From positions 62,001-126,000 of the forward strand of contig JACWEQ010000001.1 of the NCBI GenBank assembly GCA_014653365.1: a stretch of DNA of 64,000 nt. Reading direction: 5' to 3'. The DNA comes from Pelagibacterales bacterium SAG-MED49 (GTDB taxonomy: Bacteria; Pseudomonadota; Alphaproteobacteria; Pelagibacterales; Pelagibacteraceae). This document shows, one piece after another, positions 1 to 64,000 of this stretch. A program made the translations under genes and the position numbers. The notes below the pieces were generated by a model. The model had not been told where the DNA came from, made no database searches, and was given only the letters and a program-made list of their open reading frames with translations. Position 1 is the stretch's first letter. The number at the start of each line of letters is the position of its first letter.

Positions 1-1
1 T

Positions 2-682
2 GATATTGCAAAAAGATTTTTAGGCTCTGGAGCAAGGGTTATTATTTGGGATATTGATGAAGATTTACTTAAATCTGTAACTAATGAAGCTAACAATGAA
101 AACTTAAGCTATAACGTTGTTGATGTTTCGAATTATTCTCAAATTGAACAATACGTTTCTCAAATCACCTCCAAAGATAATATTGATATCTTAATCAATA
201 ATGCGGGTATTACAGGACCTACAGCTCCATTATGGGAATATGATATTGAAGAATGGAATAAAATTGTCCAAATAAACTTAATGGGAACTTTTAACTGTTG
301 TAGAGCAATTGTTCCTAATATGATTAAAAATAACTATGGTAGAATAGTTAATGTTGCATCAGTAGCAGGCAAAGATGGCAATGCAAATGCAAGTGCATAC
401 AGCTCAGGTAAAGCAGGAGCAATTGGACTGACTAAATCTCTAGGTAAAGAATTGGCTGACAAAAATATAGCAGTTAATGCGGTTACACCAGCAGGTGCTA
501 AAACAAGAATATTAGATCAAATGAGTAAAGAACATGTCCAACGAATGCTTTCAAAAGTTCCTAGAGGACGATTTCTTGAAATACATGAATTTACGTCGTT
601 AGTTTGCTGGCTTTGTTCAGAGGAAAATTCTTTCTCTACAGCTGCTGTATTTGATATTAGTGGGGGAAGGTCTACATATTGA
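2..682 (+). CDS. Short-chain dehydrogenase/reductase (SDR), 5' end cut by window edge
   Basis: This is the C-terminal 226 residues of a classical SDR oxidoreductase, open in frame from base 2, so the start lies outside the window. Visible motifs are the NNAG structural motif after the fourth beta strand (ILINNAGITGP), the catalytic Ser region (VNVASVAGKDG) and the catalytic Tyr-Lys pair as YSSGK. The N-terminal glycine-rich cofactor loop is missing because of the window edge. The acidic residue after the second strand (IIWDIDE) would favour NAD(H) over NADP(H) by family rules. The C-terminal 'FDISGGRSTY' resembles the FDVSGGR ending of many SDRs. Substrate cannot be deduced. It is followed by 100 bp of non-coding AT-rich DNA. 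Confidence 0.9.
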   Translation, partial: DIAKRFLGSGARVIIWDIDEDLLKSVTNEANNENLSYNVVDVSNYSQIEQYVSQITSKDNIDILINNAGITGPTAPLWEYDIEEWNKIVQINLMGTFNCCRAIVPNMIKNNYGRIVNVASVAGKDGNANASAYSSGKAGAIGLTKSLGKELADKNIAVNAVTPAGAKTRILDQMSKEHVQRMLSKVPRGRFLEIHEFTSLVCWLCSEENSFSTAAVFDISGGRSTY

Positions 683-747
683 TTTTACAAGAAATGGTAA
701 ATTTTTTTAATTTATTATTTTATTAGGTTTTGAAAAATTTCCAAAAG

Positions 748-775
748 TTGAATTTAAAAGAAAATAAACTATAAG
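748..775 (+). promoter_or_regulatory. Candidate sigma70 promoter before the DUF3047 gene
   Basis: TTGAAT (748-753) and TATAAG (770-775) are separated by 16 bp. The expected transcription start falls within one or two bases of the ATG at 783, so the transcript could be leaderless or nearly so. In such AT-rich DNA chance matches are common, so this is a weak call. Confidence 0.3.
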
Positions 776-782
776 TTTTTTT

Positions 783-1433
783 ATGATTAGATTTTGTAGC
801 ATACTTTCTTCAATATTATTTTCTGTTACATTTGCTATAGCTGATAATTCAAAAGTTTTTGAGTTTACAGAATCTGAACTTGATGAATTAAAAGTTAGAA
901 AAGTAAGAGGTGCTGATAATAAAACTATTTATTCTGCAGGATCAAATGAAAATGGTAATTTCTTTCAAGCAATAGCTGATAATGCTGCATCTGGATTGGG
1001 AAAAGAAATAAAGATTAATCTTAATGAAACACCGTTTATTAATATTACATGGAAAGTAGAAAAAGATTTAAGAGGTATTAAAGAAAATACCAAAAAAGGT
1101 CATGATTTCGCTGCTCGTGTTTTTGTTATAAAAAAAACTGGAGCAACACCTTTGTCGAATAGGGCAATAAATTATGTTTTTTCAAGTAATAATGACGTTG
1201 GAGAAAGCTTTCCAAGTCCTTATACGAAAAAATCAATGGATAATGTTTTGGCAACAACTAAAGAAAACTTAAATAAATGGGTTACAGTAAAGTCAAACGT
1301 AAAAGAAGATTTTAAAAAATTTCATAATCTTGATGTAAATCAACTAGATGGCCTAGCAATAATGTCTGACACAGATAATTCTAAGATGAAATCTGTTGCT
1401 TATTATCAAAATATTTATTTTTCAGCTAATTAA
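783..1433 (+). CDS. Exported DUF3047-family protein
   Basis: This is a 216-residue protein with an N-terminal signal peptide (hydrophobic residues 4-19, likely cleavage after AIA around residue 20), so it is probably periplasmic. The body matches the pattern I associate with DUF3047: a 'ITWKVEKDLRG' segment, 'DFAARVFVI', a conserved 'NYVFSSN', 'PSPYTK', 'VKEDFKKFHN' and the near-C-terminal 'LDGLAIMSDTDNSKMKSVAYY' region. The biochemical function of the family is unknown. A jelly-roll or carbohydrate-binding-like fold would fit the alternating beta pattern, but that is inference. It stands alone, with a possible promoter just upstream, and its stop directly abuts the stop of a small ORF on the other strand. 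Confidence 0.75.
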   Translation: MIRFCSILSSILFSVTFAIADNSKVFEFTESELDELKVRKVRGADNKTIYSAGSNENGNFFQAIADNAASGLGKEIKINLNETPFINITWKVEKDLRGIKENTKKGHDFAARVFVIKKTGATPLSNRAINYVFSSNNDVGESFPSPYTKKSMDNVLATTKENLNKWVTVKSNVKEDFKKFHNLDVNQLDGLAIMSDTDNSKMKSVAYYQNIYFSAN

Positions 1434-1574
1434 TTAAAGTTTTAAATATTTTTTAAGTACCATACTTAAAATAGAAAGAATAACTGCAACAGCAACGTCT
1501 GCAGCAGGAACTGCATTAGGAAAACCAAAATTCCACAAAATAACTCCTAGCAACCATATGATATAAATTTTCAT
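1434..1574 (-). CDS. Small hydrophobic protein, 46 residues
   Basis: A 46-codon ORF begins with MKIYIIWLLGVILWNFGFP, has a second hydrophobic stretch (VAVAVILSILSMVL) and ends in a basic tail (KKYLKL). Two short membrane helices joined by an 'NAVPAAD' turn are the obvious reading. Its TAA stop abuts the stop of the DUF3047 gene with no bases between. Nothing else explains the 198-bp space, and the hydrophobic-turn-hydrophobic-basic layout looks like a real small inner-membrane protein rather than chance. Function is unknown; conservation in relatives would decide whether it is genuine. Confidence 0.55.
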   Translation of the reverse strand: MKIYIIWLLGVILWNFGFPNAVPAADVAVAVILSILSMVLKKYLKL

Positions 1575-1631
1575 TAATATTATTATATCTTAGTTTGTAT
1601 TAAATATTTATTTTTTTGATATGATGTTCTA

Positions 1632-2054
1632 ATGCACGAAAATTTTTATCATAAAATAAAAGTTTATTATGAAGACACAGATGCTGGTGGCATTGTTTAT
1701 TATGCCAATTATCTAAAATATCTTGAAAGAGCTAGAACTGAAGCATTATCAACTATTGGACTAAGCAACCTTCAAATAAAAGATAAATTTGGTGCTTTTA
1801 TAATTGTTAAATCATGCAATATTAATTACAAAAAATCTGCATATTTAGAAGATGAATTGAGCATTAGATCTTTTGTAAAAGCAATTACCAAAACATCTTT
1901 TTTTATGAATCAGATTATAACAAAAGATGAAAATATTATAGCGGATGCTAAAATCCATTTAGTTTTTGTTAATGATAAAAGTAAACCAGTTAAAGTTCCA
2001 GATTTAATTTTTGATAATTTCAAACCTTATTTTTGTGACAGCATTAAATTTTAG
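1632..2054 (+). CDS. ybgC: YbgC-type acyl-CoA thioesterase (hotdog fold)
   Basis: This 140-residue protein carries the 4-hydroxybenzoyl-CoA thioesterase/YbgC signature 'YYEDTDAGGIVYYANYLKY' near the N-terminus. Asp17 sits at the catalytic position, and 'LERARTEAL' follows. Length matches the single hotdog-domain family. Members hydrolyse short-chain acyl-CoAs or acyl-ACP and act in the cytoplasm near the membrane; in many proteobacteria the gene precedes tolQRA. Here it is not next to tol genes. Its 3' end overlaps the convergent uracil-DNA glycosylase gene by 11 bp. Family is confident; exact substrate is not. Confidence 0.88.
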   Translation: MHENFYHKIKVYYEDTDAGGIVYYANYLKYLERARTEALSTIGLSNLQIKDKFGAFIIVKSCNINYKKSAYLEDELSIRSFVKAITKTSFFMNQIITKDENIIADAKIHLVFVNDKSKPVKVPDLIFDNFKPYFCDSIKF

Positions 2055-2724
2055 ATTTTTTTTTTGCTTTTTTGAATAAATCGATCATCATTTTTTGAGA
2101 TATTAGTTTTGTATTTACATTTCTTGGGCTTGGATGATAGCAAGGAATTAAAATTAAATTATCTGGTAAAAGATAAGATTTACCATGTTTAAAATAAATA
2201 TTTTTGTTGAGATTATATTTTTTTTTATAAAACTTAATACAATTGTCAAAAGCAACTTTTCCTAAAGTGACTATTGTTTTTAATTTATTTAAATTAGAAA
2301 TTTCTTCATTAAAATATTTTGAACAATTATTGAGCTCTTTATTTAAAGGTTTATCTCCAGGAGGTACACATTTTAAGATATTAGTTATATAAGTAGAATT
2401 AAGTTTTAAGCCATCTTTTAAATTTTCAGAGTTAGATTGATTAGAAATCTTAGCTTTATGTAGACATCTGAATAGAAATTCAGATGATTTATCACCTGTA
2501 AAAGCTCGCCCAGTTCTTGTTCCACCATGAGCGGCTGGGGCTAAACCCAAGATTAATAGCTTTGCATTTATGTCGCCAAAACCAGTTACTGGTTTTCCCC
2601 AATAAATATCATTAATATATTTTTTTCTTTTTTCAGTTGTAATTTTTTTTATAAATTTTGATAATCTTGGACATTTTTTACATTTAATAATTGTTTTATT
2701 AAGTTTTTTAAATTTAATACTCAT
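2044..2724 (-). CDS. Uracil-DNA glycosylase, family 5 (UDGb)-like, Fe-S
   Basis: This is a 226-residue DNA repair enzyme. The first active-site motif, 'GLAPAAHGGTRTGRAFTGD' (residues 60-78), is the GLAPAAHGG-type motif of family 5 UDGs, which lacks the usual polar water-activating residue of family 4. The second motif, 'HPSPRNVNT', is near residue 197. Four cysteines (C15, C18, C119, C134) are spaced as expected for the 4Fe-4S cluster of family 4/5 enzymes. It should excise uracil or related deaminated bases from DNA. The start codon lies only 2 bp from the divergent start of the histidine phosphatase gene, and its 3' end overlaps the convergent ybgC. Confidence 0.88.
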   Translation of the reverse strand: MSIKFKKLNKTIIKCKKCPRLSKFIKKITTEKRKKYINDIYWGKPVTGFGDINAKLLILGLAPAAHGGTRTGRAFTGDKSSEFLFRCLHKAKISNQSNSENLKDGLKLNSTYITNILKCVPPGDKPLNKELNNCSKYFNEEISNLNKLKTIVTLGKVAFDNCIKFYKKKYNLNKNIYFKHGKSYLLPDNLILIPCYHPSPRNVNTKLISQKMMIDLFKKAKKKSKI

Positions 2725-2726
2725 TA

Positions 2727-3290
2727 ATGAAATTTATAAAATTTTTATTAATATTATTTATAACTATTAACTCTCCAATTAAAGCTGATTCAAATCAAAA
2801 CTTAATTAATGAGTTGAAAAATGGAGGAAAGCTTATCTTTATCAGACACGCATATGCTCCTGGAGGAGGTGATCCAAATAATTTTGATATTAATGATTGT
2901 AATACTCAACGTAATTTGAGTAATTCAGGTAGAGAACAAGCTAAAAATATAGGAATTTTTTTTAAAGATAATAATATTAAAATTGAAAATGTATTTTCTA
3001 GTGAATGGTGCAGATGTAAAGAAACTGCTTTAATTGCTTTTAAAAAATTTGAAAATAAAAATTTCTTAAATTCTTTTTTTAGTTCTAAATTTGCTAAGAA
3101 TAAAGATTTACAAATACAAAATTTGAGAAAATTTATTAAAGATTGGAATGGAGATAAAAACTTAATATTTGTAACACACTATGTTGTTATTAGTGAAATT
3201 TTAAATTATAGTTCTGGTTCTGGCGAGATTGTTATCTCTGATAGAGATTATAATATAATAGGTAACTTACCTATAAGTTTAAATAAATAG
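2727..3290 (+). CDS. Exported histidine phosphatase family protein
   Basis: This 187-residue member of the phosphoglycerate-mutase-like histidine phosphatase superfamily has a signal peptide (hydrophobic residues 5-18, likely cut after IKA at 20), so it is probably periplasmic. The catalytic RHG motif appears as RHA (R40-H41-A42), with 'LSNSGREQAKNIG' and 'VFSSEWCRCKETA' supplying the other phosphate-pocket residues. A C-terminal 'VTHYVVISEI' gives the second histidine. Substrate is unknown. A phosphoglycerate mutase in glycolysis is unlikely because of the export signal. The FkbM-like methyltransferase gene follows after 4 bp, suggesting co-transcription. Confidence 0.85.
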   Translation: MKFIKFLLILFITINSPIKADSNQNLINELKNGGKLIFIRHAYAPGGGDPNNFDINDCNTQRNLSNSGREQAKNIGIFFKDNNIKIENVFSSEWCRCKETALIAFKKFENKNFLNSFFSSKFAKNKDLQIQNLRKFIKDWNGDKNLIFVTHYVVISEILNYSSGSGEIVISDRDYNIIGNLPISLNK

Positions 3291-3294
3291 ATAA

Positions 3295-3930
3295 ATGTTT
3301 GAATTAAAAAAATATTTAAAAAGTTTTTTTTATAAAGCCTCACCTTATACACAAGCAGGTCAAGATTTGTTTGCATATGAGCAATTTGGATATAATGGAA
3401 CTTATATAGATATTGGTGCTGGTGAACCTCAACATGGTAACAACTGTTACATGCTAGAAGTTCAAAAAAATTGGAGAGGATTTTCAGTAGAATATGGAGA
3501 TTCTGATCAAAAGAAGCGGGACGCACTTAAAGATAGGTGGAAAAAATATCCTGAAAGAAAAAATAAAATTTATTGGGATGATGCTATGTCCTTTGATTAC
3601 AAAAAAGGGTTGCTTGAAAATGAACTTAATAATGACATAGATTTTCTGTCCTGCGATATTGATCCACAAGAAAGTACTTTGATTGCCTTAAAAAAAGTTT
3701 TGAATGATGGTGTTAGACCCAAATATATAGCATTTGAAACTGATTATTATAAAGAAAAAATTGATTATTCAAATTTAGCACATAATTTTTTAAAACCTTA
3801 CGGATATAAAATTGGTGTTAAAGATGTATATTCAAACCTAAAAAAGAAAAAAATTTTCGAAACATGGTTTGTAAGTGAAGCTCTTGATTTAAAAACAATT
3901 AATTATAAAGACTGGGTTAAAAAATATTAA
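3295..3930 (+). CDS. FkbM-like SAM-dependent methyltransferase (putative)
   Basis: This 211-residue protein has a Rossmann-like core resembling FkbM-family methyltransferases. 'GTYIDIGAGEPQHGNN' (about residues 40-55) occupies the SAM-binding loop position, followed by 'WRGFSVEYGD' where FkbM proteins have an acidic strand end. 'DFLSCDIDPQESTLIALK' takes the place of the usual 'S(I/L)DVEGxE' motif. FkbM enzymes O-methylate sugars or polyketides. Here the motif is divergent, so activity is uncertain. The gene is 4 bp downstream of the histidine phosphatase and 5 bp upstream of a 43-codon basic ORF. Confidence 0.6.
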   Translation: MFELKKYLKSFFYKASPYTQAGQDLFAYEQFGYNGTYIDIGAGEPQHGNNCYMLEVQKNWRGFSVEYGDSDQKKRDALKDRWKKYPERKNKIYWDDAMSFDYKKGLLENELNNDIDFLSCDIDPQESTLIALKKVLNDGVRPKYIAFETDYYKEKIDYSNLAHNFLKPYGYKIGVKDVYSNLKKKKIFETWFVSEALDLKTINYKDWVKKY

Positions 3931-3935
3931 ATTTT

Positions 3936-4067
3936 ATGTCATCAAAAAAAGCAATGAAACAAGCACAAAAGCAAGCTTATGCAAAACATAGAAGTAGCAT
4001 TACTAACAGTAGTAAATTTAATTTTAAAAACAAAAACTCATCTAAAAAAAATAAAAAAAAAAGTTAA
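3936..4067 (+). CDS. Very small Lys-rich basic protein, 43 residues
   Basis: A 43-codon ORF starts 5 bp after the methyltransferase gene. It begins with MSSKKAMKQAQKQAYAKHRS and ends in a Lys/Asn/Ser-rich run. About a third of residues are Lys, and there are no acidic residues, which would suit nucleic-acid binding. Its TAA stop lies in TTAA (4064-4067), which is also the stop of the convergent gene on the minus strand. Poly-A-rich DNA can generate such ORFs by chance, but the N-terminal helix-like, less repetitive half and tight spacing argue for a real gene. Function unknown. Confidence 0.45.
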   Translation: MSSKKAMKQAQKQAYAKHRSSITNSSKFNFKNKNSSKKNKKKS

Positions 4068-4492
4068 CTTTCTTTTTGAAATCTTTCAATTTTTTTACAT
4101 TTAGACAATAAAGAGATTGCTTCTTCATTGTTGATAACAGTTTTTATCATTATATTTGGGTTATCAATTTTAAATACCAATTGAGTATAAAATTGTGGAT
4201 AGCCTACTTTATCAGTTAAAATCTTATTATCTTCCCGATAAATAAATTTTGTTAAAGTATTATTTTTTTTAACTGACAGATCTGTAACACGATATTTCTT
4301 AAATGTTTTTTCATTATAAACATAATTTCTCGTCATTAATAATTTTTCTAAATCTAAAGTATATTCATTTTTTAAAAAAACATCTTTCTGGTTATTGCAT
4401 GAACTTAAAATGATAATTTCACCATATGAATTTTTAAAAGAAAATAAAATCACAATTAAGATAAAACTACTTATAAGCTTATTTTGTTTCAT
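4064..4492 (-). CDS. Hypothetical exported protein
   Basis: This is a 142-residue protein with a clear signal peptide (hydrophobic segment about residues 8-20, likely cleavage after SYG near 24). After that it is a hydrophilic, mixed alpha/beta sequence with two cysteines ('LSSCNNQ' near the mature N-terminus and 'LSKCKKIE' near the C-terminus) that could form a disulfide in the periplasm. I do not recognise the family. Its start overlaps the end of a 57-codon membrane-protein ORF by 14 bp. That ORF in turn overlaps the DUF1289 gene by 1 bp, so all three probably form one transcript. Confidence 0.75.
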   Translation of the reverse strand: MKQNKLISSFILIVILFSFKNSYGEIIILSSCNNQKDVFLKNEYTLDLEKLLMTRNYVYNEKTFKKYRVTDLSVKKNNTLTKFIYREDNKILTDKVGYPQFYTQLVFKIDNPNIMIKTVINNEEAISLLSKCKKIERFQKES

Positions 4493-4652
4493 TTTTATCT
4501 ACATAAAAAAGTGCAATTAAAAAAAGAATTGTCCAAATAAATATTGACATTGTTTTTATTAATGTTGTCTCAGCTCCCCAAACATCTAAAAAAAGTGCTC
4601 CAATAATAATTCCAATAGCATATATTAATGTTAATAATGTTAATTTATTCAT
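4479..4652 (-). CDS. Small membrane protein, 57 residues
   Basis: This 57-codon ORF sits between the DUF1289 gene and the exported hypothetical. It has two predicted membrane helices: residues about 4-21 (LTLLTLIYAIGIIIGAL) and 36-51 (MSIFIWTILFLIALFYV), joined by an acidic turn 'DVWGAETT' and ending in a short charged tail. The ATG overlaps the preceding stop as TAATG, and its 3' end overlaps the next gene by 14 bp. That is the coupling expected of a genuine cistron. No family is recognised; small size makes it easy to miss in annotation. Confidence 0.7.
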   Translation of the reverse strand: MNKLTLLTLIYAIGIIIGALFLDVWGAETTLIKTMSIFIWTILFLIALFYVDKNETK

Positions 4653-4912
4653 TAAATTTTTTTATCTTTAATAAGGTTTTTCTTAAAGAGAGAAACTCCA
4701 TTATTAATTTTATGTTCATAAGACTCATTAAAACTCTCTAATTGCCAACCACTAAGTCTTTTTTTGATTATTTCAAGATTATCTGATTTCCATTTATCTG
4801 TAGTTTCTTCAGATTTCCAGATTTTTTTCTCATCATTATTTCTTCCACAGCCATAACAATATCCAGTTGAGGGATCAGTCTTGCATATACTTATACAGGG
4901 TGAAATTATCAT
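4652..4912 (-). CDS. DUF1289 domain-containing protein
   Basis: This is an 86-residue protein whose N-terminus 'SPCISICKTDPSTGYCYGCG' is the DUF1289 signature. Cys6, Cys10, Cys19 and Cys22 form a probable metal-binding knuckle, and a downstream Trp ('EEKKIW'-type position) occurs as 'EKKIWKSEE'. Family members are small cytosolic proteins of unknown role, common in proteobacteria and often called Fe-S or zinc proteins. It heads a three-gene minus-strand unit with the 57-residue membrane protein and the exported hypothetical. A TATAAT-like element (plus coordinates 4931-4936) lies 18 bp before the ATG. Confidence 0.88.
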   Translation of the reverse strand: MIISPCISICKTDPSTGYCYGCGRNNDEKKIWKSEETTDKWKSDNLEIIKKRLSGWQLESFNESYEHKINNGVSLFKKNLIKDKKI

Positions 4913-4969
4913 TTTTTAAAATTAATATAAATTATAAGAGATAAATAGTTAATTTTTAACTAATTGTCA

Positions 4970-4998
4970 TTGGACAAATAGTTTCAATAATATATAAA
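4970..4998 (+). promoter_or_regulatory. sigma70-like promoter for tRNA-Leu (and tig)
   Basis: TTGGAC (4970-4975) and TATAAA (4993-4998) are spaced by 17 bp, and the expected start is 5-8 bases before the first tRNA nucleotide at 5012. The same transcript probably runs into trigger factor, since only 11 bp separate tRNA and tig. A perfect short palindrome (AGTTAA-TTT-TTAACT, 4947-4961) lies just upstream, between the divergent transcripts. Confidence 0.5.
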
Positions 4999-5011
4999 AC
5001 CCATAATTTGT

Positions 5012-5096
5012 GGGGCGATGGCGGAATTGGTAGACGCGTTGGTCTTAGGAACCAATATTTTCGGATGTGAAGGTTCGAGTCCTTTTCGCCCTACCA
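5012..5096 (+). tRNA. tRNA-Leu (anticodon UAG)
   Basis: This is an 85-nt tRNA with encoded CCA. The acceptor stem GGGGCGA pairs with TCGCCCT (one G-U), and discriminator A is followed by CCA at 5094-5096. The anticodon stem TTGGT/ACCAA encloses loop CTTAGGA, giving anticodon UAG, which reads CUN leucine codons. The short variable arm and T-arm (GGTTCGAGTCC) are normal. The trigger factor ATG begins 11 bp downstream. Confidence 0.96.
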
Positions 5097-5107
5097 TTTT
5101 AAAATTT

Positions 5108-6514
5108 ATGAAAGTAACAATAGAAAATATAAAAGGTCTAAATAAAGATCTAAAAGTTTTAATCGATAAAGAGACTATGAACTCTTATATGGATGAAAAA
5201 TATGAAGAGATCAAAGGGACAGTAAATCTAAAAGGTTTTCGTCCTGGAAAAGTACCTAGAGAAGTTTTAAAAAGACAATTTGGAAAAGCAATATTTGGTG
5301 AAGTTTTAGACAAAGTATTAAAAGAAACTTCTACTAAAGCTCTTGAGGAAAATAAAATTAAACCTGCAGGACAACCTAAGCTTGATCTTAAAACTTATGG
5401 TGAAGATAAAGAGTTGGAATATGTATTATCGATTACTGAACTTCCTAAAGTAGATATAAAATCTTTGGATAGCATCAAATTTGATCAATATTCTGTTAAA
5501 ATTGATGATAGTGAAGCTGATAAAAGAATTAAAGATATTGCTAAAAATCAACCAAGTTTTAAAGAAGCTAGTTCTGATACTAAAGCTAAAGAAGGTGATT
5601 TAGTTACTTTTGATTATAAAGCAACAATTGATGGAAAAGAATTTAAAGGTAATGAGGGAAAGAATACTCAATTAACTCTTGGTAAGGATTTATTTCTTAA
5701 AGGTTTTGATAAGCAATTAAATGGTGTCAAAAAAAATGATGAAAAAATTGTAGAAGCTACTCTCCCAGAAAATTTTCCTGAAAAAGAATTAGTTAATAAA
5801 AAAGCTCAATTTAGTTGTAAAATTTTAAAGGTTAAAAATCCAGAGGAAGTTAAAATAGATGATAATTTTGCCAAAAATTTAGGTGCAAAAGATTTAAATG
5901 ATCTTAAATCATTAATATTAAAACAGATTAATGACGAATATAAAAATTCATTAGATCAGTTAGCAAAAAATCAAATCTTAAAGGAAATTGAAAAAATTAA
6001 AGTAGATGAAATTCCAGAAAACTTAATTGAAGAAGAAATTAAAATTCTTTCCCAAGGAATGCCTGAAGATGAGTCTAAAAAAAATAAAGCCAAATTTACA
6101 GAGACAGCTAAAACAAGAATTAAAACTGGACTTATATTAAATGCATTTGGCGAACAAAATAAAGTTGATGTATCTGAGCAAGAAATTCAAGCAGAGGTTC
6201 AAAAACAGATAAGAATGATGCCAGGTCAAGAAAAAATGGTAATGGATTTTTATCAAAAAAATCCTTCAGCTGTAGCAAGCTTAAGAGGAACGGTTTATGA
6301 GGAAAAAATTATAAATTTGATTAAAGAAAAATCAAAACCTAATAAAAAAGAAATTTCTAAAGTTGAAGCTGAAAAAATTCTAAAAGAAGCTCACAACCAC
6401 GACCACGAACACGGTGAAGATAAAAAAACTAAAACAAAAACTACTTCAGAAAAAAAACCTTCAACAAAAGCCACAAAATCTAAGCCAAAGACAAAAAAAG
6501 TTAGCAAAAAGTAA
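5108..6514 (+). CDS. tig: Trigger factor (ribosome-associated chaperone/PPIase)
   Basis: This 468-residue trigger factor binds the ribosome at the exit tunnel and assists folding of nascent chains. The ribosome-binding signature GFRPGKVP is at residues 43-50. A FKBP-type PPIase domain covers roughly residues 160-245, with the split SurA-like chaperone region after it. An in-frame upstream extension would run back through tRNA-Leu, so the ATG at 5108 is the sensible start. The C-terminus is unusual: four alternating histidines (429, 431, 433, 435: [10 protein letters not shown]), then about 30 Lys/Thr/Ser-rich residues beyond the usual end of the protein. The order tig-clpP-clpX-lon is classical. 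Confidence 0.97.
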
Positions 6515-6546
6515 TCTCAAGTTGTATAACTAAAACGAATCAACTT

Positions 6547-7158
6547 ATGACAACAAATTTTCCAGAACAAATGAACACCTTAGTTCCAATGGTTGTTGAG
6601 CAATCAAACAAAGGTGAAAGAGCATATGATATCTATTCTAGACTTTTAAAAGAAAGAATAATTTTTTTAACAGGTCAAATTAATGATAATGTTGCATCTT
6701 TAGTTACAGCTCAATTATTATTTCTTGAAGCTGAAGATCCTAAAAAAGAAATCTATTTATATATTAATAGCCCTGGTGGACTAGTAACAGCTGGTCTTGG
6801 GATTTATGATACTATGCAATACGTAAAACCGGATATATCGACTTTATGCATTGGTCAAGCAGCATCTATGGGTTCATTTTTACTTGCAGCAGGAACTAAA
6901 GGTAAAAGATTTTCATTGCCTAACTCAAGAGTTATGGTTCATCAACCTTCAGCAGGTTTCCAGGGGCAAGTAACAGATATAGAAATTCATGCAAATGAAG
7001 TGTCGTCACTTAAAAAAAGATTAAATGAAATTTATTCAAAACACACAGGCAAAACTGTGGATGAGGTTAAATCTGCTCTTGAAAGAGATAACTTTATGAC
7101 AGCTGAAGTTGCTAAAGCCTTTGGTTTAATTGATGATGTAGTGGAAAAAAGATCCTAA
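6547..7158 (+). CDS. clpP: ATP-dependent Clp protease proteolytic subunit
   Basis: This 203-residue serine peptidase forms the tetradecameric ClpP barrel. The catalytic triad is visible and correctly spaced: Ser107 in GQAASMGSF, His132 in VMVHQPS and Asp181 in ERDNFM. The short N-terminal extension before '[16 protein letters not shown]' fits the usual propeptide. ClpP lies between tig and clpX, as in most proteobacteria, and partners with the ClpX unfoldase encoded 91 bp downstream. A perfect 7-bp hairpin follows the stop codon. Confidence 0.98.
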
Positions 7159-7161
7159 TAC

Positions 7162-7180
7162 ACCACATATTGGATGTGGT
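7162..7180 (+). other. Hairpin after clpP
   Basis: ACCACAT (7162-7168) and ATGTGGT (7174-7180) form a perfect 7-bp stem with a 5-nt loop, 3 bp after the clpP stop. No T-tract follows, so it is not a canonical intrinsic terminator. It may protect the clpP mRNA 3' end or mark a processing site between clpP and clpX. Confidence 0.45.
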
Positions 7181-7249
7181 ATAATCAAACTTGATAAGTA
7201 CGACTCTTCTATAATAAAGTAATAAAATTGATTCGTTAAAAAAATATTT

Positions 7250-8518
7250 ATGACAACAAATAATAAAAATATTCTCTACTGTTCTTTCTGTGGAAAAAGC
7301 CAACACGAAGTTAGAAAATTAATTGCTGGACCTACAGTTTTTATTTGTGATGAATGTGTTGAACTATGTATGGATATTATCAAAGAGGAAAGTAAAGATA
7401 CTTTTATTAAACATCAAGACGGTCTTCCTTCTCCAAAAGAGATTTGCTCAGTTTTAGATGACTATGTAATTGGCCAACCACATGCAAAAAAAGTATTATC
7501 TGTTGCTGTTCATAATCATTATAAAAGACTAAATTATGAAAGCAAAACTAGTAAGAATGTTGAGCTTGCAAAATCTAACATACTTTTAGTCGGACCCACT
7601 GGTTGTGGTAAAACATTATTAGCACAAACGTTGGCTAGAATTTTGGATGTTCCTTTTACAATGGCTGATGCAACCACATTAACAGAAGCTGGTTATGTTG
7701 GTGAAGATGTTGAAAATATAATTTTAAAGTTATTACAAGCCTCAGATTACAATGTTGAAAAAGCACAAAGAGGAATTGTTTACATTGATGAAGTTGACAA
7801 GATTAGTAGAAAATCTGAAAATCCATCAATTACAAGAGATGTATCTGGTGAAGGTGTTCAGCAGGCATTATTAAAGATTATGGAAGGAACAGTTGCTAGT
7901 GTTCCGCCTCAAGGTGGAAGAAAACATCCTCAACAAGAATTTTTACAAGTTGACACAACTAATATATTATTTATTTGTGGAGGAGCTTTTGCAGGACTTG
8001 ATAAAATTATATCTCAAAGAGATAAAGGAACATCAATAGGTTTTGGTGCTGATGTTAAAAATACTCAGGATAAGAAAACCGGTGAATGGATGAAAACTCT
8101 AGAACCTGAAGATTTATTAAAATTTGGTCTTATACCAGAATTTATTGGTAGACTGCCCATGATTGCAACACTTGAAGATTTAGATGAAAAATCCTTAGTT
8201 AAAATACTGGAAGAGCCAAAAAATTCATTAACAAAACAATATAAAGAACTATTTAAGTTAGATGGTGCAAAACTAATATTTAAAGATAATGCTTTAAAAG
8301 AAATTGCTCAAAAAGCAATTAACAAAAAAACAGGTGCTAGAGGTCTAAGATCTATTTTAGAAAATATTTTATTAAAAACCATGTATGATCTTCCTAGTCA
8401 GGATAATATAGAAGAGGTAATTGTTGACGCGGGTGCCGCAAAAGGTCAATCCCAACCTATATTAGTTCACTCTAAAGTGGATAGTAAATCTAAATCAAAC
8501 AAACCATCAGCGGCTTAA
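7250..8518 (+). CDS. clpX: ClpX, AAA+ unfoldase subunit of ClpXP
   Basis: This 422-residue ATPase recognises and unfolds substrates for ClpP. The N-terminal zinc-binding domain has Cys11, Cys14, Cys33 and Cys36 (CSFCGK...CDECVELC). Walker A is GPTGCGKT (115-122), followed by the pore loop GYVG, Walker B 'VYIDEVDK', the RKH-like loop and a sensor-2 'GARGLRSI'. Length is typical. The 91-bp gap from clpP could hold its own promoter. Downstream lon follows after 60 bp. Confidence 0.98.
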
Positions 8519-8578
8519 TATCCTTAATAAATAATAAATACCTATTGCAATATAAAATATAATATCCATATTATTGTC

Positions 8579-10957
8579 ATGGACATTAAAATCACACTAC
8601 CTTTGTTACCATTGAGAGACATCGTTGTTTTTCCAAGTATGGTCATACCTTTGTTTGTAGGACGAGATAAGTCAATCTCAGCACTAAATGAGGTAATGAA
8701 AAAAGATAAAAAGATTATTCTAGTAACTCAAAAAAATTCTGAAATTGATGATCCTAAAAAAACAGATATTTTTATGTATGGATGTGAAGGAAACATTTTA
8801 CAACTTTTAAAATTACCAGATGGAACAGTTAAAGTTTTAGTAGAAGGTATTAAAAGAGTAAAAGTTTTAGATTTTAAAGAAAATGATAAGTTTATAACTT
8901 GTGATTACGCTCATTATAGCGATGTATTAGTTAAGGATGAGGATTTATTTCCACTTGCTGCTACCGCGTTAAGAAGATTAGAAAAATTGACATCAATTAA
9001 CAAGAAAGTCTCAAGTGAAACTATTAATAGTATTAAACAATTAAAAGACCCATCTCAAATAGCTGATAATATAGCCTCACATATAACAGCTACTATTTCC
9101 GAAAAACAACAAATATTTGAAACGGTTGATGTTAAGAAACGATTAAATGCCATTATTAAAATAATGGAAAATGAAACAAGTATCATAGGTGTTGAAAAAA
9201 GAATTAGAGGAAGAGTTAAAACTCAAATGGAGAAAACTCAAAGAGAGTATTATTTAAATGAACAATTAAAAGCTATTCAAAAAGAATTAGGTGAAATTGA
9301 AGACGGCAAGGATGAAACTACCAGTCTTAATAAGGCTATTATAAAATCTAAAATGCCTAAAGAAGTTGAAAAGAAATGTTTGCAGGAGTTGAAAAAGTTG
9401 AAAAATATGAGTCCAATGTCTGCAGAAGCTACTGTTGTAAGAAATTATCTGGATTGGATGACAGAACTCCCGTGGCATAAAAAAAGTGAAGTAGATATAG
9501 ATTTAACAAAAGCGTTAAATACTCTTGACGCAGATCATTTTGGTCTTGAAAAAGTTAAAGAGAGAATAATTGAATTTCTTGCTGTTCAGAAACGAATGGA
9601 AAAAATTAAAGGACCTATCTTATGTTTAGTGGGTCCTCCAGGTGTTGGAAAAACTTCATTAGGTAAATCAATTGCAAAAGCAACCAATAGAGAATTTGTG
9701 AGAATGTCTGTTGGTGGTATGAGAGATGAAGCAGAGATAAGAGGACATAGAAGAACTTATATAGGCTCATTACCTGGTAAAATAATTCAAATGATGAAAA
9801 AAGCTGGAACTAAAAATCCGTTAATTTTATTAGATGAAATAGACAAAATAGGAAATGATTATAGAGGAGATCCTTCATCAGCTTTATTGGAGGCTTTAGA
9901 TCCTGAACAAAATACAACATTTAATGATCATTACTTAGAAGTTGATTACGATTTATCAGATGTAATGTTTGTGACTACTGCAAATACTTTAAATATTCTT
10001 CCACCACTTTTAGATAGAATGGAAGTTATTAGATTAGCTGGATATACAGAGGATGAAAAAATCAGTATTGCTAATAAATATTTATTACCAAAACAAATTA
10101 AAGATAATGGTGTTAAAGATAAAGAGATGAAGTTAGAGAATGATATTATCAAAGAAGTAATTAGAGGTTACACCAAAGAGTCGGGTGTAAGGAATTTAGA
10201 AAGAGAAATATCTAAACTTGCAAGAAAAGTTGTAAAAAAAGTTGTTGCCGGTGAAGAAAAAGAGGTAGCTATTAATAATAAAAACCTATCTGATTTCTTA
10301 GGTATTGCTAAATTCAAGTTTGGAGAATTAGAGTCCGATGATAAAGTAGGGATTGCTACAGGTCTTGCTTGGACTGAGTATGGTGGGGAAATTCTAAAAA
10401 TTGAAACTGTTACTATGCCAGGAAAAGGTAGAATGCAAATTACAGGAAAATTAGGAGATGTAATGCAAGAGTCAGTTAAAGCTGCAAAATCTTTTGTTAG
10501 ATCTAAATGTTTGGAGTATGGAATTATTCCACCACTATTTGAAAAAAAAGATTTCCATATTCACGTTCCAGAAGGAGCAACACCTAAAGATGGACCGTCA
10601 GCTGGAGTTGGAATGGTAGCTTCTATCGTATCTTCAATCACGGGAATTCCAGTAAGAAGAGATGTTGCAATGACCGGTGAGGTTACTTTAACGGGTCAAG
10701 TATTGCCAATAGGTGGTCTTAAAGAAAAGTTATTAGCTGCACATAGAGCTGGTATTAAAGAAGTGCTAATTCCAAAAGAAAATGAAAAAGATCTAGTGGA
10801 TATGCCTAAAAAAATAATTGATGATATTAAAATTACACCAGTTGATCACGCAGATCAGGTTTTAAAAGTTGCTTTAATTAAAGAACTGAAAAAAACTGAA
10901 TGGGTAGAAGTAGATATGACTAAAAAAGACGACAAAACACAAGCCAGTATCCAATAA
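8579..10957 (+). CDS. lon: Lon, ATP-dependent serine protease (LonA)
   Basis: This 792-residue cytosolic protease degrades misfolded and regulatory proteins. The N-terminal substrate-binding LAN domain begins '[19 protein letters not shown]'. The AAA+ module has GPPGVGKT, Walker B 'ILLDEIDK' and sensor/arginine-finger regions. The protease domain has the catalytic dyad Ser674 (DGPSAG) and Lys717 (LKEK), 43 residues apart as in E. coli Lon. Length is close to the family norm. It ends the tig-clpP-clpX-lon block; a 123-bp intergenic region separates it from the TRAP transporter genes. Confidence 0.98.
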
Positions 10958-11029
10958 TAATCGTTTACCTGACAATAATTAATCACTCAATTTCTGTGCC
11001 AAATTTAACATTTTAATAACTAGCTATCT

Positions 11030-11076
11030 TATAATAATTTAGATAAGTTTTTTAAAAAAAAAAAACATTAGGAGAG
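11030..11076 (+). promoter_or_regulatory. Promoter -10 and strong Shine-Dalgarno site for dctP
   Basis: A perfect TATAAT lies at 11030-11035; the best -35 candidate, TTAACA (11005-11010), is spaced rather wide at 19 bp. Before the dctP ATG there is an unusually strong ribosome-binding site, AGGAGAG (11070-11076), after a 12-A run. Most genes in this window show little or no Shine-Dalgarno sequence, so this fits a highly translated binding protein. Confidence 0.5.
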
Positions 11077-11080
11077 AAAT

Positions 11081-12055
11081 ATGAATAAATTTAATAGAAT
11101 AATTGTTGTTTTATTTTCATCTTTATTTTTAAGTTTCGCAGCTAATTCAACAGAAGTAAAATTTGGACACGTGGGTAAACCAGGATCTTTATTTTCTGCT
11201 TCAGTTGACCATTTTGCTAAACTTGCAAATGAAAGATTAGGAAGTAAAGGAAAAGTATCAGTTTTTGGTTCTTCGCAACTAGGTAAAGATAAACAAGGTA
11301 TGCAAAAACTAAAATTAGGTACAGTAAATATGTGGTTGCCATCATCTGTTATGGCATCAATTCATGATGAGTTTGGTGTTTTTGATATGCCATTTATCAT
11401 TAAAGATAGAAATCACATGAACAAAGTTGAAAGCCAAGTTTTACCAGGAATGTTTAAAAATCTGGAAGCTAAAACTGGGTATAAAGTTATAGCAGTTTGG
11501 GAAAATGGTTTTAGACATATCACAAACAATGTTAGAGCTATCGATAAACCAGATGATTTAAAAGGAATTAAGTTAAGAACTCCTAAATCAAAATGGAGAG
11601 TTAAAATGTTCCAATCATATGGTGCAAACCCAACTCCAATGTCATTTTCAGAAGTTTTTACAGCTTTGAAAACTGGAACAATGGATGGTCAAGAAAACCC
11701 GTATGCTCAAATAGCTAGTGCTAAATTTCAAGAAGTACAAAAATATCTATCAATTACAGGTCACGTTTATACTCCTGCTTATGTAGCGGTACATAAAGAT
11801 CATTGGAGTAAATTACCTGCGGATGTACGTGATATTTTAGAGCAAGCTGCGCAAGACACACAAAAGTTTGTGTACGAAGAAGCTGCTAGACTTGAAAAAT
11901 CTTTATTAGGTGTAATCGAGTCAGCTGGTGTTCAAGTAAACACAGCAGATAAAGGAGCTTTTATTGCAGCTAGTAAAGGAATATATGATCAATTTGCATC
12001 AGAAGTATCAACTGGTGGTGCGTTAATTGATAAAGTATCATCTTTAGCAAATTAA
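11081..12055 (+). CDS. dctP: TRAP transporter substrate-binding protein, DctP family
   Basis: This 324-residue periplasmic binding protein has a signal peptide (hydrophobic residues 7-20, cleavage near AANST at about 24). The DctP fold is recognisable from 'VFGSSQLGKDKQGMQKLKLGTVNMW', 'FDMPFI' and 'PDDLKGIKLRTPKS'. 'GANPTPMSFSEVFTALKTGTMDGQENP' carries the conserved Arg/Asn/Gln region that grips a ligand carboxylate. Ligands of the family are usually organic acids; the specific one cannot be read from sequence. It is the first gene of dctP-dctQ-dctM and is separated from dctQ by a perfect hairpin, which probably allows it to be expressed above the membrane subunits. Confidence 0.95.
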   Translation: MNKFNRIIVVLFSSLFLSFAANSTEVKFGHVGKPGSLFSASVDHFAKLANERLGSKGKVSVFGSSQLGKDKQGMQKLKLGTVNMWLPSSVMASIHDEFGVFDMPFIIKDRNHMNKVESQVLPGMFKNLEAKTGYKVIAVWENGFRHITNNVRAIDKPDDLKGIKLRTPKSKWRVKMFQSYGANPTPMSFSEVFTALKTGTMDGQENPYAQIASAKFQEVQKYLSITGHVYTPAYVAVHKDHWSKLPADVRDILEQAAQDTQKFVYEEAARLEKSLLGVIESAGVQVNTADKGAFIAASKGIYDQFASEVSTGGALIDKVSSLAN

Positions 12056-12067
12056 TCTAATTTGTAT

Positions 12068-12090
12068 CAGGCCTTCTTCCAGAAGGCCTG
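12068..12090 (+). other. Perfect 10-bp hairpin between dctP and dctQ
   Basis: CAGGCCTTCT (12068-12077), loop TCC, then AGAAGGCCTG (12081-12090) form a perfect GC-rich stem in otherwise AT-rich DNA, 12 bp after the dctP stop and 9 bp before the dctQ ATG. An A-run, not a T-run, follows on the coding strand, so it looks like an mRNA-stabilising or attenuating intercistronic hairpin rather than a full terminator. Confidence 0.75.
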
Positions 12091-12099
12091 AAAAAATAT

Positions 12100-12609
12100 A
12101 TGACATTAAAAAAATTTATAGATTTATATGAAAGTTTTTTAAAAGTTATACTATTTATTATGATGGTAGCTCTTGCAGTAACAGTATTGCTTGGAGTTTC
12201 TTTCCGTTTTGCTGGAAGTGCTTTAGTTTGGTATGATGAAGTTGCAGCAGTACAACTTGCCTGGATAACATATTATGGTTCAGCGTATGCATCATTAAAA
12301 GGTGCGCATATTAGTGTTCCAAGTATTTTTAAAGCATTTCCATTAGCTTTAAGAAAAATATTTTTTGTATTATCCAAACTTGTTATTTATGGATTCTTGA
12401 TATTGTTAGCTTATTATGGGTATTTAGTTCTAACACTTATTGGAGGAGAAACTTTGGTCACTTTAGAGTGGGTTCCTCAAACTTTTGTGCAATCAGTGAT
12501 ACCAGTTGCATCGTGTCTTTTTATTCTATCTGAAACTTTACGAATTCCAGAGGATTATAAAAATTTAGTTCTTCAAACAACTAACGTTGAGATAACAGGA
12601 GATATTTAA
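12100..12609 (+). CDS. dctQ: TRAP transporter small permease subunit, DctQ family
   Basis: This 169-residue inner-membrane protein has four hydrophobic segments (about residues 14-34, 48-66, 88-108 and 126-146). It shows the DctQ signature around 'FRFAGSALVWYDEVAAVQLAWITYYGSAYA', where the motif W-x-E-E/V-x-A-R/Q is located. It pairs with DctM to form the sodium-driven transporter fed by DctP. Its last base overlaps the first base of dctM (TAATG), so translation is coupled. A weak GGAG-like site near its end (12597-12602) serves dctM. Confidence 0.93.
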   Translation: MTLKKFIDLYESFLKVILFIMMVALAVTVLLGVSFRFAGSALVWYDEVAAVQLAWITYYGSAYASLKGAHISVPSIFKAFPLALRKIFFVLSKLVIYGFLILLAYYGYLVLTLIGGETLVTLEWVPQTFVQSVIPVASCLFILSETLRIPEDYKNLVLQTTNVEITGDI

Positions 12610-13892
12610 TGTTAATTTTAACAATGTTTGCAGTACTACTATTTATTCTGTCTATAAATGTTCCTATTGCTATTGGTTTAGCGGTAACAACAATAATTGC
12701 CATGGTGTTAAAATCTGGAACAAGTTTTTTAATTGATACTGCAATCGTTATGTTTGACGGATCAATGAAATTCCCTTTGATTGCAATACCTTTGTTTATT
12801 CTTGCAGGCTCAATAATGAACAGTGCAGGTATATCTAGAAGACTAATAGCTTTTGCTTCTGCTCTTGTAGGATTTATTAAGGGTGGTTTAAGTATGATTA
12901 ATATTGCAACTTCAATGTTTTTTGCCGAAATTTCTGGATCAGCGGTTGCAGATGTTGCCGCTCTTGGTTCAATACTTATTCCTGCAATGAAGAAAAAAGG
13001 TTATCCAGGAGCTTTTGCTGCTGCGGTTACCTCATCTTCAGCATCTTTAGCAATTATTATTCCACCTTCAATTCCAATGATTGTTTATGCGGTAATGTCA
13101 CAAAGTTCTGTTGTGCAATTATTTGTAGCTGGAATTGTACCAGGCGTAATTGGTGGTTTTTTTTTAATGTTAGCTGCATATGTTACGGCAAGACGTAAAA
13201 ATTTTCCTATTGAAGAAACTTTTAATCTTGCAAATGTTAGAAAAACTGCAAGAGAAGCAGCTTTAGCTTTCTTGTTACCTGTAATCATTTTAGGTGGTAT
13301 TTTTGGTGGTGTAGTAACTGCAACTGAGGGTGCAGGTTTAGCAGTTGTTGCATCTTTAGTTATTGGATTAGTTTATAGAGAGATAGATTTTAAAAGATTA
13401 TATGATGCAGCTACCGAAGGAGCAATTCAAACAGCATCTGTAATGTTGTTAGTAGCAGCCTCAGTGTTATTAGGCGAATTTTTAACAATAGAACAGCTTC
13501 CGCAAAAAATTGCCAACTCAATTATTGAATTTTCAAATAATAAGTTTGTTGTTTTAGCCATATTAAATGTTTTTCTTTTAGTAATAGGTTTCTTTTTACA
13601 TTCTGTGGCAGCAATAATTCTTACTGTTCCTGTTGTTATGCCTTTAGTAAATGCTGTAGGCATTGATCCAGTTCATTTTGGAATTATAGTCACTTTAAAT
13701 TTAGCAATTGGCCAACAAACTCCACCAGTTGCAAGTGTTCTAGCAACCGCTTGTTCTGTAGCAAAAGAAGATATTTGGGATGTAACAAGGGAAAACCTTA
13801 TTTTTATTAGCGTGTTAGTAATGTTGTTGCTTTTAGTAACTTACGTTCCTGCGATACCTATGACATTAGTTGAATACTTTTATAGGAGTTAA
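12609..13892 (+). CDS. dctM: TRAP transporter large permease subunit, DctM family
   Basis: This 427-residue polytopic inner-membrane protein, with about 12 hydrophobic segments, is the transport channel of the TRAP system. Family hallmarks include 'FPLIAIPLFILAGSIMNSAGI', 'FFAEISGSAVADVAALGSILIPAM' and 'AAAVTSSSASLAIIIPPSIPMIVY'. Towards the end is 'HFGIIVTLNLAIGQQTPPVASVL', the conserved Na+-site-like stretch. Length is typical. The next gene (crotonase family) starts on the base directly after its stop, linking the transporter to catabolic enzymes. Confidence 0.96.
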   Translation: MLILTMFAVLLFILSINVPIAIGLAVTTIIAMVLKSGTSFLIDTAIVMFDGSMKFPLIAIPLFILAGSIMNSAGISRRLIAFASALVGFIKGGLSMINIATSMFFAEISGSAVADVAALGSILIPAMKKKGYPGAFAAAVTSSSASLAIIIPPSIPMIVYAVMSQSSVVQLFVAGIVPGVIGGFFLMLAAYVTARRKNFPIEETFNLANVRKTAREAALAFLLPVIILGGIFGGVVTATEGAGLAVVASLVIGLVYREIDFKRLYDAATEGAIQTASVMLLVAASVLLGEFLTIEQLPQKIANSIIEFSNNKFVVLAILNVFLLVIGFFLHSVAAIILTVPVVMPLVNAVGIDPVHFGIIVTLNLAIGQQTPPVASVLATACSVAKEDIWDVTRENLIFISVLVMLLLLVTYVPAIPMTLVEYFYRS

Positions 13893-14675
13893 ATGAGCAA
13901 ATTAATTAAAATAAATAAAAAAAATAATCATTTAATTGAAGTAGTTCTAAACAGACCAGAAAAATTAAATGCTATGACTAAACCTATGTGGATAGAGCTT
14001 GGTAAAACTTTTAAAAAACTATCTAAAAATAAAAACTTAAGATGTATTGTTATAAGAGGCCAAGGAGGGAAATCTTTTTCACCTGGAAATGATATAGCAG
14101 AATTTACCAAAGAAAGATCATCATCAAAATTAGCAAAATCATATGGTAAATTTTTACATGGAACTTTAGGAGAGATATTTAATTGTCCAATACCAACAAT
14201 TGCTTTAATTGAAGGTATATGCGTTGGTGGTGGATTAGAGATAGCAGGATGTTGCGATATTAGAATTTGTGGAAAAAGCTCAAGATTTGGGATTCCAATT
14301 AAAAGATTAGGCTTAACAATGGCGGCTAAAGAATTAGAAGTGCTTTTAAAAGTAACTAATTATTCAACAGCTATGGAAATTTTATTTGAAGGTAGAGTAT
14401 TTGATGCTGATGAAGCCTTTGAAAAAAAACTTGTTAATAGGGTAGTTGAAGACAAAAACGTAGAAAAAGAAGCTTATAAATCTGCAGAATTAATATGCGA
14501 AGGAGCACCTAAAGTCACAAGATGGCACAAACAATTTGCTAGAAATATTTTAAAGAACGGTAAAGTAACTGAAAAAATAAATAATCTTGGGTACAAATGT
14601 TATGATACTAAGGATTTTAAAATTGGGTACCAATCCTTTTTGAATAAAACAAAACCCAAATTCAAAAACAAATAA
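13893..14675 (+). CDS. Enoyl-CoA hydratase/isomerase (crotonase) family protein
   Basis: This 260-residue crotonase-fold enzyme acts on a CoA thioester. The first oxyanion-hole region is 'GGKSFSPGNDIAEF', and the second is 'EGICVGGGLEIAGCCDIRI'. Of the two catalytic glutamates of rat enoyl-CoA hydratase, the GGGxE glutamate (Glu144 there) is kept as Glu116. The second (Glu164, in FGxPE) is replaced by Ile136 (FGIPIKRLG), so ordinary hydration is doubtful. An isomerase, dehydratase or lyase-type crotonase is more likely. The ATG directly follows the dctM stop, with a GGAG site inside dctM, and a CoA-transferase gene follows after 3 bp. Confidence 0.9.
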   Translation: MSKLIKINKKNNHLIEVVLNRPEKLNAMTKPMWIELGKTFKKLSKNKNLRCIVIRGQGGKSFSPGNDIAEFTKERSSSKLAKSYGKFLHGTLGEIFNCPIPTIALIEGICVGGGLEIAGCCDIRICGKSSRFGIPIKRLGLTMAAKELEVLLKVTNYSTAMEILFEGRVFDADEAFEKKLVNRVVEDKNVEKEAYKSAELICEGAPKVTRWHKQFARNILKNGKVTEKINNLGYKCYDTKDFKIGYQSFLNKTKPKFKNK

Positions 14676-14678
14676 TAA

Positions 14679-15872
14679 ATGACAGCTTCATTGAAGGGCA
14701 TTCGTGTTTTAGAAATGTCACAGATTATGGCAGGACCAACTTGCGGATTGTTACTAGCTGATTTAGGTGCTGAAGTTATTAAAATAGAAAAAACACCCAC
14801 TGGTGATGATACTAGGAATTTTCTTCCTCCAGATATCAATGGAGAAGCTGCAGCATTTATGATGATGAATAGAAATAAAAAGGGCATAGCTTTAAATTTG
14901 AAAGATAAAGATGGAATAAAGATCTTTAAAGAAATGGTTAAAAATTCTGATATAGTTTTAGAAAATTTTAGAAAAGGTACCTTGGAAAAATTAGGTATTG
15001 GTTATGATGTAATGTCTGAAATTAATCCTAAAATAATTCTTTGTGAAATATCTGGATATGGAAGAACAGGACCTTATTCGGATAAAGGAGGTTTTGATTT
15101 AGTTGCTCAAGGAATGAGTGGTTTAATGAGTATAACTGGAGAAAGTGAAGATAAACCACCAATGAAAGTTGGAGCACCTATCACTGATATTACAGCTGGT
15201 TTGCTGGCATCTAGTGGTATTTTAGCTGCATTAGTTCATAGAGAAAAAACTGGACAAGGACAGAAGGTCGACACATCATTATTTGAAGCTGGTATAGTTC
15301 ACACTTATTGGCAATCAGCTATAGCAGGAGCTACTGGACATTCTCCTGGTCCACTTGGATCTGCACATCCCTTAACCGCTCCTTATCAAGCTTTTAAAAC
15401 CAAAGATAAATGGATTACAATTGGAGCGTCCAACCAAAACACATGGTTAATGCTATTAAAGGCTATTAATCGTCAAGATCTTCAAGAGGATGAAAAATTT
15501 TCATCAAATTTAAATAGAAAAAAAAATATAAATAAACTTGTAGATATACTTAATACTGAACTTATTAAAAAAACATCTGACGAATGGTTAGAAATATTTG
15601 ATAATAATGGTTTACCATGCGGACCTATAAATTCTATTACTGAAATGTTTGAAGATCCACAAACAATTCATAGGGAAATGATAATTGAAGTCGATAATAA
15701 AAAAGCAGGAAAAAGTAAGGCTATTGGTATGCCAATTAAGTTTTCAAAAAGTAAAACTGAAAAATCAAAAGGTGCACCTAATTTAGGTGAGCACACAAGA
15801 GAAATTATGCTTAATTTTGGATACAAACAAGATGAAATAAAGGATTTTTACAATAGAAAAGTAATACTTTAA
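14679..15872 (+). CDS. Family III CoA-transferase (CaiB/BaiF/Frc)
   Basis: This 397-residue enzyme moves CoA between carboxylic acids through an aspartyl-CoA intermediate. 'GIRVLEMSQIMAGPTCGLLLADLGAEVIKIE' at the N-terminus and 'NRNKKGIALNLKDKDG' are diagnostic. Asp170 (in APITDITAG) matches the catalytic Asp169 of formyl-CoA transferase. The interlocked-dimer C-terminal part 'APNLGEHTREIML' is present. Position, directly behind TRAP and crotonase genes, suggests it activates the imported acid to its CoA ester. Its stop shares TTAA (15869-15872) with the convergent dehydrogenase gene. Confidence 0.95.
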   Translation: MTASLKGIRVLEMSQIMAGPTCGLLLADLGAEVIKIEKTPTGDDTRNFLPPDINGEAAAFMMMNRNKKGIALNLKDKDGIKIFKEMVKNSDIVLENFRKGTLEKLGIGYDVMSEINPKIILCEISGYGRTGPYSDKGGFDLVAQGMSGLMSITGESEDKPPMKVGAPITDITAGLLASSGILAALVHREKTGQGQKVDTSLFEAGIVHTYWQSAIAGATGHSPGPLGSAHPLTAPYQAFKTKDKWITIGASNQNTWLMLLKAINRQDLQEDEKFSSNLNRKKNINKLVDILNTELIKKTSDEWLEIFDNNGLPCGPINSITEMFEDPQTIHREMIIEVDNKKAGKSKAIGMPIKFSKSKTEKSKGAPNLGEHTREIMLNFGYKQDEIKDFYNRKVIL

Positions 15873-18769
15873 TTTACAGTTTCAAAAATTTTAAATAGTA
15901 ATTCTGAAACATGCTTACCTTTTTTATGAGATAAATCTGAAATCTGATGTCTACAACTTGTTCCATTTGCGATAATAAAATCTGCTTCATCACTATTATT
16001 TATTGCAGGTATTATAGATAGATTTGCCATTTTTTTTGACACTTCATAATTCTTACTATCATAGCCAAACGACCCAGCCATACCACAACAGCTTGACTCT
16101 ATCATTTTGTTATTAATTTTTAATTCAGATAAAAGGCTCATAAGGCCTTTCATTCTGTCTTGTGATTTTTGATGACAGTGTCCATGAATTAGGACATTTT
16201 GATCAAATTTGTTTGTCTTAACTTTATTATCATTTTCAATTTGTTCTAATATGAATTCTTCCAATAAATAAAATTTATTTTTTATTTTTTCTCTATTATT
16301 TACATTTTTTAATTTTTGATATTCATCGGTAAAAGTAAGTAAGCACGACGGTTCAATACCAACAACTGGTAAGTTAAAATAATTATTATTTATAATATAA
16401 TCGTTAAAACGATTTAATTCTTTTGACGCTTTATCTAATTGTCCGTATGATATGTATGTTCTACCACAGCATAGTGGTCTATCTAATTTATCTTTACCAA
16501 AACTTGGAATAATTGCTTGGTAGCCAAATTTATTTAATACTTTTATTGAGTAAATTAAATTTTGATTTTCAAAATTAACATTAAATGTATCAGCAAATAA
16601 AATAACTTTTTTTTCTGAAAAAGTTTGATCATTATAAATTTCTCTTAAAGTATTTTGATTTTGTACTTCTGGCATATTTCTCTCAATAGCAAAGCCAAAT
16701 TTTTCAACAATAGATGAGATGAGTGGTAAATTTTTAATTTTATTAAATATGGGAGCGATAATCTTTAATAACCAAATAAGTCTAGGCATTTCAGAAGTTA
16801 TTCTATCTTTAATCCGCATGCTAAATTTTTTGTAGTAATGAGAAAGGAATTCACTTTTCATTTTTGCCATATCAACTGACATTGGACATTCTCTTTGACA
16901 GGCTTTGCAACTTACACAAAGTTCCATAGTTTCGTACATTTCTTTAGATGCAAAAGAACCTTCGGGTAATTGATTTGAAAGTGCTAGTCTAAGTGTGTTT
17001 GCTCTACCTCTAACTAGATCTTTTTCTTCTTTAGTTACTCGGTAAGAAGGGCACATTACCCCTGAATCTAATTTTCTACACGCACCATTATTGTTACACA
17101 TTTCTACAGCATCAGTAAATTGACCCCAATTTGACCAATCATAATGCGTGTTTATATTTTGAGTTTGATAACCTGATTTATATCTCATTAAAGACCTATC
17201 ATTTGATTTAAGTGGTCTTACAATTTTTCCAGGATTTAATAAGTTTTTACTATCAAAAGTATCTTTAATTTCCTCAAATGCATTTACAATTTTTTTGCCA
17301 AACATCATTTCGTGAAATTCTGATCTAACTATTCCATCTCCATGTTCTCCAGAATGAGAACCCTTATAATTTTTAACTATTTCAAAAGTTTCTTCAGAAA
17401 TAGATCTCATATTTTTAATATCTTCATCTGACTTCATGTTTAATACTGGTCTTATGTGAAGTGTTCCCACAGATGCATGAGCATAAAACATACCGCTAGT
17501 ATTATATTTTTTAAATATTTCTTTTAATTGAGCTGTATAGTCAGCTAAATGATCTAGTGAAACAGCACAGTCTTCAATAAATGCAACAGGTTTTTTATCA
17601 CCTTTCATTGACATTAAAATATTTAGTCCTGCTTTTCTAATTTCAAAAACTTCTTTTTGCTCCTCAAGATTAGAATAAAATGAAAATTGATTATTTTTAT
17701 TTTGATTTAAAACTAAATACTCAAGATCTTTAATTTTCTTTTCGTAAATACTTTGATCAGTATCAATAAATTCAACCATTAAAACTGCTTTAGGATTTCC
17801 TTTGATATATTTCTTTATTCCATCAGCATAGATAGGTATTTCTTTTGCTAAGTTTAATAAATTTTGATCCATTAGTTCAACACAGGTTGGTTTTAATTTA
17901 ACAATTTCTTTTGTTAACTCCATCGATTGATGAAAATTATCAAAATAACAAACACCCAATATTTTATTTTTTGGTATCTCAGATAGCTTTAATTTTATTT
18001 TATTGAATAATGATAATGTGCCTTCAGAACCAACTAAAAGATTAGATGAGTTAAATCCGTTAGGATCTATTAAGTCAATATTGTATCCGCCAACTCTTCT
18101 TTGTGTTGTAGGCCAATTCTCATCAATTTCAGTTCCAACTTTTTGTCTTAAATCAATAAATTTATCAATTATTTTATAAAGTCGATCTTGATTATTTTTT
18201 TCTATTAAATAATTTTTTTGGATTTCATCAAAAGTATGTATTGAGCCATCATCTAATATAGTCTCTATTGCCAAAACATTATGAACCATGTTTCCATAAT
18301 ACAAAGATCTTGAGCCACATGAATTATTTGCAGACATTCCACCAATTGTAGCTCTACTGCTAGTTGATACATCAACTGGAAACCATAATCCGTGAGGTTT
18401 TAAGTAAGCATTTAATTGGTCCAAAACTACACCTGGTTCAACCCAAATAGATTTTTCTTCAACATTTAAATCTAAAATTTTATTTTGATGTCTTGAATAG
18501 TCTAAGACTATACATTCACCAACTGTTTGGCCGCATTGTGAACTTCCACCTCCTCTAGCTAGTAATGGAATTGAATTTTGTTGAGAGTACTCCATTACAT
18601 TTAGCACATCATTGGTATCTCCAGGTAAAACTACACCAATAGGTTTTATCTGGTAGACAGATGCATCAGTGCTGTATCTGCCTCTTGAAAAATCATCAAA
18701 TAAAGTTTTACCCTCAACTTTATTACTAATTTCTTTACCAATTTTATTAATTTGTTCTGAACTAAACAT
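15869..18769 (-). CDS. FAD-binding, Fe-S 2-hydroxyacid dehydrogenase (YdiJ/D-2-hydroxyglutarate dehydrogenase-like)
   Basis: This 966-residue fusion has an N-terminal GlcD-type FAD domain with a PCMH-type binding loop 'LARGGGSSQCGQTVGE' (about residues 74-89) and 'SVGTLHIRPVLN' in the substrate domain. Two 4Fe-4S motifs follow, near residues 556-572 (CNNNGAC...MC) and 618-632 (CVSCKACQRECP). A C-terminal GlpC/HdrB-like cysteine-rich region has HGHCHQKS and SSCCGMAGSFGY (about 863-905). This architecture matches E. coli YdiJ, described as a D-2-hydroxyglutarate dehydrogenase that passes electrons to the respiratory chain. The real substrate here may be another 2-hydroxy acid. It is probably co-transcribed with the upstream enolase-superfamily gene (20 bp). 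Confidence 0.92.
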   Translation of the reverse strand: MFSSEQINKIGKEISNKVEGKTLFDDFSRGRYSTDASVYQIKPIGVVLPGDTNDVLNVMEYSQQNSIPLLARGGGSSQCGQTVGECIVLDYSRHQNKILDLNVEEKSIWVEPGVVLDQLNAYLKPHGLWFPVDVSTSSRATIGGMSANNSCGSRSLYYGNMVHNVLAIETILDDGSIHTFDEIQKNYLIEKNNQDRLYKIIDKFIDLRQKVGTEIDENWPTTQRRVGGYNIDLIDPNGFNSSNLLVGSEGTLSLFNKIKLKLSEIPKNKILGVCYFDNFHQSMELTKEIVKLKPTCVELMDQNLLNLAKEIPIYADGIKKYIKGNPKAVLMVEFIDTDQSIYEKKIKDLEYLVLNQNKNNQFSFYSNLEEQKEVFEIRKAGLNILMSMKGDKKPVAFIEDCAVSLDHLADYTAQLKEIFKKYNTSGMFYAHASVGTLHIRPVLNMKSDEDIKNMRSISEETFEIVKNYKGSHSGEHGDGIVRSEFHEMMFGKKIVNAFEEIKDTFDSKNLLNPGKIVRPLKSNDRSLMRYKSGYQTQNINTHYDWSNWGQFTDAVEMCNNNGACRKLDSGVMCPSYRVTKEEKDLVRGRANTLRLALSNQLPEGSFASKEMYETMELCVSCKACQRECPMSVDMAKMKSEFLSHYYKKFSMRIKDRITSEMPRLIWLLKIIAPIFNKIKNLPLISSIVEKFGFAIERNMPEVQNQNTLREIYNDQTFSEKKVILFADTFNVNFENQNLIYSIKVLNKFGYQAIIPSFGKDKLDRPLCCGRTYISYGQLDKASKELNRFNDYIINNNYFNLPVVGIEPSCLLTFTDEYQKLKNVNNREKIKNKFYLLEEFILEQIENDNKVKTNKFDQNVLIHGHCHQKSQDRMKGLMSLLSELKINNKMIESSCCGMAGSFGYDSKNYEVSKKMANLSIIPAINNSDEADFIIANGTSCRHQISDLSHKKGKHVSELLFKIFETVN

Positions 18770-18789
18770 TGTTAAATTTAAATAAAGAA

Positions 18790-19944
18790 TTATTTATTTT
18801 TGTATACTAATTTACCGAACTTTTTTAACGCAGTATCAGAGATTTCTAGGCCTAAACCTGGTTTTTCATTTAAATGTATCCATCCATTATTCATTTCATG
18901 CGGATTTTCAAATAATTCTGCTTGCAAAGGGTCTCTTTCGTTATCAAATGATTCAACAATTCGTCCTGATGGAGTAGATGCTACTAGAGGAGCGTGTATA
19001 TAACAATCATGATGAGGAGCAATATCAATATGATTCAATTCACATAAGGCAGAAAGTTTTTTTCCATTTGTAAATCCTCCAAACATTGTGCAATCAAATT
19101 GTAAAATTTGTATAGCATCTTCTTCAATCATTGATCTACATCCATAAATTGTTATTTCACTCTCACCACCTGAAATAGGTATATTTGTTTGTTTTGATAA
19201 AAGTTTTAACGTTCTTCTGTCATCTTCCCATCTTAACGGTTCTTCTATCCAAACTGGATTAAACTTTTTAAATTCCTCAATACCTTCAATTGCAGTTTTT
19301 AGATCCCAAGCTCTGTTTACATCAATCATTAAAGCTTTATCTTGACCTATTACATCTCGAATTATTTCCAATCTTTTTGCATCCTCTTTAATTGCTAATC
19401 CACCAACCTTAACTTTAAAACTTTGATGACCAATTTCGATTAATTTTTTTAGCTCTTCTCTTAATTCTGTCTCAGTTTTCCCCTCTCGGTAATATCCACA
19501 GGTTACATATACAGGAATTTTATTTCTGTATCCTCCAAACAACTTATAGAGTGGTATATTTAATGATTTTCCCATCAAGTCCCAGCATGCAATATCTAAT
19601 GCTGCTGAAATTCTAATTAAAGCTTCTTTGCTCCAACCTTTTTCACTGCTAATTCTGGTATCAGTTAATTTAAATATACTTTCATAAATTTTTTCAGGAC
19701 AAAATGGATCTTGTCCAATTATGAAATCCTGTAAATCATTTGAAAATGGTTTTATAATTGGTGATATATCGCTATAACTTGTTGCTAATCCAAATCCTGA
19801 ATTACCGTTTTTGTTTTTAATCTTTATTAATAATTCATTTGCTGTTGGAACAATGAAATGACTTACCCAGTGTGGCTTAACATCATCTGGGTTATTTAAT
19901 ACATAAACTTCTAAGCTATCTATTAAATTACTACTATTTGTCAT
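18790..19944 (-). CDS. Mandelate racemase/muconate lactonizing enzyme family protein (enolase superfamily)
   Basis: This 384-residue enzyme has an N-terminal capping domain and a C-terminal barrel. The KxK catalytic lysines are K177/K179 (SFKVKVGG). Probable Mg ligands are Asp208 (IDVNRAWD), Glu234 (WIEEPL) and Glu261 (SGGESE). The His-Asp dyad is Asp284 (QFDCTMFGG) and His311 or His312 (APHHD). KxK plus His/Asp places it in the mandelate-racemase subgroup, which includes acid-sugar dehydratases and racemases. The substrate is not identifiable. It starts 45 bp from the divergent aminotransferase gene and precedes the FAD/Fe-S dehydrogenase, suggesting consecutive steps on a hydroxy acid. Confidence 0.93.
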   Translation of the reverse strand: MTNSSNLIDSLEVYVLNNPDDVKPHWVSHFIVPTANELLIKIKNKNGNSGFGLATSYSDISPIIKPFSNDLQDFIIGQDPFCPEKIYESIFKLTDTRISSEKGWSKEALIRISAALDIACWDLMGKSLNIPLYKLFGGYRNKIPVYVTCGYYREGKTETELREELKKLIEIGHQSFKVKVGGLAIKEDAKRLEIIRDVIGQDKALMIDVNRAWDLKTAIEGIEEFKKFNPVWIEEPLRWEDDRRTLKLLSKQTNIPISGGESEITIYGCRSMIEEDAIQILQFDCTMFGGFTNGKKLSALCELNHIDIAPHHDCYIHAPLVASTPSGRIVESFDNERDPLQAELFENPHEMNNGWIHLNEKPGLGLEISDTALKKFGKLVYKNK

Positions 19945-19955
19945 ACATTAAAAAA

Positions 19956-19984
19956 TTGATTATATATTTTCTTTAGCTTATACA
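19956..19984 (+). promoter_or_regulatory. Overlapping divergent promoters between enolase-family and aminotransferase genes
   Basis: For the plus strand, TTGATT (19956-19961) and TATACA (19979-19984) are 17 bp apart, placing the transcription start at or next to the aminotransferase ATG (19990). For the minus strand, TATAAT (plus coordinates 19959-19964) lies 14 bp before the start of the enolase-family gene and overlaps the plus-strand -35, so the two polymerases would compete. Confidence 0.45.
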
Positions 19985-19989
19985 GCGTT

Positions 19990-21162
19990 ATGGCAAATTC
20001 AAATACTTTTAGACCAGGCAAGCATTTTTTACAAATTCCAGGACCAACAAATGTTCCTGATAGAGTACTTAGAGCAATGGATTACCCAACCATTGATCAT
20101 AGAGGACCTGATTTTGCAGAAATAGGTTTAAGAGTTTTAGATAAAATTAAATTAATTTTTAAAACTTCAGAACCGGTGATAATTTTTCCAGCTTCAGGTA
20201 CAGGTGCTTGGGAAGCAGCAATGGTTAACACTTTAAGTGCTGGAGATAAAATATTAATGTTTGAAACTGGGCACTTTTCTACTCTTTGGTATGATATTGC
20301 TGACAAATTTAAATTAGAAATTGATTTTATTAAGGGTGATTGGAGAACTGGTGTTGATCCAAATATTGTAGAACAAAAATTAAAAGAAGATACAGAAACA
20401 AAAATTAAAGCAGTTTGTGCGGTACATAATGAAACTTCTACAGGTGTAACTAGTAGAATTGGAGAAATAAGAAAAGCAATGGATAGTGCAGATCACCCAG
20501 CTTTGTTGTTTGTAGACACTATATCTTCTTTAGGATCTATTGATTACAAGCATGAAGAATGGAAAGTTGATGTTACTGTTGGAGGCTCACAAAAAGGTTT
20601 ATTGTTACCTCCGGGACTTTCATTTAATGCAATAAGCTCGAAAGCATTAGAGGCTTATAAAAATTCAGATTTACCAAAAGCTTATTGGGATTGGAAGCCA
20701 ATGATAGAAAATAATAAAAAAGGTTATTTTCCATACACACCAGCAACAAATTTGTTATACGGGTTAGATGAATCAATTAACATGTTGATGGAAGAAGGTT
20801 TGGAAAATGTTTTTAATAGACATAAAAGATTTGCTGAAGCTACAAGAATAGCTGTGAATGCTTGGGGGCTAGAAATACTTTGTAAAAACCCAGAAGAATA
20901 TTCTAGCTCATTAACTGCAGTTCTTGTTCCAGAAGGACATAATGCAGATTCTCTTAGAAAAATAATTTTGGATGATTATAATATGTCTTTAGGAACAGGA
21001 TTAGCAAAAGTTGCTGGTAAAGTATTTCGGATTGGTCATTTAGGTGATTTTAATGAATTAATGTTAGCAGGTACATTAGCTGGTGTTGAGATGGGTCTAA
21101 TGAAATCAAAAATTCCTTATCAAAAAGGTGGAATACTTAAAGCACTAGAGTATCTCTCTTAA
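19990..21162 (+). CDS. Serine--glyoxylate/alanine--glyoxylate-type aminotransferase
   Basis: This 390-residue class V, PLP-dependent aminotransferase begins with the family hallmark 'FLQIPGPTNVPDRVLRAMD' and contains 'DHRGPDF'. The PLP lysine is Lys202 in 'VGGSQKGLLLPPGLSF'. 'YFPYTPATNLLYGL' is typical of serine-glyoxylate aminotransferases of methylotrophs and plants. The likely reaction is amino transfer to glyoxylate, giving glycine, from serine or alanine. Placed divergently from the dehydrogenase and dehydratase genes, it could remove glyoxylate produced by the neighbouring pathway, or supply glycine; this link is inference. The 187 bp after it hold only AT-rich sequence and a tRNA promoter. 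Confidence 0.93.
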   Translation: MANSNTFRPGKHFLQIPGPTNVPDRVLRAMDYPTIDHRGPDFAEIGLRVLDKIKLIFKTSEPVIIFPASGTGAWEAAMVNTLSAGDKILMFETGHFSTLWYDIADKFKLEIDFIKGDWRTGVDPNIVEQKLKEDTETKIKAVCAVHNETSTGVTSRIGEIRKAMDSADHPALLFVDTISSLGSIDYKHEEWKVDVTVGGSQKGLLLPPGLSFNAISSKALEAYKNSDLPKAYWDWKPMIENNKKGYFPYTPATNLLYGLDESINMLMEEGLENVFNRHKRFAEATRIAVNAWGLEILCKNPEEYSSSLTAVLVPEGHNADSLRKIILDDYNMSLGTGLAKVAGKVFRIGHLGDFNELMLAGTLAGVEMGLMKSKIPYQKGGILKALEYLS

Positions 21163-21293
21163 TTTTAATCAAATAAACTCAATTAATACTATCACTTAAT
21201 AAAGTAATTTTATCTTTAAGATTTTCTTAGCACTATTAACTTTAGAATATGATGATTCTTGATTTGTTCATATTTTATTGGCATACTCAATCA

Positions 21294-21321
21294 TTGACTA
21301 AATGGTGCCAGAAAGTATAAA
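21294..21321 (+). promoter_or_regulatory. sigma70 promoter for the tRNA-Val/tRNA-Asp pair
   Basis: TTGACT (21294-21299), a 16-bp spacer and TATAAA (21316-21321) lie about 28 bp before the first tRNA-Val nucleotide. This is the best promoter-like sequence in the 187-bp gap; the two tRNAs, 13 bp apart, would form one transcript. Confidence 0.6.
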
Positions 21322-21349
21322 GCACAAGTATTTTGGTGTTAAAAGTATT

Positions 21350-21425
21350 GGGTGGTTAGCTCAGTTGGTAGAGCATCTCGTTTACACCGAGGGGGTCAAA
21401 GGTTCGAGTCCTTTACTACCCACCA
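21350..21425 (+). tRNA. tRNA-Val (anticodon UAC)
   Basis: This is a 76-nt tRNA with encoded CCA. The acceptor GGGTGGT pairs with ACTACCC (one G-U); D-arm GCTC/GAGC is intact. Anticodon stem TCTCG/CGAGG has loop TTTACAC, giving UAC, which reads GUN valine codons. The T-arm GGTTCGAGTCC is standard. It is 13 bp upstream of tRNA-Asp. Confidence 0.96.
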
Positions 21426-21438
21426 AAATAACAAAAGT

Positions 21439-21515
21439 GGGGGTGTAGCTCAGTTGGTTAGAGCGATCGCCTGTCACGCGATAGGTCGAGGGTTCGAGTC
21501 CCTTCACTCCCGCCA
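21439..21515 (+). tRNA. tRNA-Asp (anticodon GUC)
   Basis: This is a 77-nt tRNA with encoded CCA. Acceptor GGGGGTG pairs with CACTCCC (one G-T), and the discriminator is G, as in tRNA-Asp. Anticodon stem ATCGC/GCGAT has loop CTGTCAC, giving GUC. A T-rich stretch follows the CCA, then 87 bp to nuoA. Confidence 0.96.
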
Positions 21516-21602
21516 CTTTTTCTTAATTTTTTATGTTAATATCAATTAAAATGTGACGTATGAGCCCTTCAACATCGTTTAAAAACTGCTATATAGACTT
21601 CA

Positions 21603-21971
21603 ATGTTATCTGAATTTTTAAAAGACTACTTACCAATTATTCTATTTTTGATCATAGCTTTAGGTCTTAGCTGTGCTTTTGTAATAGTTAATTTTATTCT
21701 TTCTCCAAAAAAACCAGACCCAGAAAAATTATCAGCTTATGAGTGTGGATTTGAACCATTTGAAGACTCTAGGATGGAATTTGATGTAAGATTTTATTTA
21801 GTTGCTATCCTATTTATTATATTTGACTTAGAAATTGCATTTTTATTTCCTTGGGCGATTTCACTTGGAAATATTGGTTTGTTAGGTTTTTCTTCAATGA
21901 TGATTTTTTTATTTATACTTACTATTGGTTTTATATATGAATGGAAAAAAGGTGCTCTAGACTGGGAATAA
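21603..21971 (+). CDS. nuoA: NADH-quinone oxidoreductase subunit A
   Basis: This 122-residue membrane subunit of complex I has three hydrophobic helices (about residues 10-34, 64-82 and 92-112). The conserved loop '[24 protein letters not shown]' includes the cysteine exposed in the deactive state of mitochondrial ND3. Length is typical. It opens the complete nuoA-N operon; nuoB follows after 13 bp. The 87-bp gap before it probably contains the operon promoter, but no convincing -35/-10 pair is visible. Confidence 0.97.
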
Positions 21972-21984
21972 AGATTTAATTAAA

Positions 21985-22500
21985 ATGAATAATAAAACTG
22001 ATACAGTTCCAGAAGAATTTAAACAACTTGCTGAAGATTTTAGTAAAAATGGATTTATAACAACTTCGTTAGATAATTTAATTAATTGGTCTAGATCTGG
22101 ATCATTACACTGGATGACTTTTGGTCTTGCTTGTTGTGCAGTTGAAATGATGCAAACAGCTATGCCAAGATATGATCTAGAAAGATTTGGTGCAGCCCCA
22201 AGAGGTTCTCCAAGACAATCCGATGTTATGATTGTTGCTGGAACATTAACTAATAAAATGGCACCAGCTCTTAGAAAAGTTTATGATCAAATGCCTGAAC
22301 CAAGATATGTAATATCAATGGGTAGCTGTGCAAATGGCGGAGGTTATTATCATTATTCATATTCTGTTGTTAGAGGTTGTGACCGAATTGTTCCGGTAGA
22401 TATATATGTACCTGGTTGCCCACCGTCAGCAGAAGCTTTGTTGTATGGAATACTTCAACTTCAAAAGAAAATTAGAAACAAAGGTTCTTTCACTAGATAA
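21985..22500 (+). CDS. nuoB: NADH-quinone oxidoreductase subunit B
   Basis: This 171-residue peripheral-arm subunit holds the terminal N2 4Fe-4S cluster that reduces quinone. The cluster ligands are visible: tandem Cys50-Cys51 ([10 protein letters not shown]), Cys115 (GSCANGGG) and Cys145 (VPGCPPSAE). '[16 protein letters not shown]' is the usual conserved surface. Length is typical for alphaproteobacteria. It lies between nuoA and nuoC with gaps of 13 and 2 bp. Confidence 0.98.
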
Positions 22501-22502
22501 TC

Positions 22503-23108
22503 ATGAATAATTTAGAAGACTTAGAAAAAAAAATCAATTCAGAGTTAACAACTAAAATTAATAATACTGACATTAAACATGGTCAATTATATATTGAGAT
22601 AGATAAAGATGACTTAATAGATGTAACTCTTTTTATTAAAACAAATCAAGATACTAAATTTAGACAACTCATGGATATAACAGCTGTTGATTATCCAGAA
22701 AATCCACAAAGATTTAAAATGATTTATTTATTTTTGAGTCATGAATTTAATCAAAGAATTATTTTAAGTTATTTGATTAATGAAAATGAAGTTATTTCAT
22801 CTTTAACAAGTATTTTTCCTGGAGCAAACTGGATGGAAAGAGAAGTTTTTGATATGTATGGCGTGTCTTTCAAAGATCATCCAGACTTAAGAAGAATATT
22901 AACAGATTATGGTTTTGAAGGCCATCCTTTAAGAAAAGATTTTCCTTTAACAGGACATACTGAGGTCAGATATAGCGAAGATCAAAAAAAAGTTATTAAT
23001 GAACCAGTCAAGTTAGAGCAAAATTATAGAAATTTTGATTACGAAAGTCCTTGGGAAGGAACAAAGTACATTAAAGAAAAAATTGAAAATAATGACAAAA
23101 AAAATTAA
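22503..23108 (+). CDS. nuoC: NADH-quinone oxidoreductase subunit C
   Basis: This is the 201-residue 30-kDa subunit of the complex I peripheral arm. The family signature '[25 protein letters not shown]' is present (about residues 107-131), followed by '[17 protein letters not shown]'. NuoC and NuoD are separate proteins here, unlike the NuoCD fusion of E. coli. Its last 17 bases overlap the nuoD start, so translational coupling is likely. Confidence 0.98.
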
Positions 23109-24267
23109 AAATCTTAATCTAAATTTTGGACCACAACACCCAGCAGCACATGGTGTTTTAAGATTAATTTTGGAACTTGATGGAGAAGTAGTTGAAAAAG
23201 CTGATCCACATATAGGATTATTGCATCGTGGAACTGAAAAATTAATTGAAAACAAAACTTATATGCAGGCAGTTCCTTACTTTGATCGATTGGATTATGT
23301 TGCACCTATGAACCAAGAGCATGCTTTTGCACTTGCTATAGAAGAAATTTTAGAAATCGATGTTCCTATAAGAGCTCAATTTATTAGAGTTATGTTTTGT
23401 GAAATAGGAAGAATTTTAAGTCATATTTTAAATGTTACTACTCAGGCACTTGATGTTGGTGCTTTAACACCATCTTTATGGGGCTTTGAAGAAAGAGAAA
23501 CTTTAATGACTTTTTACGAAAGGGCTTCAGGATCGAGACTTCATGCAAATTATTTTAGAGCAGGAGGTGTTCATCAAGATTTACCTCATGGTTTAGAAAA
23601 TGATATTGCAAAATTTTGTCAAACATTTCCAAAAATTATTGATGATTTAGAAAGTTTATTAACTGATAATAGAATTTTTAAACAAAGAAATGTCGACATA
23701 GGTATTGTTACAAAAGAAGATGCGCTAGATTATTCATTTTCAGGAGTAATGATTAGAGGATCTGGTGTGCCATGGGATTTAAGAAAATCTCAACCTTATG
23801 ATTGTTATGATCAATTAGACTTTAAAATTCCAATTGGTAAAAACGGAGATTGTTACGACCGATATTTGTGTAGAATTGAAGAAATTAAAGAGAGTGTTTC
23901 TATAATTAAGCAATGTCTTTTAAAAATGGAAAAGGGACCGATTAAATCTTTAGATGGAAAAATAAGTCCACCACCAAAGAAAGATATTAAACAATCTATG
24001 GAGGCTTTAATTCATCACTTTAAACTTTTCACAGAAGGTTACAGGGTTCCAAAAGATGAAATTTATACAGCTGTTGAAGCACCAAAAGGTGAATTTGGTG
24101 TATATTTGATTTCAGACGGTTCTAGCAAGCCTTATAAATGTAAAATTAGAGCACCAGGATTTTCACATCTTCAATCAATGGATTATCTAATAAAAGGACA
24201 TATGTTAGCTGATGTTCCTGCGGTATTAGGTTCTTTAGATATAGTATTTGGAGAGGTTGACAGATGA
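23092..24267 (+). CDS. nuoD: NADH-quinone oxidoreductase subunit D
   Basis: This 391-residue 49-kDa subunit forms, with NuoB, the quinone-reducing site. '[21 protein letters not shown]' at the N-terminus carries the conserved quinone-site histidines, and the protein ends with the hydrogenase-like '[13 protein letters not shown]'. An in-frame ATG 57 bp upstream (23035) exists but lies deep in nuoC; starting at 23092 (MTKKIKN) gives the standard length. It overlaps nuoC by 17 bp and nuoE by 4 bp (ATGA). Confidence 0.97.
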
Positions 24268-24872
24268 GTTTGAGAAGACCAGCTAAAGATCAACCTGAAA
24301 TTTTTGAATTCAATTCATCTTCATTAGAAGCTGCAAATACTATTGTATCAAAATACCCTAAAGGAAAACAGCAAAGTGCAGTAATGGCTTTACTTTATAT
24401 AGCTCAAAAACAAAATAATAACTGGATACCTTTAGCAGCAATGAAATGTATTGCTAAGTTTTTAAATATGCCTTACATCAAGGTTTATGAAGTAGCTACA
24501 TTTTATACAATGTACAATTTATCTCCTGTAGGCAAATATTTTGTTCAAGTATGTACAACAACACCGTGTATGATTAGAGGTGCTAATCAATTAGTTGAAG
24601 CCTGTAGAGAAAAAATTTCAGAAAATGAAACTGAATTATCAGATGATAAAAGTTGTTCTTGGATGGAAGTAGAATGTTTAGGCGCATGTGTTAATGCCCC
24701 AATGATGCAAATTAATGATGATTACTATGAAGATCTTGATAAAGAAAAAACTTTAGACATTCTAGATAAGATTTTAAAAGGAGAAACACCTAAACCTGGA
24801 TCATATAGGGGACGTGTAAATAATGAGCCTGAAAATAACAGAAAAACACTTATGGATTTAAAGAATGCTTAA
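24264..24872 (+). CDS. nuoE: NADH-quinone oxidoreductase subunit E
   Basis: This 202-residue 24-kDa subunit has a thioredoxin-like domain carrying the N1a 2Fe-2S cluster. Ligands are visible as CTTTPCM and CLGACVNAP, about 40 residues apart. The N-terminal helical part '[18 protein letters not shown]' is standard. It overlaps nuoD by ATGA and nuoF by the 8 bases ATGCTTAA. Confidence 0.97.
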
Positions 24873-26196
24873 AGACAAAGATAGAATATTTCAAAATTTA
24901 TATAATGATCAAGGTCCAGATATTGCTTCATCTCAAAAAAGAGGGGACTGGGTCGGTACAAAGGATTTAATAGATAAAGGAAGAGATTGGATAATAAATG
25001 AAGTTAAAACTTCTCAATTAAGAGGAAGAGGTGGAGCAGGATTTCCAACAGGATTGAAATGGTCTTTTGCTCCTAAAGAAGTTGGGTCTAGACCACATTA
25101 CTTAGTTATTAATGGTGATGAATCTGAACCAGGTACATGTAAAGATAGAGATATACTAAGATTTGAACCTCATAAATTAATAGAAGGATGTTTGATAGCA
25201 GCCTATGCAGTTCAAGCACATATTTGTTATATCTATATTAGAGGAGAATACTTTATCGATGGTGAAAAACTTCAAACTGCAATTAATGAAGCTTATAAAA
25301 AAAAATTGATTGGTAAAAATGCAGCTGGAACTGGTTGGGATTTAGATATTTATATTCATTATGGTGCAGGTGCTTACATTTGTGGTGAAGAAACTGCCTT
25401 ACTAGAAAGTATAGAAGGAAAAAAAGGTCAACCAAGATTAAAACCTCCTTTTCCTGCACTAATTGGTTTATATGGGTGTCCAACAATAATTAATAATGTA
25501 GAAACAATAGCAGTAGTACCTACTATTTTAAGAAGAGGTGGAGAATGGTTTGCTTCTTTAGGTAGAGAAAAAAATACAGGTACAAAAATCTTCTGTATTT
25601 CAGGTAATGTCAATAATCCATGTAATGTTGAGGAAGAAATGAATATTCCTTTAAAAGAACTAATTGAGGTTCATGCAGGAGGAGTTATTGGTGGTTGGGA
25701 TAACTTACAAGCTGTTATACCTGGTGGTTCATCAATGCCATTAATTCCAAAAAAAAAGTGTGAAACATTAACTATGGATTTTGATTCATTAATGGCTGAA
25801 AAAAGTGGCTTAGGAACTGCAGGGATAGTTGTTATTAACAAAGATCAGGACATAATAAAATGCATGGCAAGGATAGCAAGATTTTATAAACATGAAAGTT
25901 GTGGTCAATGTACACCATGTAGAGAAGGCTCTGGATGGATGTGGAGAATGCTTGAAAGAATGGCTGAAGGAAAGGCGTCAAAGGATGAAATTGAAATGTT
26001 AAGTGATGTAACTAATCAGATTGCAGGTCATACTATATGTGCATTTGGTGAAGGATCCTCTTGGCCTGTTCAAGGTTTATTAAGACATTTTAAAAAAGAA
26101 ATTGAAAAGAGAAATAATTTAGATCCAATAGTAGAGAAGAAAATTAGTATTCCTTATTTAGTGGATCAACACTTATTTGATAAAAAAAATGCTTAA
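24865..26196 (+). CDS. nuoF: NADH-quinone oxidoreductase subunit F
   Basis: This 443-residue 51-kDa subunit binds NADH and FMN and carries the N3 4Fe-4S cluster. '[15 protein letters not shown]' is the nucleotide-binding glycine loop. '[19 protein letters not shown]' is the FMN region, and '[15 protein letters not shown]' plus a later Cys (HTICAFGEG) ligate the cluster. Length is typical. It overlaps nuoE and nuoG by the identical 8-base string ATGCTTAA at both ends. Confidence 0.98.
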
Positions 26197-28270
26197 ACTA
26201 AAAGTTAATGACATAGAAGTAGAAGTTGAAGAAGGATTAACAGTTCTTCAAGCATGTGAAAAGGCTGGAGTTGAAATCCCTAGATTTTGTTATCATGAAA
26301 AATTATCGATAGCAGGAAATTGTCGAATGTGTTTAGTTGAAATGGAAAAATCTCCAAAACCAGTGGCATCATGTGCTATGCCAGCCGCAGAAGGTATGAA
26401 CATAAAAACAAATACACCTCTAGTAGAAAAAGCTAGAAAAGGAGTAATGGAATTTTTACTTGTTAATCACCCTTTGGATTGTCCAGTTTGTGACCAAGGT
26501 GGTGAGTGCGATCTTCAAGATCAATCTATGTTTTATGGTGTTGATAAATCCAGATTTAAAGAAAATAAAAGATCAGTTTCTGAAAAAAATATGGGGCCTT
26601 TAATTAAAACACAAATGACAAGATGTATTCACTGCACTAGATGTGTGCGATTTGCCACTGAAATTGCTGGTGTAGATGAAATTGGTGCAATTGGTAGAGG
26701 TGAAGATATGCAAATCACTACTTATTTAGAACAGTCAATGCAATCAGAATTGTCAGCAAATGTTGTGGATTTATGTCCTGTTGGAGCTTTAACGTCAAAA
26801 CCATATGTTTTTGAAGCTAGACCATGGGAGTTAAAAAAAACTGAAACAGTTGATGTCATGGATGCTGTTGGATCTAATATTAGAGTTGATACGTATGATT
26901 GGGAAGTAAAAAGAGTTCTTCCAATTATAAACGAGGATATTAATGAAGAGTGGATCTCTGATAAAACAAGATATGCTTGTGATGGATTATTAAACCAAAG
27001 ATTAGACTCACCATTCATAAAATATAATGGAAAGTTTGAAAAAGCTTCTTGGGATGAAGTTTATAAAATTCTTAAATCAAAATTTGAAAATACGAATAAG
27101 GATAAAATTTGTGGATTTGTTGGTGATTTAACAAATATGGAAAGTGGATATATTTTTAAAGAGTTTTTTGATCGAACATTGAATAATAAAAACTACGAGT
27201 CAAGATCTGATAATCGATTTGTAAATATTAATAAAAGAGAAAATTATTTATTTAATTCAAGTATTAATGGAATTGAAGAATCAGATTTAATATTTTTAAT
27301 TGGTGCTAATCCTAGATATGAAGCAACAATACTAAATGCCAGAATTAGAAAATCTTATCTAAATAATAATACTAAGATTATTTCATTAAATGATGTGGGT
27401 GATTTAACTTATCCATATCAAAGTTTAGATGGCCAAACCCAAACAATTAAAAATATATTTGATGGAGATAATGAAATCTCAAAAGAAATTATAAATATAT
27501 TTGATGGAGATAATGAAATCTCAAAAGAAATTATAAATGCTAAAAAACCATTAATAATTCTTGGAGAGTCGTTATTAAATTCTAATTCATCTAATTATTT
27601 ATTTAATACAATTAAAGAATTTCTTGTTAAAAATAATAAAATTTCTGAGACATGGAATTCATTGAATATTTTATCAACTGATGCTTCCACAGTTGGAAAT
27701 TTTGATCTTGGAATAATAAAAGAAAAAAAAGATTTAATAGATAACCTTAAAAACAATAAATTTGATATTGTTTATTTGTTAGGACAAGACAATTTAGATT
27801 TTAATAAAAAAGACGAATTTATTATTTATCAAGGTAGTCACGGTGATAAAGGTGCTGAAGTAGCAGATATTATACTGCCTGGTTCTGCTTATACAGAACA
27901 AGATGGATATTTTACAAACTTAGAGGGAAAAATACAAAAATGTAACAAAGCATCTTATCCCCCAGGTGATGCTAAAGAAGATTGGCAAATAATTAATGAG
28001 CTTGCAGAATTTATGAATAATCGAAAGTTATTTAACGATAAAGATGAATTAGAAAGTAGCATGTTTAATTACCTTAATTTACAAAAAGAAAAACAAAGTA
28101 ATGAAAGTGATCAAACTAATATTTCTGAAAAACAAAATTTTATAAATGAAAATTTAAAAATTTCATTTAAAGATTATTATTTTTCTAATGTTATTGCCAG
28201 ATCTTCAAAAACAATGATTGAATGCAATAATGCAAAAATTAATTTTAAATCTACAGGCACCGAAGGTTAA
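26189..28270 (+). CDS. nuoG: NADH-quinone oxidoreductase subunit G
   Basis: This 693-residue 75-kDa subunit begins with a 2Fe-2S ferredoxin domain ([19 protein letters not shown]). It continues with the His-Cys cluster region ([17 protein letters not shown]), a 4Fe-4S pair ([12 protein letters not shown]... DLCPVGAL) and a molybdopterin-oxidoreductase-like C-terminal domain that is structural in complex I. The start at 26189 (MLKLKVND) overlaps nuoF by 8 bp; an upstream in-frame ATG at 26177 is less likely. Residues 422-435 and 436-449 are identical 14-residue blocks ([14 protein letters not shown]), encoded by a perfect 42-bp tandem duplication. The end 'STGTEG' lies 1 bp before nuoH. Confidence 0.97.
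27451..27538 (+). repeat. Perfect in-frame 42-bp tandem duplication in nuoG
   Basis: The 42-bp unit starting at 27451 repeats without a mismatch from 27493, and matching continues 4 bases into a third unit (to 27538). It encodes two identical copies of [14 protein letters not shown]. The unit is a multiple of three, so the reading frame is preserved. Perfect identity at third codon positions indicates a recent event. Confidence 0.97.
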
Positions 28271-28271
28271 A

Positions 28272-29270
28272 ATGGAATATTTAAGTATTATTTTTCAGGA
28301 AGTTTATAAAATACTATTTTTATTAGTGCCTGTTCTAGTCTCTGTTGCTATGATAGTTTGGCTAGATAGAAGAGTTTGGGCTTTTGTGCAAAAAAGACAA
28401 GGTCCAAATGTGGTTGGTCCTTTTGGTTTGCTACAATCACTTGCTGATGCTTTAAAATATATATTTAAAGAAATTATTATTCCATCAAGTTCTAATAAAG
28501 TAATTTTTATCTTGGCCCCAATAGTTACAATGACACTAGCATTAATTGCTTGGGCAGTTATTCCGTTTAGTGCAACTCAAGTATTAGCAGATATCAATGT
28601 TGGTGTGCTTTATTTATTTGCTGTTTCTTCTCTTGGTGTTTATGGAATTATCATGGGTGGGTGGGCATCAAATTCAAAGTACCCTTTTTTAGGAGCAATT
28701 CGATCTGCAGCTCAAATGGTATCCTATGAGGTCTCAATAGGTGTAATAATTATTAATGTTTTGTTATGTGTTGGATCACTTAATCTTAACGATATTGTTA
28801 TTGCTCAAAAAAATTTGTGGTTTGTTATTCCATTGTTTCCAATGTTTGTTATTTTTTTTATTTCTGCTTTAGCTGAAACTAACAGACCTCCATTTGATTT
28901 ACCAGAAGCTGAGGCAGAGCTTGTAGCAGGTTATCAAACAGAATATTCAGGCATGATGTATGCAATGTTTTGGCTGGGTGAATATGCAAATATTCTTTTA
29001 ATGTGTGCAATGGGAGCTATATTATTTTTAGGTGGATGGTTATCACCTGTTGATATGTACCCTTTTACTCTTGTACCAGGTGCAATTTGGCTGATATTTA
29101 AGATATTATTATTATTTATATTATTTGCTTTAGTTAAAGCTATAGTTCCAAGATATCGATATGATCAATTAATGAGATTAGGTTGGAAAGTTTTTCTTCC
29201 ATTATCATTAATTTGGGTGGTTTTAACATCAAGTTATCTGTTTTATTTCAACCTTTTGCCTGTGAATTAA
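28272..29270 (+). CDS. nuoH: NADH-quinone oxidoreductase subunit H
   Basis: This 332-residue membrane subunit lies at the junction of the two arms and forms the quinone entry channel. Conserved stretches are '[33 protein letters not shown]' near the N-terminus (loop 1, shortened here in description) and the acidic loop '[20 protein letters not shown]'. Eight hydrophobic helices are evident. The ATG at 28272 directly follows nuoG; a longer in-frame start at 28218 overlaps nuoG and would lack support. nuoI begins 2 bp after its stop. Confidence 0.97.
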
Positions 29271-29272
29271 TT

Positions 29273-29758
29273 ATGAAAATTTCGAGATTTTTAAAAACTA
29301 TATTTATGGCCGATTTTGCAAGTGGCTTATTTATTGCTATTAAAGAAGTTTTTAAATCAAAAAAAACTATTAATTATCCTTTTGAAAAAGGAAAAATTAG
29401 TCCACGATATAGAGGTGAGCATGCATTAAGAAGATATCCTGATGGAGAAGAGAGATGTATTGCTTGTAAGCTATGTGAAGCTGTTTGTCCTGCACAAGCA
29501 ATTACTATCGAGTCATCTCAACGAGAAGACGGAAGTAGAAAAACTACCAGATACGATATTGATATGATGAAATGTATTTACTGTGGTCTATGTGAAGAGT
29601 CTTGTCCTGTAGATGCGATTGTTCAAGGTCCAAATTTTGAATTTTCTACAGAAACTAGAGAAGAACTTTATTATACAAAAGAAAAACTTTTAGATAATGG
29701 AGATAGATGGGAGAATATCTTAGCAGCAAATATTAAAGCTGATAATCCATATAGATAG
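29273..29758 (+). CDS. nuoI: NADH-quinone oxidoreductase subunit I
   Basis: This 161-residue ferredoxin-like subunit carries clusters N6a and N6b. Two CxxCxxCxxxCP motifs are visible: [12 protein letters not shown] and [12 protein letters not shown]. '[22 protein letters not shown]' precedes them. The ATG at 29273 (MKISRFLK) gives the typical length; the open frame extends upstream into nuoH but is not needed. It lies 2 bp after nuoH and 3 bp before nuoJ. Confidence 0.98.
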
Positions 29759-29761
29759 TAG

Positions 29762-30394
29762 ATGATCGCTCATTCCATTTTCTTTTATACTTTTTCAATT
29801 ATTGCTGTCATTTCTGCAATAATGGTTACGGTTTCTAAAAATACTGTTCACTCTGTTTTTTTCTTAATCTTAGATTTTATAAGTATATCTTGTCTTTTTA
29901 TTATGATTGGTGCTGAGTTTTTGGGCATGATAATGTTAATTGTTTATGTTGGTGCAGTAGCCGTATTATTTTTATTTGTTGTCATGATGTTAAATGTAGC
30001 ACAACAAAAAAATCAATGGTTTGCATCAGAAGAGAGTTCTAAGCATATACCAGTAGGCTTAATCATCAGCACAATTATCTTTTTTGAATTGATAATTGTT
30101 ATTGGTGGATGGAAATATAAACCTGATTTATTTAATTTAAATAATGCAGTAAATAATTATAGTGTAAGTAATACTCATTCATTGGGACAAGTTTTATACA
30201 CAGACTATGTACATGTGTTTCAAATCAGTGGCATGATTTTATTAGTGGCTATGATTGGAGCTATCGTTTTAACATTTAGACAAAGAAAAGGTGTCAAAAC
30301 ACAAAGTTATTTAAAACAAATTTCCCGAGAAAGATCTGAAGGTGTTCAAGTTTTAGATGTTGAAACCAATAAAGGTGTTAAAATTGATGACTGA
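29762..30394 (+). CDS. nuoJ: NADH-quinone oxidoreductase subunit J
   Basis: This 210-residue membrane subunit (ND6 homologue) has five hydrophobic helices. The conserved segment '[25 protein letters not shown]' around residues 57-81 contains the pi-bulge helix involved in coupling. '[29 protein letters not shown]' is the usual C-terminal part. Its last 8 bases (ATGACTGA) also start nuoK. Confidence 0.97.
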
Positions 30395-30698
30395 AATTGG
30401 ATTGGGACATTATTTAACCTTAGGGGCTGTAATTTTTTCAATTGGAATTATAGGTATATTTCTTAATAGAAAAAATATTATTGTAATTTTAATGAGTATA
30501 GAATTAATATTGCTTGCAGTTAATATAAATTTAGTTGCATTTTCAATCTTTCTGGGTGACTTAGCTGGACAAGTTTTTACTCTATTTATTTTAACAGTTG
30601 CGGCCGCGGAAGCTGCTATTGGATTAGCAATCATAGTTGTTTATTACCGAAACTCTGGAACTATACGAGTTGAAGAAATAGATAAATTGAAAGGTTAA
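30387..30698 (+). CDS. nuoK: NADH-quinone oxidoreductase subunit K
   Basis: This 103-residue membrane subunit (ND4L homologue) has three helices. '[32 protein letters not shown]' contains the conserved Glu of the membrane proton path, and '[19 protein letters not shown]' holds the second. The start at 30387 ([10 protein letters not shown]) overlaps nuoJ by 8 bp and gives the normal length; an upstream in-frame ATG at 30357 is less plausible. Confidence 0.97.
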
Positions 30699-30700
30699 AT

Positions 30701-32614
30701 ATGGAAATTTCAATTTTATTTCTTCCACTAATAGCATCAATTATTTCTGGTTTTTTTGGTAAATATATTGGTGACAGAAATTCTGAAATTTTAACGAGTG
30801 TTTTTGTAAGTATTTCGGCTATTTTATCTATTTTTGTACTTTACCAGGTAATTGCAAATCAATATGAAGAAAATATTGTTATAGCTACCTGGATCAATTC
30901 AGGCTCATTGGATGTTAATTGGTCGATGTTGATAGATCCTTTATCTGCTGTGATGCTAGTAGTTGTTACTTCTGTTTCATCATTAGTTCATATTTACTCT
31001 ATTGGTTATATGTCTCATGATCCTCATAAATCGAGGTTCATGGCGTATTTGTCTTTATTTACTTTTGCAATGTTAATGCTTGTGACATCAGATAATTTCA
31101 TACAACTATTTTTTGGTTGGGAAGGCGTAGGTTTGTGTTCTTATTTCTTAATAGGTTTTTGGTTTAAAAAGGAAAGTGCTAACGCTGCTGCAATAAAAGC
31201 GTTTGTTGTAAATAGAGTAGGTGACTTTGGGTTTGCATTAGGAATATTTTTAATTTTTTATTTATTTGGTACAGTAAATTATTCGGAAGTTTTTCAGCAA
31301 GTTCCATCAGTAATAGATAAAAATTTATTATTTTTAGGTTTTGAAATTAAAGCAATAGATTTAATTTGTTTGCTTTTGTTTATAGGTGCAATGGGTAAAT
31401 CTGCGCAAATTTTATTGCATACTTGGCTACCTGATGCAATGGAGGGACCAACTCCGGTATCTGCATTAATTCATGCAGCAACAATGGTAACAGCTGGTGT
31501 TTTTTTAGTTGTTAGATGTTCTCCTATCTATGAATACTCACCACTTATATTAAATTTAATTACTATTGTTGGAATGATGACAGCTTTTTTTGCTGCAACA
31601 GTGGCTTTAGTTCAAACAGATATTAAAAAAATTATTGCTTATTCTACTTGTAGTCAACTTGGTTATATGTTTTTTGCAGCTGGTGTAGGCGCTTATAATG
31701 TAGCTATGTTTCATTTGTTTACTCATGCTTTTTTTAAAGCATTATTATTTTTAGGATCAGGTTCAGTAATTCACGCTTTTAAAGATGAACAAAACATTAA
31801 TAACATGGGAGGTGTCTGGAAGAAATTACCTTATACATATGCATTGATGATAATTGGAACACTTGCCCTTACCGGATTTCCTTTTCTATCAGGATTTTAT
31901 TCTAAAGATGCAATTATTGAGTTTGCTTATTTAAAGGGAAATACCACAGGCTATTATGCAGCTGGAATTGGAATTTTTACTGCATTTCTAACTTCCATAT
32001 ATTCATGGAGATTAATTTTTAAAACTTTTCATGGAAAATATAATAATAAAGATATTGATATTAAGGAAACACACGATTCACCTTTAGTAATGTTGTTACC
32101 CTTAGTTATTTTAGCTATAGGTGCAATATTTGCAGGTTATTTATTTCAAGATCTATTCGTAGGTCATGGTGGTGATAATTATTTTTGGGCTAATTCAATT
32201 AAGTTTTTAGAACCTTTAAGCTCCGAGCATCCACCTATGTGGTTTTTACTTTTAACACCTTGTCTCGTACTTTTATCTATACCTATTGCTTATTATTTAT
32301 TTGTTAAAAATAAAGAATTACCTAATCAAATAGCCAATATTAATAAGCCTTTATATAATTTTTTAATTAATAAATGGTATTTCGATGAACTTTATGAATT
32401 TATTTTTATTAGACCTTCTAAAAAAATAGGATTATTTTTATGGAAATTTTGTGATGTTAAATTAATTGATGGCTTTGGTCCTGATGGAATTTCATTATTT
32501 ATTAAAAAATGCTCAATTAAAGCAAGCAAATTTCAAAGTGGATTTATATATCAATACGCCTTTATTATGCTGTTAGGCTTTTCTGCTTTATTAACTTTTC
32601 TAATTATCAGATAA
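30701..32614 (+). CDS. nuoL: NADH-quinone oxidoreductase subunit L
   Basis: This 637-residue antiporter-like proton-pumping subunit (ND5 homologue) sits at the far end of the membrane arm. Conserved features are 'FFGWEGVGLCSYFLIGFWF' with the TM5 glutamate, 'LLHTWLPDAMEGPTPVSALIHAATMVTAGV', and 'KKIIAYSTCSQLGYMF' with the broken-helix lysine. The long C-terminal lateral helix region is present. It overlaps nuoM by 1 bp (TAATG). Confidence 0.97.
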   Translation: MEISILFLPLIASIISGFFGKYIGDRNSEILTSVFVSISAILSIFVLYQVIANQYEENIVIATWINSGSLDVNWSMLIDPLSAVMLVVVTSVSSLVHIYSIGYMSHDPHKSRFMAYLSLFTFAMLMLVTSDNFIQLFFGWEGVGLCSYFLIGFWFKKESANAAAIKAFVVNRVGDFGFALGIFLIFYLFGTVNYSEVFQQVPSVIDKNLLFLGFEIKAIDLICLLLFIGAMGKSAQILLHTWLPDAMEGPTPVSALIHAATMVTAGVFLVVRCSPIYEYSPLILNLITIVGMMTAFFAATVALVQTDIKKIIAYSTCSQLGYMFFAAGVGAYNVAMFHLFTHAFFKALLFLGSGSVIHAFKDEQNINNMGGVWKKLPYTYALMIIGTLALTGFPFLSGFYSKDAIIEFAYLKGNTTGYYAAGIGIFTAFLTSIYSWRLIFKTFHGKYNNKDIDIKETHDSPLVMLLPLVILAIGAIFAGYLFQDLFVGHGGDNYFWANSIKFLEPLSSEHPPMWFLLLTPCLVLLSIPIAYYLFVKNKELPNQIANINKPLYNFLINKWYFDELYEFIFIRPSKKIGLFLWKFCDVKLIDGFGPDGISLFIKKCSIKASKFQSGFIYQYAFIMLLGFSALLTFLIIR

Positions 32615-34095
32615 TGAACTTTCCAATTCTTTCATCTTTGATTTTATTACCTATAATAGGTGCTTTGTTTTTGTTTTTTACTAAAGATAAAAATGGAAAT
32701 AATTTAACAGCAAAATATGTTTCTTTATTTACAACAACAGTTAATTTTTTAATCTCAATTTATTTATGGATTTCTTTTGATCAATCTACATCAAGCTTTC
32801 AATTTATCGAAGATAGAGAGTGGATTGATGGTTTTATTAATTATAAAGTTGGTGTTGATGGAATTTCTATTTTATTTATAATTTTAACTACATTCATAAC
32901 TCCACTATGTATTATTTCGGTAAACAACACTGTAAAAACTAGATTAAGAGATTTTTTAATAGCTATATTAATCATGGAAAGTTTCATGATAGGAGTTTTT
33001 TGTGCACTTGATTTAGTTGTATTTTATTTATTCTTTGAAGCAGGTTTAATACCTATGTTTTTAATCATTGGTATCTGGGGTGGGCCCAAAAGAGTCTACT
33101 CTGCATTTAAATTTTTTTTATATACATTGCTTGGTTCTGTTCTTATGTTGGTTGCTATTATCTCTATATATTGGATTTCAGGAACAACAGATGTCATAAA
33201 ACTTTATGAGCTTGGTATTGATGCAAAATATCAAAATCTTTTATGGCTGGCATTTTTTAGTTCATTTGCAGTTAAAACACCCATGTGGCCTGTTCATACG
33301 TGGTTACCTGATGCTCACGTTGAAGCACCAACAGCTGGTTCAGTGTTGCTTGCTGCAATATTGCTTAAGATGGCCGGCTATGGGTTTATAAGATTTTCAT
33401 TAGGACTTTTTCCTGTTGCATCTGAAGTATTTACACCTTTGATTTATGGTTTAAGTGTAATAGCAATTGTATTCACATCCTTAATTGCATTAATGCAAGA
33501 AGACATGAAAAAACTCATTGCATATTCATCTGTTGCTCATATGGGTTTCGTAACTTTAGGAATTTTTACAATTCAACAGCAAGGGATTGAAGGAAGTATA
33601 ATTCAAATGATAAGTCATGGTTTAGTCTCAGCAGCGTTATTTTTATGTGTAGGTGTGCTTTATGATCGAATGCACTCAAGGCTTATTAGTTCATACGGAG
33701 GTATAGTAATCATAATTCCAAAATACTCTATTTTGTTTATGTTATTTACCTTAGCAGCACTTGGTTTGCCTGGTACTAGTGGTTTCATAGGTGAATTTTT
33801 AATTTTAATGGGTGTTTTTAAGGATAATTTTTTAGTGGCTGTAATTGCAAGTCTAGGTGTAATTCTTGGAGCCGCATATATGCTTTGGTTATATAAGCGG
33901 GTTGTTTTTGGAAAATTGGTTAACAAAGATTTAACAAAAATGGTTGATTTAAATAAATCGGAATATTTTATATTGAGCTGTTTAGCAATACCAACTTTGT
34001 TTTTTGGATTTTATCCAGATCCATTAATTAACACAATGGAAGTTTCAGTTGGTGATTTAATAAATGTGTACAATAATAATCTAATAAATAAGTAA
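32614..34095 (+). CDS. nuoM: NADH-quinone oxidoreductase subunit M
   Basis: This 493-residue antiporter-like proton-pumping subunit (ND4 homologue) shows 'FYLFFEAGLIPMFLIIGIWG' with the TM5 Glu and 'WPVHTWLPDAHVEAPTAGSVLLA'. It also has 'DMKKLIAYSSVAHMGFVTLG' in the discontinuous helix region. About 14 hydrophobic helices fit the family. It overlaps nuoL by 1 bp and is followed 1 bp later by nuoN. Confidence 0.97.
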   Translation: MNFPILSSLILLPIIGALFLFFTKDKNGNNLTAKYVSLFTTTVNFLISIYLWISFDQSTSSFQFIEDREWIDGFINYKVGVDGISILFIILTTFITPLCIISVNNTVKTRLRDFLIAILIMESFMIGVFCALDLVVFYLFFEAGLIPMFLIIGIWGGPKRVYSAFKFFLYTLLGSVLMLVAIISIYWISGTTDVIKLYELGIDAKYQNLLWLAFFSSFAVKTPMWPVHTWLPDAHVEAPTAGSVLLAAILLKMAGYGFIRFSLGLFPVASEVFTPLIYGLSVIAIVFTSLIALMQEDMKKLIAYSSVAHMGFVTLGIFTIQQQGIEGSIIQMISHGLVSAALFLCVGVLYDRMHSRLISSYGGIVIIIPKYSILFMLFTLAALGLPGTSGFIGEFLILMGVFKDNFLVAVIASLGVILGAAYMLWLYKRVVFGKLVNKDLTKMVDLNKSEYFILSCLAIPTLFFGFYPDPLINTMEVSVGDLINVYNNNLINK

Positions 34096-34096
34096 T

Positions 34097-35515
34097 ATGA
34101 ATAATTTAAATTTAGTTTTACCTGAAATTTTTATTTCTTTATCAATTATGTTTTTATTAGTTCTGGGGGTTTTTAAAAAAGATAGTTCTAGATTGATATT
34201 TAATACCTCTTTATTAGTTCTTTTTATTACTGCAATAATTACATTGAATGAAACTTATAGTGTTAATCGAATAACTTTATTTAATGAAGGTGTTGTCATT
34301 GATCACATGTCTTCTTTAATGAAAATTATTACACTTATAGGAGCTTTTTTAGTTTTATCAATTTCATCAAGTTATCTAAAAACGTTCAAGATTTTTAAAA
34401 TTGAATACCCAATTTTAATTTTATGTTCAGTTTTAGGCATGATGGTAATGATTAGTTCTAATGATTTAATAGTATTTTATATGGGATTAGAACTTCAATC
34501 ATTAGCTTTATATGTTTTGGCAACTTTTAACAGAGATCAGTTAAAATCATCAGAAGCTGGTTTAAAATATTTTGTTTTAAGTGCTTTGTCTTCAGGATTG
34601 CTTTTATATGGCTGTTCGTTGATATATGGATTTTCTGGTTCAACAAACTTTGATATAATAGCAAGTCAACTTAACTCAAACGAATATGTTTTAACCTTTG
34701 GAATTGTATTTATTTTAGTAGGACTTGCATTTAAAATTTCTGCAGTACCATTCCATATGTGGGCACCAGATGTTTATGAAGGTTCACCAACATCTGTTAC
34801 ATTATTTTTTACAATGGTTCCTAAAATTGCAGCTTTAACTGTGTTCATAAGATTTTTATATGTGCCTTTTTTAAACTTAATTGATCAATGGCAAATGATT
34901 ATTATATTTTTATCAATAGCCTCTATGCTGTTTGGTGCTATAGCAGCTATTGGCCAAACAAATATTAAAAGACTTATTGCCTATAGTTCGATAGGGCATA
35001 TTGGTTACACTTTAGCCGGGCTAGCTACAGGTTCTAATGAAGGTATTCAAAGTTCTATAATTTATATATCTATTTACGTGATAATGAACTTAGCACTTTT
35101 TTCATGCTTGTTAATGTTGAAAAGAAATAATCAATATTATGAAGATATTGATGATCTATCAGGCTTATCAAAAAATCATCCTTTATTATCTTTATCATTA
35201 CTAGTTATACTATTTTCATTAGCTGGGATACCTCCATTGGCTGGATTTTTTGCAAAGTTTTATATTTTTAAAACTGTAATTGAACAATCAATGTATTTCT
35301 TAGCAATTGTAGGTTTGTTATCAACAGTTATTGCTGCTTTCTATTACTTAAGAATTATTAAGATAATTTATTTTGATAAAGAAAAAGAGAGATATGACAG
35401 TGATCATAGTCCATGGCTAAAATTTTCACTGACATTTTCAACGATATTAATTCTTTTATACTTCATATTCCCAAGTCAATTAATTGAGGTGGTATCAAGA
35501 ATTAATATTATTTAA
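34097..35515 (+). CDS. nuoN: NADH-quinone oxidoreductase subunit N
   Basis: This 472-residue antiporter-like subunit (ND2 homologue) has 'LIVFYMGLELQSLALYVLA' with the TM5 Glu and 'SAVPFHMWAPDVYEGSPTSVT'. 'NIKRLIAYSSIGHIGYTLAG' and 'IPPLAGFFAKFYIFK' are also present. It closes the 14-gene nuo operon, whose last base is shared with the first base of birA (TAATG), so birA and the genes after it are probably read from the same transcript. Confidence 0.97.
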   Translation: MNNLNLVLPEIFISLSIMFLLVLGVFKKDSSRLIFNTSLLVLFITAIITLNETYSVNRITLFNEGVVIDHMSSLMKIITLIGAFLVLSISSSYLKTFKIFKIEYPILILCSVLGMMVMISSNDLIVFYMGLELQSLALYVLATFNRDQLKSSEAGLKYFVLSALSSGLLLYGCSLIYGFSGSTNFDIIASQLNSNEYVLTFGIVFILVGLAFKISAVPFHMWAPDVYEGSPTSVTLFFTMVPKIAALTVFIRFLYVPFLNLIDQWQMIIIFLSIASMLFGAIAAIGQTNIKRLIAYSSIGHIGYTLAGLATGSNEGIQSSIIYISIYVIMNLALFSCLLMLKRNNQYYEDIDDLSGLSKNHPLLSLSLLVILFSLAGIPPLAGFFAKFYIFKTVIEQSMYFLAIVGLLSTVIAAFYYLRIIKIIYFDKEKERYDSDHSPWLKFSLTFSTILILLYFIFPSQLIEVVSRINII

Positions 35516-36066
35516 TGAAATTTAAAAAATTTAAATTCAAAAAAGTAAAAAGCACAAACAAAACATCAATAAGAATTATTAAAAATTTAAATTGTAAATA
35601 TGGAATGGTAGTGTCAGATGCTCAATCAATGGGAAGAGGCCAATATGGAAAAAAGTGGATCTCACATAAAGGTAATTTGTTTGTAAGTTTTTTTTATGAA
35701 TTAGAGAATATTAACTTGTCGATTTCAAAACTAACAAAAATTAATTGTTTATTAGTAAAGAAATTATTAACAAATTATTATAAAAAAAATATTACGATTA
35801 AAAAACCAAACGATTTATTAATTAACAAAAAAAAGATAAGCGGAATATTACAAGAAGTAGTTTCTATTTTTAAAAAAAAATTTTTAATCATTGGGATTGG
35901 TATAAATATTATAAAAAGTCCAAAAATTAATAATTATCCAACAACTAACCTTAAAAAATTAACTAATAAAACTTTCAAAAAAGCTGATATAGAAAATAAA
36001 CTAAAACTAATTTTTGAAAAAAATTTATCAAAAATGTATAAAATAGATAAAAGATTAAATAAATAA
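35515..36066 (+). CDS. birA: Biotin--[acetyl-CoA-carboxylase] ligase, minimal form
   Basis: This 183-residue enzyme attaches biotin to BCCP. 'GRGQYGKKW' matches the GRGRRGRxW biotinyl-AMP loop, and 'IKKPNDLLINKKKISGILQE' corresponds to the KWPNDI...K(I/L)aGIL active-site region. 'FLIIGIGINI' follows. The N-terminal DNA-binding domain of E. coli BirA is absent, and the C-terminal SH3-like domain is missing or very short, so it cannot be a BirA-type repressor. It overlaps nuoN by 1 bp and precedes coaX by 3 bp, a cofactor-gene pair often seen together. Confidence 0.9.
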   Translation: MKFKKFKFKKVKSTNKTSIRIIKNLNCKYGMVVSDAQSMGRGQYGKKWISHKGNLFVSFFYELENINLSISKLTKINCLLVKKLLTNYYKKNITIKKPNDLLINKKKISGILQEVVSIFKKKFLIIGIGINIIKSPKINNYPTTNLKKLTNKTFKKADIENKLKLIFEKNLSKMYKIDKRLNK

Positions 36067-36069
36067 AAA

Positions 36070-36816
36070 ATGTATATACTTGGTGATATAGGCAATACTG
36101 AAACTAAAATTTTTTTAATTTCATTAAATGAGAAAATTATTAAAAAATCAACTATTTCAACTAAAAATATAAATTTAACCAAACTAGATAAATTATTTTT
36201 TAATTCTAAAATTGATTATAAAAATATTAAAAAAATACTTTTTTGTAGTGTGGTGCCAAAATCTTTTAATGTTATTAAAAAATTTTTGTCAAAAAAAATA
36301 AAAATTAAATGTCATGAAGTAAAAGATTTAAATTTAAGATCTTTGATGAAAATTAAAGCAAACTACAATCAAGTTGGTTCTGATCGACTAACTAACGCAA
36401 TTAGCTTAACAAATAATAAAAAAAATTATATTATTTTAGATTTTGGTACAGCCACAACTTTTGATGTTTTAATAAAAAACACTTATTCAGGTGGTATAAT
36501 AGCACCCGGTGTAAAATTGTCTCTTAATACACTTTCTGACAAAGCAACACTTATTCCAAAAATTGATCTTAAAAAAGTTAAGAATGTAATAGGTAATGAC
36601 ACAATCTCTGCTGTTAGATCAGGTTTTTTTTGGGGATATGCGGGATTAATTGACAATATTATTAATTTAATTAAGAAAGAGACCAGAAAGTCTTTTAAAG
36701 TTATAATTACTGGAGGATTTTCTGATTTGTTTAAAAACTCTATAAAAACGAAAGTTAATCATAATAAAGATATTACAATTGAAGGTCTTATCAAGATTTC
36801 AAAATTAATTAAATAA
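36070..36816 (+). CDS. coaX: Type III pantothenate kinase
   Basis: This 248-residue kinase carries out the first step of coenzyme A synthesis from pantothenate. Motifs of the ASKHA fold are seen: 'DIGNTETKIF' (phosphate 1, Asp6), 'GSDRLTNAI' (pantothenate site), 'ILDFGTATTFDV' (phosphate 2), 'GGIIAPG' and 'VIITGGFSDLF' (adenosine). Length is typical of CoaX. The next gene, rnj, starts on the base after its stop; birA-coaX-rnj is a common alphaproteobacterial order. Confidence 0.94.
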   Translation: MYILGDIGNTETKIFLISLNEKIIKKSTISTKNINLTKLDKLFFNSKIDYKNIKKILFCSVVPKSFNVIKKFLSKKIKIKCHEVKDLNLRSLMKIKANYNQVGSDRLTNAISLTNNKKNYIILDFGTATTFDVLIKNTYSGGIIAPGVKLSLNTLSDKATLIPKIDLKKVKNVIGNDTISAVRSGFFWGYAGLIDNIINLIKKETRKSFKVIITGGFSDLFKNSIKTKVNHNKDITIEGLIKISKLIK

Positions 36817-38472
36817 ATGAAAGATGAATTATTATTCTGTCCATTAGGTGGATCTGGTGAAATAGGCATGAACATGAATTTGTTTGCTTATGGTAAACCA
36901 GGTGAGCACAAATGGATTATGGTTGATATAGGTGTTACTTTTGCTGATGACACATTACCAGGCATTGATTTAATTTATCCAGACCCTGGTTTTATCGTTG
37001 ATAAAAAAGAAGACCTTTTAGGAATTGTTTTAACGCATGCCCATGAAGATCATATTGGTGCTATAGCTCATCTTTGGCCTCAATTAGAATGTAAGATATT
37101 TGCTACTCCATTTACTGCTGTCTTAATTAAAGAAAAATTTAAAGAAAAACATATAGATATAACAAAATATCTAAAGATAGTTCAACTAAATGGAACAGTG
37201 GATTTAAATCCATTTAAAATTGAATATATAACTTTAACTCACTCAATTTTAGAACCAAACGGTTTAAGAATAGAAACTCCTGCTGGTATAATTTTACATA
37301 CTGGTGATTGGAAAATTGATCCTGAACCATTAATTGGTGGAAAAATAAATTCTAATAGACTTATGGAAATTGGTAAAGAAGGTGTTCTTGCAATGATATG
37401 TGACTCAACTAATGTTTTTAGCTTAGGTAAAGCTGGCTCAGAGTTAGATGTTAGAAAAAGTATGCTTAATATAATGAGTGGTCTTAAAAAAAGAATTATT
37501 ATAGCTTCTTTTGCCTCTAATGTTGCTAGACTTGAAACAGCTTTTTATTGTGCCGAAAAAACTGGCCGACAAATATCTTTGGTTGGAAGATCAATGCATA
37601 GAATATTTAAAGCAGCTAGACAATGTGGTTATTTAAAAGATGTGATTGATCCAATCGATGCAAGAGAGGCTAAAAATATTGCGAGAGAAAAAATAGTTTA
37701 TCTTTGCACAGGTAGTCAAGGTGAGCCAATGGCAGCACTAATGAGAATTGCAAAATATACTCATCCAGATGTATTTATTGAAAAAGATGACACTGTTATT
37801 TTCTCATCTAAAATAATTCCTGGTAATGAAAAAAAATTATATAATCTTCAAAATCAACTAGTTAAAGATGGTATAGAAGTTATTTCTGAAGAAAATGAAT
37901 TTGTTCATGTTTCTGGACACCCTAATAGAGATGATCTTAGAGAAATGTATGAGTGGGTAAAACCACGGTGCGCAATACCTGTTCATGGTGAACATAGACA
38001 TATGATTGAGCACATGAAGTTTGCTAAAGAAATGAATGTTCCAAATCCTGTTCAAGTAGAAAATGGTGATATTGTTAAATTATATCCTGGTAAACCTGAA
38101 GTGTATGATAAAGCGCCAAGCGGTAGACTTTATGTTGATGGTAACATTAGTGTTGTAGAGGATGCTACATCCATTAAAGATAGAAAGAACTTGAGTGCCA
38201 ATGGATATATTGAAGCAACTGTATTAATCACTCCAAAAGGAAACATTCATAAAAGACCAATATTAACTTTTAGAGGCATACCAGTTGATGATACAGAGGA
38301 ATTTGTTTATGGTTTAGAAGATGCAATTGAGGGAATTACAAGAACTTTTAGATTAGGAAGTAAACAGCAAGAGCACAATTTAATAGATGCTCTTAAAATT
38401 GAATGTAGAAAATTTTCAAAAGAAAAAACTGGGAAAAAACCTTTTACAAATATTAATTTAGTAAGAATTTAA
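36817..38472 (+). CDS. rnj: Ribonuclease J
   Basis: This 551-residue metallo-beta-lactamase/beta-CASP nuclease is involved in 5'-3' exonuclease and endonuclease mRNA turnover and rRNA maturation. The zinc-binding motif HAHEDH is at residues 74-79. Later ligands occur in 'LHTGDWKIDPEP' and 'CDSTNVF', and beta-CASP motifs include 'CTGSQGEPMAAL' and 'HVSGHPNRDDL' followed by 'PVHGEHRH'. Length is normal. It follows coaX with no gap and overlaps the DUF1467 gene by 1 bp. Confidence 0.95.
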   Translation: MKDELLFCPLGGSGEIGMNMNLFAYGKPGEHKWIMVDIGVTFADDTLPGIDLIYPDPGFIVDKKEDLLGIVLTHAHEDHIGAIAHLWPQLECKIFATPFTAVLIKEKFKEKHIDITKYLKIVQLNGTVDLNPFKIEYITLTHSILEPNGLRIETPAGIILHTGDWKIDPEPLIGGKINSNRLMEIGKEGVLAMICDSTNVFSLGKAGSELDVRKSMLNIMSGLKKRIIIASFASNVARLETAFYCAEKTGRQISLVGRSMHRIFKAARQCGYLKDVIDPIDAREAKNIAREKIVYLCTGSQGEPMAALMRIAKYTHPDVFIEKDDTVIFSSKIIPGNEKKLYNLQNQLVKDGIEVISEENEFVHVSGHPNRDDLREMYEWVKPRCAIPVHGEHRHMIEHMKFAKEMNVPNPVQVENGDIVKLYPGKPEVYDKAPSGRLYVDGNISVVEDATSIKDRKNLSANGYIEATVLITPKGNIHKRPILTFRGIPVDDTEEFVYGLEDAIEGITRTFRLGSKQQEHNLIDALKIECRKFSKEKTGKKPFTNINLVRI

Positions 38473-38717
38473 TGAGCATTACTGGTTTAGCTATAATCTA
38501 CATCATTATATGGTGGATTGTATTTTTTGCTATATTGCCAATTGATGTTAATAGAACCAAAACAGTTAAAATTGATGGTGAGGACCCTGGATCACCTGAA
38601 AACCCAAAAATGCTTAAAAAGTTCCTTTATTGTACAGGAATTACAACTGTTATTTTTATAATAATTTATCTATTAATAAAATTTGAATATTTAAATTTAA
38701 GAAATATTATTAATTAA
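38472..38717 (+). CDS. DUF1467 family small membrane protein
   Basis: This 81-residue protein has two transmembrane helices (about residues 5-22 and 54-72). The family start 'SITGLAIIYIIIWWIVFFAILPI' and a soluble 'DGEDPGSPENPKMLKKF' linker match DUF1467. The family is essentially alphaproteobacterial, of unknown function, and usually lies between rnj and proS, as here. It overlaps rnj by 1 bp and is 1 bp before proS. Confidence 0.9.
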   Translation: MSITGLAIIYIIIWWIVFFAILPIDVNRTKTVKIDGEDPGSPENPKMLKKFLYCTGITTVIFIIIYLLIKFEYLNLRNIIN

Positions 38718-38718
38718 G

Positions 38719-40053
38719 ATGCTTTTATCCAAATCATTTATACCTATTTTAAAAGATAATCCTTCAGAAGCTAAGATTAAATCTCATCAATTAATGTTGA
38801 GAGTTGGCATGATAAAACAAGCTTCGGCTGGAATCTATTCTTGGTTGCCACTTGGTTTTAAAATAATGAAAAAAATTGAAGATATTGTTCGTCAAGAACA
38901 AAATAAAATTGGAGCTCAAGAGATTTTGATGCCTACAATTCAATCAAGTGAAATTTGGAAAGAAAGTGGTCGATATGATGATTATGGTGAAGAGATGCTC
39001 AGAATTAAAGACCGTCAAAATAGAGAGATGCTTTATGGGCCTACCAACGAAGAACAAGTTACTGAAATTTTTAGATCATCATTTAAATCTTATAAATCAT
39101 TACCTCAACTACTTTATCATATACAATGGAAATTTAGAGACGAAATAAGACCACGATTTGGGATTATGAGAGGTAGAGAATTTTATATGAAAGATGCATA
39201 TTCATTTGATGTAACAGATGAAGATGCTTTTTATTCTTATAATAAGTTTTTCTTGTCTTATTTAAGAACTTTTAAAAGATTATCTTTGACTGCAATTCCA
39301 ATGGCAGCAGATACAGGTCCAATAGGTGGAAACCTGTCACATGAATTTATAATCCTTGCAGATACTGGCGAAAGTAAAATTTTTACTGATAAAAGAGTTT
39401 TTGATTTAAATAGTGAAGGTACAAAATTAGAAAAATCTTCTTTAGAACAATTAAGAACAAAATATGAGCAATATTATTCAGTAACAGATGAAAAATTTAA
39501 TAATGATGAGTTTGAAAAGATGGTAACAGAAGAAAATAGGTTGATAACCAAAGGTATTGAAGTGGGACACATTTTTTATTTTGGTGATAAATACTCAAAA
39601 GCAATGAGTGCAGCTGTTGATTTACCCGGTGGAAAAAAAGATTTTGTTAAAATGGGATCATATGGAATTGGCGTATCTAGATTAGTTGGGGCAATTATAG
39701 AAGCTAAATACGATGATAAAAATGAAATCATGAAATGGCCACTGTCTGTTGCTCCATATGATGTAGCCTTAATACCCATGATTAATAAAAATGATACTTC
39801 AGCATTAGAAAAAGCTAACAACATCAATAATGAATTAATCAAACATAAAATTGATGTAATTATTGATGATACTGATGAAAATTTTTCATCAAAAATAAAA
39901 AAAATGAATTTAATTGGAGCCCCATATCAAATTATTATTGGCAAAAAGTCAGATGGAGATCTTTTAGAATTTAACGAAACTGGTGGTGATACACAAAATT
40001 TATCTTTAGATAAAATTATTGAAATTATAACAAAACAAAAAGTTACGAATTGA
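38719..40053 (+). CDS. proS: Prolyl-tRNA synthetase, short form without editing insertion
   Basis: This 444-residue class II aminoacyl-tRNA synthetase shows 'AGIYSWLPLGFKIMKKIE' (motif 1 region), 'FRDEIRPRFGIMRGREFYMKDAYSFD' with motif 2, and 'SYGIGVSRLVGAIIE' as motif 3. A C-terminal anticodon-binding domain follows. Compared with the roughly 570-residue E. coli enzyme, the insertion domain between motifs 2 and 3 that edits Ala-tRNAPro is missing. That is usual for alphaproteobacteria. Its stop overlaps the TTG start of lolC (TTGA). Confidence 0.95.
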   Translation: MLLSKSFIPILKDNPSEAKIKSHQLMLRVGMIKQASAGIYSWLPLGFKIMKKIEDIVRQEQNKIGAQEILMPTIQSSEIWKESGRYDDYGEEMLRIKDRQNREMLYGPTNEEQVTEIFRSSFKSYKSLPQLLYHIQWKFRDEIRPRFGIMRGREFYMKDAYSFDVTDEDAFYSYNKFFLSYLRTFKRLSLTAIPMAADTGPIGGNLSHEFIILADTGESKIFTDKRVFDLNSEGTKLEKSSLEQLRTKYEQYYSVTDEKFNNDEFEKMVTEENRLITKGIEVGHIFYFGDKYSKAMSAAVDLPGGKKDFVKMGSYGIGVSRLVGAIIEAKYDDKNEIMKWPLSVAPYDVALIPMINKNDTSALEKANNINNELIKHKIDVIIDDTDENFSSKIKKMNLIGAPYQIIIGKKSDGDLLEFNETGGDTQNLSLDKIIEIITKQKVTN

Positions 40054-41282
40054 TTTCTACTTTAGAAAAAGAAATTACTTTAAGATTTTTGAAAGCTAGA
40101 AAAAATGATGGCTTTTTAAATGTTATATCAATTTTTTCATTTATTGGAATAAGTCTAGGTGTTGCAGTTTTAATTGTAGTCATGTCAGTTATGAATGGTT
40201 TTAGAACTGAATTAATTAATAAGATTGTAGGATTTAATTCCCATATAACAGTTAAGTCTTATGATAATTCAATTAATTTAGACAAACTAAATAACAATAA
40301 TTTGAAATTAATTTCGAAACAAATTATTTTAAGTAACTCAGGTGAAGCAATTGTATTAAAAAACAATACATCTAAAGGAATTATTTTAAGAGGTTATCTA
40401 GGGAGTGATTTTTCAAATTTAGAAATTATTAAAAATAAAAATTTCAAAGGAAATAGATCAAAATTAAATAAAAATTCTATATCAATAGGTAATGAATTAA
40501 GTTTTAGTTTAAACCTTAAAATTGGTGATGATATTACATTAATGTCACCATCAGGTGTTGAGACTATAATTGGCAGCATGCCTAAACAAAAAACATTCAC
40601 TGTAACTTCAATTTTTAATAGTGGCTTAGCTGATTTCGATAATAACATAGCCCTTATTAACCTGGATACTTTGGATGATTTTTTTGGTTTTGAATTTAAA
40701 GACAGAAACTTGGAAATTTATTTAAAAAACCCAAATAATATAGAACCTCAAAAAGAAATTGTTCAAAAGATCTTTATAGATGAATTCGTTTATAGTTGGG
40801 CTGATATGAATAGTTCTTTGTTTTCAGCATTAAAAGTTGAACGAAATGTTATGTTTATAATTTTATCGTTAATTATTATTGTAGCTGCCTTTAATATTAT
40901 TTCAGGATTAACCATATTGGTTAAAAATAAAACTAGAGATATTGCAATTTTAAAATCAATTGGCGTATTAAATAAGTCTATTGTAAAAATTTTTTTTCTA
41001 ATTGGTGTTATAATTGGTACATCAGCAACTATTTTTGGAATTTTTTTGGGTGTAACTTTCTCTCTTTATGTAGAAAATTTAAGACAATTTTTAAGTTCAG
41101 CTTTTAACATCAGCTTATTCCCTGAAGAAATTTATTTTTTAAGCAAAATGCCAACTGAGATTAATCCTACATCAATTTTAATTATTTCAACTTGCTCAAT
41201 TGCAATAACAGTAATTGTATCAATATTTCCTGCATTTAGAGCAGCAAAATTAGATCCAATTAAAGCTTTAAAATATGAATAA
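40050..41282 (+). CDS. lolC: LolC/LolE lipoprotein-releasing ABC permease
   Basis: This 410-residue inner-membrane subunit releases outer-membrane lipoproteins to LolA. It has a N-terminal helix 'GFLNVISIFSFIGISLGVAVLIVVMSVMNGF' (residues about 20-50), a periplasmic domain, and three C-terminal helices of the FtsX type ending 'FRAAKLDPIKALKYE'. The likely start is TTG at 40050, overlapping the proS stop as TTGA; 'STLEKEITLRFLKARK' right after it matches LolC N-termini. A single LolC/E protein with LolD, as here, implies a homodimeric permease. It overlaps lolD by 8 bp (ATGAATAA). Confidence 0.93.
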   Translation: MISTLEKEITLRFLKARKNDGFLNVISIFSFIGISLGVAVLIVVMSVMNGFRTELINKIVGFNSHITVKSYDNSINLDKLNNNNLKLISKQIILSNSGEAIVLKNNTSKGIILRGYLGSDFSNLEIIKNKNFKGNRSKLNKNSISIGNELSFSLNLKIGDDITLMSPSGVETIIGSMPKQKTFTVTSIFNSGLADFDNNIALINLDTLDDFFGFEFKDRNLEIYLKNPNNIEPQKEIVQKIFIDEFVYSWADMNSSLFSALKVERNVMFIILSLIIIVAAFNIISGLTILVKNKTRDIAILKSIGVLNKSIVKIFFLIGVIIGTSATIFGIFLGVTFSLYVENLRQFLSSAFNISLFPEEIYFLSKMPTEINPTSILIISTCSIAITVIVSIFPAFRAAKLDPIKALKYE

Positions 41283-41952
41283 TTATTTAGAGATCAAAAA
41301 TATTTCAAAAACATTTAATACTAGTAAAAAATTAAGAGTGTTGAATAATTTATCTTTTAATTTTTCTAAAGGAAAAATTTATTCTCTAATGGGACCATCT
41401 GGATCAGGAAAATCAACACTGTTAAATTTGATTTCCTTAATAGATAGACCAACATCAGGATCAATTAATTTTAATCAATCACCAATAGATTTTAATAAAA
41501 ATGATAAAAATGATATTTTTAGAGCAAAAAAAATTGGAATTATTTATCAACAAAATAATCTGCTACCTGATTTTACGGCCTTAGAAAATATTTATTTGGC
41601 AAGTTTATCTCTACATAATGATAAAAATTTAGCTATTACTAAAGCAAAACATTTATTAAAATTAGTAGACTTATCAAATAGAGCTGAGCATTATCCCTCT
41701 CAACTATCTGGAGGTGAGTCCCAAAGAGTATCAATTGCTAGAGCTATAATTAATGATCCCGAGGTAATCCTTGCGGATGAGCCAACAGGTAGTCTTGATA
41801 TGGATACAGCTAAAGATGTATTTCAAATCCTTAAAGATCTTAAATCATCTAGTAGACTTATAATATTTGCAACCCATAATAGATTTTTTGCTAATAAGGC
41901 AGATTGCTTATTAGAGATGATTAATGGTAGTGTCAAAAATATTAATGTCTGA
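41275..41952 (+). CDS. lolD: LolD lipoprotein-releasing ABC ATPase
   Basis: This 225-residue ABC ATPase powers lipoprotein release by LolC. Walker A is GPSGSGKST, the signature is LSGGESQRV, and Walker B is 'VILADEPTGSLD' followed by the switch His in 'FATHN'. 'IGIIYQQNNLLPDFTALENI' is the Q-loop. Length is typical of the MacB/LolD group. It overlaps lolC by 8 bp and dnaE by 8 bp (ATGTCTGA). Confidence 0.95.
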   Translation: MNNYLEIKNISKTFNTSKKLRVLNNLSFNFSKGKIYSLMGPSGSGKSTLLNLISLIDRPTSGSINFNQSPIDFNKNDKNDIFRAKKIGIIYQQNNLLPDFTALENIYLASLSLHNDKNLAITKAKHLLKLVDLSNRAEHYPSQLSGGESQRVSIARAIINDPEVILADEPTGSLDMDTAKDVFQILKDLKSSSRLIIFATHNRFFANKADCLLEMINGSVKNINV

Positions 41953-44900
41953 GTCTCAATTTCAAAATTTTAATCACTTAAAAATTCATTCACAATATTC
42001 TATTTGTGAAGGTGCGGTTAAAATAGATGACTTAAAAGATTTTTCAAAATTAAATAAAATTAAATCCTTGGGTCTTTGTGATACTACCAACCTTTGTGGT
42101 GCTTTAGAGTTTGCTGAAAAAATTTCAAAAGTAGGTTCTCAGCCAATTATTGGCACACAGATAAATTTTAAATATGGTGATACAACTGGATTGCTTCCTT
42201 TGTTTGCCTTAGATGAGGAGGGTTATAAAAGAATTATTAAATTATCCTCATTTTCATTTCTTGATAATGATGAGCTTTCAGAGCCGCACTTAAATTTTGA
42301 CGAATTATTGGAAGATACTCACGGTGTAGCTATTTTTTCAGGAACAGTTTTTGGATTATTTGGCCAATTATTTGATAAAGGAAAATTTAGTGAAATTCTA
42401 GATTTATACACTAAGCTCAAAACTTCATTTAATGATCGATTTTATTTAGAAATACAACGTCACAATGATCAAAATGAAATAGGTTTTGAAAAGTTTAATT
42501 TAAATAAATCTCTGGAACTTGAAATTCCTATAATTGCAACCAACGAAATATTTTATCTTAACAAAGATATGCATGAAGCTCACGATGCACTAATTTGTAT
42601 TGGTAACAAAACTTATGTTAACGATAAAACAAGAATAAAATATAGTGATCAACATTATTTTAAAACTAATTCAGAGATGTCAACTCTATTTGCTGATTTA
42701 CCTGAAGCTTTAGAAAATAATTATAATTTTCCTTTTAGATGTAATTTTAGACCATTATTTTCTAGTCCAATTTTACCAAATATTAGCTCAGAAAAAGGGG
42801 GTAATGCAGATGATATTTTAAGAAAGGATTCTCTTCATGGTTTAAAAATTAAATTCGATAAAATTTTTAAAATTAAAAATAATGATTTTAACAATGATAA
42901 AACCTTTTTAGAATATAAGGACAGACTAGATCATGAGCTATCCATTATTATCGAAATGAAATATGCTAGTTATTTTCTTATAGTTTCAGACTATATTAAA
43001 TGGGCTAAAAATAACGATATACCTGTTGGTCCAGGCAGAGGTTCTGGCGCAGGTTCATTAGTTGCTTGGTGTTTATCAATCACCGATGTTGATCCAATAA
43101 AATTCAATTTGATTTTTGAAAGATTTTTAAATCCTGACAGAATTTCAATGCCTGATTTTGATATTGATTTTTGTGAGGATAAAAGAGATCTTGTTTTTGA
43201 ATATTTAACAAAAAAATATAAAGATAGTGTTGCTCACATAATAACATTTGGCAAATTAAAAGCTCGCATGGTTATTAGAGACGTTGGAAGAGTTTTAGGA
43301 TTACCTTATGGATTTGTTGATAGTATTTCAAAAATGATACCCTTTGATCCCTCAAGACCTCAAAGTTTATCTGAATGTATTGCAGGTGAACCAAGATTAC
43401 AAAAACTAGTAAATGAAGATACAAGAGTTAAAAAATTAACAGATCTTTCTTTAAAATTGGAAGGTTTAAATCGAAATGTAGCAACACATGCAGCTGGTGT
43501 TGTAATTGCTGATAAAAAATTAACAGAAGTTGTTCCACTTTATAAAGATGTATCAGCGAATTTATTATTACCCTCTACTCAATTTGATATGTACTCAGCA
43601 GAAAATGCAGGCTTAGTTAAATTTGATTTTTTAGGGTTAAAAACACTTACTGTAATTAACAACACTCAAAAATTAGTTAGAAAAATTGATAAAGATTTTG
43701 ACATAGAAAATATTAGATATGAAGATCAAAAAGTTTTTGATTTATTATCAAGTGGAAATACTGTTGGATTATTTCAGGTTGAAAGTGCCGGTATGAGAGA
43801 AGCTTTAATTCAAATGAAGCCAAATCATATAGAGGATATTATTGCACTTGTTGCACTTTATAGACCAGGCCCAATGAGTAATATTTCAACTTACAATGAT
43901 TGTAAGCATGGAAAACAAACACCAGATTATCTTCACCCGCTTCTTGAAGATATTTTAAAACCGACTTACGGTGTAATTATCTATCAAGAACAAGTAATGC
44001 AAATTGCTCAAAAATTATCAGGTTTTACAGCTGGTCAAGCAGACCTTCTTAGAAGAGCAATGGGAAAAAAGAAAAGGGCAGAATTAGAAAAACAGAAGCA
44101 GGGTTTTATAGCTGGTGCATTAAAAAATGGAATTGCCAAAGATGTTGCTGCTGGAATTTTTCTAAAAATAGAACCCTTTGCTGAGTATGGATTTAATAAA
44201 AGCCACGCAGCTGCTTATGCAATTATTTCATATCAAACTGCATTTTTAAAAACCTATTATCCAAAAGAATTTATAGCTGCATCAATGACTATGGATATTT
44301 CTAATCAAAATAAATTAAGTGAATTTTATGAGGAATTAAAAAGATTAAATATTAAAGTAACGAGACCAGATATTAATAATTGTTTTGCTGATTTTAGAAC
44401 TGTTGATGATAATTTCTATTATGCATTAGGTGGTATTAAAGCTGTTGGTTATGAAGCTATTTCTAATGTCGTAAAGGAACGAATTAAAAATGGTAAATTT
44501 CAATCCATTATTAATTTTTTGAATAGAGTTAATCCTAAAGATATGAATAAATTACAATTAGAAGGATTGGTTAAAGCAGGAGCTTTTGATAATCTAAATA
44601 AAAATCGACAATCCTTGTTTAACTCGATACCTAATTTTATTCTAAAAACTAAAAATATATTTGATAATAAAGCAGCAAATCAAATAGATTTATTTTCAGA
44701 AGAAGATGTGTCAGAAAAAGATATTATTAATGATGTTGAAGACTGGAAGTTTGAAGAACGTCTATCTAAAGAATTTGAAGCTGTTGGATTTTTTATTTCA
44801 GATCATCCATTAAATCAATTTACAGAAATTTTTGATGATTATAAGATTAAAGATTATTCTCATTTTAATTCTAGTGATGATATTAAGGACGCTAATATAG

Positions 44901-45361
44901 CAGCTACCTTATTAAAAGTTCAAGAAAGAAAAACTGCCAAAGGTAATTCTTATGCTGTTTTAAAATTAACAGATTTGACCAGTGTATTTGAACTATTTAT
45001 ATTTTCTGATATTTTAGAACTTAATCGTGAAACATTAATAGAAGGTAACTCGTTAATTTTGACCTTAGTTAAAAGTATTTCTAGTGATGAAAATAGATTT
45101 AAACGCGTAAATGTTAAAAAAATTGCATCCTTAAAAGATTTGTTTAACAGTCCAATAAATGAAGTGTCATTTAATGTTAAAACTGATGAAGAAGTGAATG
45201 AAATTTCAAAGCTATTAAATGAAGATGGAAAAACTTTTGTTAATATTAGTTTAACTGAAAATGAAAAAAAGTTAGAATTTAGACTTAAAAATCCAAAGAA
45301 TTTGGACCGAAAATCACTTAATCTTCTTAGAAAAAGAGACATATCTATTATTATAAATTAA
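41945..45361 (+). CDS. dnaE: DNA polymerase III alpha subunit
   Basis: This 1138-residue replicative polymerase begins with an N-terminal PHP domain ('HLKIHSQYSICEGAVKIDDL'). The palm carries the catalytic motif PDFDIDF (residues 403-409) and 'GPGRGSGAGSLVAWCL'. 'YGVIIYQEQVMQIAQKLSGF', the tandem HhH region and a C-terminal OB domain follow. I choose the ATG at 41945 (MSESQFQNF), which overlaps lolD by 8 bp; the frame is open a little further upstream. Length matches DnaE1. A 129-bp leader region separates it from rpsB. Confidence 0.97.
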   Translation: MSESQFQNFNHLKIHSQYSICEGAVKIDDLKDFSKLNKIKSLGLCDTTNLCGALEFAEKISKVGSQPIIGTQINFKYGDTTGLLPLFALDEEGYKRIIKLSSFSFLDNDELSEPHLNFDELLEDTHGVAIFSGTVFGLFGQLFDKGKFSEILDLYTKLKTSFNDRFYLEIQRHNDQNEIGFEKFNLNKSLELEIPIIATNEIFYLNKDMHEAHDALICIGNKTYVNDKTRIKYSDQHYFKTNSEMSTLFADLPEALENNYNFPFRCNFRPLFSSPILPNISSEKGGNADDILRKDSLHGLKIKFDKIFKIKNNDFNNDKTFLEYKDRLDHELSIIIEMKYASYFLIVSDYIKWAKNNDIPVGPGRGSGAGSLVAWCLSITDVDPIKFNLIFERFLNPDRISMPDFDIDFCEDKRDLVFEYLTKKYKDSVAHIITFGKLKARMVIRDVGRVLGLPYGFVDSISKMIPFDPSRPQSLSECIAGEPRLQKLVNEDTRVKKLTDLSLKLEGLNRNVATHAAGVVIADKKLTEVVPLYKDVSANLLLPSTQFDMYSAENAGLVKFDFLGLKTLTVINNTQKLVRKIDKDFDIENIRYEDQKVFDLLSSGNTVGLFQVESAGMREALIQMKPNHIEDIIALVALYRPGPMSNISTYNDCKHGKQTPDYLHPLLEDILKPTYGVIIYQEQVMQIAQKLSGFTAGQADLLRRAMGKKKRAELEKQKQGFIAGALKNGIAKDVAAGIFLKIEPFAEYGFNKSHAAAYAIISYQTAFLKTYYPKEFIAASMTMDISNQNKLSEFYEELKRLNIKVTRPDINNCFADFRTVDDNFYYALGGIKAVGYEAISNVVKERIKNGKFQSIINFLNRVNPKDMNKLQLEGLVKAGAFDNLNKNRQSLFNSIPNFILKTKNIFDNKAANQIDLFSEEDVSEKDIINDVEDWKFEERLSKEFEAVGFFISDHPLNQFTEIFDDYKIKDYSHFNSSDDIKDANIAATLLKVQERKTAKGNSYAVLKLTDLTSVFELFIFSDILELNRETLIEGNSLILTLVKSISSDENRFKRVNVKKIASLKDLFNSPINEVSFNVKTDEEVNEISKLLNEDGKTFVNISLTENEKKLEFRLKNPKNLDRKSLNLLRKRDISIIIN

Positions 45362-45421
45362 ATAACTCTTGTTAAACACTCTAAATCTTAGTAAACAAGG
45401 CCTAATTTAAATTAACACGCA

Positions 45422-45490
45422 CACAGTTGTTGGTTTTATACCTCCGGTCCTTAATTGGAAATTACTGTGGTGGCTTAACCGGGAATAAAT
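45422..45490 (+). promoter_or_regulatory. Structured leader RNA of rpsB-tsf, candidate S2-responsive pseudoknot
   Basis: A stem CACAGT (45422-45427)/ACTGTG (45464-45469) encloses a 36-nt loop. Within that loop CCGGT (45444-45448) is perfectly complementary to ACCGG (45478-45482) just outside the stem, with one extra T-G pair (45443-45483). This makes an H-type pseudoknot that covers the GGGA next to the rpsB ATG (45491). The loop also has a small GGT/ACC hairpin (45432-45442). In E. coli, S2 represses rpsB-tsf through its 5' leader, so an analogous autogenous element is likely; the fold and its ligand are inferred. Confidence 0.65.
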
Positions 45491-46309
45491 ATGAAGATAC
45501 CAGAAATAACAATACAACAATTATTAGAAGCAGGCGTTCATCTTGGTCACAAAACCTTGAGATGGAATCCAAAAATGAAAAAATACATTTTTGGAAAAAG
45601 AGATTCAATCCACATCATGGACTTAACTCAAACACTGGAACTTACTAAAATAGCTCTTGAAAAAGTTTTTAATACAGTTGCAAACAATGGAAAAATTTTA
45701 TTTGTATCAACAAAAAAACAAGCTTCAGAAGCTATTGCAGAAGTTGCAAAAGAAACAGATCAATATTTTGTTAACTACAGATGGTTAGGTGGCATGTTAA
45801 CTAATTGGGGAACAATATCAGGTTCAATTAAAAAGATGAAAAAATATGAAGCCGATCTTGTTGCTGAGAACAGAGGTTTTACTAAAAAAGAACTTTTAAA
45901 GATGAGTGTAAAAAAAGATAAACTTGAAAGATCATTAGGTGGAATTGCTGAGATGAAAAAAACTCCAGATTTGGTTTTTATTATTGATACTAATTACGAG
46001 TCTTTAGCTATTGCTGAGTCTGTAAAATTAGGAATACCGATTATTGCAATCTTAGATAGTAATTCAAATCCAGATAATATTGATTATCCAATTCCAGGCA
46101 ATGATGATGCAAGAAGATCTATAGATCTATATTGTAATCTAATTAAAGAAACTATTAATAATGCAAAAAGTTCAATACCTGCAGCTGAACCTAAAAATGA
46201 CATTTCTAAAGAAAATAAAAAAAATCATCAAGGTAAAACTGTTCAAGAACTAGATAGAGAAAAGTTAGAACAAAAATTTTCTAAAGATAAAAAGGAGACG
46301 CTGAATTAA
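45491..46309 (+). CDS. rpsB: 30S ribosomal protein S2
   Basis: This 272-residue ribosomal protein begins '[20 protein letters not shown]' and contains '[15 protein letters not shown]', '[19 protein letters not shown]' and '[27 protein letters not shown]', all hallmarks of S2. The C-terminal 30 residues are a charged, Lys/Glu-rich extension. It is preceded by a structured leader and followed 1 bp later by tsf, the conserved rpsB-tsf pair. An AGGAG (46293-46297) inside its end may help initiate tsf. Confidence 0.98.
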
Positions 46310-46310
46310 T

Positions 46311-47162
46311 ATGAGTGATATTGAAAAGGTTAAAAAGCTAAGAGAAATCACTGGCGCAGGATTTAAAGATTGCAATTTAGCAATTAAAGAATCGGGTAGT
46401 GATATTGATAAAGCTATTGAAATATTAAGAGTAAAAGGTATTTCAAAAGCTTCAAAAAAAATGTCTAGAGATGCTAAAGAAGGTGTGATCGCTGTTAGTG
46501 GTGATGAGACAAAAACATCTGTAATAGAAGTTAATTGTGAAACAGATTTTGTTGCAAAAAATGAGGATTTTACTAATTTTGTTACTGAACTTAGTGAGTT
46601 AAATAATCAAATAAACTCTAACTTTGAGGAATTAAAAAACTCAAAAATGAACAATGGCGAAACGGTTGAAAATAATATTGTAGCTTTAATTGCAAAAATC
46701 GGTGAAAAAATAACTATTGGTAAAACAAAAACTGTAGAAAATGCTGGTTCTCTAAATAATCACTATTTGCACACAGTTGTAAAAGACAATATAGCTAAGT
46801 TAGCTGTTGTAGTGTCATTAGAGACAAATGATAAATCCGATAATGTTAAAACTTTTGCCAAACAATTATCAATGCATATTGCTGCTTCAAACCCACTAGC
46901 TCTAGAATCTAGCTTAATAGACCAATCTATAATTGATAAAGAACAAGAACTTGTTACTGAAGAATTAAAAAATTCAGGTAAGCCAGAAGATATTGCAAAA
47001 AAAATTAGCATAGGTAAAATGAATAAGTTTAAGGAAGAGAACGCTCTATTAACACAAGCATGGGTAATGGAACCTAAGAAAAAAGTTCAGGATGTTTTGC
47101 AAGAACTTTCTATTTCTGATTTAAAGGTTAAAGAGTTTTATAGAATTAAGATTGGAGAGTAA
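46311..47162 (+). CDS. tsf: Elongation factor Ts
   Basis: This 283-residue guanine-nucleotide exchange factor for EF-Tu has an N-terminal UBA-like domain '[20 protein letters not shown]'. The signature '[14 protein letters not shown]' with the Asp-Phe that intrudes into EF-Tu follows, then '[13 protein letters not shown]'. The C-terminal part '[19 protein letters not shown]' is typical. Usually pyrH follows tsf; here frr starts on the very next base after the stop. Confidence 0.97.
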
Positions 47163-47714
47163 ATGTTTGATGAAAAATCATACAGCCTTAAAATGGATAA
47201 AGCCATTGAGGTTTTCTTAAAAGAATTATCATCACTAAGAACAGGAAGAGCAAATGCAGCAATGCTAGATCTTGTCAAAGTCGATGTCTATGGACAACAA
47301 ATGCCAATTAACCAAGTTGGAAGTATTACAACTCCTGAACCAAGAATGATAAATATCCAAGTTTGGGACGCAAGTAACGTTGCTCTAGTTGATGCGGCAA
47401 TAAAAAAATCAGACTTAGGGTTAAATCCTCAAATTGACGGACAATTGATTAGACTACCGGTACCTGAGTTAAATGAGGAACGAAGAACAGAATTAAAAAA
47501 AATTATAAAGTCAATTGGAGAGAAGTGTAAAGTTTCTATTAGAAATGTTAGAAGAGAAGCTAATGAAGAACTAAAAAAACTTTTGAAATCAAAAGATATT
47601 GGTGAAGACGAAGAAAAATCATCTGAAAAAAATGTTCAATCAATCACTGATGAGCATATTAAAACCGTAGATGAAAAGGTTTCTTTAAAAGAAAAAGAAA
47701 TAATGACAATATAA
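47163..47714 (+). CDS. frr: Ribosome recycling factor
   Basis: This 183-residue factor splits post-termination ribosomes together with EF-G. 'LSSLRTGRANAAMLDLVKVDVYG' and 'ITTPEPRMINIQVWD' are the core signature. 'RLPVPELNEERRTELKKIIKS' and 'VSIRNVRREANEELKKL' complete the helical domain. Length is typical. It directly follows tsf without the usual pyrH between them and is followed 1 bp later by uppS. Confidence 0.98.
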   Translation: MFDEKSYSLKMDKAIEVFLKELSSLRTGRANAAMLDLVKVDVYGQQMPINQVGSITTPEPRMINIQVWDASNVALVDAAIKKSDLGLNPQIDGQLIRLPVPELNEERRTELKKIIKSIGEKCKVSIRNVRREANEELKKLLKSKDIGEDEEKSSEKNVQSITDEHIKTVDEKVSLKEKEIMTI

Positions 47715-47715
47715 A

Positions 47716-48390
47716 ATGAATCCCTTAAATCATGTGGCCATTATAATGGATGGTAATGGGAGATGGGGTTTAAAACATAAAAATTCAAGAAATGCAGGGC
47801 ATAAAGCTGGTTTAAATACAGTTGAAAGTATAATTAAACAATCAATTAAAAATAAAATTAAATATTTAACATTATTTGCATTTTCGACTGAAAATTGGAA
47901 AAGACCAAAAAAAGAAATAAATTATTTATTTGATTTGTTAGAAAATTTCTTAATCAATAAATTAGATGATTTTCATACACAGAATATTAAACTTAAAATT
48001 ATCGGTAGCAAAAATTTTTCAAAAAAACTTAATTTATTATTAAATTTAGCTGAAAAAAAAACATCAAAAAACACTAAAATTCAAATTAATATTGCATTGA
48101 ATTATGGTGCTAAACTTGAGTTAATTAATGCAATTAAAAATATTCAAAAGAATAAAGATAAAATAAATGAAAAAAATATAGAAAAATTTTTATATACAAA
48201 AAATATTCCCGATCCAGATCTTATGATTAGAACAGGTAATACAAAAAGATTAAGTAATTTTTTATTATGGCAACTTGCTTATTCTGAAATTTTTTTTGAA
48301 AAAAAAATGTGGCCAGATTTTAATAACAAGGATTACCAGAAAATAATAAAAGAGTATAAAAATTTAAAAAGGAATTTTGGCAAAATATGA
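47716..48390 (+). CDS. uppS: Undecaprenyl diphosphate synthase (cis-prenyltransferase)
   Basis: This 224-residue enzyme makes the C55 lipid carrier for peptidoglycan and LPS by adding isopentenyl units to farnesyl diphosphate. The catalytic loop 'AIIMDGNGRWGLKHKNSRNAGHKAG' begins near residue 8 with the key Asp. 'YLTLFAFSTENWKRP', 'LNYGAKLELINAI', 'DPDLMIRTGNTKRLSNFLLWQLAYSE' follow. It overlaps cdsA by ATGA. Confidence 0.96.
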   Translation: MNPLNHVAIIMDGNGRWGLKHKNSRNAGHKAGLNTVESIIKQSIKNKIKYLTLFAFSTENWKRPKKEINYLFDLLENFLINKLDDFHTQNIKLKIIGSKNFSKKLNLLLNLAEKKTSKNTKIQINIALNYGAKLELINAIKNIQKNKDKINEKNIEKFLYTKNIPDPDLMIRTGNTKRLSNFLLWQLAYSEIFFEKKMWPDFNNKDYQKIIKEYKNLKRNFGKI

Positions 48391-49034
48391 TTAAAAATGA
48401 AATAACAAAAAGATTTTTAAGTACAATTATATTAATACCCACAGTTCTTTTTTTTATTATTAAAGGATCATTTTTATTTAATTTTTTTATTTTTATTTGT
48501 TTTTTAATTTCAACTTATGAATGGTTAAAGCTTTCTAAAAACAATCTCCTTAAAATTTTTGGAACAATTTTCTTAGTAATTTCTTTTTATACAATATTTA
48601 AAATTAGAAATGAATTTGATAGAGATTATTACCATTTATTGTTAGTAGCAATAATATGTGTATCATCTGATATAGGTGGATATGTATTTGGAAATCTATT
48701 CAAAGGGCCAAAACTAACTAAAATTAGTCCTAAAAAAACTTATTCAGGTGTAATAGGTAGTTTTTTATTGTCGTTAATATTTACAAATTTATTTTTAGAA
48801 TTTTCATCTAATCTTCAAACTTCTGAATTTACAAAAGAAATGTTTTTATTCATTTTATTAGTTTCTTTTGTTAGTCAACTAGGAGATTTAATTATCTCAT
48901 ATTTTAAAAGAAAATCAAAAATGAAAGATACAGGAACTATTATACCAGGCCACGGTGGTATTCTTGATCGTATTGATGGTGTAATTTTTGCTCTTCCTTT
49001 TTCATATGTATTATTTTTAAATTTTAATTTTTAA
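48387..49034 (+). CDS. cdsA: Phosphatidate cytidylyltransferase, short
   Basis: This 215-residue multi-helix inner-membrane enzyme forms CDP-diacylglycerol from phosphatidic acid and CTP. The C-terminal family signature is clear: 'SQLGDLIISYFKRKSKMKDTGTIIPGHGGILDRIDG', with the metal-binding acidic residues and the GHGGxLDRxD motif. At 215 residues it is shorter than the roughly 270-residue E. coli enzyme, mainly through fewer N-terminal helices. It overlaps uppS by 4 bp and dxr by 1 bp. Confidence 0.93.
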   Translation: MIKNEITKRFLSTIILIPTVLFFIIKGSFLFNFFIFICFLISTYEWLKLSKNNLLKIFGTIFLVISFYTIFKIRNEFDRDYYHLLLVAIICVSSDIGGYVFGNLFKGPKLTKISPKKTYSGVIGSFLLSLIFTNLFLEFSSNLQTSEFTKEMFLFILLVSFVSQLGDLIISYFKRKSKMKDTGTIIPGHGGILDRIDGVIFALPFSYVLFLNFNF

Positions 49035-50197
49035 TGAAAACAAAAATTGCAATTCTTGGCTCAACTGGTTCTATTGGTAAAACTTTATTAGATATTATAA
49101 GAAAAGATCAAAAAAATTTTGAAATCATACTCTTAACAGCTGATAAAAATTATAAACTATTATTAAAACAGGCAAGAGAATTTAAAGTTAGAAACTTAAT
49201 TATAACAAACAAAAAAAAATTTGATTTAATAAAAAATAACTCAGTTAAATTAAATTTAAATATCTATAATAATTTTGTTAATTTTAGTAAAATTTTTACT
49301 AATAAAGTTGACTATACGATGAGTTCTATCACTGGAATTAGTGGCTTGGAACCAACATTAAAAATTATTAAATATTCAAAGAGAATTGCAATAGCAAATA
49401 AAGAGTCAATAATATGTGGATGGAATTTAATAAATAAAGAATTAAAAAAAAATAATACAGATTTTATTCCAGTAGATTCCGAACATTTTTCATTATGGTA
49501 TGGCATTCAAAATTTAGATATTAATAAAATTGAAAAAATATTCTTAACAGCTTCTGGTGGGCCGTTTAATAAACTACCATTAAATAAATTTAAAAATATT
49601 ACAATTGCTCAAGCTATTAGGCATCCAAATTGGGAAATGGGAAAAAAAATTTCTATAGACTCAGCAACCATGATTAATAAAATCTATGAGGTGATTGAAG
49701 CAAAAAATATTTTTAATTGTAGTTATAAAAAAATTGAAATTTTAATTCATCCAAATTCTTACGTGCATGCTATTTTGAAATTTGATACTGGAATAACTAA
49801 AATTGTAGTCCATGATACTACAATGCGAGTTCCAATTTTTAATACGCTATATTACGATGATAATAAGAAATTAAAATCTAAAAAAATAGATATTGATAAA
49901 TTAAATAATTTAGATTTAAAAAAAATAAATATTAAAAGATATCCTATGATCAGATTATTAAACCTTCTACCTTCCAAACATTCATTGTTTGAAACTGTTG
50001 TAGTTTCTGCAAATGATACTTTGGTTCAGCTCTTTCTTGAAAATAAAATTAAATTTACAGATATTCAAAAAAAATTATTTAATATTATTAATAAAAAGCA
50101 ATTTACAAATTATAAAAATAAATCACCTAAAACAATTAGAGATATTGTGGAATTAAATAATTATGTTAGATTGAAAACACTTGAAAACAATATATAA
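49034..50197 (+). CDS. dxr: 1-deoxy-D-xylulose-5-phosphate reductoisomerase
   Basis: This 387-residue NADPH-dependent enzyme makes methylerythritol phosphate for isoprenoids. The dinucleotide loop 'ILGSTGSIGKTLLDII' is at the N-terminus. 'ANKESIICGWNLI', 'PVDSEHFSLW', 'LTASGGPFNKL' and 'HPNWEMGKKISIDSATMINK' supply metal and substrate residues. Downstream bamA starts 14 bp later; the rseP protease gene that commonly sits between dxr and bamA is absent. Confidence 0.96.
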   Translation: MKTKIAILGSTGSIGKTLLDIIRKDQKNFEIILLTADKNYKLLLKQAREFKVRNLIITNKKKFDLIKNNSVKLNLNIYNNFVNFSKIFTNKVDYTMSSITGISGLEPTLKIIKYSKRIAIANKESIICGWNLINKELKKNNTDFIPVDSEHFSLWYGIQNLDINKIEKIFLTASGGPFNKLPLNKFKNITIAQAIRHPNWEMGKKISIDSATMINKIYEVIEAKNIFNCSYKKIEILIHPNSYVHAILKFDTGITKIVVHDTTMRVPIFNTLYYDDNKKLKSKKIDIDKLNNLDLKKINIKRYPMIRLLNLLPSKHSLFETVVVSANDTLVQLFLENKIKFTDIQKKLFNIINKKQFTNYKNKSPKTIRDIVELNNYVRLKTLENNI

Positions 50198-50211
50198 ATC
50201 ATCATTTATAT

Positions 50212-52458
50212 ATGAGCAAAATTAAAATATTTCTATTATCATTTCTTTTAAACTTTTTAGTATTTTCATCCTTTTCATTTAGTGAAATTATTAAAAAAAT
50301 TGAAATTACAGGAAATAATAGAATATCAGATGAAACTATACTGATGTTTTCTAAAGTTGATATAGGACAATCTGTTAAAAACGATAAAATTAATCAAATA
50401 TTAAAAGATCTATATAATTCAAACTTTTTTAATAATGTTTCTGTTAAAATTGAAAAAAATACACTTTTTATTAAAATTGATGAGGCTCCACTCATCAAAG
50501 ATATTAAAATCACAGGTGTTAAAGCAGAAAAATTTAAAAAGGCAATAAGAGATAGTTTGATTTTGAAGCCAAGAAGATCTTTTAACAATTTTTTATTAAC
50601 TAAGGAAAAAACAATTATACAATCAAAACTAAAATCTGCTGGTTATTATTTTGTAAATATAGATCCTATTATTGAACTACTAGATGATAATATGGTTAGC
50701 ATTAATTATAAGATAGATTTGGGTGAAAAATCAAAAATTAGAAAAATTTCATTTATAGGTGATAAGATTTATAAAGATAGTAAATTAAAAAGTATAATAA
50801 TAAGCGAGGAGTATAAATTTTGGAAATTTATTTCTGGTAAAAAATTTTTAAGAGAAGAAACAATTGAAATTGATAAAAGATTACTTAAAAATTTTTATTT
50901 AAATAAAGGATTTTATAATGTTGAAATTAATACTTCTTTTGCAAAATTAATTAATGAAAATGAATTTGAATTAATTTTTAATATCAATCCAAATCAAAAA
51001 ATTTTTTTTGGTGACATGAATTTTATTTTACCAAATGATTTTGATGAAAAAAATTACAAAGATTTAAATAAATTGTTAGTTGATTTAAAAGGAGAACCGT
51101 ATTCAATTTATTCTGTAGATAAAATACTTAATGAAATTGATCTAATTACCATTAATGATGAATATAAATCAGCCAATGCTTATGTAAAACAAAATATAGT
51201 TTCAGATAGGTTAAATATTGATTTTGTTGTTGAAGAGGGCGAGGCTTTTTTTATAGAAAGAATTAATATACTTGGAAATAACGTTACGCGAGAAAATGTA
51301 ATTAGAAATCAATTAGAAATTGACGAAGGAGATCCGTATAATGAAATTTTAGCAAATAAATCTTTAAATAATCTTAAAAGTTTAAATTTTTTTAAAAGTG
51401 TAAAAACCGATGTTATTACTGGTAAAAATTTAAATTCTAAAATTATAAATTATAATTTTGAAGAGAAACCTACTGGAGAAATTGTAGCAGGTGCAGGAGT
51501 TGGCACAGACGGAGGAAGTATTTTCTTTGGTGTTAAAGAGAATAATTATTTAGGTAAAGGACTTTCAGTAAATACTAATGCGACTATATCGACAGAATCA
51601 TTAAAGGGAAATTTTTCTATTACAAATCCTAATTTTAATAATTCTGATAAATCCTTTTTTATAAATATCAAAGCTGAAGAAACTGATAAATTGAAAGACT
51701 TTGGATATAAAACAAATAAAACTGGTTTTTCTCTTGGAACAAATTTTGAATATTTAAAAGATTTTAATTTAGGATTATCGACTAGCTCATTTGTTGAAAA
51801 AATGGAGACTGATTCAACTGCATCAGCAAGTCAACAAAAACAAGCTGGAAATTATTGGGATACATTTTTAAAATTTAATTTTGATTATGATAAAAGAAAT
51901 CAAAAATTTAAAACTACTGATGGGTTTAGATCATATTATAGCATTGATGTGCCACTTATTAGTGATACGAATACCTTAACTAATTCATATGATTATAAAG
52001 TTTTTAATGAATTTTATGAAAATAATATAACAACTTTTTCTATTTCTTTATCAAGTGCAAATTCTATCTCTGATGAAGATGTTAAATTATCAGAACGTCT
52101 TTTTATACCTTCTAGAAAATTACGAGGTTTTGAAAGTGGTAAAGTTGGTCCTAAAGATGGTGCAGACTTTATAGGCGGTAATTATCTTACAACTTTTAAT
52201 GTTCAAACCAATGTTCCAACGATTTTTGAAAATGCTCAAAACTTGGATGCTGTAATTTTCTTTGATGTGGCAAGCCTTTGGGGCGTTGATTACAACTCGT
52301 CATTAGACGATGGAGGTAAATTACGTAGTTCATTAGGTATAGGAATCGACTGGTTTACTGTAGTTGGACCTTTGAGCTTTTCACTAACTGAAGTTATTAC
52401 TAAAGAAGATACTGATAAAACTGAAAAATTTCGATTTAATCTAGGGACAACATTCTAA
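50212..52458 (+). CDS. bamA: BamA outer-membrane protein assembly factor
   Basis: This 748-residue Omp85 protein inserts beta-barrel proteins into the outer membrane. A signal peptide (residues 1-25, ending near FSFSE) precedes five POTRA repeats to about residue 415. The barrel follows, with the conserved 'LRGFESGKVGPKDG' (VRGF-type) lid motif and a terminal aromatic 'FRFNLGTTF'. Length is typical. The last base overlaps the skp-like gene (TAATG). Confidence 0.96.
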   Translation: MSKIKIFLLSFLLNFLVFSSFSFSEIIKKIEITGNNRISDETILMFSKVDIGQSVKNDKINQILKDLYNSNFFNNVSVKIEKNTLFIKIDEAPLIKDIKITGVKAEKFKKAIRDSLILKPRRSFNNFLLTKEKTIIQSKLKSAGYYFVNIDPIIELLDDNMVSINYKIDLGEKSKIRKISFIGDKIYKDSKLKSIIISEEYKFWKFISGKKFLREETIEIDKRLLKNFYLNKGFYNVEINTSFAKLINENEFELIFNINPNQKIFFGDMNFILPNDFDEKNYKDLNKLLVDLKGEPYSIYSVDKILNEIDLITINDEYKSANAYVKQNIVSDRLNIDFVVEEGEAFFIERINILGNNVTRENVIRNQLEIDEGDPYNEILANKSLNNLKSLNFFKSVKTDVITGKNLNSKIINYNFEEKPTGEIVAGAGVGTDGGSIFFGVKENNYLGKGLSVNTNATISTESLKGNFSITNPNFNNSDKSFFINIKAEETDKLKDFGYKTNKTGFSLGTNFEYLKDFNLGLSTSSFVEKMETDSTASASQQKQAGNYWDTFLKFNFDYDKRNQKFKTTDGFRSYYSIDVPLISDTNTLTNSYDYKVFNEFYENNITTFSISLSSANSISDEDVKLSERLFIPSRKLRGFESGKVGPKDGADFIGGNYLTTFNVQTNVPTIFENAQNLDAVIFFDVASLWGVDYNSSLDDGGKLRSSLGIGIDWFTVVGPLSFSLTEVITKEDTDKTEKFRFNLGTTF

Positions 52459-52970
52459 TGAAAAATTTATATAAATTATTTTATATTGTTTTACTATTTT
52501 TTTTATTTACTAGCACATCTTTTAGTAATGAACCAGTAGCTTATATTGATATTGATTTTATTTTAAAAAACTCAGATATTGGAAAAAAATCATTAGAGAA
52601 AATTAATAATCAAAATAATGACAATATACAAGATCTTAAAAATAAAGAGAAAATATTAAAAGATCTTGAGATTGAAATTGCAAGTAAAAAAAATATTATA
52701 TCCAAAGAAGCATTTGATAAAGAGGTAATTATTTTTAGAAAAAATATTGATCAATTTAAAATAGAGCAACAACAAATAATTAAAGATTTTAATGATTATA
52801 AGAAAAAAGAAATTGATAAAGTTTTCCTAACAATTAGTCCTATAATTAACTCTTATATGGAAAAAAATTCTGTAAAAATTCTGTTTGATGCTAAAAATAT
52901 TTTTATGGCAAGAAATGATTTAAACTTAACTAACGATATACTTGAAGCAATAAATAAAGCGTCCAAATAA
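52458..52970 (+). CDS. skp: Skp/OmpH-family periplasmic chaperone
   Basis: This 170-residue protein has a signal peptide (hydrophobic residues 8-19, cleavage near SFSNE at about 24). 'PVAYIDIDFILKNSDIGKKSLEKI' is the Skp-type first strand, and a long charged coiled-coil region (about residues 45-125) follows. The strand returns as 'SVKILFDAKNIFMA'. The gene lies directly after bamA and before the lipid A genes, as Skp does. It should keep unfolded outer-membrane proteins soluble for BamA. Sequence identity in this family is low, so the call rests on layout and context. Confidence 0.88.
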   Translation: MKNLYKLFYIVLLFFLFTSTSFSNEPVAYIDIDFILKNSDIGKKSLEKINNQNNDNIQDLKNKEKILKDLEIEIASKKNIISKEAFDKEVIIFRKNIDQFKIEQQQIIKDFNDYKKKEIDKVFLTISPIINSYMEKNSVKILFDAKNIFMARNDLNLTNDILEAINKASK

Positions 52971-52971
52971 T

Positions 52972-53418
52972 ATGCTTAAATTAAGTAAAGAAGAGATCAT
53001 AAGTCTATTGCCACATAGGGAGCCAATGCTATTAATTGATGAGTTGTCAGAAATTGACAAATTATCATCAGCTACAGCGCTTGTAAAAGTTAGAAAAGAT
53101 AGTTTTTTTGTCCAGGGTCATTTTCCTCAAAATCCAGTTATGCCAGGTGTTTTGATAGTAGAGTCCTTTGGTCAAGCTGCTGCAGCACTAACTGCTCATG
53201 GCTTAGATAAATCAACATATGAAAATAAATTAGTTTTTTTAATGGGTGTCGAAAAAGCTAGATTTCGTAATCCTGTAATTCCTGATTGTGATTTGGTTTT
53301 GAAAATTGAGGCTATTAGATCCCATGGCAGAGTTTGGAAATATAAAGGAGAGGCATTTGTTGATGATAAAAAAATGGCTGATGCAATATGGTCTGCAACA
53401 ATTGTTGACAAGAAATAA
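52972..53418 (+). CDS. fabZ: 3-hydroxyacyl-ACP dehydratase FabZ
   Basis: This 148-residue hotdog dehydratase of fatty-acid synthesis has 'LLPHREPMLLIDEL' (residues about 13-26) and 'FFVQGHFPQNPVMPGVLIVESFGQAAA', with catalytic His (GHFP) and Glu (VES). Length is typical. It comes before lpxD here, whereas the usual order is skp-lpxD-fabZ-lpxA. A 51-bp gap follows to lpxD. Confidence 0.96.
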   Translation: MLKLSKEEIISLLPHREPMLLIDELSEIDKLSSATALVKVRKDSFFVQGHFPQNPVMPGVLIVESFGQAAAALTAHGLDKSTYENKLVFLMGVEKARFRNPVIPDCDLVLKIEAIRSHGRVWKYKGEAFVDDKKMADAIWSATIVDKK

Positions 53419-53469
53419 ATAGCAATAATTATTGATAACTTATTTAAATTTGCTTTGATAAAAGCATTT

Positions 53470-54450
53470 ATGGCTAATCCTTTCTTTAAAAATACTGGTC
53501 CTTTTAAAGTTTTTGAAATTCTGAATTTATTAAATCTTGATACAAAACATGCATGTTCAGATATAATTATTAATGATATTAAGAATTTACCGACCTCAAA
53601 TGAAAATGATATTACTTTTTTTCATTCAAAAAAATATAAAAGTTTAGCAAATAATACCAAAGCTTTATTTTGTATTACAACAGAAAATCTAAAAAATGAT
53701 TTACCAAATAGCTGCACACCTATAATTGTTGAAAATGTATTGATTGCTACATCAAAAGTTACAAGCAAATTTTATCCAAATTCAATAAATGATAACTTTG
53801 ACATTACTGCTAAAGATATAATTGAAACAAATTTTAAAGACAAAGTTAAATTTGGAAAAAATGTTTTAATTGGTAATAATGTTACAATCGGTTCTAATTG
53901 TTCAATTGGGCACAATACTATTATTGAACAAAATGTGCTTATAGGTGATAATTGTTTTATTGGATCAAATACTATTGTTAGAAATACTATAATTAAAGAT
54001 AATGTAAAAATTCTTGATAATTGTGTAATTGGAAAACATGGATTTGGTTTTTTCCCGTCTAATAATGGAAACTTAAGATATCCTCATATAGGAATTGTTA
54101 TGATAGAAGATCATTGTGAAATTGGATGTGGTTCAACTATTGATAGGGGATCTATGTCTAATACTATAATTGGAAAAAACACTTATTTAGATAATCAAAT
54201 TCATATAGCCCACAATGTAAAAATTGGTGAAAATTCAATTATTGCTGGTCAAGTAGGAATTGCAGGTAGTTCTACGCTTGGTAAAAATTTAAGAGTTGGT
54301 GGCCAAGCTGGTATTTCAGGTCATTTAAAAATAGGTGATAATGTAGAAATAGCTGGTGGTAGTGGTGTTATTAAAGATATTCCAGATAATTCAAAAGTAA
54401 TGGGTTATCCTGCAAAAAATATTAGAGAATTTTTGAAAGAAAATAAATGA
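53470..54450 (+). CDS. lpxD: UDP-3-O-acylglucosamine N-acyltransferase LpxD
   Basis: This 326-residue acyltransferase carries out the third step of lipid A synthesis. The N-terminal uridine-binding domain is followed by a left-handed beta helix of hexapeptide repeats (from about residue 120). The conserved 'HGFGFFPSNNGNLRYPHIG' and 'IDRGSMSNTIIGKNTYLDNQIHIAHNVKIG' carry the catalytic His. The ATG at 53470 (MANPFFKN) is preferred; a TTG 15 bp upstream (53455) is in frame but less likely. It overlaps lpxA by ATGA. Confidence 0.95.
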   Translation: MANPFFKNTGPFKVFEILNLLNLDTKHACSDIIINDIKNLPTSNENDITFFHSKKYKSLANNTKALFCITTENLKNDLPNSCTPIIVENVLIATSKVTSKFYPNSINDNFDITAKDIIETNFKDKVKFGKNVLIGNNVTIGSNCSIGHNTIIEQNVLIGDNCFIGSNTIVRNTIIKDNVKILDNCVIGKHGFGFFPSNNGNLRYPHIGIVMIEDHCEIGCGSTIDRGSMSNTIIGKNTYLDNQIHIAHNVKIGENSIIAGQVGIAGSSTLGKNLRVGGQAGISGHLKIGDNVEIAGGSGVIKDIPDNSKVMGYPAKNIREFLKENK

Positions 54451-55229
54451 TTCACAAAACTGCAATAATAGATTTAAAAGCAAAAGTTTCTGATAACGCA
54501 AAAGTTGGAGCCTATTCAGTGATAGGACCAAATGTTGAAATAGGTGAGGGCACTGAAATTCAATCTCATGTAAGTATAATAGGAAATACAAAAATTGGAA
54601 AAAATAATAAAATTTATCCTTTTGCATCAATAGGTAATGATCCACAAGATTTAAAATTTAATGGCGAACAAACAAATCTTGAAATAGGGGATAATAATAA
54701 AATCAGAGAGTATGTTACAATTAATCCAGGTACTGTGGGTGGTGGAGGAACAACTAAAGTAGGTAATAATTGTCTAATTATGGTTTCATCTCATATAGCT
54801 CACGATTGTATGGTGGGTAATAATGTGATTCTGGCTAATAATGTTCCTTTAGGAGGTCATGCAATTATCGAAGATAATGTAATCATTGGAGGCAATTCTG
54901 CTGTACAGCAATTTACAAGAGTTGGACGATCAGCAATGATTGGAGGTATGTGTGGCGTTGTTAGAGATATAATACCTTATGGTATAGCTCATGGAAACAG
55001 AAGTGTACTACAGGGTTTAAATTTAATTGGCTTAAGGAGAAGCAATATACCAAACAAAGAAATTATAACTTTAAGTGATGCCTATAAAGAAATATTCAAA
55101 AATGAAAATTTAACTGAAAATTTAAATAATTTAAATGATGATTTTAAAAAAAATGAATTAGTAGTTGAGGTTATTAATTTTTTAGAAAAAGACAAGAAAA
55201 GACCGATTTGCACACCATTTTCAAAATAA
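54447..55229 (+). CDS. lpxA: UDP-N-acetylglucosamine acyltransferase LpxA
   Basis: This 260-residue enzyme performs the first committed step of lipid A synthesis. A left-handed beta helix of hexapeptides starts at residue 2 ('IHKTAIIDLKAKVSDNAKVG'). The catalytic His lies in 'SSHIAHDCMVGNNV', and 'GGHAIIEDNVIIGGNSAVQQF' follows. 'GNRSVLQGLNLIGLRR' is the substrate region before the C-terminal helical domain. It overlaps lpxD by 4 bp, and lpxI follows 1 bp after it. Confidence 0.97.
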   Translation: MIHKTAIIDLKAKVSDNAKVGAYSVIGPNVEIGEGTEIQSHVSIIGNTKIGKNNKIYPFASIGNDPQDLKFNGEQTNLEIGDNNKIREYVTINPGTVGGGGTTKVGNNCLIMVSSHIAHDCMVGNNVILANNVPLGGHAIIEDNVIIGGNSAVQQFTRVGRSAMIGGMCGVVRDIIPYGIAHGNRSVLQGLNLIGLRRSNIPNKEIITLSDAYKEIFKNENLTENLNNLNDDFKKNELVVEVINFLEKDKKRPICTPFSK

Positions 55230-55230
55230 A

Positions 55231-56016
55231 ATGATAGGATTATTTTTAGGAGATACTGATTTTTCAGAGATTGTTCTTAGAAAGATTAAAAGATTAAATA
55301 AAAAATATTTTATAATAGACTTTTCGAAAAATAATAAATTTAAAAAAAATATTAATTCACACAGAATAAGTATTGGTAAATTTGGAAAAATATTAAGCTT
55401 AATTAAAGAAAAAAAATCAAAAAAAGTTTTATTTGCAGGAAAAATTGCTAAACCAAAATTTTCTACATTAAGACTTGATCTTAAGGGTATCTATTATATG
55501 CCTGGAGTTATTAAAGCATCTAAGTTAGGGGATGCAGCTATCATTAAGTCAATAATAAAGATTTTAGACAAAGAAGGTGTAAAAGTTATTAGTTCAATTT
55601 TTTTTAATCCTGAACTTACTGTTAATGTAGGAACTTATACAAAACTGAAACCTTCTACTGAGGATATCAAATCTATAAAAAAAGGAATAAAATATTTTGA
55701 AGGATTAAACAAACTAGACCACGTCCAAGCAATTATCGTAAAAGATAGCAAAATTTTAGCTGTAGAAGGAAGAAAAGGTACAAAAGTAATGCTATCAAAA
55801 ATTAAAAAAAAAACAGATGGAATTTTGATTAAATTACCAAAAAAAAAACAAGATCTACGAATGGATCTACCAACAATTGGTTTAAAAACATTAAAAGATT
55901 GTAAAAAATATGGTTTAAAGGGAATTGTATTAAAATCTAAAAAAAACATTTTTTTAGATAAAAATAAATGCATAAGTTTTGCCAATAAAAACAAAATATT
56001 TATTAGAGCTATATGA
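55231..56016 (+). CDS. lpxI: UDP-2,3-diacylglucosamine pyrophosphatase LpxI
   Basis: This 261-residue protein of the LpxI (formerly DUF1009) family replaces LpxH in most alphaproteobacteria, cleaving UDP-2,3-diacylglucosamine to lipid X. Recognisable parts are 'VLFAGKIAKPKF', 'GDAAIIKSIIKILDKEGVKV', 'AIIVKDSKILAVEGRKGTK' and 'DLRMDLPTIGLKTLKDCKKY'. Its place between lpxA and lpxB is exactly that expected. The last four bases overlap lpxB (ATGA). Confidence 0.93.
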   Translation: MIGLFLGDTDFSEIVLRKIKRLNKKYFIIDFSKNNKFKKNINSHRISIGKFGKILSLIKEKKSKKVLFAGKIAKPKFSTLRLDLKGIYYMPGVIKASKLGDAAIIKSIIKILDKEGVKVISSIFFNPELTVNVGTYTKLKPSTEDIKSIKKGIKYFEGLNKLDHVQAIIVKDSKILAVEGRKGTKVMLSKIKKKTDGILIKLPKKKQDLRMDLPTIGLKTLKDCKKYGLKGIVLKSKKNIFLDKNKCISFANKNKIFIRAI

Positions 56017-57149
56017 AGAAAATTTTTATTATTACTGGTGAACCCTCTGGTGATAAATTAGCTTCAACTGTCATTTCAAAACTCAAGATGCAAAATCCAG
56101 ATATAGAATATATGTCAGTTGGAGGAGCACATATTAAGAAATTAGGTATTCCATCTATCTTTGATCTTAAGGAAATAACTTATCTTGGTTTTACAAGTGT
56201 ATTATTTAATATTTTCAAAATTAGAAATAAAATAAATTTTACTGTTGATCAAATTATAAAATTTAACCCTGACATATTATTTAGCGTTGATAGCCCTGAT
56301 TTTACCTTGAGAGTAGCAGAAAGAGTTAAAAAAATTAACAATAAGATAAAGACTGTCCATTATGTAGCGCCTCAAGTTTGGGTTTGGCGAAAAAATCGTG
56401 TCAAAAAAATTAAAAAATTTATAGACCATATGCTTTTACTTTTTAAATTTGAAAAAAAATATTTTGATGAAGAAAATATTTCTAATACATTTGTTGGACA
56501 TCCATTAATTGAAAAAAATGACAATGCGAAAACTGTTTTAAATGATTTAATATCTAAAGATAAGAAAATCATATCAATATTTCCTGGTAGTCGAAAATCT
56601 GAAACTAATGTACTTTTGCCAATTTTATTAGATTTTATAAAACTTATGAATAAAAAAGAAGATATCTATTCTTTTGTTTTACATGCTACTGATGAAAATA
56701 AAGAATTTATTATTAATTATGTTAAAAAAACTGATTTAAATAATATTGATGTTGTGTCTGATGAGAATATTAAATCACAAATTTTATCTTATTCTATTTT
56801 TGCTGTTTCTAAATCAGGTACCATTTCACTTCAAATTTCAAGCTCAAATGTGCCATCAATAATTATTTATAAATTAAACTTTATAAATTTTATGATTTTT
56901 AAATTATTAGTGAATGTTAAATTTGCAAATATTATCAATATTATTAATGATAAAGAAGTTATTCCTGAATTATTACAAAATGAATGTAATGCTGATGAGA
57001 TTTATAAAACTGTTATATATTTCTTAAAAAAACCTGAATTAATCAAAAAACAATTAAGCGATTGCAGTAAAACTTTAGAAGGAATTAAATCAAAAACATC
57101 GTCTTCAAATGAAGCTGCTACAATTTTAAGTAATTATCTTACTACTTAA
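56013..57149 (+). CDS. lpxB: Lipid-A-disaccharide synthase LpxB
   Basis: This 378-residue GT-B glycosyltransferase joins lipid X to UDP-diacylglucosamine. 'ITGEPSGDKLASTVI' at the N-terminus is diagnostic, with 'TVHYVAPQVWVWRKNRVKKIKK', 'FVGHPLIE' and 'ISIFPGSRKSE' following. 'SKSGTISLQISSSNVPSIIIYK' is the nucleotide-sugar site. It closes the lipid A cluster. The 3' end overlaps the convergent gltX by 24 bp, and no terminator hairpin is evident there. Confidence 0.95.
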   Translation: MKKIFIITGEPSGDKLASTVISKLKMQNPDIEYMSVGGAHIKKLGIPSIFDLKEITYLGFTSVLFNIFKIRNKINFTVDQIIKFNPDILFSVDSPDFTLRVAERVKKINNKIKTVHYVAPQVWVWRKNRVKKIKKFIDHMLLLFKFEKKYFDEENISNTFVGHPLIEKNDNAKTVLNDLISKDKKIISIFPGSRKSETNVLLPILLDFIKLMNKKEDIYSFVLHATDENKEFIINYVKKTDLNNIDVVSDENIKSQILSYSIFAVSKSGTISLQISSSNVPSIIIYKLNFINFMIFKLLVNVKFANIINIINDKEVIPELLQNECNADEIYKTVIYFLKKPELIKKQLSDCSKTLEGIKSKTSSSNEAATILSNYLTT

Positions 57150-58526
57150 TCTTTTTTCAATTTCCTTCTTGCCTAATGAAATTACTATATCGTATAAACC
57201 AGGTCCAAATTTAGATCCTGTTAAAGCAACTCTTATTGGTTGACCAACTCCTTTAAAATTTGTGTCATATTTTTTTATTAAACCATTAACTATTGGTTCA
57301 AGGCCTTCCTTGTTAAAAGTATTTAAAGATATAATTTCATTTTTAAATTCTGCTATTATTTTTTTTGCGTTTTCATCTATTAATTTTAGATCATCATCAC
57401 CAAAATTTACCTCATCTAATATTATATATTTTGCATTATTAAATATATCTTCTAGGGTTTTTGCTTTGTTTTTAAGAAAAGATAATGATTTTTTAATTTT
57501 TTCTTCTTTTTCAGTTTTTATTTTATCCTTGTAAATTTCACAATATTGCACCAAATGGTTGTAAAGTTCATTCTCATCAATATTCTTAATATAATATTCA
57601 TTCATAGATAAAATTCTGCTCATATCTAATTTTGAGGGTGACTTACCAATACCTTCTAAATTAAAGTGTTTAATACTTTCTTCTAAGGTAAATATTTCTT
57701 TATCTTCATATGACCATCCTAATCTAAGTAAATAATTCCTTAATGCATCTGGCATTATTCCAATTTTAGAATAGTCATCTAATGTTGATGCATTATCTCT
57801 TTTTGATAACTTCTTACCTTTAATTGTGTGGATCAGAGGTATATGTGCAAACTGAGGTAATTCCCATTTCATAGCAAGATATATTTGCATTTGTTTGAAG
57901 GTATTTATTTTATGATCATCTCCTCTAATAATGTGTGTCATATTCATTTGGTGATCATCAACAGTTGCGGATAAATTATATGTTGGTGTCCCATCGTTTC
58001 TTAGAATTATAAAATCTTCAATTGTATTATTGTCTATTTCAACATCACCTTGAACTAAATCTTTTAGTATAGTTGACCCTTCAATTTTACTCTTAAATCT
58101 TATTACAGGTTTTACATCTGTTGGAGCATCTTTCTCAGAAAGATCTCTCCATTTTCTATTATAAATATAAGGAAGTTTTTTTTGTCTAGCTCTTTTTTTT
58201 TGATCTTCAATTTCTTCATTTGAGCAATAACACTTATAAGCATTACCACTTTTTAGTAATTCATTAGCTATACTTATGTGATCATTAATTTTAGTTGATT
58301 GAATGTATTCTTCACCATCATGCTCGATACCAATCCATTTTAAGGATTTAATGATTTGAATTTTATGTTCGTCTTTAGATCTTTGTTTATCCGTATCTTC
58401 AATTCTTAAGTGAAATGTACCTTTGTTGTTTTTGGAATATAACCAATTAAATAAAGCTGTTCTTACTCCACCAATATGAAGAGCTCCAGTAGGTGATGGA
58501 GCAAATCTTGTTGCAACTTTAAACAT
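57126..58526 (-). CDS. gltX: Glutamyl-tRNA synthetase
   Basis: This 466-residue class I synthetase has the HIGH motif as 'APSPTGALHIGG' (residues 9-20) and the KMSKS motif as 'GKKLSKRDN' around residue 240. 'LRIEDTDKQRS' and 'YNLSATVDDHQMNMTHIIRGDDH' are standard Glu-tRNA synthetase segments. Length is typical. It is 22 bp downstream of lexA on the same strand and probably co-transcribed with it. It overlaps lpxB tail-to-tail by 24 bp. Confidence 0.96.
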   Translation of the reverse strand: MFKVATRFAPSPTGALHIGGVRTALFNWLYSKNNKGTFHLRIEDTDKQRSKDEHKIQIIKSLKWIGIEHDGEEYIQSTKINDHISIANELLKSGNAYKCYCSNEEIEDQKKRARQKKLPYIYNRKWRDLSEKDAPTDVKPVIRFKSKIEGSTILKDLVQGDVEIDNNTIEDFIILRNDGTPTYNLSATVDDHQMNMTHIIRGDDHKINTFKQMQIYLAMKWELPQFAHIPLIHTIKGKKLSKRDNASTLDDYSKIGIMPDALRNYLLRLGWSYEDKEIFTLEESIKHFNLEGIGKSPSKLDMSRILSMNEYYIKNIDENELYNHLVQYCEIYKDKIKTEKEEKIKKSLSFLKNKAKTLEDIFNNAKYIILDEVNFGDDDLKLIDENAKKIIAEFKNEIISLNTFNKEGLEPIVNGLIKKYDTNFKGVGQPIRVALTGSKFGPGLYDIVISLGKKEIEKRLSSKIIT

Positions 58527-58548
58527 TTGTGATTTTTAGACTATTTTA

Positions 58549-59226
58549 TTAGAAGTTTCTATATAAAGATACCAAAACTCCTTGAACTTTAACTCTGTCT
58601 GGTCCAAAAATCTTAGTTTCATAGTTTCTATTTGCACTTTCAAGAGCAACAACTTTACCTTTTTTACGAATTCTTTTAAGCATAGCCTCATGTTCATCTA
58701 TTAAAGCTACAACTATTTTTCCATTATCAGCTGTATCAGTTCGTCTAATAATTACTGTATCACCTTCATTGATGCCAGCCTCAATCATTGAATCTCCTTG
58801 AACTTTTAATCCAAAGTAATCACCATTTTTTTCTAAGTTACTTGGTAAAGGAATTCTAGACACTTCATTTTGTATAGCTTCAACAGGAGTACCAGCAGCT
58901 ATTTTACCAAGAACTGGAAGTTCCATATCATTTGAATTTATGTTTACTTCATCTAAACCACCCTTAATCACACTTGGAGAGAAACTATTATAAATATCAT
59001 TTGCCGATGCTGTTTCTGGTAATTTTATAACTTCGAGTGCTCTTGCTTTGTGAGCTAATCTTTTAATAAATCCCCTCTCTTCTAAAGCGCTAATTAGTCT
59101 ATGAATTCCAGATTTTGATTTAAGATTTAAGGATTGTTTCATTTCTTCATAGGAAGGGGAAACGCCAGAACTTCTCAACTTCTTGTTGATAAATAAAAGT
59201 AGGTTTTTTTGTTTTTTAGTTAGCAT
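58549..59226 (-). CDS. lexA: LexA, SOS-response repressor
   Basis: This 225-residue repressor has a winged-helix N-terminal domain (residues 1-65, recognition region around [18 protein letters not shown]). The C-terminal self-cleaving domain has scissile Ala111-Gly112 (GKIAAGTP), nucleophile Ser146 (QGDSMIEAG) and Lys184 (AMLKRI). RecA-stimulated cleavage inactivates it on DNA damage. A perfect GTTC-N7-GTTC operator lies 25 bp upstream of the start, indicating autoregulation. The gene follows trpC after an 89-bp gap and precedes gltX. Confidence 0.97.
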
Positions 59227-59250
59227 AAGAACAAATATCGTACAAATAAT

Positions 59251-59265
59251 GTTCTATAAAAGTTC
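59251..59265 (-). promoter_or_regulatory. SOS box (LexA operator) of lexA
   Basis: GTTC (59251-59254), seven bases (TATAAAA) and GTTC (59262-59265) form the direct repeat that LexA binds in alphaproteobacteria, unlike the palindromic E. coli box. It lies 25-39 bp before the lexA ATG and overlaps the likely -10/-35 region, as expected for self-repression. Confidence 0.85.
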
Positions 59266-59315
59266 TTATCAATTAACAATAACTAAATTATTAAGTAAAA
59301 TAGGGATTAATTTAA

Positions 59316-60107
59316 CTACAATACAGAAAAAATAGAATTTTCTGATAAATTTTTCAAAAGTGATTCACCAATTAAAAAAGTTTTAATAGAAGTTTTATTG
59401 TTAAGATCTAAAAGTTCATCTTTTGTTTTAATTCCACTTTCAGATATTAAGGGTCCTTGGTGATTACTAAGTGCATTATAAATATCATAGGTTGTATTTA
59501 TATCCGTTTTAAGTGTTTTTAAGTTTCTATTATTAATTCCAATTAGAGCATCTTTAAAATTTAGAGCTTTTTTTGCTTCCTCTACAGTGTGTACTTCAAC
59601 AATTACTGACATTTTAAATTTCAATGCCTCTTCATATAATTCATTAGCTAAATCATCAGAGACACCTGCAAGAATAATTAAAATAGCATCAGCACCATAA
59701 CTTTTAGCTAATGGTATTTGAAATTTATCAATAAAAAAATCCTTACATAAAATTGGTAAATCAAATTGTTCTTTAATTTTACTAATATGAATTAAGTCAC
59801 CTAAGAAAAAATCTTCTTCAGTAAGAACTGATAAACAGGTAACTTTATTATTATTATAAATTTTTGCGATTTCTACTGGATTATAATTGTCTATGATTAC
59901 ACCTGCTGATGGGCTTGCCTTTTTTATCTCAGCTACTATTGAAATTTTGTCTTGAGTTATATTGTTTTGAATTTTTTTTTTAAAATCAATATAAGAGTTA
60001 TTTTTGTCTATAATTTTATCTAAAGAATCTAAATTAGTTGTTTTTTTTAAAAGATCTATTCTTTCAATTTTTTTTGTGATTATATCATTTAATATATTTT
60101 TAGACAT
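59316..60107 (-). CDS. trpC: Indole-3-glycerol-phosphate synthase
   Basis: This 263-residue TIM-barrel enzyme closes the indole ring in tryptophan synthesis. 'SIVAEIKKASPSAGVI' carries the catalytic lysine region. 'LPILCKDFFIDKFQIPLAKSYGADAILII', 'LIGINNRNLKTLKTD' and 'ISESGIKT' are the usual phosphate- and substrate-binding loops. It is monofunctional, without the TrpF fusion of E. coli. It overlaps trpD by 8 bp (ATGTCTAA) and is the last gene of trpEGDC. Confidence 0.97.
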   Translation of the reverse strand: MSKNILNDIITKKIERIDLLKKTTNLDSLDKIIDKNNSYIDFKKKIQNNITQDKISIVAEIKKASPSAGVIIDNYNPVEIAKIYNNNKVTCLSVLTEEDFFLGDLIHISKIKEQFDLPILCKDFFIDKFQIPLAKSYGADAILIILAGVSDDLANELYEEALKFKMSVIVEVHTVEEAKKALNFKDALIGINNRNLKTLKTDINTTYDIYNALSNHQGPLISESGIKTKDELLDLNNKTSIKTFLIGESLLKNLSENSIFSVL

Positions 60108-61092
60108 TTTGTATTTTTTCTAAATGTGAGTAGGGTTTACCAGATAAAATAAATTCTCTCGAAAAATTATAAGCATCTAAAAATTCTATAAATTTCTCAT
60201 TAACTATTAATCCTGCTGCTGCGTTTAAGCAAACTGCTTTTGAAAAATCATTATCTTTACCTTTAAAAATTTCAATCATTTTATTAGCATTAAAGCTAGC
60301 ATCATCACCAATTAAATTTTCAAATTTATCTGCATTAACATTAATAGAATTTGGGTTAATTAAAATTTCAGATATTTTACCATCTTTTAATTGAGTGACA
60401 TTCGTTTTTGCATAAGGGGAAATTTCATCAAGTCCATCTTCACTATTTACAATCCAAGCAAATTTAATGTTTAGGTTTTTAAGAGCTTCCGCAAAAATTT
60501 TTAATAATTTTTTATCAAACACACCAATAACCTGTCTATCAACCAGTGCTGGATTACTTAAAGGACCAATCATATTAAAGATGGTTCTTTTACCAATTTT
60601 TTTTCTAACAGGTCCCACAAATTTCATTGCACTATGATAATTTTGTGCAAACATAAATCCAAAATTATTATTATTTATTGAGTTTTCAATTTCATTAGGT
60701 TCTTGATTAATTTTTATATTTAAAGCCTCAAGAACGTCTCCAGAGCCACATTTTGACGAAACTGCTTTATTACCATGTTTAGCTACTTTTGTACCCATAC
60801 TTGCTAAGAGAAGGGCTGATGCAGTGGATATATTTAATGTATTCATTCCATCACCTCCAGTTCCACATGTATCAATGCAATCACTAACGTTTACTCGTTT
60901 TGATTTTTCTCTTAAAACATAAACACCACCAGCAATTTCATCTGCTACTTCACCTTTATCAGATAATAATGTTAGAAAATTATAAATTTCATCATCATTG
61001 GCCTTACCAGTCATCAAAACTTCAAAAGCTGATTTACTTTCATCAAATGTTAAGTCTTGTTTACTTTTAAGCTTATCTACAAATTGTTTCAT
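60100..61092 (-). CDS. trpD: Anthranilate phosphoribosyltransferase
   Basis: This 330-residue enzyme joins anthranilate to PRPP. The PRPP loop 'DTCGTGGDGMNTLNISTASA' is at about residues 78-97. 'AKHGNKAVSSKCGSGDVLEAL' and 'FAQNYHSAMKFVGPVRKKIGKRTIFNMIGPLSNP' complete the active site. It is not fused to TrpG. It lies 4 bp after trpG and overlaps trpC by 8 bp. Confidence 0.97.
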   Translation of the reverse strand: MKQFVDKLKSKQDLTFDESKSAFEVLMTGKANDDEIYNFLTLLSDKGEVADEIAGGVYVLREKSKRVNVSDCIDTCGTGGDGMNTLNISTASALLLASMGTKVAKHGNKAVSSKCGSGDVLEALNIKINQEPNEIENSINNNNFGFMFAQNYHSAMKFVGPVRKKIGKRTIFNMIGPLSNPALVDRQVIGVFDKKLLKIFAEALKNLNIKFAWIVNSEDGLDEISPYAKTNVTQLKDGKISEILINPNSINVNADKFENLIGDDASFNANKMIEIFKGKDNDFSKAVCLNAAAGLIVNEKFIEFLDAYNFSREFILSGKPYSHLEKIQNV

Positions 61093-61096
61093 AATA

Positions 61097-61663
61097 TTAA
61101 TAATTTATAAAGTTTTTCAAAATTTTAATTCCAAGCTTAGTCTTAATACTTTCAGGGTGAAATTGCACTCCATGAATATTAAATTCTTTATGTTGAACCC
61201 CCATAATTAAACCATCATCTGTTTCAGCTATTATTTGAAGATTTTTAGATAAAGATCTCTTATCAATTATCAAACTATGATACCTCGTAGCCTCAAAAGT
61301 TTTAGGAAGGTTTTTTAAAATACCTATTTTATTAGATTTAATTTTACTTGTTTTACCGTGCATTAATTTTTTTGCTTGAATAATTTTAGAACCAAATACT
61401 TGGCCAATTATTTGATGTCCAAGACATACACCAAGAAAAGGAATATCTTTATGAAGTGTCTTTAAAATATTTAAACAATTTCCTGATTGATTAGGATTAC
61501 CTGGTCCAGGTGAAATTACAATTTTATCATATCTTTTTTTTATAATTTCTTTTGATGTAATTTTGTCATTCCTTACAACATCAACCTTGGTTTTTAATGA
61601 TGAGAGGTAGTGATAGAGATTAAAAGTAAAACTATCATAATTATCGATTAATAATATTTTCAT
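61097..61663 (-). CDS. trpG: Anthranilate synthase component II (glutamine amidotransferase)
   Basis: This 188-residue class I glutamine amidotransferase supplies ammonia to TrpE. The nucleophile is Cys80 in 'FLGVCLGHQIIG', and the His-Glu pair is in 'GVQFHPESI' near residue 168. 'VISPGPGNPNQSGNCL' is the oxyanion region. It might also serve p-aminobenzoate synthesis, as dual-use TrpG/PabA proteins do, but no pabB is next to it. The ATG overlaps the trpE stop by 1 bp. Confidence 0.96.
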   Translation of the reverse strand: MKILLIDNYDSFTFNLYHYLSSLKTKVDVVRNDKITSKEIIKKRYDKIVISPGPGNPNQSGNCLNILKTLHKDIPFLGVCLGHQIIGQVFGSKIIQAKKLMHGKTSKIKSNKIGILKNLPKTFEATRYHSLIIDKRSLSKNLQIIAETDDGLIMGVQHKEFNIHGVQFHPESIKTKLGIKILKNFINY

Positions 61664-63123
61664 TATCTTAATGCATTAATTAAAGCTTTAGCTTTATTAA
61701 CTGTTTCCTCATATTCATTAATAGGTTTGCTATCTGCAACAATACCAGCTCCCGCTTGAACATAAAATTTTTTATTTTTGGCAACTGCAGTTCTTAAAGC
61801 TATACATGTATCAAACTCACCATTGGCAGAAAAGTATCCTATACCACCAGCGTAAACTTTTCTTTTTGTAGTTTCTAATTCATCAATAATTTCCATTGCT
61901 CTTATTTTTGGGGCTCCAGAGACTGTTCCTGCAGGAAATCCAGCTAGTAAAGATTTAAATTTTGAAAATTTCTTATTATATTCTCCAACAACATTAGAGA
62001 CTATATGCATTACATGTGAATATCTTTCTATAATAAAACTTTCTGTAACTTTAACTGAATTAATTTTTGATACTTTTCCAGCATCATTTCTCCCTAAATC
62101 TAGAAGCATCAAGTGTTCTGAAAGTTCTTTTTTATCTTTAAGTAAATCTTTTTCATAAAATAGATCTTCCTTAGCTGTTTTTCCTCTTGGTCTTGTACCT
62201 GCTATGGGTCTCACAGTTATTTTGCCATTCCTCAGTCTAACTAGTATTTCTGGGCTAGCACCAATTATTTGAAAATCATCAAAATTAAAGAAAAACATAA
62301 ACGGAGAGGGATTTGTAATTCTTAATTTTTTATAAATATCTAATGGTTTTTTCGTTAATTTTGCCTCAAATCTTTGACTTAATACAACTTGAAAAATATC
62401 TCCCAATTTAATGTAATCTTTAGCTTTATTGACCATTTTAATAAACTTGTTTTTAGGAGTGTTGGATTTAACCTTAATATTTTTAGCAATATGATTTATG
62501 GAACTATTTAGACTTTTTGTGGAAGATTGAATTAATATTTTTGAAAGTTGCTTTTTGATTTCATCATATTTTTTTTGGTAATTATTAATTTTTTCATCAT
62601 TAAAAATATTAATTATATAAAATATTTCTTTTTTTAAATTGTCATAAATTACGAGTGTTTTTGGTCTTAATAATCTGACATCAGGTAAGTTTAAATCATT
62701 TTTACAATTGTTAGGTATTTTCTCAATATATCTAATTGAGTCATATGAAAAATATCCCGATATTAATGAACAAATTTTAGGTAATTTTTTTGGAGTTTCA
62801 AATTTGAACTCCTCAATTATTTTCTCTATTAATTGATCTGGTTTTTCTTTTAATTTAATTTTTTTATTATTTTTAATTAAAAATGAGTTATTGTTATTGA
62901 ATTCCCAAATTTTATCAGGATTTTTACCAAAAATTGTATATCTGCCTTTAATTTTACCTTTTTCAACAGACTCAAATATGAAGCTATTTTTTTCTACTAG
63001 AAAATTATCAATTAAATTAAGAACCTCATCATCATTCTTTACTTTTTTTGACGTATAGATTATTTGATTTTTCTTGCTTCTGTGTCGAAACTTAAAATCT
63101 TTGAAGCTTCGATTAATGATCAT
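61663..63123 (-). CDS. trpE: Anthranilate synthase component I
   Basis: This 486-residue chorismate-using enzyme shows the conserved C-terminal core: 'GDIFQVVLSQRFEAKL', 'NPSPFMFFFNFDDFQIIGASPE', 'TVRPIAGTRPRGKT', 'HLMLLDLGRNDAGKVS' and 'AGFPAGTVSGAPKIRAMEII'. The end has 'AGGIGYFSANGEFDTCIALRT'. The N-terminal part is more divergent, with the feedback-inhibition region expected there. It overlaps the upstream PpiD-like gene by 4 bp and trpG by 1 bp. No leader peptide or attenuator is visible, because the gene begins inside the previous gene's end. Confidence 0.96.
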   Translation of the reverse strand: MIINRSFKDFKFRHRSKKNQIIYTSKKVKNDDEVLNLIDNFLVEKNSFIFESVEKGKIKGRYTIFGKNPDKIWEFNNNNSFLIKNNKKIKLKEKPDQLIEKIIEEFKFETPKKLPKICSLISGYFSYDSIRYIEKIPNNCKNDLNLPDVRLLRPKTLVIYDNLKKEIFYIINIFNDEKINNYQKKYDEIKKQLSKILIQSSTKSLNSSINHIAKNIKVKSNTPKNKFIKMVNKAKDYIKLGDIFQVVLSQRFEAKLTKKPLDIYKKLRITNPSPFMFFFNFDDFQIIGASPEILVRLRNGKITVRPIAGTRPRGKTAKEDLFYEKDLLKDKKELSEHLMLLDLGRNDAGKVSKINSVKVTESFIIERYSHVMHIVSNVVGEYNKKFSKFKSLLAGFPAGTVSGAPKIRAMEIIDELETTKRKVYAGGIGYFSANGEFDTCIALRTAVAKNKKFYVQAGAGIVADSKPINEYEETVNKAKALINALR

Positions 63124-63998
63124 TTGAAATAGTTTTTAACTCTATCAATAGTTTTTTGATTTAATTGTACTTGATATTTATCATTGAGTAATTGATCGTA
63201 AGACTGAAGAATAGTTTTTCTACTGTTGGTGTTTTGATTGTTTGCAAATTTTAGATAATTTTCATCAGTTCTGTTAAAGATATTTTTCTTTGAGCTTGCT
63301 AATTTAACTAGATATATATTATCATCTTTATCATTAACTAATGTAAAAGAATTAACAGGTAAAGAATAAAGAATTTTTACTGAATTTGTTTCGAATTTAC
63401 TATTATCATCGATGGAATTTAGAGTTAAGTATTCAATATTAGCACTACCCATTTCTAAAAATTTATTATTATCAAATTCTTTTTTTTGTATTTCTTCTAA
63501 AACACTTCTATTTTGATCAAACTTACCTTTTTGATAAATTAAATTACGTATTTCATTTTTAGTTGTTTGATTTGTTAAGTCAGGACCTCGATCATATTGG
63601 TTAGTAATAGAATATAATAAAAAGTTATCTCCATTTTCAATAAGATCTATTTTTGATGATCTTTTGGAATAGATTTTATCTTCGTTTAATTTTTCAATTG
63701 ATGTTGGAGTAAATTCCTTAATTTCTAAGACATTAACCTTAATATTCTTAAGAATTGTTTCAAAAGTATCTCCTTGAGAAATTTTATTTTCAATTTTGTC
63801 AATTTCATCAAAAAATTCTTGATTGAATTCCTCTAATCCAATCAAATTTTTAGGATTTAATACAACATATTTAAAATCAATATATTCTCTTTTTAATTGA
63901 TCTTTATTTTCTTCTAAAAATTTTTCAATTTCTAAATCAGTATAATCATTTTTTTCTTTATAAAAATTTATCATCGAAAAATATTCAAGATCTAAAGA
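63120..63998 (-). CDS. PpiD/SurA-like peptidyl-prolyl isomerase foldase, C-terminal part (cut by window edge)
   Basis: About 292 residues of the C-terminal part of a larger protein are visible; the frame stays open to the window edge upstream of the in-frame ATG at 63974. The sequence is hydrophilic, helix-rich and Lys/Asn-rich, with a 'KREYIDFKYVVLNPKNL' segment like the start of the PpiD parvulin-type region and a C-terminal 'LNDKYQVQLNQKTIDRV'. Alphaproteobacteria commonly encode a PpiD-like periplasmic chaperone directly before trpE, which supports the name. The PPIase core itself is not clear in the part seen. It overlaps trpE by ATGA. Confidence 0.65.
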   Translation of the reverse strand, partial: SLDLEYFSMINFYKEKNDYTDLEIEKFLEENKDQLKREYIDFKYVVLNPKNLIGLEEFNQEFFDEIDKIENKISQGDTFETILKNIKVNVLEIKEFTPTSIEKLNEDKIYSKRSSKIDLIENGDNFLLYSITNQYDRGPDLTNQTTKNEIRNLIYQKGKFDQNRSVLEEIQKKEFDNNKFLEMGSANIEYLTLNSIDDNSKFETNSVKILYSLPVNSFTLVNDKDDNIYLVKLASSKKNIFNRTDENYLKFANNQNTNSRKTILQSYDQLLNDKYQVQLNQKTIDRVKNYFK

Positions 63999-64000
63999 TT

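Follow-up and report, generated by a model that had tools for sequence, protein, structure and literature searches.

The rpsB motif (Rfam RF01815) was first described from the gap between dnaE and rpsB of 'Candidatus Pelagibacter ubique' (positions 873155-873283, 129 nt). It consists of a stem, P1, two short helices, P2 and P3, and a pseudoknot in which the P2-P3 junction (J2-3) pairs with the extension on the 3' side of P1; almost all published copies lie directly before rpsB (Meyer et al. 2009, PMC2704228). In the literature searched, the phrase 'rpsB motif' occurs only in that paper. An rpsB RNA was also reported in SAR11 strain HIMB5 as known but unannotated in the dataset concerned (2019, PMC6429828); it comes from the same clade as the leader studied here, and we liken the two by description, on the available text of that source. 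The E. coli rpsB leader (t44/tff, RF00127), which precedes the same gene, is S2-responsive according to the available portions of the literature (PMC2704228, PMC10931766). There, excess uS2 represses rpsB-tsf, the operator excludes both the Shine-Dalgarno sequence and the start codon, S1 assists, and the level of the bicistronic mRNA falls (2024 review, PMC10931766).

The rpsB leader of the window

The DNA analyzed, hereafter the window, is a 64,000-nucleotide stretch of Pelagibacterales bacterium SAG-MED49. Its dnaE-rpsB gap contains a leader (Table 1) that is the rpsB motif, RF01815. The earlier note, made from the letters of this DNA, had described a stem closed by CACAGT and ACTGTG and a CCGGT in its loop complementary to ACCGG just before the rpsB ATG. 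Both pairings are present in the sequence. The stem is longer than described, with a bulged A and a CGC/GUG helix beneath it; the structure begins at 45418, and the start formerly given, 45422, is the inner part of P1. The pseudoknot was also said to hide the GGGA next to the start codon, but it covers just the first two of the four bases (45481-45482), so the word is only half hidden.

Table 1. Elements of the leader and the genes around it (window positions; row counts refer to the SAR11 leader alignment)
Feature	Position	Strand	Basis or remark
dnaE, 1145-codon ORF	ends 45361		named from published gene order and its sequence
dnaE-rpsB intergenic region holding the leader	45362..45490	+	129 nt, from ORF ends
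P1a 5' strand CGC, partner 45470-45472	45418..45420	+	outer and inner pair invariant in 131/131 rows
Bulged A separating P1a and P1b	45421	+	same bulge position as RF01815
P1b 5' strand CACAGU	45422..45427	+	two-sided changes in 5/6 pairs
P2 5' strand GGU, partner 45440-45442	45432..45434	+	two-sided changes in 2/3 pairs
P2 3' strand ACC	45440..45442	+	alignment pair counts
Pseudoknot 5' strand CCGGU, P2-P3 junction	45444..45448	+	sequence, alignment, direct parse, tree
P3 5' strand CC, partner GG 45457-45458	45449..45450	+	two-sided changes in 1/2 pairs
P3 3' strand GG	45457..45458	+	alignment pair counts
P1b 3' strand ACUGUG	45464..45469	+	sequence and alignment
P1a 3' strand GUG	45470..45472	+	RF01815 match and alignment
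Pseudoknot 3' strand ACCGG, -13 to -9 from rpsB ATG	45478..45482	+	sequence, parse, tree, spacing
GGGA, weak Shine-Dalgarno-like word, two bases shared with pseudoknot strand	45481..45484	+	sequence; putative role
rpsB, ribosomal protein S2	45491..46309	+	TIGR01011, 307.9 bits, cut-off 76.3
tsf, elongation factor Ts, 1 nt past rpsB	46311..47162	+	TIGR00116, 239 bits, cut-off 104.05

The anatomy is that of the motif published from another species: the same gap directly upstream of rpsB, a long P1 with a bulge, a P2 of three pairs and a P3 of two (the lengths found in 'Cand. P. ubique'), and a pseudoknot in which J2-3 forms five pairs with the extension 3' of P1 (available text of Meyer et al. 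2009, PMC2704228). One genome of our set, G026, has its rpsB start at 873284 behind a gap of 129 nt and, judging from these coordinates, is probably the published 'Cand. P. ubique' strain; its leader shares 70 of 73 core bases with that of the window. The earlier note had pointed to the Rfam leader families, and RF01815 did match at the leader (45418-45500, 29.6 bits, E 2.3e-4 in the 221-base stretch scanned), but under the gathering cut-off of 40. The G026 copy (C1:873211-873292) likewise fell short with 33.3 bits. Anatomy and homology to G026, rather than the Rfam score, are the grounds on which we assigned the leader to the published motif, the gathering score being an operating threshold and not a structural trait. 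At Rfam gathering thresholds the window yielded three tRNAs only, and RF00127 (t44) gave 19.1 bits on the leader against a cut-off of 44. The match to RF01815, the published anatomy and the near identity to G026 rule out a new RNA family, and the novelty that the earlier note implied is lost to a motif published from the same bacterial group (Meyer et al. 2009, PMC2704228).

Pairing across SAR11 leaders

Folding of the single sequence said little. The minimum free energy was -17.1 kcal/mol, compared with -16.45 +/- 3.13 for shuffled sequences (z -0.21; 68 of 200 shuffles as good), as computed by a program that cannot form pseudoknots. Energy alone does not set the leader fold apart from chance; comparison across relatives does. 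In the minimum-energy fold of the window copy CCGGU lies in a local hairpin with AUUGG (-3.8 kcal/mol for the hairpin alone), which leaves the ACCGG strand free. We considered a conserved version of this hairpin, UCCGGU/AUUGGA, as an ON state and rejected it, many other SAR11 leaders being unable to form it whole when the alignment was inspected by eye.

Thirty of the loci compared (L001-L170) came out of a protein search that covered 197 family genomes and matched rpsB in 156, and 60 more were picked from the list it gave. The other 80 were the best ones retained from 581 relatives in a contig scan and are therefore biased to near kin. L080, whose contig begins inside rpsB, was dropped, leaving 169 leaders, 131 of them distinct over 84 nt. 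In a structure-blind MAFFT alignment of these 131 rows, 97.4% of 2476 cells paired, whereas the structure slid along the alignment paired only 28.8-51.9%. Changes on both sides of a pair occurred at 10 of the 19 pairs (shuffled mean 5.0) and in 111 cells (shuffled mean 17.7), and none of 500 shuffles was as high on either count, with the caveat that related rows can beat shuffles of this kind.

Six of the nine P1 pairs had changed on both sides in the 131 rows. Non-standard pairs were seen at the middle P1a pair (20 of 131 rows) and at the inner P3 pair (11 of the 126 rows with letters there). Among the five pseudoknot pairs one was changed on both sides, one was invariant and three departed only by unpaired cells; seven rows of the alignment are one column out of register at the pseudoknot. 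Direct parsing succeeded for 130 of the 131 rows and gave CCGGT/ACCGG in 127, CCTGT/ACAGG in two and CCGGT/ACCGA in one. The strands were thus complementary in 129 of 130, the exception being L169, where the end pair is broken; the unparsed row, L115, has CCGGT/ACCGG on direct reading of the letters. Covarying pairs, which the proposed fold implied for both helices, were found in both across the SAR11 leaders, many in the stem and one in the pseudoknot. P1 and the pseudoknot are conserved, covarying pairings at the right place.

The pseudoknot change was followed within the genus using L001-L106 and L244-L270, which after skipping L080 and merging identical rpsB genes gave 120 distinct rows. 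Four of them (L039, L069, L246 and L250) carry CCTGT/ACAGG and the other 116 CCGGT/ACCGG; one side alone was never changed. The exchange replaces a single G-C pair of the pseudoknot with U-A. The tree needs two changes, and its starred branches also force two. Two separate origins of the U-A pair are likely rather than settled, because the tree was built quickly from a single gene, rpsB, with stars on 33 of its 117 inner branches, and none of the starred sets of up to half the rows includes L250. If strains had exchanged leaders, the result could look like a second origin. The base that follows the P3 3' strand (A at 45459 in the window) is U in all four U-A rows and in none of the 116 others (102 A, 14 G as parsed). 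This is no strict rule, because other SAR11 genera combine U at that position with CCGGU in the family alignment. A base triple, or balance with the competing hairpin, is a possible explanation of the U. Among variant rows of the genus, all 10 of those at the third P1 pair and 17 of the 19 at the fifth had two-sided changes; sign tests had little power, with one to two independent pairs on starred branches per trait.

Distribution and distance to the start codon

With stricter filters RF01815 matched 130 of the 197 family genomes at E up to 10 and none over its cut-off, and the weakest matches include some that are not next to rpsB. Four of the genomes without a match (G043, G069, G101 and G005) were found on direct reading to carry the motif (loci L152, L154, L114 and L164). 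The Rfam cut-off would miss the leader in every one of these 197 genomes of abundant ocean bacteria. In the class, which from its named Pelagibacteraceae contigs we take to be Alphaproteobacteria, 181 of 289 genomes matched at E up to 0.01 and 73 exceeded the cut-off. Of 14 named control genomes, three matched at E up to 10, one (Caulobacter) at 0.01 and none over the cut-off. A model built from the SAR11 alignment gave a single standout match in the genome of the window (104.2 bits; next best 20.3). It also found the RF01815 place in all of L171-L200, the 30 best RF01815 scorers of 70 non-SAR11 loci, with E from 2.7e-8 to 0.53; E was 0.018 or lower at 24 of these, the remainder being weak, and seven had E above 0.01.

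Eight nucleotides (45483-45490) separate the end of ACCGG from the rpsB ATG at 45491. This distance was also the median of 128 SAR11 rows and was exactly 8 nt in 95 of them. The 128 are the 131 distinct rows less L115 (unparsed) and L128 and L143 (no ATG at that place). These three leaders, from one SAR11 genus (g6), lack ATG at the rpsB start, where TTG is the likely start codon. Shine-Dalgarno words (AGGA, GGAG or GAGG) before the ATG were absent from 116 of the 128 rows, overlapped the pseudoknot strand in six and lay wholly downstream of it in six. A pattern for the 16S tail matched neither the genome of the window nor any of 10 near-complete relatives. A duplex estimate with an E. coli-type 16S tail, which may not be that of the host, placed the best site at GGUG (45469-45472) in the P1 3' strand and not at GGGA. 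Only seven of the 54 window ORFs of at least 150 aa have a Shine-Dalgarno word, and therefore its loss is general in the window.

For non-SAR11 leaders we used L171-L240 (70 loci, one duplicate dropped, 56 of 69 parsed and 13 unparsed), a sample chosen by RF01815 matches that may favor the canonical form. The median distance was 16 nt; a separate Shine-Dalgarno word lay downstream of the pseudoknot strand in 49 of the 56 rows, overlapped it in three and was absent in four. Short spacings were found in two rows (5 and 9 nt). The available literature on the rpsB motif yielded no remark on the pseudoknot-ATG spacing in SAR11. A tentative and rather doubtful idea is that the SAR11 leader was shortened and the pseudoknot strand took the place of a lost Shine-Dalgarno word, so that what had been an operator upstream became an on/off lid directly over the start site, held in balance by the competing hairpin or stabilized by a base triple.

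Proposed control of rpsB-tsf and the genes downstream

The published motif (PMC2704228) is in line with both the fold and its proposed role in regulating rpsB-tsf, and the covariation on which the earlier note had staked its fold was found. We put the probability of an RF01815-type motif together with S2-responsive control at about 0.8. In the leader P1 with its bulged A is capped by short P2 and P3 helices, and the P2-P3 junction pairs with the strand 3' of P1 to give the pseudoknot. In the proposed mechanism free S2 (with S1), when in excess over 30S assembly, would bind the folded leader and thereby lower rpsB-tsf translation; S2 is the probable effector in SAR11 by analogy with the E. coli work in the portions available (PMC2704228, PMC10931766). 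Because the pseudoknot ends 8 nt before the ATG, the folded SAR11 leader is predicted to block 30S binding directly, a step to which, taken alone, we give about even odds. We propose it for SAR11 only, because the E. coli ribosome binding site lies outside the operator and the details there are described as unclear; it may not carry over, since the same operator leaves out both Shine-Dalgarno sequence and start codon (available text of PMC10931766). The spacing in SAR11 provides a natural test of the mechanism of repression by S2 leaders, the details of which are called unclear in the 2024 review (PMC10931766, in the part available).

The E. coli leader has CACACA and GUGG words similar to the SAR11 stem base, and its GGGGU and ACCCC can be read directly from the letters as a pair in places equivalent to the SAR11 pseudoknot strands. 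It differs in its much longer upper stem; its paired strands also stand 24 nt away from the ATG, and a separate GAGG precedes the start. It scored 83.5 bits with the t44 model. RF01815 gave no match to it at E up to 0.1 and the SAR11 model found it at no better than E 0.33, so that our grounds for relating the two leaders are Meyer et al. 2009 and a reading of the letters.

The same leader could instead let S2 (with S1) act at a distance, hampering initiation or lowering the mRNA level, the pseudoknot serving only as one piece of the site that is bound. Only the last step sets this alternative apart from our preferred explanation, and it is possible at clearly less than even odds. It is what the E. 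coli operator would suggest, given the position of Shine-Dalgarno sequence and start codon, the help of S1 and the fall in bicistronic mRNA (PMC10931766, in the part available). The equivalent E. coli strand, read directly from the letters, is also well upstream. Against it, the SAR11 pseudoknot strand, at a median of 8 nt from the ATG in the 128 rows, ends inside the 30S footprint.

It is improbable that the leader mainly senses EF-Ts, S1 alone, temperature or salt, the fold being a simple sensor or standby site. The competing hairpin of the window copy, which frees ACCGG, would suit such a sensor, and the role of S2 in SAR11 is drawn by analogy, but by eye many relatives have not kept that hairpin, nearly every published copy of the motif stands before rpsB, and the E. 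coli leader responds to S2 (available portions of PMC2704228 and PMC10931766). Coincidental complementarity between short GC-rich words in AT-rich DNA would fit a folding energy no better than that of shuffles, and we give it practically no weight: it is ruled out by the pairing of 97.4% of cells in the 131 rows, far above the slid structures, by two-sided changes at 10 of 19 pairs and by the compensated pseudoknot changes on two branches. S2-responsive control through an RF01815-type leader is the reading that we retain.

The earlier note had suggested that the control may extend beyond tsf to the whole run of genes ending with lpxB. Thirteen same-strand genes follow one another as far as 57149, and no gap between them exceeds 36 nt (ORF starts as listed). 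No terminator-like site was found on the + strand of the run and one on the - strand (2.9 expected); promoter-like sites were as frequent as in shuffles (96 vs 95.0). Control of the whole run by the leader is possible, being compatible in the sequence with the close spacing and with the lack of a + strand terminator-like site. Profile models support rpsB, tsf, frr, uppS, cdsA, dxr, bamA, fabZ, lpxD and lpxA, with cdsA (98.9 of 385) and dxr (315.5 of 315.7) below the model cut-offs; the names of the genes at 52458, 55231 (lpxI-like) and 56013 (lpxB-like) are ones we presume.

Two genes common in this neighborhood are missing from it. rseP often stands between dxr and bamA; here no rseP-like gene separates the two, which are only 14 nt apart (50197-50212). 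pyrH, usually found between tsf and frr, is absent from that place (47162-47163). Of 41 genomes of the genus, including 8 with a completeness of 90% or more, none exceeded the cut-off of the pyrH model TIGR02075 and 40 gave weak matches; 10 of the 14 control genomes exceeded it.
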